From Liolophura sinensis (Eukaryota > Mollusca > Polyplacophora > Chitonida > Chitonidae), in contig NC_088302.1 of assembly GCF_032854445.1 (NCBI RefSeq), positions 25,557,788 to 25,621,787 on the forward strand: a stretch of 64,000 nucleotides of DNA. Direction: 5' to 3'. The notes beneath the pieces were generated by a model. The model saw only the letters and a program-made list of their open reading frames with translations. It had not been told where the DNA came from and did no database searches. Positions 1 to 64,000 of the stretch are shown here, piece by piece; position 1 is the first letter of the stretch, and each line of letters begins with the position of its first letter. The translations under genes and the position numbers were made by a program.

Positions 1-2816
1 GAGCTCAAGCAAAATATGTCACTTGAAAAACAGCTTAACTTAAGGTGGAATACAGTATCGGTACAGCTTTAAAGTCGATAAACTACACGCATTGGATCAG
101 TCCTAAGTAAGACAAGGTAGAGTCCGAGACAACTTTAATACCTGTACATCATGCGATTGATATGTTAACAGTACAATAAAACTATCTTGTCGTGAAGCCA
201 TTTTAACTATGACTGTGTTTGAAAAAGTTAAAATTCTAAAACTTATCACTTGTCTAATAATATTTGGTATGACATCTCTCACAATATCATAATCAACATA
301 CTTTGGTTTATACATGACTTGTTTCTAACAGACCGTTATGTCATTTAAAAACTAAAAAAGACTCAGTAAGTACGTGCCACCTTTAAGTACTGTTAAACAA
401 TGTCTTCATCTAGAGCCAACGGTTTGAAAGTGAATTATAACTCGTCAAAAAACACAAATGTTAACACTACCTCTCGTTTCCAAAAAACATTAACCATAAG
501 TTATTATACAGACAGGAAGAGACATCTTTCAACTTTGGTCTTCCATGTGTGCCAACCTACATGTAATTAATCATATACCACAATTAGTCTAGTAGAGCTG
601 GTTTAGAATAAGCATGTCATAAAGATTGTTTTTTGTGTTGTTTTTATTTTTTTGCATTGTATATTGATGAAAGTACAGGTTGGCTTGAGTAGCATCAGAG
701 AGCCTGGTACATGTAGACTGTACCAGGTGTTTTCCATTAATATTCAGTAATTACATATGATAGAAAACACAAATATATGCAAGCTTTAACATCAACATGC
801 AAAGAAACCACTGTAACTGTTTACGACTGACTGATTTATACATGTAGTTTATTAACAGGGATCTAAGCATTTCGTGGTCTCACAATACACACTTGATTCC
901 AGATGTTTGAGTGAATAACACGTTAAATCTGTCACACCTTCTTTATGATTCTTAATATTACATATGTATACATCTGCTGAGAAGTAAAAAACAACATATG
1001 GTATGTTAAAAAGACCTTCTTCTGGAATGTTAGCAAATATACATGTACATACATGTATTATGACCTAATTTACTTGAATCTTAGTATGCTTCAGATTATA
1101 CTTAAGTACAAGTGCATATCATCAGATCTACAGATTAGCTGAAGGGTAGACAACTCTTTACCTTAGCACGAGAAATTGCACACACTGGCATTGCAACATT
1201 ATCAATCCCGAGCAAATAACTGCTGCATGAAACGGATCTATTCTCTATGACTGGCAAATAAAAAATTCATCTCAAACAAATCGAACACTGCTAATCCACA
1301 AAATAAACGTTTGTCTTCAAAAGGAAACTAATTTTGGGCAGTGCTAATTGCAATAATGTTTCCAGGGATTTTTTTTCTGGGGACATGCATGTGTATTTAG
1401 GCAACAAGTCTCTAACTTGATATTATCCTTATAATTCCAGCATTGCCGCACCAGAGTCAACATCTTCTGGTTACTACCATTGGTAGTAACACTACTTTCA
1501 CCCATCCAAAATGACTGTCTAGCATGGAAACTTCAGCGCAATAGCTGGTGCTTACAGACCACAGGGCTTGTTTCCATCATTGTCAATGCAGTTGGGACAG
1601 TGGAATGTATGAAAAACACACGATTATGGCACAAATGACTTTAAAACAGGCATTGTGTTTTCGAGTTAAATGCACAGCTCTCGAAATACAGTGCATAATG
1701 AGCTGTAAGAAATACTGCTGCACAGACATTAATATAACGACCAGTTCCTCTGTTGCTCGTTTATCTGACAACAATCATACCAACCAATGACCCACACTCA
1801 AGTTACAGAGTTGCAACAAATCACCTACACTCAAGTTACAGAGTTGCGACCAATGACCCACGCTCAGGTTACAGAGTTGCAACAAATGACCTACACTCAG
1901 GTTACAGAGTTGCAACAAATCACCTACACTCAGGTTACAGAGTTGCAACAAATGACCTACACTCAAGTTACAGAGTTGCAACCAATGACCTACACTCAGG
2001 TTACAGAGTTGCAACCAATGACCTACACTCAGGTTACAGAGTTGCAACAAATCACCTACACTCAAGTTACAGACTTGCAACAAATGACCTACACTCAAGT
2101 CAGAGTTGCAACCAATAACCTACACTCAGGTTACAGAGTTGCAACCAATGACCTACACTCAAGTTACAGGGTTGCAACCAATGACCTACACTCAAGTTAC
2201 AGAGTTGCAACAAATGACCTACTCTCAGGTTACAGAGTTGCAACAAATGACCTATGCTCAGGTTACAGAGTTGCAACAAATGACTTACACTCAAGTTACA
2301 GAGTTGCAACAAATGACCTACACTCAAGTTACAGAGTTGCGACCAATGACCTACGCTCAGGTTACAGAGTTGCAACAAATGACCTACACTCAGGTTACAG
2401 AGTTGCAACAAATGACCTACACTCAGGTTACAGAGTTGCAACAAATGATCTACACTCAGGTTACAGAGTTGCAACAAATGACCTACACTCAAGTTACAGA
2501 GTTGCGACCAATGACCTACGCTCAGGTTACAGAGTTGCAACAAATGACCTACACTCAGGTTACAGAGTTGCAACAAATGACCTACACTCAGGTTACAGAG
2601 TTGCAACCAATGACCTACTCTGGTTACAGAGTTGCATGGGGTTGAGGTCAGCTCAGGCCACTCAGCAAGACCCTATATTTTCAAAGAGACTAAACAAGAG
2701 CTGACTAAACAGCTGTTGCAATACTGGCACAATACCACAATAAACAATTATAAATATATATTTCTGTTTTGTTTGTGAACTTTTTTTTCTCATGTTGATG
2801 ATATTCCAGCAGACTA
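1..2816. other. Homer 3' flank / possible 3' UTR
   Basis: No convincing coding exon. On the minus strand the nearest AATAAA signals after the Homer stop are near 853-848 and 647-642. If one of these is used, the 33-bp array would be part of the 3' UTR. The first ~50 bases resemble copies near 31105 and 54995 (dispersed repeat). Confidence 0.5.
1783..2637. repeat. 33-bp minisatellite, about 26 copies
   Basis: The unit combines CTCAGGTTACAGAGTTGCAA with CAAATGACCTACA (33 bp). Copies differ by a few alternating variants (caggtt/caagtt, caacaaat/caaccaat/cgaccaat). One unit near 2098-2101 has lost 2 bp. Because 33 is divisible by 3 and the unit lacks stops in several frames, both strands show long but meaningless open frames. 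Confidence 0.95.
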
Positions 2817-3014
2817 TTAACTTTTGGTGTCCTCTTTTAAAGAGGAAATAATCTGCTCATGTAGAATTTTCATGTCAGACATTTTGTTTCCTAGCTGTGT
2901 GTGCAGGTGAACGAGGTGTTGAGTTTCCTTCTGCTTTTGGCTCATTGACTCTGCCTGCTGGCGCTCCAATTCTTTCACTCGCACATTCAGGTTCTGGTTT
3001 TCTTTGTCCATGTT
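2817..3014 (-). CDS. Homer: Homer exon 9 (C-terminal coiled coil, stop)
   Basis: 198 nt, 65 codons plus TAA at 2819-2817. Starts [19 protein letters not shown] and ends SSLKEDTKS. Leu/Val/Ile heptads continue to about 5 residues from the end, matching the tetramerising zipper of long Homers. The acceptor CTCTGTGTTTGCAG is contiguous with the edge of a 22-bp minisatellite. I see no AATAAA on the minus strand between the stop and the 33-bp array. Confidence 0.94.
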   Translation of the reverse strand, partial: NMDKENQNLNVRVKELERQQAESMSQKQKETQHLVHLHTQLGNKMSDMKILHEQIISSLKEDTKS

Positions 3015-6000
3015 CTGCAAACACAGAGACAACATATATATTAACACATGTACATATATACAACGCAGAGATAATGCATGTACAACACAGAGATAACATG
3101 TGTACAACACAAATGTAACACATGTACAACATAGAGGTAATGCATGTACAACACAGAGGTAACACACGTATAACACAGGCGTAACACATGTACAACACAG
3201 AGGTAACGCATGTACAACACAGATAACACGTACACAACACACAGGTAGCACATCTACAACACAGAGGTAATTCATATACAGCACAGAAATAACACATGTA
3301 CAACACAGAGGTAACATATGAACAACACAGAGATAACACATGTACAACACAGAGGTAACACATGTACAACACAGAGGTAGCACATGTACAACACAGAGAT
3401 AACACATGTACAACACAGAGGCAACACATGTACAACACAGAGGTAGCACATGTACAACACAGAGGTAACACATGTACAACACAGAAGTAACACAGAGGTA
3501 ACACATGTACAACACAGAGATACACATGTACAACATAGGAAATAGGTCCACATAAATCTGCAAAATGGATATACATGTACATGTGCATGTACCTCATACG
3601 GTAAAGGCATTTATTTCCAACTCCAAGCTAAGATAACTTGAAACACCATATACAATTTGACCTTAGGTGTTCCAGGGACTTTCCCATACTGGTGACAAAG
3701 TGTACTTTATTACCAATGTCTTCTCTCAATCACCACCAGGTATATCAATAGCTGAGAACAAGTACTTACTGATTCACAATATTACATGCTACAGACGTTA
3801 AGACATGTATGCAAGGTCTACTGCTTTTATACAACTCTCTCCACGTTTTCTAAATACTCTGGTAACAAGATGTATGGACAGGAGCCACACAACCCAACAA
3901 GAACATACTACACTCCTGCCTCCCCAAAAGCCCCATCTTCACAAATGTAACATCTTAGAATACAGCATATACGTACATGTTAAACACATGGTTACATTTC
4001 GCACAAACTGGAGCTTTAAGCATTATTAAGAACACTTGAATTACTAATCAATATACATGTTGATACCCAAAGAATGAAAGAAAGTGTTTTGGGGCACAAC
4101 TACAAGGAAGCAAATGACAAACGTGACTATTAAAACATACTGTGTGTATGTGCATATGTACATATATATATATATATACATATCACCAAGCTTTCAAAGT
4201 ACAATTGTTGTGAATATTTAAACAGGGTTTACAAATACAATGTTCCATCGGGAGCTACATGTATTTCAACTACAGAATGATGATCTACTGTATAAAGTCC
4301 TGTGCAAAATTCAATGTGGAGAATGGTGTTCCTCAGGAAAGCAAGACAGATACATGAATGCATCAGGGAACATGACATAACCAGCACATGCTACAAAAAA
4401 ACTTAGCTTTTGGTGACCACCGTTTGGTTACTGGCCACAGCCCACACATGGCACCTTACAGTAGTATTGACAGCACCTCTCAATTACAGCCTTCTTAAAA
4501 TAAAAGAATCACTGGCAATCAGCCAGAGGCAAATCTAACTGATACCATCATCTTGTATAGCCCACTGAGTCAGAAATACCTTGTGAGTACTAATCAGCTA
4601 TTCATATTTTTTGTGCCCTCTCTGCATATATACTTCATTAACTGCTTGTCGGTAAACACTACCAAGTTGTGCTCTGCCCTTCATTTTTGAACAACCAACA
4701 TGTTTCCGATGTTTCTGCTTTCTCTGTTTGTCTGCTTTTTGTCTCTACATGGTCTATATATTGTAAACGCCACATTTTATTCTATGCAGTGGTCATTCTG
4801 GTGATGGAGTCCGTAGTACTCTGAAAGCTCAGTCATATATATACATACAGTATGTTTCAAATGGTCATAGACACGTAAACTACAGGTCTCTTCTTCGTTT
4901 CATAATAGACGTGTTTATCACATGCTGAGCTAATGTGCAACTGGTCTGTCAACTCCAGTTGCACATTAGCTTTGGAAAAGCCAAATGCATAATTTAAGTT
5001 AACTCATATATATTTAGCTATTTGATTGGTTTTCAATGCTGTTCTTTTTAACAGATTTTTTTACCCCATGCCTTCATAACCAATTAAGTTTATGTGTGGA
5101 GAAACAGGAAAATTTTTTTTAAACCATCTTTGCTTGATACCCGAGGAATCTCCTGACATCCAGCAATAGCTGGATTTTTGCCTGTAACCTCATTGGTGAA
5201 GGACCGAGTGGCTGCAATATGAACTGTTTTTTTTTTTATCCACCTAAGGAAGTTAGAATCCCCCAAATACATTGTTAAACACTTAATACTCTGAGAGTTT
5301 AACGCAGTAGCTGTAAATCACATAACGTTAGAGTACAGCATATACGTGTAGAGTTGTGTAAGTAACATGAAGACAGCCTGTTTTAGTGTAGTGGCATGTC
5401 AGCACATGGAATTCAGACATTCAAAGCCATTAACATAAGACTTTCCTTGTCCACGTATCCTTGAGCACAAGATTAACAAAACAAGAAACCTGTCCACCTA
5501 CCTGCTCAGATAGCAGCCATTGCTGTTACAGAGAAAAACTCCAATTGTTATAATGAACATGTACATGCATGGCTGTGCAGTTCTGTCTTTAGCTTTGGTT
5601 TTTAACTCCTCTATAATAATATATGTACGTTTTATCAAACAGATGCTAATGCGCATGTATGTGTACGCAATGCTAGTCCAAATTTTTGTACCTTGTTGCA
5701 GTATTACAAGAAACATGCACACTTTAATATTATCTGATCTTTCTTTGGACAATCAAAACGCACACTCACTTGAAGTTAGTCCTCAATGCTGACAACTAAT
5801 AATGGTTTTATCTCCTCTTGGATAATTTAGTGCTACTTTAGGTGATTCTCACGCGGTGGGTTTTTATATATCTTTAAAGCTTTACCCTTAATTTGTAAAA
5901 TTTGACAAACTCAAACATTTAGTGTTAGTGTATACGTTACAAATGTATAGCACCAGTGTTACACTCTTTGAAATGCAATCTGATACAATAGATCAACACG

Positions 6001-9000
6001 GGATTCTGATCATGAAGACTTAATACACATACCTCATACATGTGCATTTAAATCTCACATACACATACACACACCTGCATGTGTAAAAGTAGTTCAGCAG
6101 GGCTCGTTTTAGAAAATGTTCCATGGCTTGCTACTTTTTATGTTATTTAACAAGTTACGGGCCAAATCTTAAATGACCTGCTACCTTTTTCATACGACCT
6201 GCTGTTTTATTTTATTACGTGTATTTTCCCCTAAACCCTCATTTGAAGATGCTTGGGGAATTACTGCAAAGGTTTTGGTGACAATAACAACATCATGTAA
6301 ATCCATAAATCACACATAAAACATATGTAAAATGTTGTTGTTTTTATTGGCTGAATGGATGACGATGTAAGGTATGGGCTGGTTTTAACTACTTGTATTA
6401 TGATATTATGGTTTAACAAACAGACTACATGTACATGTATAGGTTTTTTTTTTCATTGTTTGTTAATTTTTAAATAAAAAAATAAATAAAATTAAAAATA
6501 AATAAATTAAAACACAATGCTTTGTGAGTCAAAGTTTTTTTAAGACAGCTATTGTCCTTGTGTCTGAAGGCCTGAGTAGTCAGAGTCAGTATTGCTGCAA
6601 ATTGTTCACGTTTTTCAAACAGACTTATTAGTATCAATACTCTGATGTGTTCTGACTCGAGCTAAACCGAGCTTTGTTCAGTCATAATTACAGGAGCACT
6701 CACCTGTAATTTGGTTTGCAATGTACTGTTCAAGGTTTCCTTCGTCATCAAGTCTGTTAATCTTTTATTTAATCTATCAATTTCCTGAAAGATATAGATA
6801 TTTACATTAATGAAAAAAGAAATAATAATAAGTTTTCAGTGCATTCATATTTAAACTAATATGAATGATATATAATAATAATAATATATAAACAGTATTT
6901 GTTTTGATAATCTAGCAAAAACAATTTTAAACAATTACGTCAACAAATCAGGTGATGCCTGAGCAATGTAATATAGTCCGCGGAAAGCATCATATGAAAG
7001 ATATGTAATTTCATATTCTATATGTGGTGGACATTTGGTCATTTTCAGTAAGAGAGACAAAGAACTGAGGCCTAATATCTGTAGACCCTGAGCATTTCTG
7101 TGGTTTGGCTTTGTACTTCACTACTGGCCACAGAAACACTGATTGGTTAACTCGTATCAAGGATACCATATAACTCCAAGTTTACAGCAGTTTCCCCTTG
7201 CCTCAATAAACTGACAAATCCCACACACAAGTCTTAATACACATCCTATCTCGACTCATCAGCTGTAACCACACAGTTGTGCCTGCTCTTTGTACAGAGA
7301 ACCCAAACACAACATTGAAAAAACTTATGCATTGTGTCTGTCTTCATTATTTTTTTTTTTTAGCCCTGGACAAACCACCGGGCATTTATTCGCATTAGCA
7401 ACCACACTTTTACAATGCCTCGTACACTGCCACATGGTCTTGGCATAGAGGGCGTGGCTTGATACACATTCAATTTGCATGTGTACACTGCATATAGGCC
7501 ACATGACGTATGCATTTCACAAAATCTTTCCTTCTAGATAAACAATATGTAATTGTTGGGATTTACCACATGTATTCAAATCTATATTACTTTTCTCACA
7601 TTCACAACATCATTGAGTTGTGTTGTGAGTCATAGAAGTGACATGACTGAAGTAGTCTCCCTTGTGCTCTTTACGGTGCATTTCGTGATGGTAATTTCCT
7701 AATGGTGACGGGCGGGAGCGTGAAAATGTATAATAAAAGTTAACATTTTGGTTCAATTCTCCATACCGAGGGCAGTCACAACCCTGTGGCACAGGCTAGT
7801 CAGGATAAAAATGAAACACACACAAAAAAAAAAAGCGTGCTAAAATGGGTGAGGATAAAAGTATCAATATTGAAGTTCAAACCTGTTGTTTGACAGCATT
7901 CTCCTGCTGGAGGAGCTCTGTCTGACTGCGGAGTAACTTCACTTCTTGCTGTACTGTCTGTAGCTGACTGCTCTGATCAGCACTGCCCTGCTTCTTCTCC
8001 ATCTCTAACACCTGGCAAAAGAACCACAGCACATGTACATAGTCTATTTGCCATTACCTGCAGCTCCAATGCATCTGTGTCAGGTTTTAATATCCACAGA
8101 CCCATACGTCTGATATAATGTGAACATAATCAGAAAAAAAAACATGTGTGATGATAGAGCAAACAGCTATTCTCAGATGTCATTTTCAGAGTGAAGTACA
8201 TTTATGATTACAAGCCGAATTCTATCATAAATACTGTATGACCTTGAACTGTTTACTTTCTAATCTAAGAATCACAAATTATTGTAATTCCCTCTCCTGC
8301 AGGACTTGATTTCAGTGAGCCCACCACGTTTGGCTCTGAAATACATCTTGTAGCTGTGGGGTATACAACTACATTATATGGTTAGAAAAAACATCTGATT
8401 ACTTAGCACTAGAGTAATGTGGAAAATGATAAGGGCAGCACTCCACAACAATATTTTAAACTGGAATCCGGATGTACGAAATTCCCCAACATTTCCAAAA
8501 ATAAAAGAAAGAAAACTAAAAGAACCTTTAAACAAATGACAGGATGTCATGTTGCTTAGTTTGGCTTCACACAGATTGTTTCTTGGGCCATTCACAGTAT
8601 ACACTGATTGCACTACTGGTACATCCAGTTTGAATTGAGAAAAGTATAGCAATAAGTAGCTCTTAGATCAGTTGGCCATGTTCCCAGGTTAGCTTCTGCA
8701 TTAACTGTTACATTCACTAACCTGGGACTCGGTCCTGTCACCAGTGCTGTCTCCAAAGTGCCAGTGCTTTACACCACAAATAGAGGTGTCCCATGATATT
8801 AAGGTAATTCTGAATTCATATCACCTCATTATGTTGGAATAATAAAGGCCATAACATCAAAAATAACACAAATGTAACTGGATCATGTGACTTGATTCCT
8901 ACGGCGGACTCCCAAAACTAAAAATATTTTTTTTCACAACTGATTATAGTTCATTTCTCTTCATTATTGACACACATACTGAAGTTAAGACTCCCAAACA

Positions 9001-12000
9001 ATTTGTCAATCACCCTATATATGGTGTACATGTCATTGGTTTCAATGAAATCATTGTGGTTAATGAAGTCTGGCTTGCTGCCGATGTTACAGGTGTGTTA
9101 ATTGTGACGTTATGGTCTTTATTATTCACGAATAACTAGGTGATAACTAAGAGCTACTGAAGGATTGCGGGCAACATGTTTTTGGAGTGTACACCAATGA
9201 CATGTTGAGGACAGTATATTCGAAAACACGGTTCAATGTTAGTGAATGGAAGAGTACAGATCTGTATTTCTGAAAGCTAAGCTGGGAAGAAGGAAACTGA
9301 TCTCAGATCTAAGCAATCAGATGAGAGTACAGCGTAAAGGAAAATTCATCACTGCATTAAGTACCTGAACGGGATTAATTATGAAAATAATTAGCCGATT
9401 GTAATTAGACATGCGCAAGATTAGATTACAGGGAAATTGTATGCTAAGTTTCATGAAAATAAGTTTCAGTACTTGCGTCGACAAAATCTGAACACAAGGA
9501 TTGATGCATGAACAAAATGGAGTCTTCAGACAGACAGGGTGATTCCCCTATAACTTTGTTGAGCGGTGAATAACTACGCTGACTGTAGGCAAGATATGTG
9601 TTATAACCTGTATCAAGAAGGAAGCAAGTCCGCTTTGTTTATGACGGCTATGGGTAACAGGACCACAACCATGTATTTAGGTGTATTTCTTTATTCGAAT
9701 ACTCTGTTCCTTGCGTTCAAGAGCCAGCTACATGTACCTCTTTCACCCAAGATACTGAGCTAAATGTATTCCAATATGTTATATACACATTGCCTGTCAT
9801 TGAAGCAAACCTTTTTCTTGAGTCTGGTGCTCTCTTCTTTGTAAGCTGCTAGCTGCTTCTTCCACTCCTCCACATTGGCCGTGCTCTCCTGTAAGGCAGT
9901 TGTAAGACGGGCGTTGTTGTTCTTCAGAGTTTGTAGCTCCACCTCCCATTTCTTGGCATTAGCAGAGCTGAAACAACACAATGACATGTACAATATCAAA
10001 TCTCTTTCTTACACAAGAAAAAAACTCAAGGTACAATGTACCGAAAATACCTGTACAGCGAGCCAATTTTTTCTACAATATAATCACATGGGGTATCTGA
10101 ACTTTTTTGCACATCAAACAAGCAATCCAAATATATATGTTCAAGGACCTAAAACTTTGACGAGGGCTAAGTGGTGCATATTTCTTGATTTTACTGACCT
10201 TAGACAGGTGTTATGATGTTTGCTTGGAAGATACAGAATAAAGCTCCAGCACCTACTGTAATTCTTCTTTTCGAGTTTTTGCAAGGTGTTTATTTAAGCA
10301 TATTCTGAATGCATTTTTGTTGAAGCCCAGAAATTGGCTTATCCAACCAATGTAGTTCTGTCTCGAAAATCAAATTAAAAATGTGCGTAAATTGCACTGA
10401 AAGTTGCTCTTCAATATGAGAAAAAGTTGGGTAAATAGGGTAAGGAACATTTTAAAACATTTATTTGCTTCCACAAATGCCCTTTTTTCGGTAAAATTTT
10501 AGGTGAATAACCTTACACATATATTTAGGATAAAATTAGACGAAAGATGAGGGTAGTGTGAACAATTTCTTCTCAAACTGTCAATATTTGTCTTGTCTTT
10601 AATGAACCCCTGTCAGGTACCGGAGAATTAATGGAAGGTGGTTTACTTTTGGCTGTCTGGTTTCCTCCACCCTCTGACTGCTGTCAAGACAATTGTTAAT
10701 CCTAGTGTTAAACACCAATGAAATTAATAAATACTCAAAACATCAATGTAATAAAAACAGGTACCTTTGAGCCAGAGCCAGCTTTAATCTGTCATTTTCA
10801 TATTTAAGTTGAGCCTCGGGTGCATTAGCTGGAAGATTAGGTGTTGATGAGCCTCCCAGAGAGTTCCGGCGTTCTCGCAGTGAACTACTATCTCCCTGAA
10901 TGATAAAGAGGAACTGTTAGAAGCTTGTGTATGTGTATCTCATGTATTATTTACTGTACATATATGTTCATGTATACCTTGTATTTTATAAACAATTATT
11001 ATTATAACAATACAACTTTTGTCTAGACAAGTAAACAAAATCTCCAAACAAAACAAGAGATAGTAGAGCAGGGCAGGGTATCTTTTAGTCGAACCAAGAA
11101 CCATTGAATTAAATGAGGGATAGGGAGAGAGACTATTGGGGTGATCCCCCCTCTGTGTTCAGTGAGTGAGTGAGAGGTTGACTGATTGTGTGAGTGATCT
11201 CACCTCTGAATGGAGTGAAGAGAGACTGGAAGTCCGTTGGTGTAGCACCTCTTTAGATATGGAATCTGTCACAGGTGATGCATCTCCATTGTTACCATTC
11301 ACCTCACTACTTCGGTTGAGAGAACCTTTCCTCGTCATTTCTTTCACTTCCTTAAACTTTTCTATAAACTAAAATTCCGACAAGTATATGATACCTAACA
11401 CACCTCTGAATGTGTATACATGTACAGCGTCCATTTGAGCACAACCACTACCTTTACACAGGTATATGAAACAAAAAGTTGTCGGCAAAACTTTTAACAC
11501 ATACATTACAGGTACATGTAGAAAATGGAGAGAAAACATAGGTATTTACAAACACATGATACCCTCTAATCCACCCAACCCCCCAACCCCCACCCCCGTC
11601 ACACACATGCAGTGTTTGTAGCTCTTTATGCTCTTATAAAATGTTCACCGTACCAAATTTGAACAGTCTTATTTAATTAGTTTTTGAATTACATGTATTT
11701 GCTCATTAGATCGTGCCACACATCTACACAATCGTGTGTATTGTGGGTGTGTAAAGGCGTATTGGTGCATTGTGAAAGTGCTCTCATTGCAGATCACCAG
11801 GGAGTATAAAACTAATTGCCATAGATTTGTAATGTCTAACCTTGGCAAGATCTGTTTCTGTTCCAAAGCCCAGTCCATAGACAGTGTTAGCCCTGGGGTC
11901 AGACCATTGGCCAAACTTCTGGGAAGTCTTGGTGAAGGTCATGGACGGTGTGATGGTACTGTTGATGATGGCCTACAAACAGAATATCATCTTTTGGTAA

Positions 12001-14657
12001 TAAATTGTGAGCTTAATAAGTTTGTTAGCATGATACTTTAATATATATCTGAACAATAGAATTCTTGAAAACAATCCATACTATCCAATCCACGATTAAA
12101 CCTTAACCAATCATACATGAATCAAATGTCCCCCATACATTAGTTTATACACCCATTTGGACAGGGGTCTATGGGTGACACTGAACCCACACGTCCTCTT
12201 CATCCAGTTTTTCTAATTCTGAAAGTTCTCTTGAATTTAGAAAGATATTTTGATGACTGTTTGAAAAGTAGGATGATATTTAACAGGAAAATTGTAACTT
12301 CAACACTTTAAGTATATTTCATGGCACTTATTTACCTCCAAAATTGTGCTTCTTTGGAAATTAAAATTTGTCATACTTCAAGTGTCATGTGTGTGAACTA
12401 AATGTACACTGTATATGTAAAAGAATGTGCTGTTGCACGTGAAATACAGCCGGTGTTAAAAGGCATTCATGTCAATGCTTACAAATGTATGAGATACACA
12501 AAATTACATGTAGATAAAAGCATTCCTGGCTAGCACACTGCACCTATAATGTACAGGGTGATGGGGCAACAAGGTTTAGTACAGTGAACCAGCTCAGGTA
12601 CATGTAGTAAATGTACTTCCATGGATCTTAATGTAAACAGGGTTGTCCCATTAGAGATGCAATAAATTGAATTATGAATGGTAAGAGAAATATCATGTGT
12701 ATGGGTTGATGACAGTATATGTAAGTGCATATATTTTACATCTGCCTCTTACCTGCATTGTAACATGGTAACAGTTCGCTATAGGTGTTTACGCAGTGTC
12801 AATGACAGCAAAGAGAACATACGGTTTAGCTACTGCAAAAGCCTATGTATTATGCAACAATAAATTTAATGCTGAAACACTGATATTTGGAAAGAGAAAA
12901 GCTACACAGTGAGCCTTTAGGAACTGGTTTGAGTTTGATGACACAGTAAGACGACATCCATGTAACATCGTCTTTATCAGAAAACCAGACAAAGACACTG
13001 CAGCCATGTTGCCTTGATTTAGAAATAATTTTTTCTGGCTAACATAATAAAAACTTACAGATAAACTGCCACTTGGACAAACTATTCTGTATATATGTAT
13101 GTCTGTAGTTTTTCACATGTACATCTCATTTGTAAGTACATTTTTTTGTCATATTGTATATTTTTTTTAAACATACAAGGGATAAAAATATCCTTCCCTT
13201 TACACGCATACACATGTTTATCAGCACTTAATGTCACAGCTCTGTGAATGTTAAAATCAAAATTTACACCAAATTTATTGCAAGCTGTGATCGCAATGTT
13301 TATGTACAATGGAAGGCTTGATTGATCATGTTGGGCAGTGTGAACCATCCCACATGTACAGGTACAAATTCAAATGAGCTTGTTATTCTTGGTATGATGA
13401 ATTGTACATGCATACATTTCCACATACATACACATAAAGTGTCAATGTACAGTTGGTGCACTTCTCAATATTTTCAGGTGAGAATATCCTTTATTTTTTA
13501 GGTCACATCAATTAGAAAAGGTGTGACTGTTCACACTATACATGTACATTGTCTTCATACCTGACCCTTAAGGGTACAGATGTTTGCATTATTAACACAC
13601 ATGTACATATACATTAATGTTTATGCAAAATAGAAAAGGTTATTTTCTTCTGCCATCACCTGTGAAAGCACTGTAAATTTTAATAAATTGGTGTTACCTT
13701 GACAACAAAAACGTATAAATCTTTTGAGTGTGCATACAGGACTTATGCAAACTAAAATATAAAAGCAGGATTTGCTGGAATATTAATACATACGTATACA
13801 ATATTTTTATCATAAACTTTAAAAAGTAAATGTGAAAGAGTAACTGTTTATGTATGTGTGGTGACAGTGTGACAAACCTTAGAGCCTTCAACACTGATGA
13901 TTCGGTAACTATCCCTGGCGCTGTCATAGTAATACGACACGCTGACACTCTGCTTGGAGGCAGGTAACCAGTTCTTCTTTGTCTCGGGATCAATTTGGAA
14001 GACATGGGCCTTGGTGGTAAAAATAGGCTGCTCTCTGAAAAAATCAACAACACTGTTGTATGAAACATGATGCATCAGCACAAAGTGTACACGTTTTTCT
14101 GCATGAATTAGTTAAAAGGCACAAGTACAACTGATAGGCTCTTACATGTTAATACTTCTGATATTCAGTATACCAAACACCTAACTTGTCTCAAATTCGC
14201 AGTTGAGCCACAGTGAATCCAATATGCCTTTTTATTGCCTTATTTTATGTGACTGATCCCTGTTATATAATTTGCAAACACAATAGTTTGAAGACAATGA
14301 TTTCCAAATCTATGTACTCGCATACATGTGTATTGTACTCATGTGGTGTACATACCTACATGTATAAGGAAAATGTCTGTATTTACATGTGTAATTAGCA
14401 TGAACTCATTTTGTATAGGGTACACATACTTCAAACTTTAACTAATATGATAAAAATTTGTTTCATCAATCAAGTGAATTAGCAAATTCACATTATCAGA
14501 ACGTACTGCACAAATATACAACTTATACATGCCTCAGTTGCCGGATTTCCTAAGTTTGAATTGCCACTCTAGTATTATAATGTTTATGCAAACTAGTGAA
14601 AAGAACTGATAATTACATACAGTAGCCATTATATATATACATATATATATCTATATA

Positions 14658-14706
<49 letters not shown>

Positions 14707-14919
14707 ATACCTAATGTTTAGTGTATACTGTATGTTTAATTGATGTGCTTGTTTGATTTGAAGAGGTCTGGTTCGGGTATTCATGCGTGAATAAATACTG
14801 ATGACATCCAGATAAAACCCAAATGTGACAAGAACATTGTTCAGTCACTCACTCCTATGACATGTATATGTACTTCGTCAGACAGTGATGAAGAATTAAG
14901 CTACAGGTACCATTATTTC

Positions 14920-14963
<44 letters not shown>

Positions 14964-17900
14964 CAATAGTCATAGAAAAGTATATACAATGATACATATA
15001 CACATACAGTGTGTATAAGCAAAGAAGAGTAGCCACAGAAGTGAACTGCGATGTACATGTGGTCACTCATTACCACATTTGCCAGCCTAGGATTTTGTCG
15101 TGTATAGCCCATCACGTGTACAGTGCACATACATGTACATGTACAACTACATTAACCTCAGATTTCAGATCTGATTCAGATTTGAAACCTGAATATCTTT
15201 ATATAATATACCGCAATTTACTGCAATCCAAATTGATTATATATACTTTGTATATGTAACATACATGTACATGTGTATGCAGTATTAAATTATTGACTTA
15301 ATCATGTCAAAAGACACATGCTGTCATGGTTCATGCAGTCATATAATCAACTTACATAGATGTGCACTTACACTGTAATGTCCTCAGCCTTGGGCTGGAA
15401 CAAAGCCTGGTCATATATACACATATAAGAGTCTCTTACTTGTAAGTATATTGTACACTTCCATGTACTGTACACAATACATGTACAAAATATTAAAAAC
15501 CATGTATGTATTTCTGTTAATTGTTAGACATGAAACAAATAAATGTTGGATAATGACCATTAATACAAGGAGAATTAAGGATTAAAAGTAAAATAATGGT
15601 AGTAATGAAAATCTTAAAATACAATGTAAATATACATTTGACAGACAGAGTGTTTGACAGGCAAATATATATGCACACACCTATAGTACATCTATGTATT
15701 TTTTTTTACTGATCAGTGTCTTATGTCATACTCAGGAATATTTCACTTCTACCACAGCAACCATTATTATGGTCAGAGGAAACCGAGCAGGGCCTGGAGA
15801 AACCACTTACATCAGGAGGGGATTAGCCAGCATTATGTGGAATGAACTAAATCACATCAGCTGTGTTGGTGAGAGGTTCCTGAGCATGTAGTAAATCAAT
15901 GTAAAACTAGAACAAAATGGACTAGACTTTTTTCTTAAATACATTGTACCTGAACATGTGTTAACATTATATTATTGTCATAATAATATTTAATGATTAT
16001 AAAAACACTGAATGCAGCACTAAGTACATGAACATATGATCAAGTATTCATTCTGACATGTAGACATTTACACTTAACATGTATATGAACAATCTACATG
16101 TACATATGACATATGACCAAGTATTCATTCTGACATGTAGACATTTACACTTAACATGTATATGAACAATCTACACTTTCATATGACACATGATCAAGTA
16201 TTCATTCGGACATGTAAACATTTACACTTAACATGTATATGAACAATCTACATGTACATATGACATATGATCAAGTATTCATTCTGACATGTAGACATTT
16301 ACACTTAACATGTATATGAACAATCTACACTTTCATATGACACATGATCAAGTATTCATTCGGACATGTAAACATTTACACTTAACATGTATATGAACAA
16401 TCTACATGTACATATGACATATGATCCAAATTCAAAGTTGATCTAGCCACATGTATAGTGCTGCAAAGGGGTTATTTAAGAACGTGCTTCCTTTGGCTTA
16501 TAATAAAAGTGTTGAACAGTGCACCCATTTTACACATTTCCCAGCTGATGATCAGCTTTATCAGCAGTGTTATGAATTAACAAAAATGCGTAAGTTGTGC
16601 TGAAGTTTTGTGGCCTTGTTACCAAGGTCAGACTCACCTGTGGAAATAGTGGTCGCGTTTCTCATGCCTGTGGAAGGAATGTGACAGTTTCCTGTAATGT
16701 CCTGACTTCTGAGATTTCACAATGACTGTATGAGCCCGGCGGATTTTATCTTCCAGCCTCATCCCCCCAGATACTATTACACCTATCACCAGATAATCTT
16801 TACACCTAGCTTTGGCAGGCTGTGTGTGTCACCGGATTTGATTACTAGATAGCGCAATGCAAATTACCAGCAGACAGAATACATCCATCCATCAGATGGC
16901 TAAAATCAACTGTCCCCCCTCCGTACATGTACTGTAGTCCTTCCTGTATACAATGTTCATTTGATTTGACTGATGAAATGCAGATCAAGTTCACTTATGC
17001 CCACTCACAGAGCCTCTTGACTGGCACAGGCCGTGTCTGCTCATGTGTGTTATAGAAGTTACTTAAACTGAATACAACTGAAGCTGAATATGTACAAGTA
17101 CTGTTGATCATGATCGCATGCACACAAAGACAGCTGACATACTATATTTAAACATGTTTAGCATATGTTTTGAGTAGAAAGAGCTTTAACACAAAACAAT
17201 GCCATCCCCATTATAGTAATAGCACCATATAACAGAGAAAAGTCATTTTTTTATTCATGGTGAAAGTTACAGATGTGTAAAAACAGTAATTAGACTGGTG
17301 TGTCCTTGCTTGTCAGCAAAATAGGAGGTATAATTAGGAGCTCTGACAATGTTGGTTCAAATTATGATCAGTCAGACTGCCTGACACTACATGTACACAT
17401 AGTACACTGTCCATCTACATGTACACAGAGTTTCTTTTTCATTCCACAATGTTCACAGTCAAAAAAGAAAAGAAAACAAGAAAGCACACTTATGTACAGC
17501 TACATGTACATTATGAAGACAATTCGAAGGCTATCCATATTATGATCTACATGTACATGTATACAATGTATAATATGTATATTTATATGCTTGTAACCCA
17601 CTAAAACCTGTACTGTCCATGCATGCAGTCTCTATTACTGGCATCCCTCAAACACCCAAACCCAGATAAAGTACTACACATGTATGTATACATGTATATA
17701 TAAACAAGACTACATGTACAGGTACATGATGTACATACACTGTATACAAGTAGGCTACATGAAAATGAACTACAACAATCCCATACTGACAAAGCCTTAC
17801 ATACATTACATTGTATAGAAGTCTTCGTACAATGTAGAGAATTGTATGAATTTGCATTACAAAATCTGATTCTATCAATTCAGGAAATGCATGATCTCAT

Positions 17901-20900
17901 TTTCCAACTACCACTGCACATGTTAAATGCCAATGCACGGCTCTCACCTCCATTCTAGATAAAGCAGGTGGTAAGGATATTAAATGTTTTATCTGACAAA
18001 GCATACTTGTAGTTGTATGTTTTTCAATCTTGTTCAGCTCATATATGCCATAAATATAGAATGACACAACTGAAGAGTCAGCAGACATTTCTATACTAAG
18101 TTCCACAAGCCAGGGACACACTTGACAGATTTTTTCCCTCATACAGGCGTATTTTGTGAATCCTAAAAATCCACCTTGTGCGTCCGCGCCGGCAATGGCG
18201 TATTTTGCTGGTGATCTTGTCCAAATTTGCTTGCATCAAACATGTCAAATACTAGCGAAGAAATACGCCAGCTATTTCACTCTATCCGCGTAATGTGTCC
18301 ACTCCAACGAATTTGGGCGATAGAGCTGACCTATCGAACAACGCGGAACTGTGTTGAACTGTGAAATATTTTTTGTCACATGGTTTACTAGGTCACATGA
18401 TATAATCTACTGACGACGATCAACAGAAAAATCTGCCTAGTGTGTCTGCAACTATGATCCGAATATCGTCAGTGAATATCATCAGCGTATCTTGCTGGCG
18501 ATTAAGTTCGCCCCAACAAGCGAAAAAAACCTGTCTAGTGTGTCCTGGGCTTTATACACTGTATGTGTTTGTATTGATAAGATTCATTTAAATATTCAGT
18601 GTATTGTGTTTTACGGGCTGAACCAGTGTCGCCTTTGATATACACATATATGCACACTGTCTGGCAGTGTGTGGACATGTTGCCCTCAACCCCTATAATA
18701 ATGTGAGTTAATACAACTCCTCAGTTCCTGGCAGAAATTACTACTAATGGGATAATGGGGGCTGTACAAGCATTATCACTATGCAGAGATTAATTAAGAT
18801 GCTCAGAGACTGTACATACATATATGTACATCACTGCTAACTTTTCACAAACAACACAATTACGACAATGGCCATTATTTCGGCATCAAAAAGCCTGAGC
18901 TACAAACGTACGAAGTGTACAAGCACATGTCTATGCAGAAATATTGTACTACAGTTTTTATCAGATGGATCTGTCCACTACTTTGCACCAAGAAGACACT
19001 TTGTTTGTACACTGTAAGCCATACAAAGTCAGGCGCTGTCAATTATCAAACGGAAAAATTTATGAAGCTAAGACAGAATCTGTCTTAGCTGCAATGAAGC
19101 TACCCAATTGGACATCAGTATGATGTGACCAAGTGTGAACATGAATGTTCATCACCATGAAATGACCTGAGCATACAATCAATCCCAGACACAAAGCACA
19201 TGCACGTATTGCTGCATTATTTATTTATTTAATTGGTGTTTTACGCCGTACTCAAGAATATTTCACTTCTACGACGGCGGCCAGCATTATGGTGGGAGGA
19301 AACTGGGCAGAGCCCGGGGAAAACCCACGACCATCCGAAGGCTATGCGGCCTTGCAGGCTATGAGGCCCTCGAAAAATGAGGCCATGGGTTCAAATCCAG
19401 CTCTCAATGTATTAGCTACAACATAACATGTATAAGTCAAGCACGTGCATGGGTGTACGGCAGTGGCTTACTACTCTGGTTTCTGCCAGCCATAACCCTG
19501 ACTGCTGTCTTTAAAGTCAATGCTCCTGGTGCGCATCAATCAAATAAATTTAAACTTGTTCTCGCCACGATATGGCTGCAAAATTGCTGATGTGATGTTA
19601 AGCCATAGTCATTCATTCATTCATTCAATCAAATAAATACATCAAATTAATACATCAAAACAGTCATGCGACATGTGTCTAAATGAAGCTTTCAAAAAAT
19701 AGATACTGAGGATGATATGGATATGTAATAACAAAGTAATCTAAAAATCCAAGTGACATTTATGAATATACAGTAACTGGTGTACAAATGAAATACAAAA
19801 GAAACTGTGATGCCTACCCTGGGAGCAAAAGTTCCAACAACAAGCGTATCTCCTTGTTCCCCAACATCATCATCAACCCATGGAGTTCCTGTGTGTATAT
19901 TCGTTGTGGTGAAGAGCTACTTTAAATATTCCTGTGTGTACATACTATGTTCAGGCACATCCAGGAATACATGTTACACGACAGAAATCACACTTCAGCT
20001 GGCCCTTAATTTTAATACACATGAACCCTGATACTAGATGTCCATGTACATGTAAAGGTACCATAAATCCAACATAGAGAAGAATAGAAAACAAGAACTG
20101 TCTCCACTAATCTATTGTCGGTAACTTTCAAGAGCAAGTAAGTCCATAAAGTTAAAAAAGTACATCACTTCTGTGTCCGGTTAATCGATGGGCCATGGAG
20201 GGATGAAGTCCCTATAATCCTCTAAGCTGTTTTTCCCTGCATGTACTATTGTTAATTCCATGTACATACTGTACAAGCATTCAGAAGCATCTGGTCACTG
20301 TGATTACAACATGTACATGTACACCTACTGCAGACTACCTGTTCTCTGTGTGTGCGTACGTCCGTTCATAAGAACATGGATATATTCCATGCATGCATCA
20401 TTTGTAGTTAAAATTAACAATGCTTGCGATTTAGAGAAATGATTACATGTGATTATACTGTATCAACAGGTGTTCAAGTTCAATGCTAATTAGCATAATT
20501 CATAGATGATTACTTACAGGTATGCCTAACTGTAGACACGCATGTATAGAGTTACTACTGTATAGCTATTAAAGTCACAGATACATGTATTTGATTGACA
20601 AGATTGATAAAATTAAAAGAAATTAAGATGCATAAACACGTACACGACGATGTACGACTGATATACACACCTTTAAATACGTAATTTCTTACAAGATTCT
20701 GAACATAGATCTACGTAAATGGATTCCTGCAGATTCGCTAATTCCCAGTCAAACAGTTTCGGATGCAAAACAAAACCTACGTTCTTCAGAGCTCTACAAG
20801 GGATTGTGGTAACTCTAAAAAAGCTTCTGAGCTACAGCACTCGGATAATCATGATTCATTTCAGTTATTCATGTTTTATGCTGTGCAAGCATGCTGACCG

Positions 20901-23900
20901 CTCAGCCACAGAAGTCCCAGATAATAATGATACAATGTACCTGTACATGTAATCCACTGTGGCAGATACATGTACAGGTACCAGAAAAATTCACGTTACT
21001 TGTCCCTGCAGAGAGTACATAGCTCAAGGCCTTCACATTTTACATGAGTTATACATTATTATTTATTTATTTATTTATTTGATTGGTGTTTTTTGTCGTA
21101 CTCAAGAGTATTTCACTTATACAATGACAGGCAGCATTATGGTGGGAGGAAACCGGGCAGAGCCTGGGGGAAACCCACGACCCTCCACAGGTTGCTGGCA
21201 GATCTTCCCACATACTGCCGGAGAGGGAGCTAGTCTGAGCTAGACTTGAACTCACTGATGAGAGGCTCGTCGGTCATTGCGCCAGGCATATGATCACATG
21301 GGATTTAAGGACCCTGAAAGTTTCTATGGGATGAACAGTACTTTGCTACACCATTATTTATCATACATCATCATTAATGACTTTAGACCTGGATGAGCAC
21401 TTCAGTCCACGACTGTATTTAACTTCTATGCAGGCATAATGTAAGTGTACAAATTGGCTACATGGAATCTGGACGGAGTTACAAAAAATATAATACCCAT
21501 TCCAACTAGTCAGTCTCCTTGCACAACAAAGCAGTGTGATTGCCTTGATGGTATAACCCATGGGATTAAATCCTTCATTAGAGAACAGTGGTATCACCCT
21601 CAGGCCAGATCTCATCTTCATCCATTGAAAGAGTGTTAAAAAGAGCACTACACATCAGAACAATGCCACAAGCAGTCTCAACCTACATACAATCCCATTC
21701 CTCTGAACAAATAGGATTCCAAATTGAATTGTGTATGTCCGAGAGCCATTGACAGGTTGTATTAGAATATCATGTATACACTGTACATGTACATCCTATT
21801 GTAGCTTCACACAGATAGCACCATGCAGTCTATGAGTCTTTAAGACACTTGATAATTAATATATCTTGATATGAAAGCATGTGGTACAGCAATTACAATA
21901 GTGTAGCTCAAATGAACCTCGTTGGTTAGCGCGCTAGCGCAGCGTAATGACTGAGGAGTCTCTCACCAATGCGGTCGCTGTGAGTTCAAGTCCAGGTCAT
22001 GCTGGCTTCCTCTCCGGACGCACGTGGGAGGGTCTTCCAGCAACCTGCGCATGGTCGTGGGTTTCCCCTGGGCTCTGCCCGGTTTCCACCCACCATAATG
22101 CTGGCCTCCGTCGTATAAGTGAAATATTCTTGAGTACGGCGTATAACACCAATCAAATAAATAAACAAATGAACGTCAATCATCAGCTTTTAAACATACC
22201 TACCAACTTATTACTCAGAACCAGAAACTGATAATACCAAAAAAAAAAAAAAGGAACAAAGCTAGAGTAATGGCTGACAAAGAAACTGGTTAAATTTATA
22301 TACTGAATGATGGTTCTTGAAGTGGACATCATTTTCAGAATGCAAAACAATCAAAACTAATTACCTGTATGGCAACAGCAGGCAGGTACAATGATTCCAT
22401 CAGATTAATTATTATCTTTTTGATTTGTCAGAATTAAGCAAAGAAACAATAAAGATATATATATGCATTTTGATATGGGGAAAATGAAACATTCCAAAAT
22501 GTATATGCAGGCCTTTTGCTTTAATTGGTTAAGGCTTGACAGATTGCACGGGCAAAATGTGTATACATAATTTATGAACATCTAATGTCTACTTAAATCC
22601 ATTTTGAATGTGCACAAAACTGAAATGTATACTGGACAAGATGCATTTAATGCATAACAGTCCTCAAAAGTATGTAGAAAACTTTTGTACCAGGTTTAAG
22701 TCAATCCAATAATAAGGGAGATTAACTTTTATATATTCAAGATATTGAAGATGGCATACAAATGCGTGTAATGTACCACAAAGCAGTGCCTGTAATGTAA
22801 ATGCACCATAAAGCAGTGCCTGTAATGTATTCTTACCACAAAGCAGTGCCTGTAATGTATTCTTACCACAAAGCAGTGCCTGTAATGTAAATGCACCACA
22901 AAGAAGTTCCTGTAATGTACTTGTACCACAAAGCAGTGGTTAGATGTATAGATTGTAGAGAATATAAAATGAGGCTCTGCCTATTTGAGGTTTAAACAAT
23001 TAAAGGCAGTCAAGTGACCAATATCACCATTTCATTATAGAAACATTTTTATGAAAACACCATAAACCTGTGCCTGTAATGTATTCTTACCACAAAGCAG
23101 TGCCTGTAATGTAAATGCACCACAAAGAAGTTCCTGTAATGTACTTGTACCACAAAGCAGTGGTTAGATGTATAGATTGTAGAGAATATAAAATGAGGCT
23201 CTGCCTATTTGAGGTTTAAACAATTAAAGGCAGTCAAGTGACCAATATCACCATTTCATTATAGAAACATTTTTATGAAAACACCATAAACCTGTGCAAA
23301 AATCTTGCCTGTTAATTTCCCTCATGGTGATATACTGAAGCCAGGCTGAGGAGATAATGTCCTGGAGGTTAATTTCGAAGCTGCTTGTATCCTCCATGAG
23401 TCTCCATCTATTCAGGCCAGCAATGTGGCCACCAAAGCCTATAGATGTTTAATGTCCTCAGGACCAGGCCATCACAGCTCTCCTGGGAACACTTGGGCCA
23501 CAAGTGCTATTTGTTTATAATTACCACATGAACAATTCCAAACACTCCAGCAATCAGATCAAAGGTGTAGCCTACTGTAACCTGAACATGAACATGCCTT
23601 CTTGGACTGCTAGGAGCTCAAGCAGTGCCAGCAGTGTTGTTGAGAGAGCAAACCTCAGATCACAGTCCACTAATGACATCCATGTACTCTAACTCTTCTC
23701 ATGCAGCCAGAGGCAAAACCACAAACTATGCATGCTTTTCCTTTAGCTCTCAGTTGATAAATGTACAATGCACATTCGATGCTGCCAAGTGTACAGCAGT
23801 ACATTAGAATCCATTTTTTTTACCAGTATACTGCAGGCACATCTTTGTTTCTGATCAAATTACTGTCAGCCTGGCTGCAGCTCCTCAATAGTGTTTATAC

Positions 23901-26900
23901 TTACTCAGCTTGATAGTACAATATCATATGTATATATATGCAATATATGTCAAAATTCTACTTGCAACCAGCAACACTAATTTTTTTCCCAAGAGGCAGC
24001 TGATCAAACGAAATGCCATGTCTTAGAACAGTACACACTAAAAGGCTTGAAATCAATGCTGATCCCAGTCCTTAATATCTTTAATGCAAGCCGCTGTCTA
24101 ATATGAATGTATGCATGTACATTTTAATGTGCAACTGCTTCGTGGATCTCTTCAGGTCTCTGTACTGTGATGCTGGTAATTTAATGGCACTGATGCAGAC
24201 ACAAAGTGACTCAAATGCATCCAATTTTCCACTCTAGACAATTTTCACCTCAGTTAACACAGTTCATGTTTATGTGAGCCACTTTCACTTCACACAAGAG
24301 CTGGTCCAATCTCCCCTGATTTGCCAAGCTCACCAATCCCACATATCTATAGAGCCAAGGCTGCCATACCCAGAGGGACTGGTATTTCTGCATGGGGTCC
24401 AAGGCAGATATATAACCGGTTCTGAGTGTCATTGGCCATGGGTTTTGTGTTGTCCAGAGGCTACATCAAATCTGCTCTGACTGTTATCAGAGACACAGTC
24501 TATTAACTCAATTGCTACTATCCCTGTCACTATGGATTGATCTCCTCATTGGACAGACCACAGCGCACCCTGGATGGCTTGGAGCAATAGCAGAAAGTGC
24601 ATGTAGTGGAGATGGATGTACAACTTCAGTTCCTGGAGGCACAGTAACAGGATTTATGTGGATAATTTAGCTGATTAGAGGAAACAGGCATATGATTATA
24701 ATTAAGTAAACCACCTTGGAACAAAATTAGATACATTTAAGAACTGTACTATGTTCTGCGTAACATCAGCAGGGATGAGATATTCCATGCATTTATTCCA
24801 TAACAGCACGTTTACAGGCTGACATATAACTGTAAATATACATCACACTAGTACCGAATTTAGCACGCAGATGCTCTATTGCACATTTATGACTTGGTGT
24901 ACATGTAGTATGTATCCAATGTAGTTGCGGGGACTCCATGGCTCAGTTGGTTAGCGTGCTAGCGCAGCGTAATGACCCAGGAGTCTCTCACCAATGCGGT
25001 CGCCGTGAGTTCAAGTCCAGCTCATGCTGCCTTCCTCTTCGGCCGTATGTGGGAAGGTCTGCCAGCAACCTGTGGATGGTCGTGGGTTTTCCTCGGGCTC
25101 TTCCCAGTTTTCTCCCACCATAATGCTGACCGCTGTTGTATAAGTGAAATATTCTTGAGTACGGCGTAAAACATGAATCAGATAATCAGATCCAATGTAG
25201 TAGCCAGTCCTTACTACATTTCCACAGCCATTATAGTACTATTGCATATGTACTTGATCAATGATCAGTACAAGTAGCTGTAACTGTGTGCATGGACACT
25301 ACATCTCCTTTGTGCAAGATATCACTCTTCCATACAAAGATTCGATCCTTGCATCATTATACAAGACAAACTTGTGGAATGTGTGGATTAAAACAAAGAA
25401 TATGTTGACAATACATCAGTATACCTTTACAACACATTTATTACCATCAGTACTTCCGAACTTTAATCTGTAGTCTTTAAACATTCTGTTTAAGAAATAT
25501 ACTGTTAGAACAGTTGGTCATCACTCTTTAGTTTTAAATCAAAGATATTTTACTTTTTTCTCTGAATTCTAAACCCCCACCTGCAAAATCCTCTTCCAGG
25601 GTAAGAGTGTGGTACATTGCTACATTTGAATATGTGTATCATAAATAAAAGACACCACAGTACATGCAGTAAAGCATATCAAACTAGCTCTCAACATGTG
25701 AATGTCCTAGGAGGAGTTGTCCCCCTTGAAGTTGGTCAGCAAACCACCTGTACATGAAAAACAGTTGCACATGTACTGTATGCCACATACACTGTATACT
25801 ATAGCCACGCTAATATATATATTTTTTTTCGGGGAGTGGGGGGGGGGGGGGGGTTATTAGTCAAAACTAACACAAAATTATACAGAATTAAAACTGTTCA
25901 GAGGTCTGTAGGAATTAAGCAATGTACACATGCAGTATCATGTCAGAGGTGTGACTGCTGCACAGGCAGTAGTACATTTCCACACTTGCAACACTTCAAC
26001 ACTTGCAACATAAGACATACATGTACACATATACAGTTATTTTGTTGCATCCCATCTTTCATTTGAGCTTTCTAGGGAAATACCATAAAATAACACCACC
26101 ACCATCACCACAAGAATGGGAAGTAGAAGATGGAATGAAGTTGTCATCCCACAGGTCTTGGAATGAACTGAGTCAAGCAATCATAATGTCTTACACTGTT
26201 CAAATCTGTCAACACTGTCTGATTTTGCGCTTTGTGGATTCTCAATAAAACCTGATCTGATCACGATGGTTTATTTCTTTATTTCATTGACATTGTTTAA
26301 CACCATACTGTACTCACAAATTTTTCACTTTTATGATGGGATTCAGTTTGATAGGTGGAGGTAACCAGAGTGCCTGGCATAAACCACTGACCTTTGGGCT
26401 GCAACTTTCCCAGACCACTGATTGTTGAAAGACAAGTGCAACAGATTGATTGACAAGCAGACACTTTTAACCACTAGACCACGACCTTATTTCTTGATGT
26501 CATGATGATGTCATGAACCAAATCTTATGCATCAATTTCATTGTTTGTACTCAAGAATATTTCACTTATACGACGGCAGTCAGCATAATTGTGGGAGGAA
26601 ACCAGAGTGCCCGACATAAAGCACTGTCCTTTGGCCAGCAACTTTTCCAGACCAATTATTGATGGAAGACAAGTGCACCAGACTTTGTGCGGTTTGGGAT
26701 GGACAGGGAAGCAGGCAGTGCCCAGCGTAAACCCACAACCATTCATAGGTTGCTGCTAGGCCTTTCCATGTATGGCATGAGAGGAAGCCAGCATGAGCTG
26801 GGCTTGAACTCACAACAGACGTCTTGGTGAAAGGTTCCTGAGTAATAACGCTAAGCTAGCAGGCTCCATGTATAATAATGAGGCACTGTGAGGCCTCCCT

Positions 26901-29900
26901 TCTGCGTCATAAATATCACCACATGTATGTACACGTACTACACTCATAATATCAGTGGCCTATCTCGTCATTCTTTAATCCATCACCCACTAATAAACAC
27001 AGTTTCACTCTCCGTTGTAAGTCAACTTGGGGAATTCTCCATGACATGAATCTTTAAAAGTTGCGTCAACCAATAAAAAAAGCGGGTACACATCAGCTGG
27101 CGTACAAACAATGGTTACCCAGACTGGGGCAATCATTTTCCAGACTATTAAAATAACCCATCGCACTTACCACTGGAAACCCACTGGCAGTTCATTATTT
27201 CAATGTTGAAATTTCTTTATTAATATCCTTAATAATTCATTTAGTTGTCCAGCACTCACCTGGAGTGAGTCTGCTTTCAACTGGATCACATAACAGCTTT
27301 CAATTAGATCACATGACATAATAAAACGTCCAATAATATTTTGTGTATGGATTTTCCCTGTCTCCCAGGTATTTCTTTCATTTCACTGGCTCTCTGATAA
27401 CTGGCCCACAAAGCTGTTGTGACGGAGAACGGATCTATATTTATCAGTGAATGATCAAGTAAAGCCACTGATATTATGAGTGCAATACAGGTGCATGTAT
27501 GTATCCTAATGCAACGGCTGATGTGCATTTAGGCCATTTACCTACATGTACATGTAACATCAAAGTTCAACGAAAGCATACATCAATTCATCACAAAACA
27601 TAATTCTCAGGCCATTTTCAATGTGTTCCAACAATTTATAGCTATTTCTTGGAATTGTCACAATGTTCCTCTGGCATATCAATACACTTATTAATGTGAG
27701 AATATACACCAGCATTGCACAACAAAACAAGGGGTTATTCTCACTAGTAACCAATATCAAATGGAACTGATATGTGTTGTCTGGTATGGTAAATGAACAT
27801 GAAAATGCCACTTATATACTTTTCATCAGATTCAAAATAAACTTTATGCATACAACATGCTCACTCAAGTGTACTATAATGTGCACTAAAGTACAATTAA
27901 TACATGTACATGTATCTTTAATGTCAGCATGCAATGTAAACTGGAATAATCAGATTCAGTGAGCAATGCAAATTAAAACCCATGCATGTAATAACACTTT
28001 AAAAGAAAAACTTAGCTCTCCAGTTTCTTTGCCCTCTAAAATAATCCTGTATACATCCAGAGTCTTTTTGTATGTCATTGTACATGAAGTTTAGTACTGT
28101 ACCATACTCAATAATTTTTCACTTCTTTTCATGGTGGTCAGTTTTAACAGAGGGGGTAACCTGAGTGCCAAGAATAACTTAATCACCAACTGCTTGTAAA
28201 TTGCTGACAAACTTTTCTTGTGTGTTATCGACATGTACAGACTTGCAAACCACATTAGTGAAACACAGTCTGAGGCCTTACTTCAACTCAGTAATGTGAA
28301 ACAGTGTTAATGTACTAAGAGCAGTGTAATTAAATTTAGATACACACAGAGCATTTATTCAGATATTTGAACTGATTGATGTTTGACACCATTGTAAACA
28401 GCTTTACACTTACAGTGCAGCTTGTATATATGTACTGTGGCAGTTAGCTTTATGGATAGAGGAAAATGAAGTACATGGAGGTACCACTTTCACCAAGAAA
28501 CATGAAACTGGCGCCAAAAGGCTGTAAGGAACACTGATCATGCAAGGGCTTATTGGCTGCGGTCAAAACAACATGTTAGCCAAATGAGCCAGCTAAGACC
28601 AGGTATATTATATCTTGTGGATACGTTACTTGTACATGAAATGTAACGGCAGTCATTGTGGGTTACTAAAAAATTACGAGTTGAACTCACATTCCTAACC
28701 TATATAAATGTGAATTACATGCACAATCCTGTAAAAAAGGGAGTTTTTCAACTGACAGCCTGGATATATAAGAAACTGTACAGTGAACATACGCATACAC
28801 TTGTTACATACATACATACATATATATATATACATGTATATTAAATACATGTAGGAACATAATAGAACATTCCATTAAGATATCACTCTACTTACTGGCT
28901 ATTCATTTTCATGACAGTTAACACAGCACAGCCACCCTTATCCTCACAGGTTCATGATAAAACACAGGATGCCCTGGCAGAATTTTGGAGAACAACTCAA
29001 TCCAGTTCAACAGCTTGCACGAAAAATCCCTGTATAGACTTTCATTGCTCCAGGCTTTCTTGAAATTTCAGGTAAACTTAGCAATCCAGAAAGGGCAAGG
29101 GTTAAATACTGACCTTAGGCAACAAGAGAAAGTAAAAAGCACATTGGATAGAAATAAAGGCAGCTTTTTTTCTGCCCGTTTTTAAAGTCCTGTATTGAAA
29201 GTCATCCATCTGGCATTTTAACCCTACATGTAGGTCCGATTGTTTAGCACCAAACAAATTCCATTCAGCCTGGGGGCATGGACTGGCATTCGGGTGCTTT
29301 ATTTCCATATAAACTATATGCATACCATTAGAATGTAAGGATGTCTGCCTTATCAAAAGGATACAGGAAGGCAGTGTGAAAATAGTAGAGGCTCCTGAGG
29401 GGGCCATCAACAGGTGTCAACTCCGAGTTTAATATACGCATACCTCTCTGTCTATTATATATCAGGGTTTAATAATACGTATAGGGAAGCTACGCATACA
29501 ATGCATATAAAAAAATTACAGACATGCAACCCTATGGCTATGAATAAATTCAAAGGCACTGATAAACTGGACTTATAATGAAGACAAGGCAATTATTGTT
29601 TGCAAACACTCAAATCCTGGTAATAAAACCATCAGTTTATGAGATCAGGCCTACCTGTAGTTAATCAGTATACATCCACAGGGAATTTATTGAGAAACCG
29701 TTCATAAGAAAATGAAAATACATGCATGACTTTCTATTACTAGACACAAACCCGTTTTCATGAGGAAATTAAGTCAGGCAGATCGCATACAGCATTTAAT
29801 ACACATCAGTTCATTTCTTTCCCTTGCCATACAGACATGTACATTCCATCAGCTGCATCTTGTGTTTTGAAGTACAACATGTGAAGATACCTAATGCAGT

Positions 29901-31351
29901 ATAAAAGGATGATTATTAATTAAACATATGCATAGGACATGTATAGCCCTATACATGTACCAATATATGCCAATCTCACTTTTAATTCCCTTATCTCTTA
30001 TCATCCTTTAAAAAAAAAAAGTCGGAAAAGAATTTTGGACACCTGAAAAAAGAGTGTATAATGCGCAATAAGCCTGTATAAACATGCACAATGTAACAGA
30101 ACTGGGCCAAAGCTGTGCGCTGTACTTACAGCATGTGTTCTCAAGCTCTACACTATATATGTGTATAATCTATATACATGTATCTTTGCCAGAAGACCAT
30201 GTGCAAATGAAACATCAATTTTGTTGACAAAAGCCGACATTATAACAGTATGACAACATTCTGCAACTTGCACTACAAGTATTTATTAAGATTATCAACC
30301 TGATATTTCCATTTTTTGTTTTAAAGAATGACATGTATAACATTTTTCACAATAAAGTTTTGTGAAGTACAGTAATATTAACATACGTCTTTATAGCTGG
30401 CCTCGTCTTTCCTATGGTACACAGATACATATCCACACTGGCTTTATGTGAAGACTTCCAACATACAACTGCATCTAGGTCCATACACAAACAATCTTAG
30501 AAGACCTGAGTAATCACTTAAATCCTATAGAAGACCCACACACACAGTACCCCAGCCATATATCATATATACACATAAGCCTGGAAGATGGGCCTGCGAA
30601 AAGGCTTATCTAAAAGGACAAGAGAAATTCAATATACATGTACATGTTATATCCCAGAGTCTGGGTCAACCAATGGACGGTTAATGTTAAGATATGGCAG
30701 TGTCAAGTTCATCACATACTGTATTGGTATTCATACCCGAGGACTGTCTGTCAAGTAGTCACACAGAACTTTTGTGTATACGCTTACAAAACACATGTAT
30801 ACACGTAAATGCATCTTAGAAATATGATTTTTGACAATAAGACCATGATGTAAAGGAAACACCAGGTACAAGTGTATTGCATATACTGGTATGCGACATG
30901 AGTATGGACGACATTATCAATCAATAATGTCAATCAGATGACCATTTCTGACTGTCCCAGGAAATTTCTTGTGTCCATGCACAAGATTAGAGAACACTGT
31001 AAATAACCTAAAATTTCGTCTAAAAATGTGCATCTTTAAACACAAATTATTAAATGTAATAAAATATTACTTTTGGTGCTTAAGCTTATGAATCGATCAG
31101 GATGAGGAAAAATGTGTCACTTAAAAACAGCTAAACTTACCTATTTCTCCTAAAATTTGGGACACCTAGTTTGCTCATTATAGCCCATATATCTGTAATT
31201 CTAGCAGGAATATTGAGTATCTTTTTTCTCAAATGGTTAGACTATCTGATCAACAACATACTCATATCTTTACTTTTCCAAGAGGCTGGTAAAGAAATGT
31301 TTTATATAGGTAATATATATATTACACGAAGGTTTTAAAGGTCTCCGAAAC

Positions 31352-31409
<58 letters not shown>

Positions 31410-31415
31410 TGTAAA

Positions 31416-31454
<39 letters not shown>

Positions 31455-34400
31455 ATATATATATATATGCAATTAAAGAAAAGATTTTGTTTCAAACATG
31501 GCATATTAAAATAATTAAATGTATATATACTTATATGCCCCTTTTCAGTTGAAAATGTATCTAAATGCACGTGTATCATGTGTCCTTAGCATCAACAGGA
31601 ACAAATTGCCCTGATAATATTTACTGTTACATGAATACAAATTATGAAATGGTATAAGATTATGAATGTCCCCACTGCCAATTACCAAAAGTCAAACTAA
31701 TTTAGAAGCATTCAGAAGTGTGTTGCTGTACGTGGCACAGACCTGCACACATGAATGAATAAACAACTTTCCACTTCTACACCACTCCACATACATGTAT
31801 CGCTTGTCAGAAAACATGATGACACAGTAAGAGACTGATAATTAGGCTGAAGAAAGAATACTCAATGTATGCACACCAGAGGTTAAAACTGTTGAATAGA
31901 TTAACATCTATGTTCATTGTGAAAATGATCAGAGAGAAGTCACAAATAGACATGGAAGGCTACATCCTATTCATTAATAATAAACAGATAATTTATTTAT
32001 AGATTAGCTAACTTTTAAAGCCACATTCAATAATATATGTAAAGGTATTTTCCTTGATTTTCACGGCATAGCACAGATTGGCGAACCAAACAAGGCCCGT
32101 ATGTATATATGCTTGGAGATTTACGTCGTACTTAACAATTTTTCAGTCACATGATGATGAGAGTCATTAGGTGAGTGTCTTCTTGTGGCAGGGCTAGGCC
32201 ATTCCACCAAAAGTGCTGCTGCCACTGAAGTATGATGCCGAAGACACCAGACATAACACCTCACCCAGTCACATTACATGGGCACCGGGCAAACCAGTCA
32301 TGTTTCCTTGCTTATCCCCTCATTGTTGAGCTCTAAGTGAGGCAGCAGCAAGTACATGTACCATGTCATTGGTATGACACACCCAGGGTATGATCCTGCG
32401 GTTCCCTAACTTCGAGGTAGATGCTCTAACCATTAGGCTGCCTGAATGGTCAACAGCAATTTGTTAAATACATACCTGTACAAGTACCAGACTAACCTCC
32501 CTTCAGCCCAGCCAGTGAGAGCTGTATTCTAGTTTGCCACCCCAATGATCAAGGGCTGAATCTCCTGCTTCAAGACCAACACAAGCAGGATTTTGTACCG
32601 TATTTTATGACGTACAGTATAAGTATGCTTAAATAGAAAAGACACTTAACTGACTGACATGCAGATTCACATGCATGTATATAATCTTGATCACTGGCTA
32701 ACAGCATATACATGTTGTGACAGTTTGGCAATATTAGAATTACTGCCGTGGAAAAAAGCTGTTTCAATCATTCAGGCATGAGCCCATTCTGAAGTACAAG
32801 GCTGCAGTTTTATACAGAACATGTCATATAGTGTACCCTTATGGCTATACATGTAGGCTGTTCAAACTCAGGTCTATAGCAATCATCTAGCATTAATTCT
32901 GCATCAGTGCCAGTTTGGATGTTTTGCAGATTGTGTCATAACAAGCAGTGCCAATCTTTAAGGACAATCTGAATGGAATGAGTGATAAACCCCACATATA
33001 TGTGAAGGTTAATTTCTGTGGAAATTAACAAGTCCATGGATATACATTTTATTTTCAAAGCGTACCTTCAAAGGTGATGAGGCTGTGGATGTGATGCATG
33101 ACAGAAAATGAAGACTTTTGCATTGAGAAAGATGGATTTTCCTATCAGGTGATGTCTTAAATTCTGTGTAGATACTAAATCAAGGGCCAAAAAGACCAAA
33201 ATGATGAGCATGGATTCACTGTATTATAATGGAAACATTTCATGGATATGTGAAACATTGTGCCACTGACTTAAAGAGTCAAGGAATGTCCCTGGCAGAA
33301 TTTTAGATGATTTCTCTTGTCCTACTTTAACTATGTACTATTAAAAGCAGTGCATGGGGTAAAAGCTTTAGTTTTACTTATCTAAGGATATCACAAATGT
33401 ATGATTCATTGCCAAATACAGCTTCTTTATTCTGGAGCGCAAGCTGGCTCACGGGGCCTCCTAAAGAAGTTCTGGCTTAGAAGAAGTGATTCAGGACAGC
33501 TTTATACAGCTGTCCTTGTAGCCTTCTACTTTGGATAATCTGACCTTTCAAACCAATAATAAAGTTCCGTGAAAGAATCACTTTCAATTCAGCTGCCTAC
33601 TTTTGAGCTCTGGACTCCTTCTCTAATTAATAAGGAAAACCCTGTACTCACCCATGTACTTCAAGATACTGTAGAGTTTGAGAACACAATGAGATGCACA
33701 TACTTTCATTACGGTAGACTCACTGTTTTAGTGGCATATAGAAGTTGGCACGGAAGTACACTTGACAAGGCATTGCTTATGGATTTACAACTTCTTCATT
33801 TATTTTCATGATACTAGCATCGTTCTCAAGTGCCTTGTCTAGTGTCACTGTAACCATGTAAGCACTGTATAACTTAAGTGGTTAAGCCAAGCTACATAAA
33901 AATATATTATTGCATGTACACAACATGCACTGTAACTGATAAACCATACCCTACCAGATACTGATCTTGCCACCAAGTAATCTCATTTAAAACTAAATTG
34001 ATGCAAATAATTCTTAACAATAATATAAGGTGATCACAGCAATGGTTTACATGACATACGTTTGTTATTGAACAGGGCTCTCATTGATACAAATGGCCCT
34101 GGTTAGCTGGCTATCTACTGCACATGTATTCCGCGTAGAAATTTCACTGAACTTTAACTCTTGAACCCACCCTTCTGTCAATGATTCCCAATTTAAGGTT
34201 ATCCGAAGTGTAGACATGTTAAAGTCTGCATCAGTACGCCATCTTATAACACCAATCAAGCTGCTTAAACTTTTGAATCGAACATGACGAATCAACATAT
34301 GCCATATTTTGAATTCGAACTTTCTTCAAGTTCCGGCAAGGTACGTGTTGGACATGTATGACCCGTACAATGTATGACCCGATCTGGGTTTAACCCCAGG

Positions 34401-34860
34401 CTAACATGAAACATGGTGGAAGTCTGTTTGAGATTAAAGTTTTCAACGCCTGCTTTATCGTGAGAACAAGGTTTGCCAGTACAAGTTTTGACATCGTCTA
34501 AATTCGGATTACTTGTGCATTCAATGTATAGGGTGCATTAGGGTTGACTCGAGTTGTACAGGTATGTGAAATTTTCCTGCTGGGAGACATAAAGGTTTTG
34601 TGAAATTTTCCTGGTGGGCGACATACAACTATACATGTGCGTCCTAAGTTAGCATAACAAGGCTCGACTTGCTCGTAACTTGTCGTCTGCTAACTTTCCA
34701 CTCCAACACACTCCAACCAGAACAACTCGCCAGCGACAACATGTGCTTGAGAATGTTTTGCTTCCGCCGATAAGTTTCAATTTAAGGTACAGCAAGCCAT
34801 CAACATTTTTAAGCTTTAAATCTTTGAAATATACTCATTTTTGACAAAAACCTACCCCAT
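2817..34860 (-). CDS. Homer: Homer scaffold protein gene (whole gene, 9 coding exons)
   Basis: Homer proteins are cytoplasmic/postsynaptic scaffolds. Their N-terminal EVH1 domain binds proline-rich ligands (mGluR, IP3 and ryanodine receptors, Shank), and a C-terminal coiled coil tetramerises them. Exons 2-9, listed separately, join without any phase conflict. With an ATGGG first exon the CDS is 1155 nt, giving 384 residues, close to the family's usual 350-390. EVH1 occupies residues ~1-110. F14, W24, F74 and G89, known ligand-groove positions in Homer1, fall at exactly those numbers here. Residues ~110-180 form a Ser/Asn-rich linker. From ~183 to the end the sequence is a heptad-rich coiled coil (L, E, K, Q; no Pro). 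No early-terminating short form like vertebrate Homer1a is evident. The gene is head to head with ARNT. Identification is very secure; only the first exon is uncertain. Confidence 0.95.
3046..3538. repeat. 22-bp minisatellite, about 22 copies, next to Homer exon 9
   Basis: The unit is ACATGTACAACACAGAGG followed by TAAC, with variants such as GATAAC, GGTAGC and 15-21 bp short units. It lies in Homer intron 8 and ends roughly 30 bp from the exon 9 acceptor. Confidence 0.93.
3539..6703. other. Homer intron 8 remainder
   Basis: No exon seen. It holds a TA microsatellite (about 4157-4180), a 17-bp perfect hairpin (4928-4971) and A/T-rich stretches near 6450-6510. Confidence 0.6.
4928..4971. repeat. 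Perfect 17-bp inverted repeat (hairpin)
   Basis: AGCTAATGTGCAACTGG at 4928-4944 and its exact reverse complement at 4955-4971, separated by a 10-nt loop. It lies in a Homer intron. Function unknown. Confidence 0.85.
6704..6784 (-). CDS. Homer: Homer exon 8 (coiled coil 3)
   Basis: 81 nt, 27 codons, [16 protein letters not shown] through LQTKLQ. Acceptor TATCTTTCAG, donor CAG|GTGAGT. Phase 0 at both ends. Confidence 0.9.
6785..7882. other. Homer intron 7
   Basis: About 1.1 kb of AT-rich intron with short ATA/TAA runs near 6870-6890. No gene or clear mobile element seen. Confidence 0.6.
7883..8011 (-). CDS. Homer: Homer exon 7 (coiled coil 2)
   Basis: 129 nt, 43 codons, [16 protein letters not shown] through [11 protein letters not shown]. 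Gln/Glu/Leu-rich heptads. Acceptor TTTTGCCAG, donor CAG|GTTTGA. Phase 0 at both ends. Confidence 0.92.
8012..9810. other. Homer intron 6
   Basis: About 1.8 kb with no exon-like segment. Ordinary unique-looking intron. Confidence 0.6.
9811..9967 (-). CDS. Homer: Homer exon 6 (coiled coil 1)
   Basis: 157 nt encoding [18 protein letters not shown] through STRLKKK, a Homer-specific motif block (KWE.EL.TL.NNN.RL..AL.ES). Acceptor TTGTTTCAG, donor AAG|GTTTGC. The first base completes the Ser codon from exon 5; the exon ends in phase 0. Confidence 0.96.
10645..10735 (+). mobile_element. SINE 3' fragment (CTGACTGCTGTC family)
   Basis: Contains CTGGTTTCCTCCACCCTCTG, CTGACTGCTGTC and the tail AACACCAATGAAATTAATAA. 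It matches the 3' half of the element at 19355-19560 and has no tRNA-like head. In Homer intron 4. Confidence 0.5.
10765..10895 (-). CDS. Homer: Homer exon 5 (linker to coiled coil)
   Basis: 131 nt encoding [15 protein letters not shown], a Pro/Ala linker and then [15 protein letters not shown], where the heptads begin. Human Homers have a similar LKYEND/RLK segment here. Acceptor ATCATTCAG, donor AG|GTACCT, ending in phase 2. Confidence 0.95.
11204..11368 (-). CDS. Homer: Homer exon 4 (end of EVH1, Ser/Asn-rich linker)
   Basis: 165 nt, 55 codons. It starts [14 protein letters not shown], the last EVH1 helix, and then becomes a polar linker rich in Ser, Asn and Thr, ending SSLSSLHSE. Acceptor AATTTTAG, donor GAG|GTGAGA. 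Phase 0 at both ends. Confidence 0.93.
11841..11972 (-). CDS. Homer: Homer exon 3 (EVH1, second half)
   Basis: 132 nt, 44 codons, starting [16 protein letters not shown] and ending TETDLAK. It carries the highly conserved SQKFGQW and NTVYGLGF motifs with F74 and G89. Acceptor TTTGTAG, donor AAG|GTTAGA. Phase 0 at both ends. Confidence 0.97.
13878..14034 (-). CDS. Homer: Homer exon 2 (EVH1, first half)
   Basis: 157 nt, one base plus 52 codons, encoding [16 protein letters not shown] through EGSK. The acceptor is ATTTTTTCAG and the donor AAG|GTTTGTC. It contains the Homer EVH1 signature F14 and KKNW (W24), followed by the SVSYYYDS strand. Ends in phase 0. Confidence 0.96.
14631..14700. repeat. 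TA microsatellite
   Basis: Nearly pure (TA)n, with ATCTATATATC interruptions at the left side and a TGTGTGTATA exit. Confidence 0.95.
14924..14957. repeat. TA microsatellite
   Basis: Pure (TA)n of about 34 bp. Confidence 0.93.
15706..15890 (-). mobile_element. Degenerate tRNA-SINE, family 1
   Basis: Reverse-oriented and old. Contains CATACTCAGGAATATTTCAC, CATTATTATGGTCAGAGGAA, and near its end GTTGGTGAGAGGTTCCTGAG. All are recognisable family-1 segments. Confidence 0.6.
16026..16428. repeat. 77-bp tandem repeat, about 5 copies with a two-unit period
   Basis: The unit includes CAAGTATTCATTCTGACATG, TAGACATTTACACTTAACAT and GTATATGAACAATCTACA. After the first copy, two unit types (CTGACATGTAGAC then CGGACATGTAAAC) alternate, so the effective period is 154 bp. 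Confidence 0.92.
16634..16819 (-). CDS. Candidate terminal exon of a nested minus-strand gene (netrin-module-like C-terminus?)
   Basis: Open frame of 61 codons plus TGA, with an acceptor-like GTGACACACACAG before it. It begins [19 protein letters not shown], continues [19 protein letters not shown] and ends in a basic His/Arg-rich tail ([16 protein letters not shown]). A Cys followed by YLVIG, then a basic tail, recalls the C-terminal end of NTR (netrin C-terminal) modules; this resemblance is from memory and weak. It joins in phase 0 with the exon at 19818-19888. Oddity: the stop overlaps a perfect donor (CACAG|GTGAGT) whose phase fits Homer exon 2, so from the ATG at 16760-16762 it could instead be an alternative 42-residue Homer N-terminus (...HYFHREQPIF). 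It may also be chance. Confidence 0.38.
   Translation of the reverse strand, partial: PAKARCKDYLVIGVIVSGGMRLEDKIRRAHTVIVKSQKSGHYRKLSHSFHRHEKRDHYFHR
18107..18552. mobile_element. MITE-like nonautonomous DNA transposon remnant
   Basis: About 446 bp bounded by imperfect terminal inverted repeats of ~30 bp: AAGCCAGGGACACACTTGAC on the left, and on the right the complement of AAGCCCAGGACACACTAGAC, each followed by AG and a T-run. The interior is locally GC-rich with CpG-containing words (GCGTCCGCGCCGGC), unlike the flanking AT-rich intron. No transposase frame. No target-site duplication found by eye. Confidence 0.65.
19066..19090. repeat. Perfect short palindrome
   Basis: AGCTAAGACAGA, a single A, then its exact complement TCTGTCTTAGCT: 12-bp arms with a 1-nt centre. 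Confidence 0.8.
19214..19345 (-). mobile_element. tRNA-SINE family 1, 5'-truncated
   Basis: Reverse-oriented. Starts with the TTATTTATTTAATTGGTGTT tail, then CGCCGTACTCAAGAATATTT and CAGCATTATGGTGGGAGGAA. The tRNA-like head is missing, and the element abuts a second SINE. Confidence 0.85.
19355..19560 (+). mobile_element. SINE of a second type (CTGACTGCTGTC family)
   Basis: Contains a canonical pol III B box (GGTTCAAATCC at about 19389), then GTACGGCAGTGGCTTAC, CATAACCCTGACTGCTGTC and a tail ATCAATCAAATAAATTTAAA. Shares its 3' part with the fragment at 10645. Confidence 0.6.
19818..19888 (-). CDS. Candidate internal exon of the nested minus-strand gene
   Basis: 71 nt between ATACACACAG and donor AGG|GTAGGC. 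In the frame that enters with 2 bases it reads [20 protein letters not shown] and then APR, with no stop. It ends in phase 0 and so continues in frame into 16634-16819. Together they give 84 residues including GD.L.V and C..YL.IG, a pattern loosely like the end of an NTR module. The upstream exon, expected to end in phase 1, was not found with confidence. Confidence 0.38.
21058..21285 (-). mobile_element. tRNA-SINE family 1
   Basis: Reverse-oriented, nearly complete. ATTTATTTATTTGATTGGTG tail, CGTACTCAAGAGTATTTCAC, GGTGGGAGGAAACCGGGCAG, then GACTTGAACTCACTGATGAG where the tRNA-like head begins. Confidence 0.88.
21915..22172 (+). mobile_element. tRNA-SINE family 1
   Basis: Forward copy. Head GTTGGTTAGCGCGCTAGCGC, B-box-like GAGTTCAAGTCC, body, GAAATATTCTTGAGTACGGC and tail CAATCAAATAAATAAACAAA. 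Confidence 0.9.
22773..22940. repeat. 30-bp tandem repeat, about 5.5 copies
   Basis: Unit ACCACAAAGCAGTGCCTGTA plus ATGTATTCTT, ATGTAAATGC or ATGTACTTGT. Confidence 0.9.
22847..23298. repeat. 224-bp tandem duplication
   Basis: 22847-23070 is repeated almost identically at 23071-23298. Each copy has some 30-bp units followed by the same unique segment (GGTTAGATGTATAGATTGTA ... CACCATAAACCTGTGC). The very high identity suggests a recent event. Confidence 0.92.
24914..25201 (+). mobile_element. tRNA-SINE family 1 with 12-bp target-site duplication
   Basis: Complete forward copy. It has an A-box-like TGGCTCAGTTGG, GAGTTCAAGTCC as B box, the body, and CTTGAGTACGGCGTAAAACA. Flanked by a perfect direct repeat ATCCAATGTAGT (24914-24925, 25190-25201), the product of target-primed insertion. 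Confidence 0.93.
26275..26470 (-). mobile_element. Degenerate SINE
   Basis: Reverse-oriented, old: TGTTTAACACCATACTGTAC, ATTTTTCACTTTTATGATGG, and a body (GTAACCAGAGTGCCTGGCAT, CAGACCACTGATTGTTGAAA) that matches part of the next element. Confidence 0.55.
26540..26872 (-). mobile_element. Composite SINE
   Basis: Begins as family 1 (TACTCAAGAATATTTCACTT), passes into a body shared with the element at 26275 (CCAGAGTGCCCGACATAAAG, AGACAAGTGCACCAGAC), and returns to family-1 sequence (AACCCACAACCATTCATAGG ... GGGCTTGAACTCACA). This suggests recombination or nested insertion. Confidence 0.65.
28095..28250 (-). mobile_element. Very degenerate SINE relative
   Basis: GTACCATACTCAATAATTTT, CACTTCTTTTCATGGTGGTC and GTAACCTGAGTGCCAAGAAT parallel the element at 26275. 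Confidence 0.4.
31353..31470. repeat. TA microsatellite block
   Basis: (TA)n with ACACACACATG and ATGTA interruptions. Confidence 0.95.
32110..32452 (-). mobile_element. Second long tRNA-SINE family (family 2)
   Basis: Read on the minus strand, it starts with a tRNA-like head (GGCAGCCTAATGGTTAGAGC, then GAACCGCAGGATCATACCC) and ends with AAAAATTGTTAAGTACGACG. The A-box-like segment and the length of about 340 bp suggest a tRNA-derived SINE. A partial copy is at 42855. Confidence 0.6.
34856..34860 (-). CDS. Homer: Homer candidate exon 1 (initiator Met-Gly)
   Basis: On the minus strand the sequence reads ATGGG followed by a good donor, GTAGGT. Homer1/2 start MGEQPIF. Exon 2 begins with one base (A) followed by GAG CAG CCT, so ATGGG+A gives Met-Gly in phase. 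Another in-frame ATG lies 6 nt upstream (ATGAAC), so MNMG is also possible. This was the only ATGGG-GT combination in the right phase that I found by eye upstream of exon 2. It implies a 20.8-kb first intron. A large first intron is also usual in vertebrate Homer genes. The match is only 5 coding bases, so it is tentative. Confidence 0.4.
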
Positions 34861-35560
34861 GTTCATCTTTGGTATTTCAATAATCTCACATAGTCGTCAG
34901 CAAACTTCATACGCCACAACTCTCCATCGCTAACGCGGTTACCAGCCAGAGGGTTAAGAATGGGACCGTCCTTGAATGAGCCCCTGTCAGTGCCTAGGCC
35001 CCTTGACAAAACTTCATTTTCTTAGCCGTTGTATCGACAAACATTCAACAGCCATAATCATATATACAAACAGAAATAGCAAATATAAACTATACATAAC
35101 TTTTCACTGAAAGTTTAACTGTAAAATACCAGCCCTTACATGAAAAAAGACATATTCTTTATAGCACATGTGCCTCTCTATACGCTTGCTTTACAACACG
35201 GCCATCACAAGGCTTGTAGGCTTGTTTATGCTTAACAATGATCACCACTGGTGTCTCCACACGGAATTGTTTAATCAGCATTCATCACTAAAATTGATTC
35301 AGCTTTTGGTCAGAGTCAGGATGTGCATACTTTAGATAAAGATATTACATGTGCATTCGGTAAGACGGATCGGAAGCTACAGAGACCACGTGATCTCCTT
35401 GGCAACAAACGGCGTGAAACGGTTCCTCCAACGGTTTTGCACAGCAAAATGCCTATTTAACGTATTTAAGAAAAATAAAGTATTTTTAGAAATAAAGGAA
35501 GAGGCAGAGTTTTTGTGTGTTCTGACATCACTTCTTGCCTTATCACCGTGACCCCAGTGA
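34861..35560 (-). promoter_or_regulatory. Homer: Putative Homer promoter / 5' UTR
   Basis: Region upstream of the candidate first exon. It has relatively few repeats and contains a CACGTG E-box (35387-35392) and an ETS-like CGGAAG (35371-35376). No TATA box assigned. Depends on exon 1 being correct. Confidence 0.3.
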
Positions 35561-35580
35561 CCTCGGCACTATTCGAGATT

Positions 35581-36362
35581 TTTGACCGTTGAAACCTGCG
35601 TATATAGGCGACACCTGTATATATAGTTAATGACAGCTGTAACCGACGTATATAAGTGACACCTGTATATGTAGTCAGCGACTGCTATAACCGGCGTACA
35701 TAGGTGACGCCTGTATATAGGCCTATAGTCAATGACTGCTGTAACCTGCGTAAATAGATAACACCAGTCGAGTCTGCGACTGCTGTAACTGGCGTATATA
35801 GACACCTGTGTATATAGTCAGCGACTGCTGTAACCGGCGTACTTAGGTGACACCTATATATATAGTCAATGACTGCTGTAACCTGCGTAAATAGGTGACA
35901 CTTGTCGAGTCCGCGACTGCTGTAACCGGCGTATATAGACACCTGTGTATATAGTCAGCGACTGCTGTAACCGGCGTATATAGACACCTGTGTATATAGT
36001 CAGCGACTGTTGTAACCGGCGTATACAGGTGACACCTGTATATATAGTCAGCGACTGCCGTAACAGGGGTTTCTAGGTGACACCTGTATATATAGTCAGT
36101 GACAGTTGTAACCGACGTATATAGGTGACACCTGTATATGTAGTCAGCTACTGCTGTAACCGTCGTACATAGGTGACACCTGTATATATAGTCAATGACT
36201 GTTGTAACCGGCGTATACAGGTGACATCCGTATATATAGTCAGCGACTGCTGTAACAGGGGTTTCTAGGTGACACCTGTATATATAGTCAGCGACTGCTG
36301 TAACCGGCGTCTATAGCTGACACCTGTATATATAGTCAGTGACCGCTGTAACCTGTGTATAT
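35581..36362. repeat. 48-bp minisatellite, about 16 copies
   Basis: Unit: CGACTGCTGTAACCGGCGTA, TATAGGTGACACCTGTATAT, ATAGTCAG (48 bp; some units 45 bp). It borders the putative Homer promoter. Confidence 0.93.
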
Positions 36363-36507
36363 ATCCGTGTATATACACGGAGCAGTCACTAACTAGGCCC
36401 CTAAAAGATATTGCATACAGGCATTTAGTCAGTGAATGGGCTACGAACAAGGTAAAGCAATCGCAGCCTGACCTAAAATACTCATGCATGTACGCATAAT
36501 CATTCAC

Positions 36508-36572
36508 TGACTTGAATCCGCCGTCATAGAAGTGAAATGTTCTTGAGATTCTTGAGAATAAATAAATAAACA
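36508..36572 (+). mobile_element. SINE 3'-tail fragment
   Basis: CCGCCGTCATAGAAGTGAAA and GAATAAATAAATAAACATA: the 3' end of a family-1 element embedded among degenerate satellite units. Confidence 0.6.
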
Positions 36573-36651
36573 TACTGCTGTCACTGACTGAACTCCTAAA
36601 GATCATGCATACGGACACGGTAAAGCAGTCACTGACTGAATCCCTCAAGAC

Positions 36652-36735
36652 TTATTTATTAATTTTGATTTATTTGATTGGTGTACGCTGTAGTCAAGAA
36701 TATTTCACTTATACGACGACGGCCAGCGTTATGGC
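36652..36735 (-). mobile_element. SINE 3'-tail fragment
   Basis: TTTGATTTATTTGATTGGTG, GTCAAGAATATTTCACTTAT and ACGACGACGGCCAGCGTTAT: a reverse family-1 3' end inside the satellite flank. Confidence 0.7.
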
Positions 36736-39214
36736 AGAAGGAATCTGAGTAACGCCTGAAGATCCTGCTTGCGTGTAGGCAAGGTAAAACTGTCGTTGAA
36801 TGAGCCTCTAAAGATGCTAGTACGGACGAGGCAAAGCAGTCACTTACATGGCCCCTGAAGATCCTGCTTGCATGTAGACAAGGTAAAACTGTCGCTGAAA
36901 GAGCCCCTAAAGATGGTCATACGGACGAGGTAAAGCAGTCACTTACATGGCCCTTAAAGATTCTGCTTGCATGCTGACAAGGTAAAGCAGTCACAGACTG
37001 ACCCCTTAAAGATCCTGCATACGGACAAGGTGAGAACACTCACCATACTAAACCCCTAAAGATCCTGCATACGGACAAGGTAAAACCACTCACCATACTG
37101 AACCCCTAAAGATCCTGCATACGGGCAAGGTAAAACAGTCACTGACTGAGCTCCTAAAGATCCTGCATATGGACAAGGTAAAACAGTCACCATACTGAAC
37201 CCCTAAAGATCCTGCATACGGGCAAGGTAAAGCAGTCACAGACTGACCCCTTAAAGATCCTGCATACGGACAAGGTAAAACAGTCACCATACTGAACCCC
37301 TAAAGATCCTGCATACGGGCAAGGTAAAACAGTCACTGACTGAGCCCCTAAAGATCCTGCATATGGACAAGGTAAAAACACTCACCATACTGAACCCCTA
37401 AAGATTCTGCATACGGGCAAGGTAAAACAGTCACCATACTGAACCCCTAAAGATCCTGTATGTGGACAAGGTAAAAACACTCACCATACTGAACCCCTAA
37501 AGATCCTGCATACGGGCAAGGTAAAACAGTCACTGACTGAGTCCCTAAAGATCCTGCATATGGACAAGGTAAAACAGTCACCATACGGAACCCCTAAAGA
37601 TCCTGCATATGGACAAGGTAAAACACTCACCATACTGAACCCCTAAAGATCCTGCATATGGGCAAGGTAAAACAGTCACTGACTGAGCCCCTAAAGATCC
37701 TGCATATGGACAAGGTAAAAACACTCACCATACTGAACCCCTAAAGATTCTGCATATGGACAAGGTAAAACAGTTACTGACTCAGCCCCTAAAGATCCTG
37801 CATATGGACAAGGTAAAAACACTCACCATACTGAACCCCTAAAGATCCTGCATACGGACAAGGTAAAACAGTCACTGACTGAGCCCCTAAAGATCCTGTA
37901 TATGGACAAGGTAAAAACACTCACCATACTGAACCCCTAAAGATTCTGCATATGGACAAGGTAAAACAGTCACTGACTGAGCCCCTAAAGATCCTGCATA
38001 TGGACAAGGTAAAAACACTCACCATACTGAACCCCTAAAGATCCTGCATACGGACAAGGTAAAGCAGTCACTGACTGAGCCCCTAAAGATCCTGCATATG
38101 GACAAGGTAAAACAGTCACCATACGGAACCCCTAAAGATCCTGCATACGGGCAAGATAAAACAGTCAATGACTGAGCCCCTAAAGATCCTGCATATGGAC
38201 AAGGTAAAAACACTCACCATACTGAACCCCTAAAGATCCTGCATACGGGCAAGGTAAAACAGTCACTGACTGAGCCCCTAAAGATCCTGCATATGGACAA
38301 GGTAAAAACACTCACCATACTGAACCCCTAAAGATCCTGCATACGGGCAAGGTAAAACAGTCACTGACTGAGCCCCTAAAGATCCTGTATATGGACAAGG
38401 TAAAAACACTCACCATACGGAACCCCTAAAGATCCTGCATACGGGCAAGGTAAAACAGTCACTAACTGAGCCCCTAAAGATCCTGCATACGGACAAGGTA
38501 AAACAGTCACCATACTGAACCCCTAAAAATCCTGCATACGGGCAAGGTAAAACAGTCACTGACTGAGCCCCTAAAGATCCTGCATGTGGACAAGGTAAAA
38601 ACACTCACCATACTGAACCCCTAAAGATCCTGCATATAGACAAGGTAAAACAGTCACTGACTGAGCCCCTAAAGATCCTGCATACGGACAAGGTAAAAAC
38701 ACTCACCATACTGAACCCCTAAAGATCCTGCATACGGGCAAGGTAAAACAGTCACTGACTGAGCCCCTAAAGATCCTGCATATGGACAAGGTAAAACAGT
38801 CACCATACTGAACCCCTAAAGATCCTGCATATGGACAAGGTAAAAACACTCACCATACGGAACCCCTAAAGATCCTGCATACGGGCAAGGTAAAACAGTC
38901 ACTGACTGAGCCCCTAAAGATCCTGCATACGGACAAGGTAAAACAGTCACCATACTGAACCCCTAAAGATCCTGCATACGGGCAAGGTAAAACAGTCACT
39001 GACTGAGCCCCTAAAGATCCTGCATGTGGACAAGGTAAAAACACTCACCATACTGAACCCCTAAAGATTCTGCATACGGGCAAGGTAAAACAGTCACCAT
39101 ACTGAACCCCTAAAGATCCTGCATACGGACAAGGTAAAACAGTCACTGACTGAGCCCCTAAAGATCCTGCATATGGACAAGGTAAAAACACTCACCATAC
39201 TGAACCCCTAAAGA

Positions 39215-41960
39215 TCCTGCATATGGACAAGGTAAAAACACTCACCATACTGAACCCCTAAAGATCCTGCATACGGGCAAGGTAAAACAGTCACTGACTG
39301 AGCCCCTAAAGATCCTGCATGTGGACAAGGTAAAACAGTCACCATACTGAACCCCTAAAGATCCTGCATACGGGCAAGGTAAAACAGTCACTGACTGAGC
39401 CCCTAAAGATCCTGTATATGGACAAGGTAAAACACTCACCATACTGAACCCCTAAAGATCCTGCATACGGGCAAGGTAAAACAGTCACTGACTGAGCCCC
39501 TAAAGATCCTGCATATGGACAAGGTAAAAACACTCACCATACTGAACCCCTAAAGATCCTGCATACGGGCAAGGTAAAACATTCACTAACTGAGCCCCTA
39601 AAGATCCTGCAAACGGACAAGGTAAAACAGTCACCATACTGAACCCCTAAAGATCCTGCATACGGGCAAGGTAAAACAGTCACTGACTGAGCCCCTAAAG
39701 ATCCTGCATGTGGACAAGGTAAAAACACTCACCATACTGAACCCCTAAAGATCCTGCATATGGACAAGGTAAAACAGTCACTGACTGAGCCCCTAAAGAT
39801 CCTGCATACGGACAAGGTAAAAACACTCACCATACTGAACCCCTAAAGATCCTGCATACGGGCAAGGTAAAACAGTCACTGACTGAGCCCCTAAAGATCC
39901 TGCATATGGACAAGGTAAAACAGTCACCATACTGAACCCCTAAAGATCCTGCATATGGACAAGGTAAAAACACTCACCATACGGAACCCCTAAAGATCCT
40001 GCATACGGGCAAGGTAAAACAGTCACTGACTGAGCCCCTAAAGATCCTGCATACGGACAAGGTAAAACAGTCACCATACTGAACCCCTAAAGATCCTGCA
40101 TACGGGCAAGGTAAAACAGTCACTGACTGAGCCCCTAAAGATCCTGCATGTGGACAAGGTAAAACCACTCACCATACTGAACCCCTAAAGATCCTGCATA
40201 CGGGCAAGGTAAAACAGTCACTGACTGAGCCCCTAAAGATCCTGTATATGGACAAGGTAAAAACACTCACCATACTGAACCCCTAAAGATTCTGCATACG
40301 GGCAAGGTAAAACAGTGACCATACTGAACCCCTAAAGATCCTGCATACGGGCAAGGTAAAACAGTCACTGACTGAGCCCCTAAAGATCCTGCATATGGAC
40401 AAGGTAAAAACACTCACCATACTGAACCCCTAAAGATCCTGCATACGGACAAGGTAAAACAGTCACTGACTGAGCCCCTAAAGATCCTGTATATGGACAA
40501 GGTAAAAACACTCACCATACGGAACCCCTAAAGATCCTGCATACGGGCAAGGTAAAACAGTCACTGACTGAGCCCCTAAAGATCCTGCATGTGGACAAGG
40601 TAAAACAGTCACCATACTGAACCCCTAAAGATCCTGCATACGGGCAAGGTAAAACAGTCACTGACTGAGCCCCTAAAGATCCTGTATATGGACAAGGTAA
40701 AACACTCACCATACTGAACCCCTAAAGATCCTGCATACGGGCAAGGTAAAACAGTCACTGACTGAGCCCCTAAAGATCCTGCATATGGACAAGGTAAAAA
40801 CACTCACCATACTGAACCCCTAAAGATCCTGCATACGGGCAAGGTAAAACATTCACTAACTGAGCCCCTAAAGATCCTGCATACGGACAAGGTAAAACAG
40901 TCACCATACTGAACCCCTAAAGATCCTGCATACGGGCAAGGTAAAACAGTCACTGACTGAGCCCCTAAAGATCCTGCATGTGGACAAGGTAAAAACACTC
41001 ACCATACTGAACCCCTAAAGATCCTGCATATGGACAAGGTAAAACAGTCACTGACTGAGCCCCTAAAGATCCTGCATACGGACAAGGTAAAAACACTCAC
41101 CATACTGAACCCCTAAAGATCCTGCATACGGGCAAGGTAAAACAGTCACTGACTGAGCCCCTAAAGATCCTGCATATGGACAAGGTAAAACAGTCACCAT
41201 ACTGAACCCCTAAAGATCCTGCATATGGACAAGGTAAAAACACTCACCATACGGAACCCCTAAAGATCCTGCATACGGGCAAGGTAAAACAGTCACTGAC
41301 TGAGCCCCTAAAGATCCTGCATACGGACAAGGTAAAACAGTCACCATACTGAACCCCTAAAGATCCTGCATACGGGCAAGGTAAAACAGTCACTGACTGA
41401 GCCCCTAAAGATCCTGCATGTGGACAAGGTAAAACCACTCACCATACTGAACCCCTAAAGATCCTGCATACGGGCAAGGTAAAACAGTCACTGACTGAGC
41501 CCCTAAAGATCCTGTATATGGACAAGGTAAAAACACTCACCATACTGAACCCCTAAAGATTCTGCATACGGGCAAGGTAAAACAGTCACCATACTGAACC
41601 CCTAAAGATCCTGCATACGGGCAAGGTAAAACAGTCACTGACTGAGCCCCTAAAGATCCTGCATATGGACAAGGTAAAAACACTCACCATACTGAACCCC
41701 TAAAGATCCTGCATACGGACAAGGTAAAACAGTCAGTGACTGAGCCCCTAAAGATCCTGTATATGGACAAGGTAAAAACACTCACCATACGGAACCCCTA
41801 AAGATCCTGCATACGGGCAAGGTAAAACAGTCACTGACTGAGCCCCTAAAGATCCTGCATGTGGACAAGGTAAAACAGTCACCATACTGAACCCCTAAAG
41901 ATCCTGCATACGGGCAAGGTAAAACAGTCACAGACTGAGCCCCTAAAGATCCTGCATATG
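39215..41960. repeat. 1270-bp higher-order repeat within the 49-bp array
   Basis: The pattern of unit variants recurs exactly 1270 bp apart (e.g. 39339/40609, 39534/40804, 39974/41244), with only occasional single-base differences (for instance near 39611 versus 40881). Two full copies and a partial third (about 41755-41960). Confidence 0.85.
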
Positions 41961-42553
41961 GACAAGGTAAAAACACTCACCATACTGAACCCCTAAAGAT
42001 CCTGCATACGGGCAAGGTAAAACAGTCACTGACTGAGCCCCTAAAGATCCTGTATATGGACAAGGTAAAACAGTCACCATACGGAACCCCTAAAGATCCT
42101 GCATACGGACAAGGTAAAGCAGTCACTGACATGGCCCCTAAAAACACTGCAATCGAAAAAGGTATAAAAGCAGTCAATGACTGAGTCGCCCCAGGTACTG
42201 CGCATATCTGGGCATGGCATATTTGTGACAGAGATAAAACCTTCCCAATTTCTATCGTTATATTCCATCTGGAGTTTCAAACTTGGATGTAAACAATATA
42301 AAGAAGTCAAATAACTGGGCCCTTAAAAGTATTGTATACAGACAGTTAAGTTCTGGAATCAACAGATTGAGTCATAATTTCAGCACAATGACGGCACAGA
42401 CAATTGTTACTGACTTCAAGGGGGCCCTACAGGCACTACAGTACTCAAATACGGACAATTATACAGCAATCACGCACTATCTACACATACAATATAATGT
42501 GAAGTGGGCCCTTACTGTTGCGATCTGCACGAACAAGTACGTAGCATATATCC

Positions 42554-42810
42554 TTCACGGACTATAGGGGCTTCCGTGGCTCAGTTGGTTAGCTCTCACC
42601 AGTGCAGTCGCTGTGAGTTCAAGTCCATGCTGGCTTCCTCTCCGGCCGCACGTGCGAAGGTGTGCAGCAACCAGCAGATGGTCGTGAGTTTCCCCCAGGC
42701 TCTGCCCGGTTTCCACCCACCATAATGCTGGCCGCCGTCGTATAAGTGAAATATTCTTGAGTACGGCGTACAACACCGATGAAATAAATAAATAAATTCA
42801 CGGACTGTAG
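42554..42810 (+). mobile_element. tRNA-SINE family 1 with target-site duplication
   Basis: GGGGCTTCCGTGGCTCAGTT head, GAGTTCAAGTCCATGCTGG, tail GATGAAATAAATAAATAAAT. Flanked by TTCACGGACTATAG / TTCACGGACTGTAG (42554-42567, 42797-42810). An internal deletion has removed the GCGCTAGCGCAGCG part of the head. Confidence 0.92.
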
Positions 42811-42854
42811 CGGACACGTAACCCTCACGGAATATAGTGGGGCAACATACCGAT

Positions 42855-42990
42855 ATTAAGAGTGAGTGAGTGCTTTAACGTCGTTTTTAACAATTTTTCA
42901 GTCATATGACGACGAGTTACTCCTTAGAGCGCATGTACGTGTAATGTGCTTCCTTGTTGCACCGGTATTATATATAAAGAGGATGCTGAT
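42855..42990 (-). mobile_element. Family-2 SINE fragment
   Basis: GCTTTAACGTCGTTTTTAAC, AATTTTTCAGTCATATGACG and GTGCTTCCTTGTTGCACCGG match the family-2 element at 32110. Confidence 0.55.
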
Positions 42991-43199
42991 GATGCACGGT
43001 GGTTCATCCTGTTTGATAATGTATGCCTATTTTTCTGTGCTAAGGTCTGCGTGTAACCAAATTTTGCTAATACAGACGGGTGAAGTGGTCATTTTATGGT
43101 TTTGTTGTTGTTGTTGTTCTTATTTTTTTCATTCACAATTATTAGTTACGCTAAGTTTGATCCAGACATTCCCTCCCGAGATATATGCACGGCGTCTTA

Positions 43200-43645
43200 A
43201 ACCTTCATCCACGTCGCCTGTAAGGAAATGAAAAAAAGCCAAGTCACGTGGCTATGCTCAAATACGTCGTTTTGCGGCTGAGAATAGTGCTGCTTGGTTT
43301 TGCTCACGCTTGCTGAAGGGTTCAGACAGTGATAGGGTCTACTCTGAGAAAGGGACCCAATCACATGCCTGCCGCTGGTGGCCCCGACTTTCCCATCGAA
43401 AGTAGCGGAAACAACGAGCACCCTGGGAAATGCTATTCTCGCAACATCTCACGAGAAACTGCGCGATCGCTTTGTTCTCGAGCTGCCATGTTTGGAGAAG
43501 GAGGGGTTTGAAACCATTTCCTTGATCGGTTTTTTACCCTGTTAATGGCGTTTTGAGGGAAGATTAAGGTCATTCATTAATTCAGTACCGGATCACAACC
43601 ACCCAAGTACATAGAGAAGGAGTTAGTACAACGTAATCTACGATA
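43200..43645 (+). promoter_or_regulatory. ARNT: ARNT upstream / 5' UTR region
   Basis: GC-richer region immediately before the ARNT ATG. It has a perfect CACGTG E-box at 43245-43250 and several CpGs (ACTGCGCGATCGC, GGAAACAACGAGCACC). Transcription start not determinable. Confidence 0.45.
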
Positions 43646-43682
43646 ATGGCGGCTACGGCCACAGTTTCTCCGGGCCCTTCAG
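43646..43682 (+). CDS. ARNT: ARNT exon 1
   Basis: ATG GCG GCT ACG... encodes [12 protein letters not shown] plus one base, donor G|GTAATG. The start resembles human ARNT (MAATTANPE). It ends in phase 1 and joins exon 2 as Gly. Confidence 0.88.
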
Positions 43683-46600
43683 GTAATGTGTTGACAAATG
43701 ACGGATGATGAAGTTCAAGTCTATGGATGTTGTCTTAGCCTTAGGTAATACGTATGTTGCTACATTATCAGTTTTAGAGACTGACTAGTTTTCACGAAGT
43801 TGTTCTGTATTTGAATGCCCTGTGTAGGTTAGCAATCTTGACAAATCACATACAGATAGGTTAAAGCTGCTTGTATACTAGTTCAGTTAAATTAAATGTT
43901 GAAGTCTATTTTCAGCAATTTCTGATATTCCTCAACGTTTAATTTAATTAAGCTTCTTGCATACTTGTCCGAGATTACTTAGACGTTGGATGTGGCAGAA
44001 ATTTGTTCTGCCAAGGATGGCTCCAAAACCAACAACATCAGTACATGCACCATTTAAAAATCTGATAAAGTTACTGTGGCAGTGTGTCAACACGTGATAC
44101 GAAAAATACCCATCAAATACGTCTCCGTGGCCTGAAGTGTGTGGATACTTAAGTGCCTTACCTATACATGGATTGATTGCAAATCATAGTTTTGCAGTGG
44201 TCATGGGATAACGAAGCAAACTTAGACTAAGGTTGAAATTTTAATCATTAAACTTGGTGAGTTCCTTTCATTTGGCCTTTCATATGGCGTTCATATTTTG
44301 GCCTTATTACATCAGAAATAACATTTTGAAAGTGATTTGAAATTTTGACAAAGTAATCAAACATACGTAATATTCAGATATCATAGTTTCAGTGTCCTGT
44401 AGTGCTTTAAGCTTTAGGAATCAGCAAAAATCAGCATTTTGCTCATTTAGTTCCTGGTTATTTATCACCTCCTGATCCCTGTGAACAACCTGGGTGTTCG
44501 AAACGATGAGTAGCACAAAAGCACAACATTCATTGGTTATTCCTTGGGCCGTATTTGCCCAAGATTCTTTGGTAATGGTCAACACCACACGCTGTATTGA
44601 CAGCCGCGGCATATTGGACAAGGGCAGGTATCTGCGCCAGACTTTTACGTGGAGCGTACTCTGAAGTTGGTTAGGGGCCATCTTTTTCCAATTTATACAA
44701 GTAGTCTGATATTGCTCTAATGTTAAGTTTGGCAAAATTGTATATGGCCAAGTATTTATTGATCTTTTTTTTACACCATACTCAAGTATAGCTTAAAACA
44801 CCAATCAAATCAATTCATGTGAATATATAAATAGAACAGTCTCGGACTACTTGTATACATGTACACCTGTATGTGAATTTGGCTCGGCATAACTGTGGCT
44901 GTGAAGTACCTGGCTTTTAGACATCAATGTATAATGCAGGAACTTCCAGACCCTTGGACTTGACTGAAATATTTGTGTTGGATAGAATCTCACAGAAAAT
45001 AAACCTCCGCAATTTATAATTACCCTCTTTATCTCCCTCAATAGAAACGTAAAGGGCCCTATAGGTTTTGCCGGGGGGGAAGGGGGGGAGGGGGAGAATC
45101 TGAGTGTCTTCGAGACGCTCTCTTCTGACAGAATCAACATGGGAAACATAGGGAAAATAGGAGAAAATTGATATCCAATTCTGGCTAAATCTATGTACAT
45201 ATATATCTCCAATGACAATCCATGCACTGATCCACATTTTGAACACCAGTATTTGATTGAAAAGGAAAACAAGTAATGGAAATGCCCCTCCTCTTCTGTC
45301 AAAACCAGTCGGTTAGATTACCCGAAGCAAGATAGTATGGTCATAAGCAAAGACCCGAGATACAGATAAATTTATCAGAAATAGGTGAGAAGTCATCAGG
45401 ACAGCTTGTGTGATTTTGTGTTGATTTTCTTTTGAGTTTCTATCTGCCATATATCCTTCGGAGAGATCCATTTGGGTGTGGAAATTTCTGCATTAAATGT
45501 CTTTGTTACTGTCGACCATCATATAGTTAAACATCGCCACCATCAACATTAAATTTAATTAAATGCATGGTATGAATAATAAAACTGTCTGAATATTTCT
45601 GGTTGGACATCCATTGGGAGCAGTTTCTTGCCATATTATTTGTGTTACTGATTGTAATGTTTGAAAATATCCTAATGCATATTTTCAACATGTGATCAAA
45701 GCAAATGATCAAACTGCTGCAGTGCAGGTTTAAAAGTTTAAAATCTCTGAAAGTTTTAGTGGTTTGTAAAATTTTGTCATGCTCCCTTCTCGATCATTGT
45801 GGATGTCAGCTGATTATGTATATAGAGTTGTACCTACATGTAGCATGCAGCTTTGACCCATTCTGTCTAAAAGTTATCTTTGATTTGTGGAATATATGTA
45901 TGACATGTGTAAAGAAGGCAGCTGTGTACCCACATGCACATGTACTCCGGTACAATGAACATGTGGATTGATATGATCTCTGTAAAAACTTGTGTATTAA
46001 GTTTGTGTGCACACATTTACATGTACACAGTGTACCAGTACACACTACCCCACCTTGTCACTTGGACATCTGGGATCTTATCAGATGCTTGGGGATGCTT
46101 CTACACATATCTGAAACGCTAAAGACTACGATCTTGATATACTCTGGCTTAAATATCACTCTACAATGGGGGAAGGTCAATGCTGTCCAGGTTGTCAGCA
46201 AAATGTGCCTAGGTGGGTGAACTTGGCATGGTGCTCCAGTGAGACAACTCTGTAAAGTAGTGTCTTTTTGTAAATTTTCCAGTTTTTGCTTGATTTCTTG
46301 ATTTTTATGAGTTATTTAAGTACTAATTTTAAGGTTGTTTCCAGCCCATGTTAAATCTTTTAAATAATACAAGAATATAGTAGTTAGATCAAGATTCATT
46401 TCACTGATCACTGATAAATATGTTTGAATTAAAATTCATGTGAAACCTTTGAAATTATATTAGATAACTCAGATGTCTAGGGCTAAAAGTTGATATGACA
46501 AGTGGCTTGTGTGTCCTTGTTCATAGTTAGGGAGGATGGATATGCAAGTGTTCATATCTGTAGATAATCATTCAAGCAACTGTAATTCATATAGTCACTT

Positions 46601-49600
46601 CCGGTCACTATTATTAATCAGAGGTACATTAAATTACCATGTCAATCCTGATAACTGTTGAAGTGTGATTATACCTCTACTTCGTCCAGTACCAACAGAT
46701 GGTCAAGTTCAGAACCGACGAGGACTAAATGTAGTGCTCAGTGTACAGGTAGCTCTTTGTAAGGTTATCTGTGGAAACAAATGTTAAGAGGCTACCAATT
46801 AAAGGTTCACGTACTAATGCTCTGTATACATATGTATGCTCTGAGGGAGGGGAGCTGACTCAGTGCAGGGATAGCTGTGTTTGTGGAATGGAGATGTGAA
46901 GCTTGATCAAGATGAGGCGTGCGGGTGCATGGATGAATTATTCATGGGCTGATGTGATAGATAGTGGTTAGGCTTAAAACTGAACTCAATCACCAAAGAG
47001 ATCAGCTATACTGGTTGTGAGCGTGTATGTGGCAAACGGATATCTTATCTCTGGTCACGAAAACCCCTCTGAATTATTGCCCAAGAGGGCAAGATGTAAC
47101 CTTACAATTCAAAGTGCCTAAAATTTTCCACCACAGCAATTTTTGTTTAAAATTCAGTTGCCGTAATTGTACATACAAGTATAATGAAGGATGTCAGATT
47201 AAAGCGAAGTACTTGTTAAAAAAGGTGTTTATAAAAGTTGTGTGGACGAGCCTTTATTTGGTCTGTCGATTAAATGAAAATCTCAATAACTGGTTATATT
47301 TATGTAATTTGAGGTTGTTTTGGAAAGAAATATTCAGAAGTTTACATAAACTCAGTTTGAACATATCCAAAGTTCCACGAGACAACCTCTTTGTGTTACG
47401 AGTTGTTTCCCTTTTACGGAAATCTTCATGACCCTCTACGTTGATTAGACTTAAAAAGGCAATTTTTTGAAGTGCAGGGTCATATGAAGTCAAACATTGA
47501 CACATAGTAAGCTTCTTTTGGTATCTGCCAAATTCGATCTTCATGAATAATTTGACCTACTTGGGCTTCCGATCGTTCTGTTTTTGACATTAGTCTAACG
47601 CCTGTGACTGCATGTGATTGCATGCAGTCTGAATGTTTTCCTCCCCATGACTTCAGGTGGTACGAATATCTTCAGCCCCTTCCAAGGCAAGCAAGCAGTT
47701 TTCATCCAGGTTTTGTTTTCAGGAATCTGAAGTTTTATAAATGGCTTATAACAGCGAAATTAAAACCTTTGTCAGATATGAACATTTACCAGAGACATCG
47801 GTTCGCTATAAAGCATGTTTTCTGTTCAAAGAGTGAAAATGGAGATGTGTGGCAGACAGGCCGTTGAGATCCAGCCGTATTTGGTGTGGTATACGTGACA
47901 ATTCATTGATACATAAAGTAGCAGTGTATTTTATCTCTATAAATATGTAACCTCTCTATTCAAAAATCATTATAGTTAATACTCCTTGGGGTAATTCCCT
48001 ATTTGTGGGTCTCTAAATTTTCTAATTACTGGCAGCTGATTTTCACAGTAAATTTCATGAGATTATAACCCTGTCAAATCGTTTGGAACTGTTTTTGTTG
48101 ATTGAAATCTTCGTTTATTTTGACAAGCAAGAATAATATTTCAAGAGAATTTTGATAATGCACAGAGGATTCATCTAGATGCACTATACACATAGTTTCT
48201 AATATAAACATGTAAGGTGTTGCATAATTTTTGAATTTTCTCAAATGTTTTTTTTTTTTAGATTATTTCTGATATGACCTTTTACAGATTCAAGAGTGAC
48301 AACCACATATTCCATAAGCCATTAATGCATGACCATTCTGTCTTGATTGATTATTGAATGTTCTTTAAAGGTGATGTCAAAACCAATTGCTCATGTTGTG
48401 AGTTTCAGTCAATCAGTTTCAGTCTAGACTGATGCTGTATACAGGTTGTTAGTAGGTCTTCTTCACACTTTACTGGACTGGCACCTGAAATACAATAACT
48501 GCTATGTGCATAGATTATCAGTTTGCAGTATCAACTAGGAAGCCAGCGTGAGTTCATATATAGACATTGATAATTACTTTAATCAGTGAAGGATAGTAAA
48601 GTACAAAAATATCCAATATTAGTATGTAGCTCAAATGGTCCGTCCGAACAAAAAAAAAAACAACTCAATTTCACCCAGAAAGTGGTGATCAGTACGTGGA
48701 AAAATGACTTCTATGAACCCGTGTTACAGTAGTAATGTATGTGTAGATTCATTGATATGATGCGATATACATGTACGTGTATGCTATAAATTTATTTATT
48801 TATTTGTTTGGTGGTTTACGCCGTACTCAAGAATATTTCACTTATTCAACGGCAGCCAGCATTATGGAAACCGGGCAGAGCCTGCAGGGAAACCCACGAC
48901 CACCCGTAGGTTGCTGTCAGACCTTCCCTCGTATGGCCAGAGAGGAAGCCAGCATGAGCTGGACTTGAAGTCACAGCAACATCTGGGTCATTACGCTAGC
49001 ACGCTAACCTACTGAGCCACGGAGGCCCCCTGTATACTATAAAGAAAATGCTTCAGTTTTGTGTCGTTGAAAGGTATACCCTACTGTAACATGTACAGTT
49101 GCTGAAATAACTCTGGTCCTTTTAAATGTAGTACTGTGCCTTTGTCTTTGTTCTCCACCTGCCCACCACAGCTCTGTCTGTATAGTAACCAGTCACTGAA
49201 GCTTTGGAAGTCATGCTAATAAATATAATTGGTGAAAAGCTATCTATGTAGATAAAGAGAAGCTCACAGAGGACTTAAACTGATACTATTCGTGCTAATT
49301 TTTCTGACAAGGTACAAATCAAACTTCACTATAATCTCTTAAGACAGTGACTTCATAAAGTGGATGTATAAATTACACGTAGAATCAAGAAAAATGTGCC
49401 ACTAAATTGTTAAACTTAGGCGAGTTACAGTATTCTCCATCACAATATTTGTCGTCACCAGTTTATTTCTTTCCAGATAAACCATGTTTTTCACCAACAT
49501 TAAATTAAGAGGAAATAAAAACCTTCAGGAAAATAACACCACTTTGCTACTGATAGCTCTCTTTCGTCATTTCTTGCTATATGAGAAACACCGCAGATAT

Positions 49601-52600
49601 TTATTGTTTTCTGTTGAGGATGATTTTGTGACAAATTCTCAAGGATTGTGCCATTTTTAGGTACCGTAGACTTGCTTAGCTAATCAGCATGTATTCTGAA
49701 TCTCTATGTAAATGAATGAATTCATGTGTAGGTTGACAGCAGCTCTGGTAATGATCTTTAATGTTTAGCTGATACATGCACGTCACTGAAGTGGGTTGCT
49801 GTTGTCATTTATCTGTTACTTCCTTCAAGGAACCTACTCTGTAATTTTGAGAGGCCAGTTGAACGGCTGTCTATTAATAGGTTATTGAGATAAGAGAGCG
49901 TGACTCTCTGTGCTATTAATAGCTGCTAGTATAAAAACCTGTCCTCTGCAGGAGGCCTGAGATAAATGTTGAATATTGCTGTATATTTCCTGACTCAGAC
50001 CTCGGATTTAGTGAACATCCTTTTGATTCAGCTGTTTAGAAACCATGTAAAAGGTTGTTGGCTGGTCAGTACACAGTATCTGGTAAAGGGGCAGGCCTGA
50101 TAATTAGAGACTGTCGGTTTGTGGACAACATTTGTATATGTGTCACACTGACTCCAGCCTTGACTGGCTCACACCTGTTGATGTTAAGGCGGCTGGTCTG
50201 TTCTGTTTTCCCCAAACACATCTAATTGTGTATCAGGAGAGTGTATACATAGATGTAGACCAGTTTCATTGGTCATTGGTGGACTTGTAATTTGACAATG
50301 CATACGGCTGTGGCCTATCCCTCAAGTAAGTATATACATGTGTATGTATATGGAAACATGCTGAATGAATTATTAATTTATTTGATTGATGTTTTACACT
50401 ATACTCCTCCTGGAGTAGTAAAGGTACGTGAACATGATGTACCTAGAGTATATATGCGGTAAAAAGTTTTTCCACATGAATGGGTCATTTAAATACAGGT
50501 GTCTTATTTAACCGTTGGTGTATCTTTGTTTTTAGCAGTGAAACTACTGTTTTCTTGAGGTCAAATCCTCACTTTCAGTGCCGGATTTTATGAAACAAAC
50601 TTTAGTTTGGGTAAGAGATGAAAACTTTGTTTCTTCTACATATGGTCAGAAACGATTGTAGTACATGTACAGTGTAGATGGCCAGAATTTAATTGTAACA
50701 TTTTATTCAACAATCTTCAAATTTGAGAGGAACTTACTTGCTATTTGTTTTATTTGTTAGGGGAATATAAAGCTTTTGGATTTTTGAAATAAAAATGCTT
50801 AGACATGCATAAATACTAGCCCACAACACGTGCTTGTATGATTATGACATACATTCTGTATGTGCCTGTCAAAGCAGAAATTTTGTCTGCTTGTGTAGTT
50901 CATGAATGTGTACATGTGCATATTGCTGCCCTGCTTCCTTACACCCATTTGCTGGTACTGCTTGCCCATTTACTTTATACCTCTGTGTAAACATCCCAGT
51001 GTGGTAGTTATAACCCGGATATAGATAAACGCCTTACACATAGCTGTTTATCAAGTTACACTGTCTTGCTTTGTTTCTTTTGTTGTTTTTTTTTTTAAGT
51101 TTTGTATATGTTTTATTGTATAGAGTATATCTTTAGCATACATGTGTGTACAGATATGTTTTGAGTGCAGGATGTACATGTAATCGGTTACACATGTATG
51201 TACATAGTAAACCATCCATAAGATACCTGTGTTATGAGTGGTGATGGGACATTTGTTCATATCCATGTATATGAAGGTTATTTCATTTGTATGGAATTAA
51301 GTTTTCATGGCTTTATTTAAGCCTGCTTTTACAGTACATGTATTTATGTTTGTAATAGTGGTTAAATATTTGGTATGCCAAAGATTTCAGAAGTTGGCAT
51401 AACGGTGAGGTTTTTAAACTGTTCACTTGATATGCTAAATGTTACGTGTGTAAATGACAATGTGAGAATTTTCACATTTTTCAAAGGTAAAAGGTAAGAA
51501 GCTTATTTTATCGAAAATGTGTCTTTAGAATGTTCAGATTTATGGCAGACAAAATCAAAAAGTTGTTTAGAGAAACAAGCTGAATTTGTGATTTTTAGGT
51601 ACATGTACATGCAGACTGGATTATTTTTGCATTTTTTAAATTACAGTTGTGAAGAATGAAAGAGTGTTTTATGTAAAAAATACTTTAGAAACATTATTTA
51701 TTAAAGAAATATCCGCATTTAGTCTTCAGGTTGATTAAAAAATCAACCTGATTTTAATTTTAAAAAAATTAAAATATAAATGTTGATTGCATTGGGAAAA
51801 AAAACACAAAGAAAAAAACATGTACTGGTGTCTTTGTTAACTGTTGTGGAGATCTTCATGTCACATTTCAAACTGTCAGAGCTGTCCTTTGTATTCTGGT
51901 GTCAGTACGTCTTATTGACATTAGTACATCCACCAGCCTGACTGGAGGATGCCTGTTGTGGTCTGGCATTTCCAGGTCTGGGGGCGGCAAAATCATGAGG
52001 GATTGGGTCATGGAGGTTGGCACCTCCCAAAGTCTAGGCCTGGCCCTGATTCCTAATAAGGCCACAAGTACATGTATACTGTTTTGATGGTTGTAGAACT
52101 GTCAAGTATGTAGGCTTATCAGAATTTGGATCTGCAGTACTTTTAGTTCTCACCCTTTAATGATTTTCATGTGGTCCCTTAAGAATTTAAATGTGACCTT
52201 TCATTATTGTCAGATTGTCCTGTGGACAATCTCTCTTGGCCTTATAGACTTGACAAACACACACACACATATGTACACATGCAGATGTAGATGTATCAAA
52301 CAGTTTTACAAGGGGAAGTACGGATGTACATGTGGTTAGAAATAAAAAATGCAGATGCATAAAATGTAGACAGTGAAATGCCGTACTCTAGTAAGTCTCA
52401 AACACTGCACAACTACTTCAACACATGTATAGCAATACACAGTTGCCTCTAAAGTCCGTGTTTAATGCACAGGCTTACAGTTCTATTTCTGAAGTAGGGG
52501 TGGTGTCATTTAAACATTTCTAGCGAGAAAACTGTTGATTGTAGTTCAAATCCTTTGACACCCACCAAAAACTACATGCCATGGGCTACTATTTGGTGCA

Positions 52601-55600
52601 AGTTTCACATTTCTAGCTAAGTGTACCATAGTTCTCGCGTTACAGGCCTTTGAAATTGCATAACTGAGAAAATGTTTTTTGACCATATGTCAAAAAGATA
52701 GGCAAAATCTGAAAGCAGATTCGGAATTAACTTTGCCAAATAAACCAGAATACATGAAAACATTATCAAAATAAGACACTTTTTATGAAGTCATAACATC
52801 CACCAATGGCTAGCTTCCAAAGCTGTTAATGAATATCCCAAGATTTCTTCAAACTTAGTTTAACTGTGATCACTCTACAAGTACATCAGATGTCAAAGGA
52901 ATCTGTTCATTGGCTCTTAAGAAGATTTTTAAAGGTTTTGATCAAAATCCAAGATGGCCACCATGTCACGTGACCAAAGGTAATCAATAACAGCCAAAAT
53001 TTGCCTCGTAACCTTGCTCCTAAAATCACCAAATTTCAACAACATCAAATGAAAACTTTTCTTTTTGCGACTCTTAAAGCTTTCAAGAAACGGGAAGAAT
53101 AATAATAATAAAAATCGGAACTATTTCAATTGGTTTCCCAGCACAGAGTGCTGGGCCAAGTGATAAAACCTTGAAAATCATCTGGTTTATTTTTGTGGGA
53201 GATGTGGATTATGCTGTTAGTTTGTACTGTTGAACACATTGACATGATGTGAAAGCTGAGTTGTGTGTACTGAGCGCTGACATCATTGAGCTCTGGAGAT
53301 TCTCATAACTCGTGTTGTTTCTTGTTTTTAGTTTGATGTATTTAAAACTGGCACATGCAAACTGAATCTGTGCATGTACATCTTATATTTTGCAGGTTCG
53401 GGCACACCTGACAGTGGGAAAGGGGGACGCAAGAGGAAAGGCTTCAGCGGCAGAGAGTAAGGAAGTCTGGCCAGGGGTCAGCAGACATCCTTGTGCATTA
53501 AGCCCAAACATGGTTAACATAACCCACAATCTGTCTGTGAAAAAGTCGTCACTGCTAAATTTCACATGTAAATTACACAAAGTTCGCCATAGAAAAAGTC
53601 TGTCAATAGTCCTCACTTGAGCTGAGGAGCATGTTCCAAACAGCGCTGGCAAAGTTTAGATAATTTCACTTCCATTCGAACAAACATCCTTTTCCGGGTT
53701 GTCCTCTATTTCAAATATAAACATCTCTGTCCGTGGTGGTCTAACTAGGAGTGGAAGTGTGATGGGAATTGAGTGAATGTAAATATTTCAAGTATCTGAT
53801 TTCTTCAAACTGATGTGTTTATAGAACTTTGGCATTACTGGTATTATTTTCTGTGCGTGTTCATTTTGTTATTTCTGTAATGTTTTTTTTCTTTCAGTGT
53901 TTTAATAGAAAATGTTTTAATTGCAACTTGATTACTGTAAAGTTTACTTTTTATTTTGTGCGGATAGACTCACCATGCTTATACTTACCGTTTGGTACAT
54001 GTACAGGAAGTATGCTTTATTAATCTAGAAAAAAACAGCACCTGTACATGTTTTATGGCATTGTCGATGAAGGAAAAGGAATAAGAATGTGATGTTAGCC
54101 TTCTATAAGCCAGTCTAAATATACAGAATTTTTGATTATTCTTATGATCTGCAAAAAGCTATAGTAAAGGAACCTGTGCTGTATTTCACCTAAATTTTGG
54201 CCTGTATAAATTCACTTTCAGAAGCACACATTAGGCCTTAAAATGATACTGCTGATGCCAATGCTTAAGCTTTTCTGGTAAGAAATGAGTCAAACTTCAC
54301 AAAAAAATGATGCTTCTGATGCCTTTTCTGGTAAGAAATGAGTCAAACTTCACCAAAAAAATGATGCTGCTGATGCCATTGCTTAAGCTTTCCTGGTAAG
54401 AAATGAGTCAAACTTCACCAAAAAAATGATGCTGCTGATGCCATTGCTTAAGCTTTCCTGGTAAGAAATGAGTCAAACTTCACCAAAAAAATGATGCTGC
54501 TGATGCCATTGCTTAAGCTTTCCTGGTAAGAAATGAATCAGACTTCACCAAAAAATTGATGCTGCTGATGCCAGTGCTTAAGCTTTTCTGGTAAGAAATG
54601 AGTCAGACTTCACCAAAAACAGGATGCTGCTGATGCCATTGCTTAAGCTTTTCTGGTAAGAAATGAGTCAAACTTCACAAAAAAATGATGCTTCTGATGC
54701 CTTTTCTGGTAAGAAATGAGTCAAACTTCACCAAAAAAATGATGCTGCTGATGCCATTGCTTAAGCTTTTCTGGTAAGAAATGAGTCAAACTTCACAAAA
54801 AAAATGATGCTTCTGATGCTTTTTCTGGTAAGAAATGAGTCAAACTTAACAAAAAAATGATACTGCTGATGCCAATGCTTGAGCTTTTCTGGTAAGAAAT
54901 GAATCAAACTTCACCAAAAAAACCAAAAAAAAAAAAACAAAGAAAGCAGAAAATCCCCTCTTGACTGGCCTTACAAGTTGGACGAATCAGTTCGAATCAA
55001 GCAAAATGTGTCACTTGAAAAAGCTAAACTTTAGGTGAAATACATGTACAGCATAGTGTACATTCAGTTGAAACTATAAACCAAGGTTACATACTACATG
55101 TGTGCCTGTATTTGTGACTTTACAGTTCTGATGATGATGACAGTCAATCAGGGGCTTTTCCTCCTTCCCAGGAACAAGCTGACAAGGAAAGATTTGCCAG
55201 GTTAGTCTGACACTCAAGTTACGTGTAGAATTGTGAAAATCACAAATTTGTATCCATACATGCAGGGATTCATACAGGTCCAAATTTTTACAATGAGGAA
55301 CTCGAAATTGATTTTTTTTTTTGTGGTCCAGGTTGAGTTTATTTATATTTTAAATAATGACTATAACCTGGTATTGAGTTTAATTCCGCTTTAGCGACAG
55401 GTAATTTTGTGAGCCTGAAAGTATATTATGATATACTGGTATATATACATATGGGAGAGAAAGCTTAATTTCATTTGAGGTCCATTTCTGATTATGATTT
55501 TGTTGTTGGTACATACATATACGTAAGTATATTATCCTCATCGTTGATATACATTGTATAATAAAACAGTTATAAACCATGGTGATGCATGTTCAGTTGT

Positions 55601-58600
55601 TGGTTGTTGTAATAAAGGAAAGAAAGGAACTAACAAACATATCAAAAGTAAAAATACTTCAAATACAGTGATAAATTAAGGCTCTTCCTGCTCAGAGGCA
55701 CATATATATAATGAAACAGTTATAAAGCATGCATGTTCAGTCGTTGGTTGGTATAAAGATTTGAAGAAAGAAAGGAACTAAGAAATATTACATAAAAATA
55801 CAAACATAAACAATGAACATAAACAGGCCTACAGACACAAAGCTTATTCTGATCATAGGTATATACTGTAAATATTTATTATTCGCTGGAATTTATTTTT
55901 GCGGATTTACCTCAAAGATGGATTCACGGGAATTGATTGTCGCGTAATTAATCAAGGAAATACTGAAGAAGAAAAATTCTTGAAACTGTTTAATTTTCCG
56001 TGTTATAATATGGCCGAAATTACTCAAACACATCAAACAGGCATTATCAATTAAGGGTGGCTATAATCCTCTTTTTGTTTCCTGCGGTGTCACTAATCCT
56101 CATAATCTGGATCAGTGATTAAAACAACAGGGGAAAGATTATCACTATGTAAGAAGATGACATTCACACCAACTGTTAGCTCTATTCAAGAGGTGTCATT
56201 TGTTTTCGCATCGGCCTTTTACTGGTGATTGAGTACTTTTAATCAACTGGCAAAGTGACCTGTTACCTTGTCACCTTGAGCAGTTCAAAGTAAACCATGT
56301 CAATTCACCCTTACCGGAGCCAGTCGTTCAGGCAGTCAAGCAACACGATTAGTTTGGGATTGCTCTCGGTTTTAATCATCCCCTGTAGCTAGTCAAAAAC
56401 CGCTAACATTGTAGCTGTCAAGCGGCCATTACGTTGTTGTATACAGTTCATAATTTGTTAGAAGCTCACTCATTGGCCCACTGGGATAGACACACAGCCA
56501 ATGGGATAGCATGTATCAAAGCGACATTCACTGGAAGCCAGCGCGTGTTGTATCAACTTTTTTTTTCTCACTTTCCTGGCATGCCGAAGATTGATCAAAA
56601 TGAATACAAATGTGTAAAAGTTTGGATACATTTGAAGGCTAATTCTAATGTAATTACAGCCAATACACGCATGACCACATCGGCTTTTCAAGGATGCAGC
56701 CGTTGGTGATTGAAGTCAACCGCTCATCGCTGCGCATATATTTTTGAATGCAATTCATTTTTTATCCCAAAATTTGAGTATTTGTACCAGAAACACTCAA
56801 AATTGAGTTTAAGTTTTTAACTCAATTTTATCACCAAATATCGGGGGTCTAAAATTGACGAGTACGAATCCCTGACATGTAATGCTACAATAACATACCT
56901 CTCCCTCATTCTCTTCAAATCATTCTTTTACATATTTCAGTTCTGACAGAAACACCAGATGTACTATGAAAAAGTCTGTATAAAATTATGTAGTCTACAT
57001 GTCTCGATTATATTCCTCTTTATTTTTCTTTCTTTCTTTCTTTTTTTGAGGGAGAGATGGGTGGGTGCCGTAAGAGAATTTGACATTGTTAATAGTTTAG
57101 GCTACTGATATCTGTGTATGGATGATCAGGTGAATCTGATGTCACACATGCCATGTCCGGCTCACTGTTTATCAATGGAGGTCATTCTTTTGTTCGCGTA
57201 TGCCTGTACAAGTACATGGCTATTTATGTGCATTCTGTGCCTATTTAAGTGTGGGTGAAGTCATTTCTGACATCAAAAGAGCCTGCTTGTATCATACATA
57301 AAGCTGTTCATAAATACATTCATCATAACCAGAAGCAAGCGAGCAGACTGTTTTCTCACTGAGAACCAGCCTCTAGTTACATGTGCTAAAGCCACTTTCC
57401 ATTCATGTGTACATTGTAATTTAGATGTTTGGAAAGCAGTTTATCTGGGAAATTGTAGATGATAAATTAAAAGGTGTACACTGTGTGAGTTTGTGGCTAT
57501 TGTGACCTAGATTTGTAAACAATGTCCTGGTTGTTGAAGAAAACCCATTCTCAAGGAGTTCATAAAGCAGAGTTATTAAAGGAAGAAACTACTTGTACAG
57601 GATTTAAAATGAATTTAGCATTATTGAAAAAAGCATTATGTCTGTTAAATTTTTAAATTTTTAAAATTTTTTTTCGACATTGATTTTGCTCTCATGTTTT
57701 TCAATTTTCTAATCTTTAGTTGTAGTCTGCTATTTTCAGTTTTGAGTTTGTGGCTCCCGCGTACATGTATTTGATTTCACAGGGGGCTTGTGGGGTTCCA
57801 ACCAAGAGGATTTATAACCCAGCCACATAGTGTGTGCCCCCTACTACATTACAAGATCTCGAGATTTATCATATCCTACATCTCCCTTGTCATACTTGTA
57901 TGCTTTTGTTTGGCATTATAAAAATCATCCTCGTTTTATGCATGGAAATATAGTCAGAGTAGTAGTAACGTTTGCTTTTCATGTAAATGTTAGTTTTTCT
58001 TCAGGCTTTATTGTTTAGTGTTTTACATGGAGAAGTGAAAGTGGTTGGAAAATGTTTTAATAAAACACTGAGATAGATATTCAGGACCGAGTTGCTCATG
58101 ATAAATGCAGGGACCCTTTGTGGTTAGCGCACCAGCACAGCGCAGTGACGCAGGAGCCTCTCACCAATGTGGTTGCTGTGAGTTCAAGTCATGCTGGCTT
58201 CCTCTTTGTCCGTCTGTTGTAAGGTGTGCCACCAACTTGCAGATGGTTGTGAGCTTCCACCATAATGCTGACCGTAGTCGTATAAAGTGAAATATTCTTG
58301 AGTACGGCGTAAAGCATCAGTGGAATAAATACAGAAATTGAGAAATGTACATGTAATATAGTAATGGTATGGCCGTAAATAGTGTGGACTGACGGGCACC
58401 ATTTTGTAACTTTGAAGGGAAAGTCACTGTGAGATAGAACGGAGGCGGAGAAACAAGATGACCTTGTACATTAACGAGCTGTGTGACATGGTGCCTACGT
58501 GTAGTACTCTGGCGCGCAAACCAGACAAACTCACCATCCTTCGAATGGCTGTCTCCCACATGAAGACCCTTCGAGGTAGGTGGGTGTGGCTGCTCCCCTT

Positions 58601-61600
58601 CCCGTGGGGGAGTTGGGGGGGATGGGTAAGGCCAGCTAGAAGTCCGTCTAGGTTAGGGGTTAGGCAACTGCATGTACATGTCTGTTGCGTCCCAAGTCCA
58701 CACCAGACGTGTCTGACTGTTCCCATTTTGTAAATTTAAGGGAGAGTCACTGTGAAATCGAGAGGAGACGGCGCAACAAGATGGCGGCCAATATTAACGA
58801 GCTATGTGACATGGTGCCTGCATGTAGTACCCTAGCCAGAAAACCTGACAAACTGACAATTCTAAGAATGGCTGTCTCTCACATGAAGACTCTGCGAGGT
58901 GAGTATAGCTGATAGACTTCCCATGGTTATTTGGTGACGGCCCCTTAATTGTCCCTTCCCATTACCACACCCTTCCTGAACCCAGACTGCGCATTGCTGC
59001 AAGTCTCTCCCTTAATCTGATCGTCTGTACATGCAGTTCTTGACCCCCTTCCTGGGGAAACTTTGTTGTATTTGTACAGTCATTGTTGCTATATATACAT
59101 GCACACCTTGTTTTTTTTAGTTGTAATAATAGATGAGACATTTTATGTGTTATATCATAATTGTATTTGCCATAAGTACATGTACACTTGCACGCATCAT
59201 TTAAATATTAGCGGAACTGGGTCAATGTTAACGTCAGGGTGTACAGTGATTGTGTATATCTATCATGCTTAAATGTGAGATTCTGATAAAAAAAAAAAAA
59301 CAGAAACAAAACAGACTGACTGCTCCAAACATAACAGACAATCTTTTTGTCAAATAGTCTGTTTTCACATTTTATACCAGGTGTATATTGTAGAGTACAT
59401 GTATAGTTGTGTAAGTACTGTGTTTATATTGTTCTGAAATGACGGGGGTAGCGAGCTTTTTTTGATGTTCATGATTGGCTGCAGGAATCATCATCTTTAC
59501 ATCTGATGCTTCGCTCTCTACATTCGTACTCTCTACATCACTGGCACCACTAGCAAATTTTGAACAGAAAAATTTTGAACAACGCCGAAGTCACTGGGTT
59601 CACCGTGATGACGCATGAAGTGATATCAGAAAACACAAAAAATCCGTCTCGACCTTTGTTTGTAATAATACACATATAATACACATGCCTTCTCTTTATC
59701 TGAAGTACATACAGCCTGATTCTAATGAAAACGTGTCAATTAATTGATGAATGCTGATTAAATAGTTCGAAGCAACGGCACAATTGATGAGGCTAAATAA
59801 GCTTTCATGTGTCTCTCGGACTCCGAAGTTCAAGCTTGTCAATTGGTGGCAGTGATGTAAAGGGAGTGTACAAATAGAGACGGGCACCTGCACTGTAAGG
59901 AGTAAGTGCAGTTAACTCTGTACATGTCCATGTCTTAAAAAAAGTGTAGAAATACACAGTAAAATTAAATTATGTATATGTGAATCCATGTAAGGTAGCA
60001 CAGTTGTATACTATTGTTTTTCTTGTGTACTTGTGTGCGCATAAATGTAAACTCATTTCTGTTTGCATTGAAATCTGTGTTTCCTATACATGTACTTATG
60101 TGAACGCCATGGTTTACATGTACTTATGTCAACACTATGGTTTACATGTACTTATGTGAACGCGATGGTTTACATGTACTTACATGAATGCTATGGTTTA
60201 CACGTACTCATGTGAACGCTATGATTTACATGTACTTATGTGAACGCTATGGTTTACGTGTACTTATGTGAACGCTATGGTTTACGTGTACTTATGTGAA
60301 CCCTTTGGTATATAACTCCTTTAACGTCTGTTTTAGGCACCGGAAACACAGGGGCAGATGGATCCTACAAACCATCGTTTCTAACAGATCAAGAACTCAA
60401 ACATCTTATTTTGGAGGTAAATCAATTCACCATTTTGTTGTGTTGGTCATTTTATTGTGTTCATCATTTATCCAAAGCAGAACTTCTTTCAATGTTTGAG
60501 CCCGGTCTCTATAGAAGTCACAGTCAACATAGAAATGTCGGCTGACTTATCATTAACAGCTTTATAACACCAGCACCTGCTACTTTCGGCTAGACTTTAG
60601 CCTCATGTGTTTTAACTGTCATGCAGCCACTTGATCTGGTATCTACATACATGTACTAAAACTACCAATAGAACAATAAATGGCTCCAAGACAGGTTATT
60701 CCCTTAGAGCCATTAGTCTTCTTGGAGTCCATGTCCTGCACATTTCTGAAAGGAGCTTACCCTATTTCCCAGACCTTTTTGGCAGGTGAAAGAAAACTTT
60801 TCAGTGCAATTTATGCACATTTTAATATTTTTTTTTAAATTTGATTTTTGAGACAAAAGTACATGGGTTTGTTTGGCCAGTTTCAGGGCTTTGCAAAAAG
60901 TACAATTTTATCAATCAACACCAAATAATGCCTTCAGAATATGCTTGAGTATGCACCTTGCAAAGATGCAAGAATGTTGAAGACTTACAGTAATATATCG
61001 ATGTTTGTGATTTCTCTGTCTACAGGCAGCTGATGGGTTCTTGTTTGTGGTGCAATGTGACACAGGGCGGGTGATTTACGTCTCAGACTCCGTCACTCCT
61101 GTGCTCAATCAGTCTCAGGTGAGTTACCTCCCTTCCACCATGTGAACTTTTGGAAATTACGCACTAAAATGTGTTTTTATGCCTATGTTTTTAATGCCTA
61201 GGATAATCTGACTGTAAGGATGTGTTATGTGTGCAATAAATTCCGTTTTACATGATTTTTTTTTTAAAGAAAAATCAAGAGCATCTAGTTGCTCAATACA
61301 AATTTTTCGTTTTATGTTTACATGCACATGGCTATGTTAAAATAATCTGTTGACATGTTTGAAATCATATACTGTTTGGTGTTTGTGGAGTCTTACTTGT
61401 TAGTAACATACTGCATAAGTCTGACTGGTTCAGTAACTCACTGTATGATTTTGTTGCAGTCTGGCTGATTTTGTGACACACTGTATGATTTTGTTGCAAT
61501 TTGACTGGTTTGGTAACACGCACTATGATTTTGTTATAGTCTAAGTGTAGCATACTGTGGTATTGTTACAGTCTGACTGACTTGTAAAACGCTTTCTGAT

Positions 61601-62737
61601 TTTGTTTGTTTGGTTTGGTAACACTATGATTGTGTTGCAGTCTGACTTGTTTTGTAACACGCTGTGTGGTTTTGCTGCAGCCTGACTGGTTTGGTAACAC
61701 ACTGTATGATCTTGATGCAGTGTGACTGGTTTTGTGACTCACTATGGTTTTGTTGTAGTCTGACTGGTTTGGTAACACACTGTATGATTTTGATGCAGTC
61801 TGGCTGGCTTTGTAACACACTGATTTTTTTGCTGTCTGACTGGTTTGGTAACACACTGTATGATCTTGATGCAGTCTGATTGGTTTGGTAACACACTGTA
61901 TGATTTTGTTGCAGTCTGACTGGTTTGGTAATACACTGTATGATTTGGTTCACCCGGATGACATAGAGAAAGTCCGTGAACAACTGTCCACCACAGAATC
62001 TCAGAACACAGGACGAATACTTGATCTGAAAAGTAAGTACATGTATGAATGACTGCTGCCTGCAGTTGACAGTACTTATCATTCTGCACCCTGCCCTTCA
62101 CTTGAGGGGTCTTAAGATGTACAGCTCAGAGAAGAAGTTTAAATAAATTACAAATTGTTTTTGATGAGTCCATTGGTGAGAATCGCCAAAGACCCATTAT
62201 AGCGGCATTAAACCTCTTAGTGAAACCTGGGTAAGTAGCCCACCTAAGTACTCAAGGAGAACTCAGTACTGGGCATCAAGAAATAAACTGTGTGTGTTAT
62301 GGTTAAGTATTAGCTTTATGCATGTTATCATGCTGGCTTTGTCTTTAACATTCTCGGTATTCATAGACACAAAATAGGCATGAAATCTTGAGTTGATCCG
62401 CAAGTTCAGTTCCCACTTGACCTGATAAACAGATAGGTTTCTGGGTGAGGGGAGATAACTGTGGGTCTGTGACGTAGTTCAGTATCTGTCACTAGTTAAC
62501 TCCCTTGTTATAAGTTTCAAGAAGTTTTTACCTCGTAACAATGTGATTATGAAACAAAAAGATGGAGAAGCCTATGAGTTGAGCTTACTGACATTGAACT
62601 ACAGTAGCTTGTTGTGACGTGTCACGGTTTGTGGAAAATTTTCCGCGATTGTTACAGTGTCGTATCTATATTTTAAAGGCTGGGATACGTATATTTTGTT
62701 GTTTAGTTTACTCTGGTCTGGGCATTGTTGTTAGGCA

Positions 62738-62793
<56 letters not shown>

Positions 62794-63135
62794 TGAAACA
62801 AGATGCATGTGATTTTAAAAAAAAGAAAAAGAGAGAAATATGAAATAAAATATATAAGTGGTGCCCTCCCTTAGGTGATTTTGATGTTAGTTTAGCAAGT
62901 CTTAGAAAGATCTTAAAACAGTTGGTCACATCAATAATTATGACACCATGGAACAAATTTCACTTTCACTACGGTAAAAATGCTGCAGGCAGATTGTCCC
63001 TACCATGGAGGGAACACTATGCTGCTAGTTACTGCATTCTGTTTGAAGGTACATTGTCTACAAATCAACAGACTGCTTCACTAACCTCTACTCTGTTTCT
63101 TTCAGCTGGAACTGTTAAAAAAGAGGGTCATCAAT
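43646..63135 (+). CDS. ARNT: ARNT (HIF-1beta) bHLH-PAS transcription factor, 5' part
   Basis: ARNT is the nuclear class II bHLH-PAS partner that dimerises with HIF-alpha, AhR, SIM and trachealess-type factors and binds E-box/HRE cores. Exons 1-3, one of two exon 4 copies, and exons 5-8 join in phase to 217 codons. There is a basic Lys/Arg and acidic N-terminus ([15 protein letters not shown]), then [15 protein letters not shown] leading into the bHLH (residues ~59-111), [20 protein letters not shown], and PAS-A from ~125 ([53 protein letters not shown]). Residues H61, E65 and R69 correspond to the DNA-contacting His-Glu-Arg of human ARNT. The gene runs off the window; the last intron starts at 63136. 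Confidence 0.96.
44755..44815 (-). mobile_element. SINE 3'-tail fragment
   Basis: TTACACCATACTCAAGTATA and AAAACACCAATCAAATCAAT: short relics of the family-1 3' end. Confidence 0.45.
48778..49043 (-). mobile_element. tRNA-SINE family 1 with target-site duplication
   Basis: Full-length reverse copy ending ...AACCTACTGAGCCACGGAGG. Flanked by TGTATGCTATAAA / TGTATACTATAAA (48778-48790, 49031-49043). Confidence 0.93.
50365..50410 (-). mobile_element. SINE 3'-tail fragment
   Basis: TTAATTTATTTGATTGATGT and TTTACACTATACTCC: tail only. Confidence 0.45.
52540..53165. mobile_element. Possible dispersed repeat of unknown class
   Basis: A block ending GAATAATAATAATAAAAATC, GGAACTATTTCAATTGG and CAGCACAGAGTGCTGGG. 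The (AAT)n stretch followed by a small palindrome (CAGCACAGAGTGCTG) looks like the 3' edge of a mobile element, but no coding or terminal repeats are visible. Confidence 0.3.
53396..53456 (+). CDS. ARNT: ARNT exon 2 (basic region before the bHLH)
   Basis: 61 nt after TATTTTGCAG. Encodes [20 protein letters not shown] and two bases of Asp, donor GA|GTAAGG. GGRKRK is a likely nuclear localisation signal. Confidence 0.88.
54236..54925. repeat. 65-bp minisatellite with embedded 5' splice-site motif, 11 copies
   Basis: Unit ATGATGCTGCTGATGCCATT, GCTTAAGCTTTCCTGGTAAG, AAATGAGTCAAACTTCACCA plus an A-run. Some units lack the ATTGCTTAAGC segment (51-53 bp). Each of the 11 copies has CTG|GTAAGAAATG. 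Lies in ARNT intron 2, 200 bp before exon 3. Confidence 0.93.
55126..55200 (+). CDS. ARNT: ARNT exon 3
   Basis: 75 nt after GTGACTTTACAG. Encodes [20 protein letters not shown], then KERFA plus AG of Arg. Matches the acidic stretch and the (A)DKER(F/L)AR run directly before the bHLH in human ARNT. Donor AG|GTTAGT; ends in phase 2. Confidence 0.93.
55201..58417. other. ARNT intron 3
   Basis: Contains a diverged tandem duplication (about 55560-55830, TAAAACAGTTATAAACCATG and GGAACTAACAAACA-like units). There is a repeat-poor stretch (55860-56720) rich in homeobox-like TAATTA/GATTA words, and a SINE (58107-58335) ending about 80 bp before exon 4a. Confidence 0.6.
58107..58335 (+). mobile_element. 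tRNA-SINE family 1, shortened
   Basis: GGACCCTTTGTGGTTAGCGC head, GAGTTCAAGTCATGCTGG, GAAATATTCTTGAGTACGGC, AATAAATACAG tail, with internal deletions. Sits 80 bp upstream of the exon 4a acceptor. Confidence 0.85.
58418..58575 (+). CDS. ARNT: ARNT exon 4a (bHLH, alternative copy 1)
   Basis: 158 nt. Acceptor TTTGTAACTTTGAAG, donor CGAG|GTAGGT. Encodes the complete basic helix-loop-helix: [14 protein letters not shown], then [16 protein letters not shown], then the [20 protein letters not shown] helix 2. It has no stop, and both boundaries are in the same phases as exon 4b. Its T-Y and PTCS residues match human ARNT better than 4b. With 4b skipped it joins exon 5 in frame; used together with 4b it causes a frameshift and stop. 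Inferred to be one member of a mutually exclusive pair. Confidence 0.87.
58576..58740. other. 165-nt intron between the duplicated bHLH exons
   Basis: Its last ~30 nt (CTGACTGTTCCCATTTTGTA, AATTTAAG) are homologous to the 30 nt before exon 4a, so the duplication included the acceptor region. It contains a G-rich stretch (GTGGGGGAGTTGGGGGGGAT) that could be a splicing-control element. Confidence 0.8.
58741..58898 (+). CDS. ARNT: ARNT exon 4b (bHLH, alternative copy 2)
   Basis: 158 nt, acceptor TTTTGTAAATTTAAG, donor CGAG|GTGAGT. Encodes the bHLH with [30 protein letters not shown] and the same helix 2 as 4a. It differs from 4a only at residues 73-75 (TLY to AAN) and 85 (T to A), while 21 further codons differ synonymously. 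The DNA-contact triad H61/E65/R69 is unchanged. Its donor is closer to consensus than that of 4a. Confidence 0.93.
58899..60336. other. ARNT intron 4
   Basis: About 1.4 kb, no exon seen. Apart from the 28-bp array at its 3' end there is a moderately unique stretch at 59440-59890 of unknown role. Confidence 0.6.
60084..60312. repeat. 28-bp minisatellite, about 8 copies, just before ARNT exon 5
   Basis: Unit CTATGGTTTACATGTACTTA plus TGTGAACG. The last copy ends about 25 bp from the exon 5 acceptor. Confidence 0.93.
60337..60416 (+). CDS. ARNT: ARNT exon 5
   Basis: 80 nt after ACGTCTGTTTTAG, donor GAG|GTAAAT. Encodes [20 protein letters not shown] then LKHLILE, almost identical to the human segment between bHLH and PAS-A. 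Ends in phase 0. Confidence 0.96.
60417..61025. other. ARNT intron 5
   Basis: 609 nt of intron, no feature seen. Confidence 0.7.
61026..61118 (+). CDS. ARNT: ARNT exon 6 (PAS-A start)
   Basis: 93 nt, 31 codons: [20 protein letters not shown] then [11 protein letters not shown]. Acceptor TGTCTACAG, donor CAG|GTGAGT. Phase 0 at both ends. Confidence 0.97.
61385..61914. repeat. ~40-bp minisatellite made of exon 7's own splice acceptor and start, about 13 copies
   Basis: Unit TGCAGTCTGACTGGTTTGGT, AACACACTGTATGATTTTGT (40 bp). The array runs straight into exon 7, whose first ~35 bases (TCTGACTGGTTTGGTAATAC, ACTGTATGATTTGGTT) are the last unit. Several upstream units keep the T-rich tract and CAG (61456-61459, 61637-61640, 61677-61680, 61717-61720, 61795-61798, 61871-61874); others have decayed to CAA or TAG. 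Confidence 0.95.
61915..62032 (+). CDS. ARNT: ARNT exon 7 (PAS-A)
   Basis: 118 nt encoding [39 protein letters not shown] and one further base. Strongly matches human SEWFGSTLYDQVHPDD...TGRILDLK. The acceptor ATTTTGTTGCAG is the last of a ladder of near-identical repeats; donor A|GTAAGT. Confidence 0.96.
62033..63105. other. ARNT intron 7
   Basis: About 1.07 kb with a (TA)n microsatellite (62738-62788). No exon seen. Confidence 0.7.
62738..62788. repeat. TA microsatellite
   Basis: Pure (TA)n of about 50 bp. Confidence 0.95.
63106..63135 (+). CDS. ARNT: ARNT exon 8 (last exon in the window)
   Basis: 30 nt after CTGTTTCTTTCAG, donor T|GTGAGT. Encodes [10 protein letters not shown] plus one base, matching human KTGTVKKEGQQ. 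The gene continues past the window. Confidence 0.93.
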
Positions 63136-64000
63136 GTGAGTATGATTTTGATTACTGTGCTTTTTGAATTCAGTTTTCTTCCGGTGACCTCTGACCACTG
63201 TTGTTAGGAACATGGGGCCCTGCTCTACTAAACAGTCGCAAACTGTGTCTGGTGTAATTTCCATACCAACGTATAATGAAGAGATGCGAAGCCATGGTCG
63301 TCTTAATGGAAAGTTAAGGTGTTTATAGAAGCCTGCTTAATGTGCGTGTACCACTGGGGCCCACGTTTGCCATCATTTGTTACAATGCCATGTGTTGATT
63401 GTTTGGCATATTTTATATTGGCTTACCTTGATATTGCAGCGTTGCCTTTAGCAATATGACTACATGTATATGCCTTCAGTGATGCTGCATCTTTTCAAGC
63501 TGAATATAAAAATGTTAAGTTAAATAGGCCCACACTGAATTACCTCTCCTTACATGTAGGTCACTCTACCGTTTAAAGGGTTCATGAGTTAGCTGTGATC
63601 AGGTGGGACCTCAGAAAATGACTAATCTCGGAGTTAAAGCTTCATAAACTAGTTGACGACCTTACTATAAGACAGATTTAAATTTTGCAAACCTATTTTG
63701 AAAGCCCAAGATAAAAGCTGTGTATTTTTTATGCTTTCCTGGATCCTGGACCTAATTGAGTACTTCACCACTAGACAGCTTTGGTCAAATAGTATACATT
63801 CTACAGAAAAACATTATCTTCCTTTAAGACCTCTAGACATTTTTGCGACTCTCAAAGGCTGATATCATACTTTTTTAGATACTTTTACCTGGAAAATAGT
63901 TGTTACTGTCATCACATTACCTGCATATATACCTACTGCATGCATTAATATTGGCAGGTTCCACTTCTCATAGTTGCATGCCTCAAAAACTAATCTTTGA
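63136..64000. other. ARNT intron 8 (incomplete)
   Basis: No exon or repeat recognised to the end of the window. Confidence 0.6.

Follow-up and report, generated by a model that had tools for sequence, protein, structure and literature searches.

Within the window, the 64,000-nt stretch of DNA analysed here, lies the sole ARNT gene found in the 609-Mb genome of the chiton Liolophura sinensis, and within that gene is a pair of tandem exons, 4a and 4b, each encoding the bHLH (Table 1). That the gene is ARNT, being nearer to ARNT than to BMAL, is supported by the scores of the predicted 4a-form protein (627 bits against ARNT, 600 against ARNT2 and 368 against the best BMAL1 chain). The domain order bHLH, PAS-A, PAS-B is present (Pfam HLH at 25-77, PAS at 100-202 and PAS_11 at 294-394, all above the cut-off), the HLH passes that cut-off in both forms, at 49.0 and 47.5 bits, and with either exon the frame is open through PAS-B for 397 residues. 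When the whole genome was searched at the protein level, each exon copy was found once only, both on C8, and among the 78 HLH matches genome-wide 4a and 4b are the only same-strand pair less than 5 kb apart. One ARNT gene was found despite the partial genome duplication described for this species (PMC12005716), for which RNA-seq of digestive gland, foot, gill, gonad and heart is already deposited (PMC11068029). Two probes, both weak, found no coding exons 5′ of exon 3, the donor of micro-exon 7b was selected because it keeps the frame, and Rfam gave 0 matches at the gathering threshold in positions 40000-64000.

Table 1. Features of the ARNT locus, in window positions
Feature	Positions	Strand	Detail
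Exon 3	55126..55200	+	Partner upstream of the pair; donor CAG/GTTAGT (cut after CAG)
3′ intron end ahead of 4a	58389..58417	+	CTGAC branch-like motif (A at 58392), CATTTTGTAA, AAG acceptor
Exon 4a	58418..58575	+	ARNT bHLH; helix 1 begins TLY
Intron between 4a and 4b	58576..58740	+	165 nt; 4 G-runs within first 70 nt
Second, overlapping donor of 4a	58580..58585	+	GTGGGT (+4)
3′ intron end ahead of 4b	58713..58740	+	CTGAC branch-like motif (A at 58716), CATTTTGTAA, AAG acceptor
Exon 4b	58741..58898	+	ARNT bHLH; helix 1 begins AAN, plus T118A
Exon 5	60337..60416	+
Exon 6	61026..61118	+	Initial part of PAS-A
Exon 7	61915..62032	+	PAS-A
Micro-exon 7b	63106..63135	+	30 nt; encodes GTVKKEGHQ

The original prediction, of two complete exons of 158 nt, 165 nt apart and with intact splice sites, was borne out, AG acceptors and GT donors being seen. 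Tandem exons of the mutually exclusive type have been recognised by similar length, the same splice-site pattern and frame without an in-frame stop, and protein homology (PMC3228551), and 4a and 4b are of equal length (158 nt each), GT-AG bordered, identical in phase, free of in-frame stops and homologous in the protein they encode. How different are they? At the DNA level 32 of 158 exon bases differ, 48 of the 52 residues are identical, and a recount of the 25 codons reported to differ gave the same division, 21 synonymous and 4 non-synonymous. The latter, described earlier as a TLY/AAN exchange and a Thr to Ala change, are T106A, L107A, Y108N and T118A in human ARNT numbering (4a to 4b). At 106, 108 and 118 it is 4a that keeps the human residue and 4b that departs from it, a pattern compatible with some relaxation of 4b; at 107 it is 4b that keeps it and 4a that differs. 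The dN/dS comparison originally proposed gave, by NG86, a dN of 0.064 and a dS of 1.82, which is near saturation, for a ratio of 0.035 (bootstrap range 0.004-0.087, with dS saturated in 425 of 2000 replicates). When 32 substitutions were placed at random, every one of 5000 trials had at least 13 amino-acid changes, none had 4 or fewer, and a stop arose in 3212. By reading frame the amino-acid differences between the copies are 25, 4 and 24 of 52, conservation being confined to the frame that links exon 3 to exon 5 via one exon. The earlier view that the excess of synonymous change means long retention of both copies is upheld by this ratio and by the single conserved frame, which point to purifying selection. 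Most likely both have been translated, as alternatives, over a long time, and because each seems ancient and well kept, two slightly differing ARNT versions are probably available to the animal.

The likeness of the copies continues into the adjoining introns, to which it is confined next to the exons, being absent further out. The branch-like A is 25 nt from the acceptor for 4a and 24 nt for 4b, and CATTTTGTAA has just two occurrences in 94 kb, ahead of 4a and of 4b. The last 30 nt of the introns ahead of the exons are alike with a z of 8.2 (0 of 500 plain shuffles) and the intron starts after them with a z of 6.2, both stretches containing the AG or GT sites themselves; intron positions +7 to +36 alone give a z of 3.2 (5 of 500 shuffles). 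The acceptors are intact but weak, that of 4b scoring lowest and that of 4a third lowest of the 11 in the gene with a rough matrix, while the 4b donor is the second strongest of ten. Of 2684 overlapping windows, 6 (counting its own) have at least as many G-runs as the stretch after the 4a donor. A TGCATG in the intervening intron was dropped as the motif is common in the region (78 in 94 kb).

What might keep the two exons apart? No mechanical lock that would force exclusivity, whether steric or by RNA pairing, was found. For mutually exclusive exons the steric limit is about 50 nt from donor to branch point (PMC5740500, PMC7969005); the distance from the 4a donor to the 4b branch motif is 141 nt, with an AG-exclusion zone of 34 nt, so that steric exclusion via a distant branch point was rejected and double splicing of 4a and 4b is physically possible. 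Docking and selector RNA pairing among the three introns was not clearly beyond dinucleotide shuffles, which were at least as good in 123, 13 and 116 of 200 for the three intron pairs, the borderline 13 of 200 being that of the intervening with the upstream intron. Pairing of the intervening with the downstream intron is strong in comparison with other places in the 94 kb, 12 of 270 windows reaching its level, but shuffles do as well and base composition therefore explains it; the same reasoning disposed of the inverted repeat 58655-58678/59026-59049, whose pairing would loop out 4b. The fold of the intervening intron gave a z of 0.18, and U12/U2 incompatibility was discarded as the donors of exons 3, 4a and 4b resemble, by eye, ordinary U2 GT sites.

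As for frame, in a human survey 60% of mutually exclusive exon clusters were frame-incompatible (PMC5740500). Both of the stops foreseen for the chiton gene were located: joining the two exons via the annotated 4a donor leads to a TAG within 4b (58833..58835, + strand), and skipping both ends the frame at 61031, just inside exon 6. The contention that frame logic enforces use of one or the other holds for these simple products, but enforcement is incomplete because the +4 donor of 4a would splice 4a to 4b in frame. Joint inclusion, a frameshift with the annotated donor, would with this one give a double bHLH in a tandem frame open for 451 residues. The +4 donor outscores 5 of the 10 annotated donors of the gene, and a positive-scoring +4 site was found at none of the other annotated donors (ten checked). 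The double product, too, would use the conserved frame for 4a and 4b alike, and frame conservation thus excludes only frame-shifted use of 4b. Even so, a third ARNT protein, with two bHLH domains before one PAS pair through the junction 58579-58741, beside the bHLH-4a and bHLH-4b forms, is very unlikely; if it were made, a choice between donors 4 nt apart would, by shifting the frame, decide whether the exons are used exclusively or jointly.

The reading we favour, with a probability of roughly 0.73, is that the one ARNT gene found underwent a tandem duplication of exon 4 long ago and that both copies are used as alternatives. Against it stands, as an unlikely competitor, regulated unproductive splicing, with 4b (or 4a) serving mainly as a poison exon whose stop lowers ARNT, the protein difference being incidental. 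The early stops of the both-included and both-skipped mRNAs would suit this, as would the weak acceptors and a double inclusion free of steric block; however, a coding-frame constraint on both copies, with 21 of 25 codon differences synonymous, is unexpected for an exon that delivers a stop. Might one copy instead be functional and the other a little-used relic in slow decay? The three residues altered in 4b that human ARNT and 4a have in common, and an acceptor that scores lowest of 11, lean that way, yet 4b has neither stop nor frameshift, its branch-like motif and borders are conserved, its donor is second only to one of the ten, the upper bound of dN/dS is 0.087, and random change of equal extent gave many replacements, with stops in the majority of trials noted above; decay is quite improbable. 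That haplotypes or paralogues were misplaced in tandem has next to no probability. The pair does rest on one assembly, but a difference at 32 of 158 exon bases is to be set against a heterozygosity of 1.24%, HiFi reads have a mean length of 8.3 kb at 14X (PMC11068029), from which one read would be expected to cover the whole 0.5-kb pair, and each copy was found once in the genome.

Could the two forms of ARNT pick different partners, such as HIF-alpha, AhR or SIM? A switch of the dimerisation surface was the original interpretation, the changes do fall within a dimerising domain, in its helix 1, and the exons 18a and 18b of TCF3 set a precedent that such swapping can matter (PMC12585103). The residues concerned are bHLH positions 17, 18, 19 and 29, though, and the buried sites crucial for dimerisation and partner specificity, 16, 20, 23, 27, 53 and 54 (PMC3502508), are identical between 4a and 4b, as are the PAS domains, common to both forms. 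A partner switch is therefore not supported and we consider it highly improbable. The accompanying claim, that residues contacting DNA are unchanged, is right for those that read bases and less certain otherwise, since bHLH proteins generally are described as touching the phosphate backbone through position 17 (PMC8431614). The passages of PMC8431614, PMC8657931 and PMC12774657 that bear on the matter describe no ARNT-specific contact at this position; PMC8657931 has no mention of T106, Y108 or T118, and PMC12774657 none of T106 or Y108. AlphaFold2 on the 52-residue peptides, with no alignment, gave the same helix-loop-helix for both, with helix 1 at residues 3-24 and a mean pLDDT of 78.5 (4a) and 78.6 (4b); a short helix at 28-32 in 4a and 26-32 in 4b is a difference given no weight.

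With exon 4 duplicated and both copies in alternative use, each mRNA would take either 4a or 4b, the choice perhaps being made at weak, regulated acceptors, and two ARNT proteins would result that differ at 4 residues only: TLY or AAN at the start of helix 1 (human 106-108) and T118A at the border of helix 1 and the loop. Messages with neither exon, and those with both via the annotated donor, would be frame-shifted and presumably subject to nonsense-mediated decay, as in U2AF1; mutually exclusive use is what we infer. With dimer core and base-reading residues unchanged, the two forms may differ slightly in DNA affinity or in helix-1 stability; position 17 touches the DNA backbone in bHLH proteins generally. 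Among open-access titles and the starts of abstracts nothing described an exchangeable bHLH exon for ARNT, which is weak evidence of novelty, and the human survey of mutually exclusive exons does not mention ARNT (PMC5740500). The pair amounts to a natural experiment, 4 residues outside the dimer core and base-reading sites in two strongly constrained versions, and it raises the question of how the outer face of helix 1 contributes to DNA binding by bHLH-PAS proteins. Because HIF-alpha, AhR, SIM and NPAS proteins share ARNT as their partner, switching its bHLH could alter many pathways together, and this in an animal of the intertidal zone, where it faces low oxygen.

Exons 18a and 18b of TCF3 (E2A), from another gene and family and a widely shared class A partner without PAS domains, also encode the bHLH. 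Giving E12/E47, they too are tandem exons of which one or the other is used, the choice shifts under hypoxia in breast cancer cells, and hnRNPH1 is named as a regulator (PMC12585103). The intervening intron in the chiton is rich in G-runs, possibly an unrelated matter. Should the chiton pair, which differs at just 4 of 52 residues, be expressed, it would join TCF3 as an instance of a bHLH swapped by tandem exons. In U2AF1, a splicing factor with vertebrate conservation, the duplicated exons Ab and 3, which do not encode a DNA-binding domain, have seven residue changes, some in a helix, and inclusion of both, or of neither, puts a stop in the transcript, whose level NMD then lowers (PMC5224494). 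Most invertebrate tandem exon duplications of that kind engaged the upstream intron (PMC5224494), and in chiton ARNT, too, the copies resemble each other at the upstream intron's 3′ end, here next to exons that encode a bHLH. Alternative splicing of human ARNT is also N-terminal, isoforms 1 and 3 having the 15 residues of exon 5 in or out (PMC4905433), but there the bHLH is not swapped. For OGDH 4a/4b a size-restricted intervening intron, in which 25-41 nt separate donor and branch points, enforces exclusivity (PMC7969005), in contrast to the 141 nt of chiton ARNT.

Though exons 4a and 4b, the tandem copies of ARNT exon 4, differ at 25 of 52 codons, between them only 4 residues change. Both, as read from the sequence, code for the ARNT bHLH, with identical phases and 165 nt between them. 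Comparison of the two (NG86) gives dN 0.064, dS 1.82 and a ratio of 0.035 (0.004-0.087 by bootstrap). Saturation of dS, reached in 425 of the 2000 replicates, means that it indicates old age but yields no date. When 32 changes were placed randomly, at least 13 were replacements in all 5000 trials and a stop arose in 3212 of them. Both copies appear to be kept, and the original prediction that they have long been functional is supported. The conserved frame is the one that links exon 3 to exon 5 through each exon; in the remaining two, differences are at 25/52 and 24/52. As conservation is confined to that one frame, the comparison excludes retention of 4b via frame-shifted double inclusion; single use of either exon is compatible with it, and an in-frame double product would be too. 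The final 30 intron bases upstream of the two exons are also alike (z 8.2, 0/500 plain shuffles), and the likeness is seen again in the first 30 downstream (z 6.2; for +7 to +36, which leaves out the donor, z 3.2, 5/500 shuffles), and there is a CTGAC branch-like motif 24-25 nt 5′ of both acceptors. Farther from the exons the same comparison found no intron likeness.

Is the remainder of the gene in order? The model, exon 3, then 4a or 4b, then 5, 6, 7, a 30-nt micro-exon and 8-11, is open for 397 residues through PAS-B whichever copy is used, and outside the pair the gene appears intact as far as modelled. The HLH and PAS domains of its protein exceed Pfam cut-offs, and the best solved relative is ARNT (627 bits; BMAL1, 368 bits). 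The window is G000:C8:25557788-25621787 of the genome searched, which has 609,464,459 bases in 632 contigs and is from a species that the genome paper calls Liolophura japonica (PMC11068029), a name its authors later corrected to L. sinensis (PMC12441733). A protein search of it gave six matches: 4a, 4b and exon 5, one of 65% on C6 that is presumably BMAL/cycle, and two, 37% and 41%, elsewhere on C8. One ARNT gene was found. Among the HLH matches of the genome, at least 78 with E no higher than 0.001, 4a/4b is the only same-strand pair under 5 kb, the next being 5.1 kb apart; there are clusters of 9 at G000:C13:29586213-29667249 and of 6 at G000:C10:21002033-21049166. A 108-kb contig, G000:C99, has seven same-strand mitochondrial COX1 matches ~15.5 kb apart, and C632 (15.2 kb) looks like the single unit of that array; the mitochondrial gene order here fits the ancestral molluscan one.

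Exons 4a and 4b, with repeats in the window
Feature	Position	Strand	Description
Exon 4a	58418-58575	+	158 nt, ARNT bHLH
Exon 4b	58741-58898	+	158 nt, ARNT bHLH
Dispersed SINE-like element	58121-58340		ends 77 nt 5′ of exon 4a
28-nt minisatellite	60087-60309		8 copies, ending just 5′ of exon 5 acceptor
40-nt tandem repeat	61418-61950		13.9 copies, intron 5′ of exon 7
Tandem repeat	54240-54922		period 65/118 nt, shortly 5′ of exon 3
Long array	about 37100-42030		spacing mostly ~98 nt or multiples; visible as repeated weak peptide matches
Long open frames	1738-3627		built from short peptide repeats; probably satellite DNA

The 40-nt unit consists of an acceptor plus the first exon 7 bases (..TTGTTGCAG/TCTGACTGGTTTGGTAACAC), so that the repeat places some nine decoy 3′ splice sites (a count by eye) ahead of the true exon 7 acceptor. 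The SINE-like element has at least 40 further matches (40 scored of 3362 first-look candidates), 39 at 74-82% identity and one a short piece.

What would hold the two exons to alternative use? With simple joining, an mRNA with both has a stop at 58833 and one with neither a stop at 61031, so that nonsense-mediated decay is expected to clear them; for U2AF1 such removal is reported. In a human survey (PMC5740500) 60% of such clusters hold exons with a length not divisible by three, and the donor-branch distance is under 50 in 9%. Here the 4a donor is 141 nt from the 4b branch motif, and the introns do not pair as RNA clearly better than shuffles do; thus no mechanical cause that would force exclusivity was found. 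The proposal that frame enforces one-or-other use stands for simple joining; however, it is not airtight, as 4a has an overlapping second donor at +4 (GAG/GTAG/GTGGGT) that, if used, would join it to 4b in frame, the predicted 451-residue open product having two bHLH domains. By an approximate matrix this donor scores 4.31 and so outranks five of the annotated ones; a score of 4.3 is attained by 59 of 6066 GT sites in 94 kb. No other among the gene's ten donors is accompanied by a positive-scoring +4 site.

In human ARNT numbering the 4a to 4b replacements are T106A, L107A, Y108N and T118A, where human ARNT has T, A, Y and T. With H94, E98 and R102 as bHLH positions 5, 9 and 13 (our own alignment), these replacements occupy positions 17, 18, 19 and 29. 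Helix propensity is higher for AAN than for TLY (0.65 vs 1.40 kcal/mol). The original prediction was of a switchable dimerisation surface, possibly for partner choice, but the buried bHLH sites 16, 20, 23, 27, 53 and 54 (PMC3502508) are identical in the two exons. It also held the DNA-contact residues to be unchanged. Of those given for human ARNT, chosen from crystal structures or by docking (PMC8657931), the equivalents of R91, H94, E98, R99, R101, R102 and K128 are indeed identical, and that of S95 is C in both; however, position 17, a non-specific phosphate contact in bHLH proteins in general (PMC8431614), is changed. Neither T106 nor Y108 is named as a DNA contact of ARNT itself in the parts examined of PMC8657931 or PMC12774657. 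As the buried sites are unchanged and position 17 is a general backbone contact, the expected effect of the difference would be a tuning of DNA affinity or of helix-1 stability, not a change in the choice of partner.

As a class, tandem exons used in a mutually exclusive manner are well known (PMC3228551, PMC5740500). Among the titles and abstract beginnings listed from the open-access literature there was no report of a swappable bHLH exon in ARNT. Exons 18a and 18b of TCF3 code for its bHLH, and are the bHLH case of the class. In human ARNT the alternative exon 5 is described as adding 15 residues, with the bHLH not swapped (PMC4905433).
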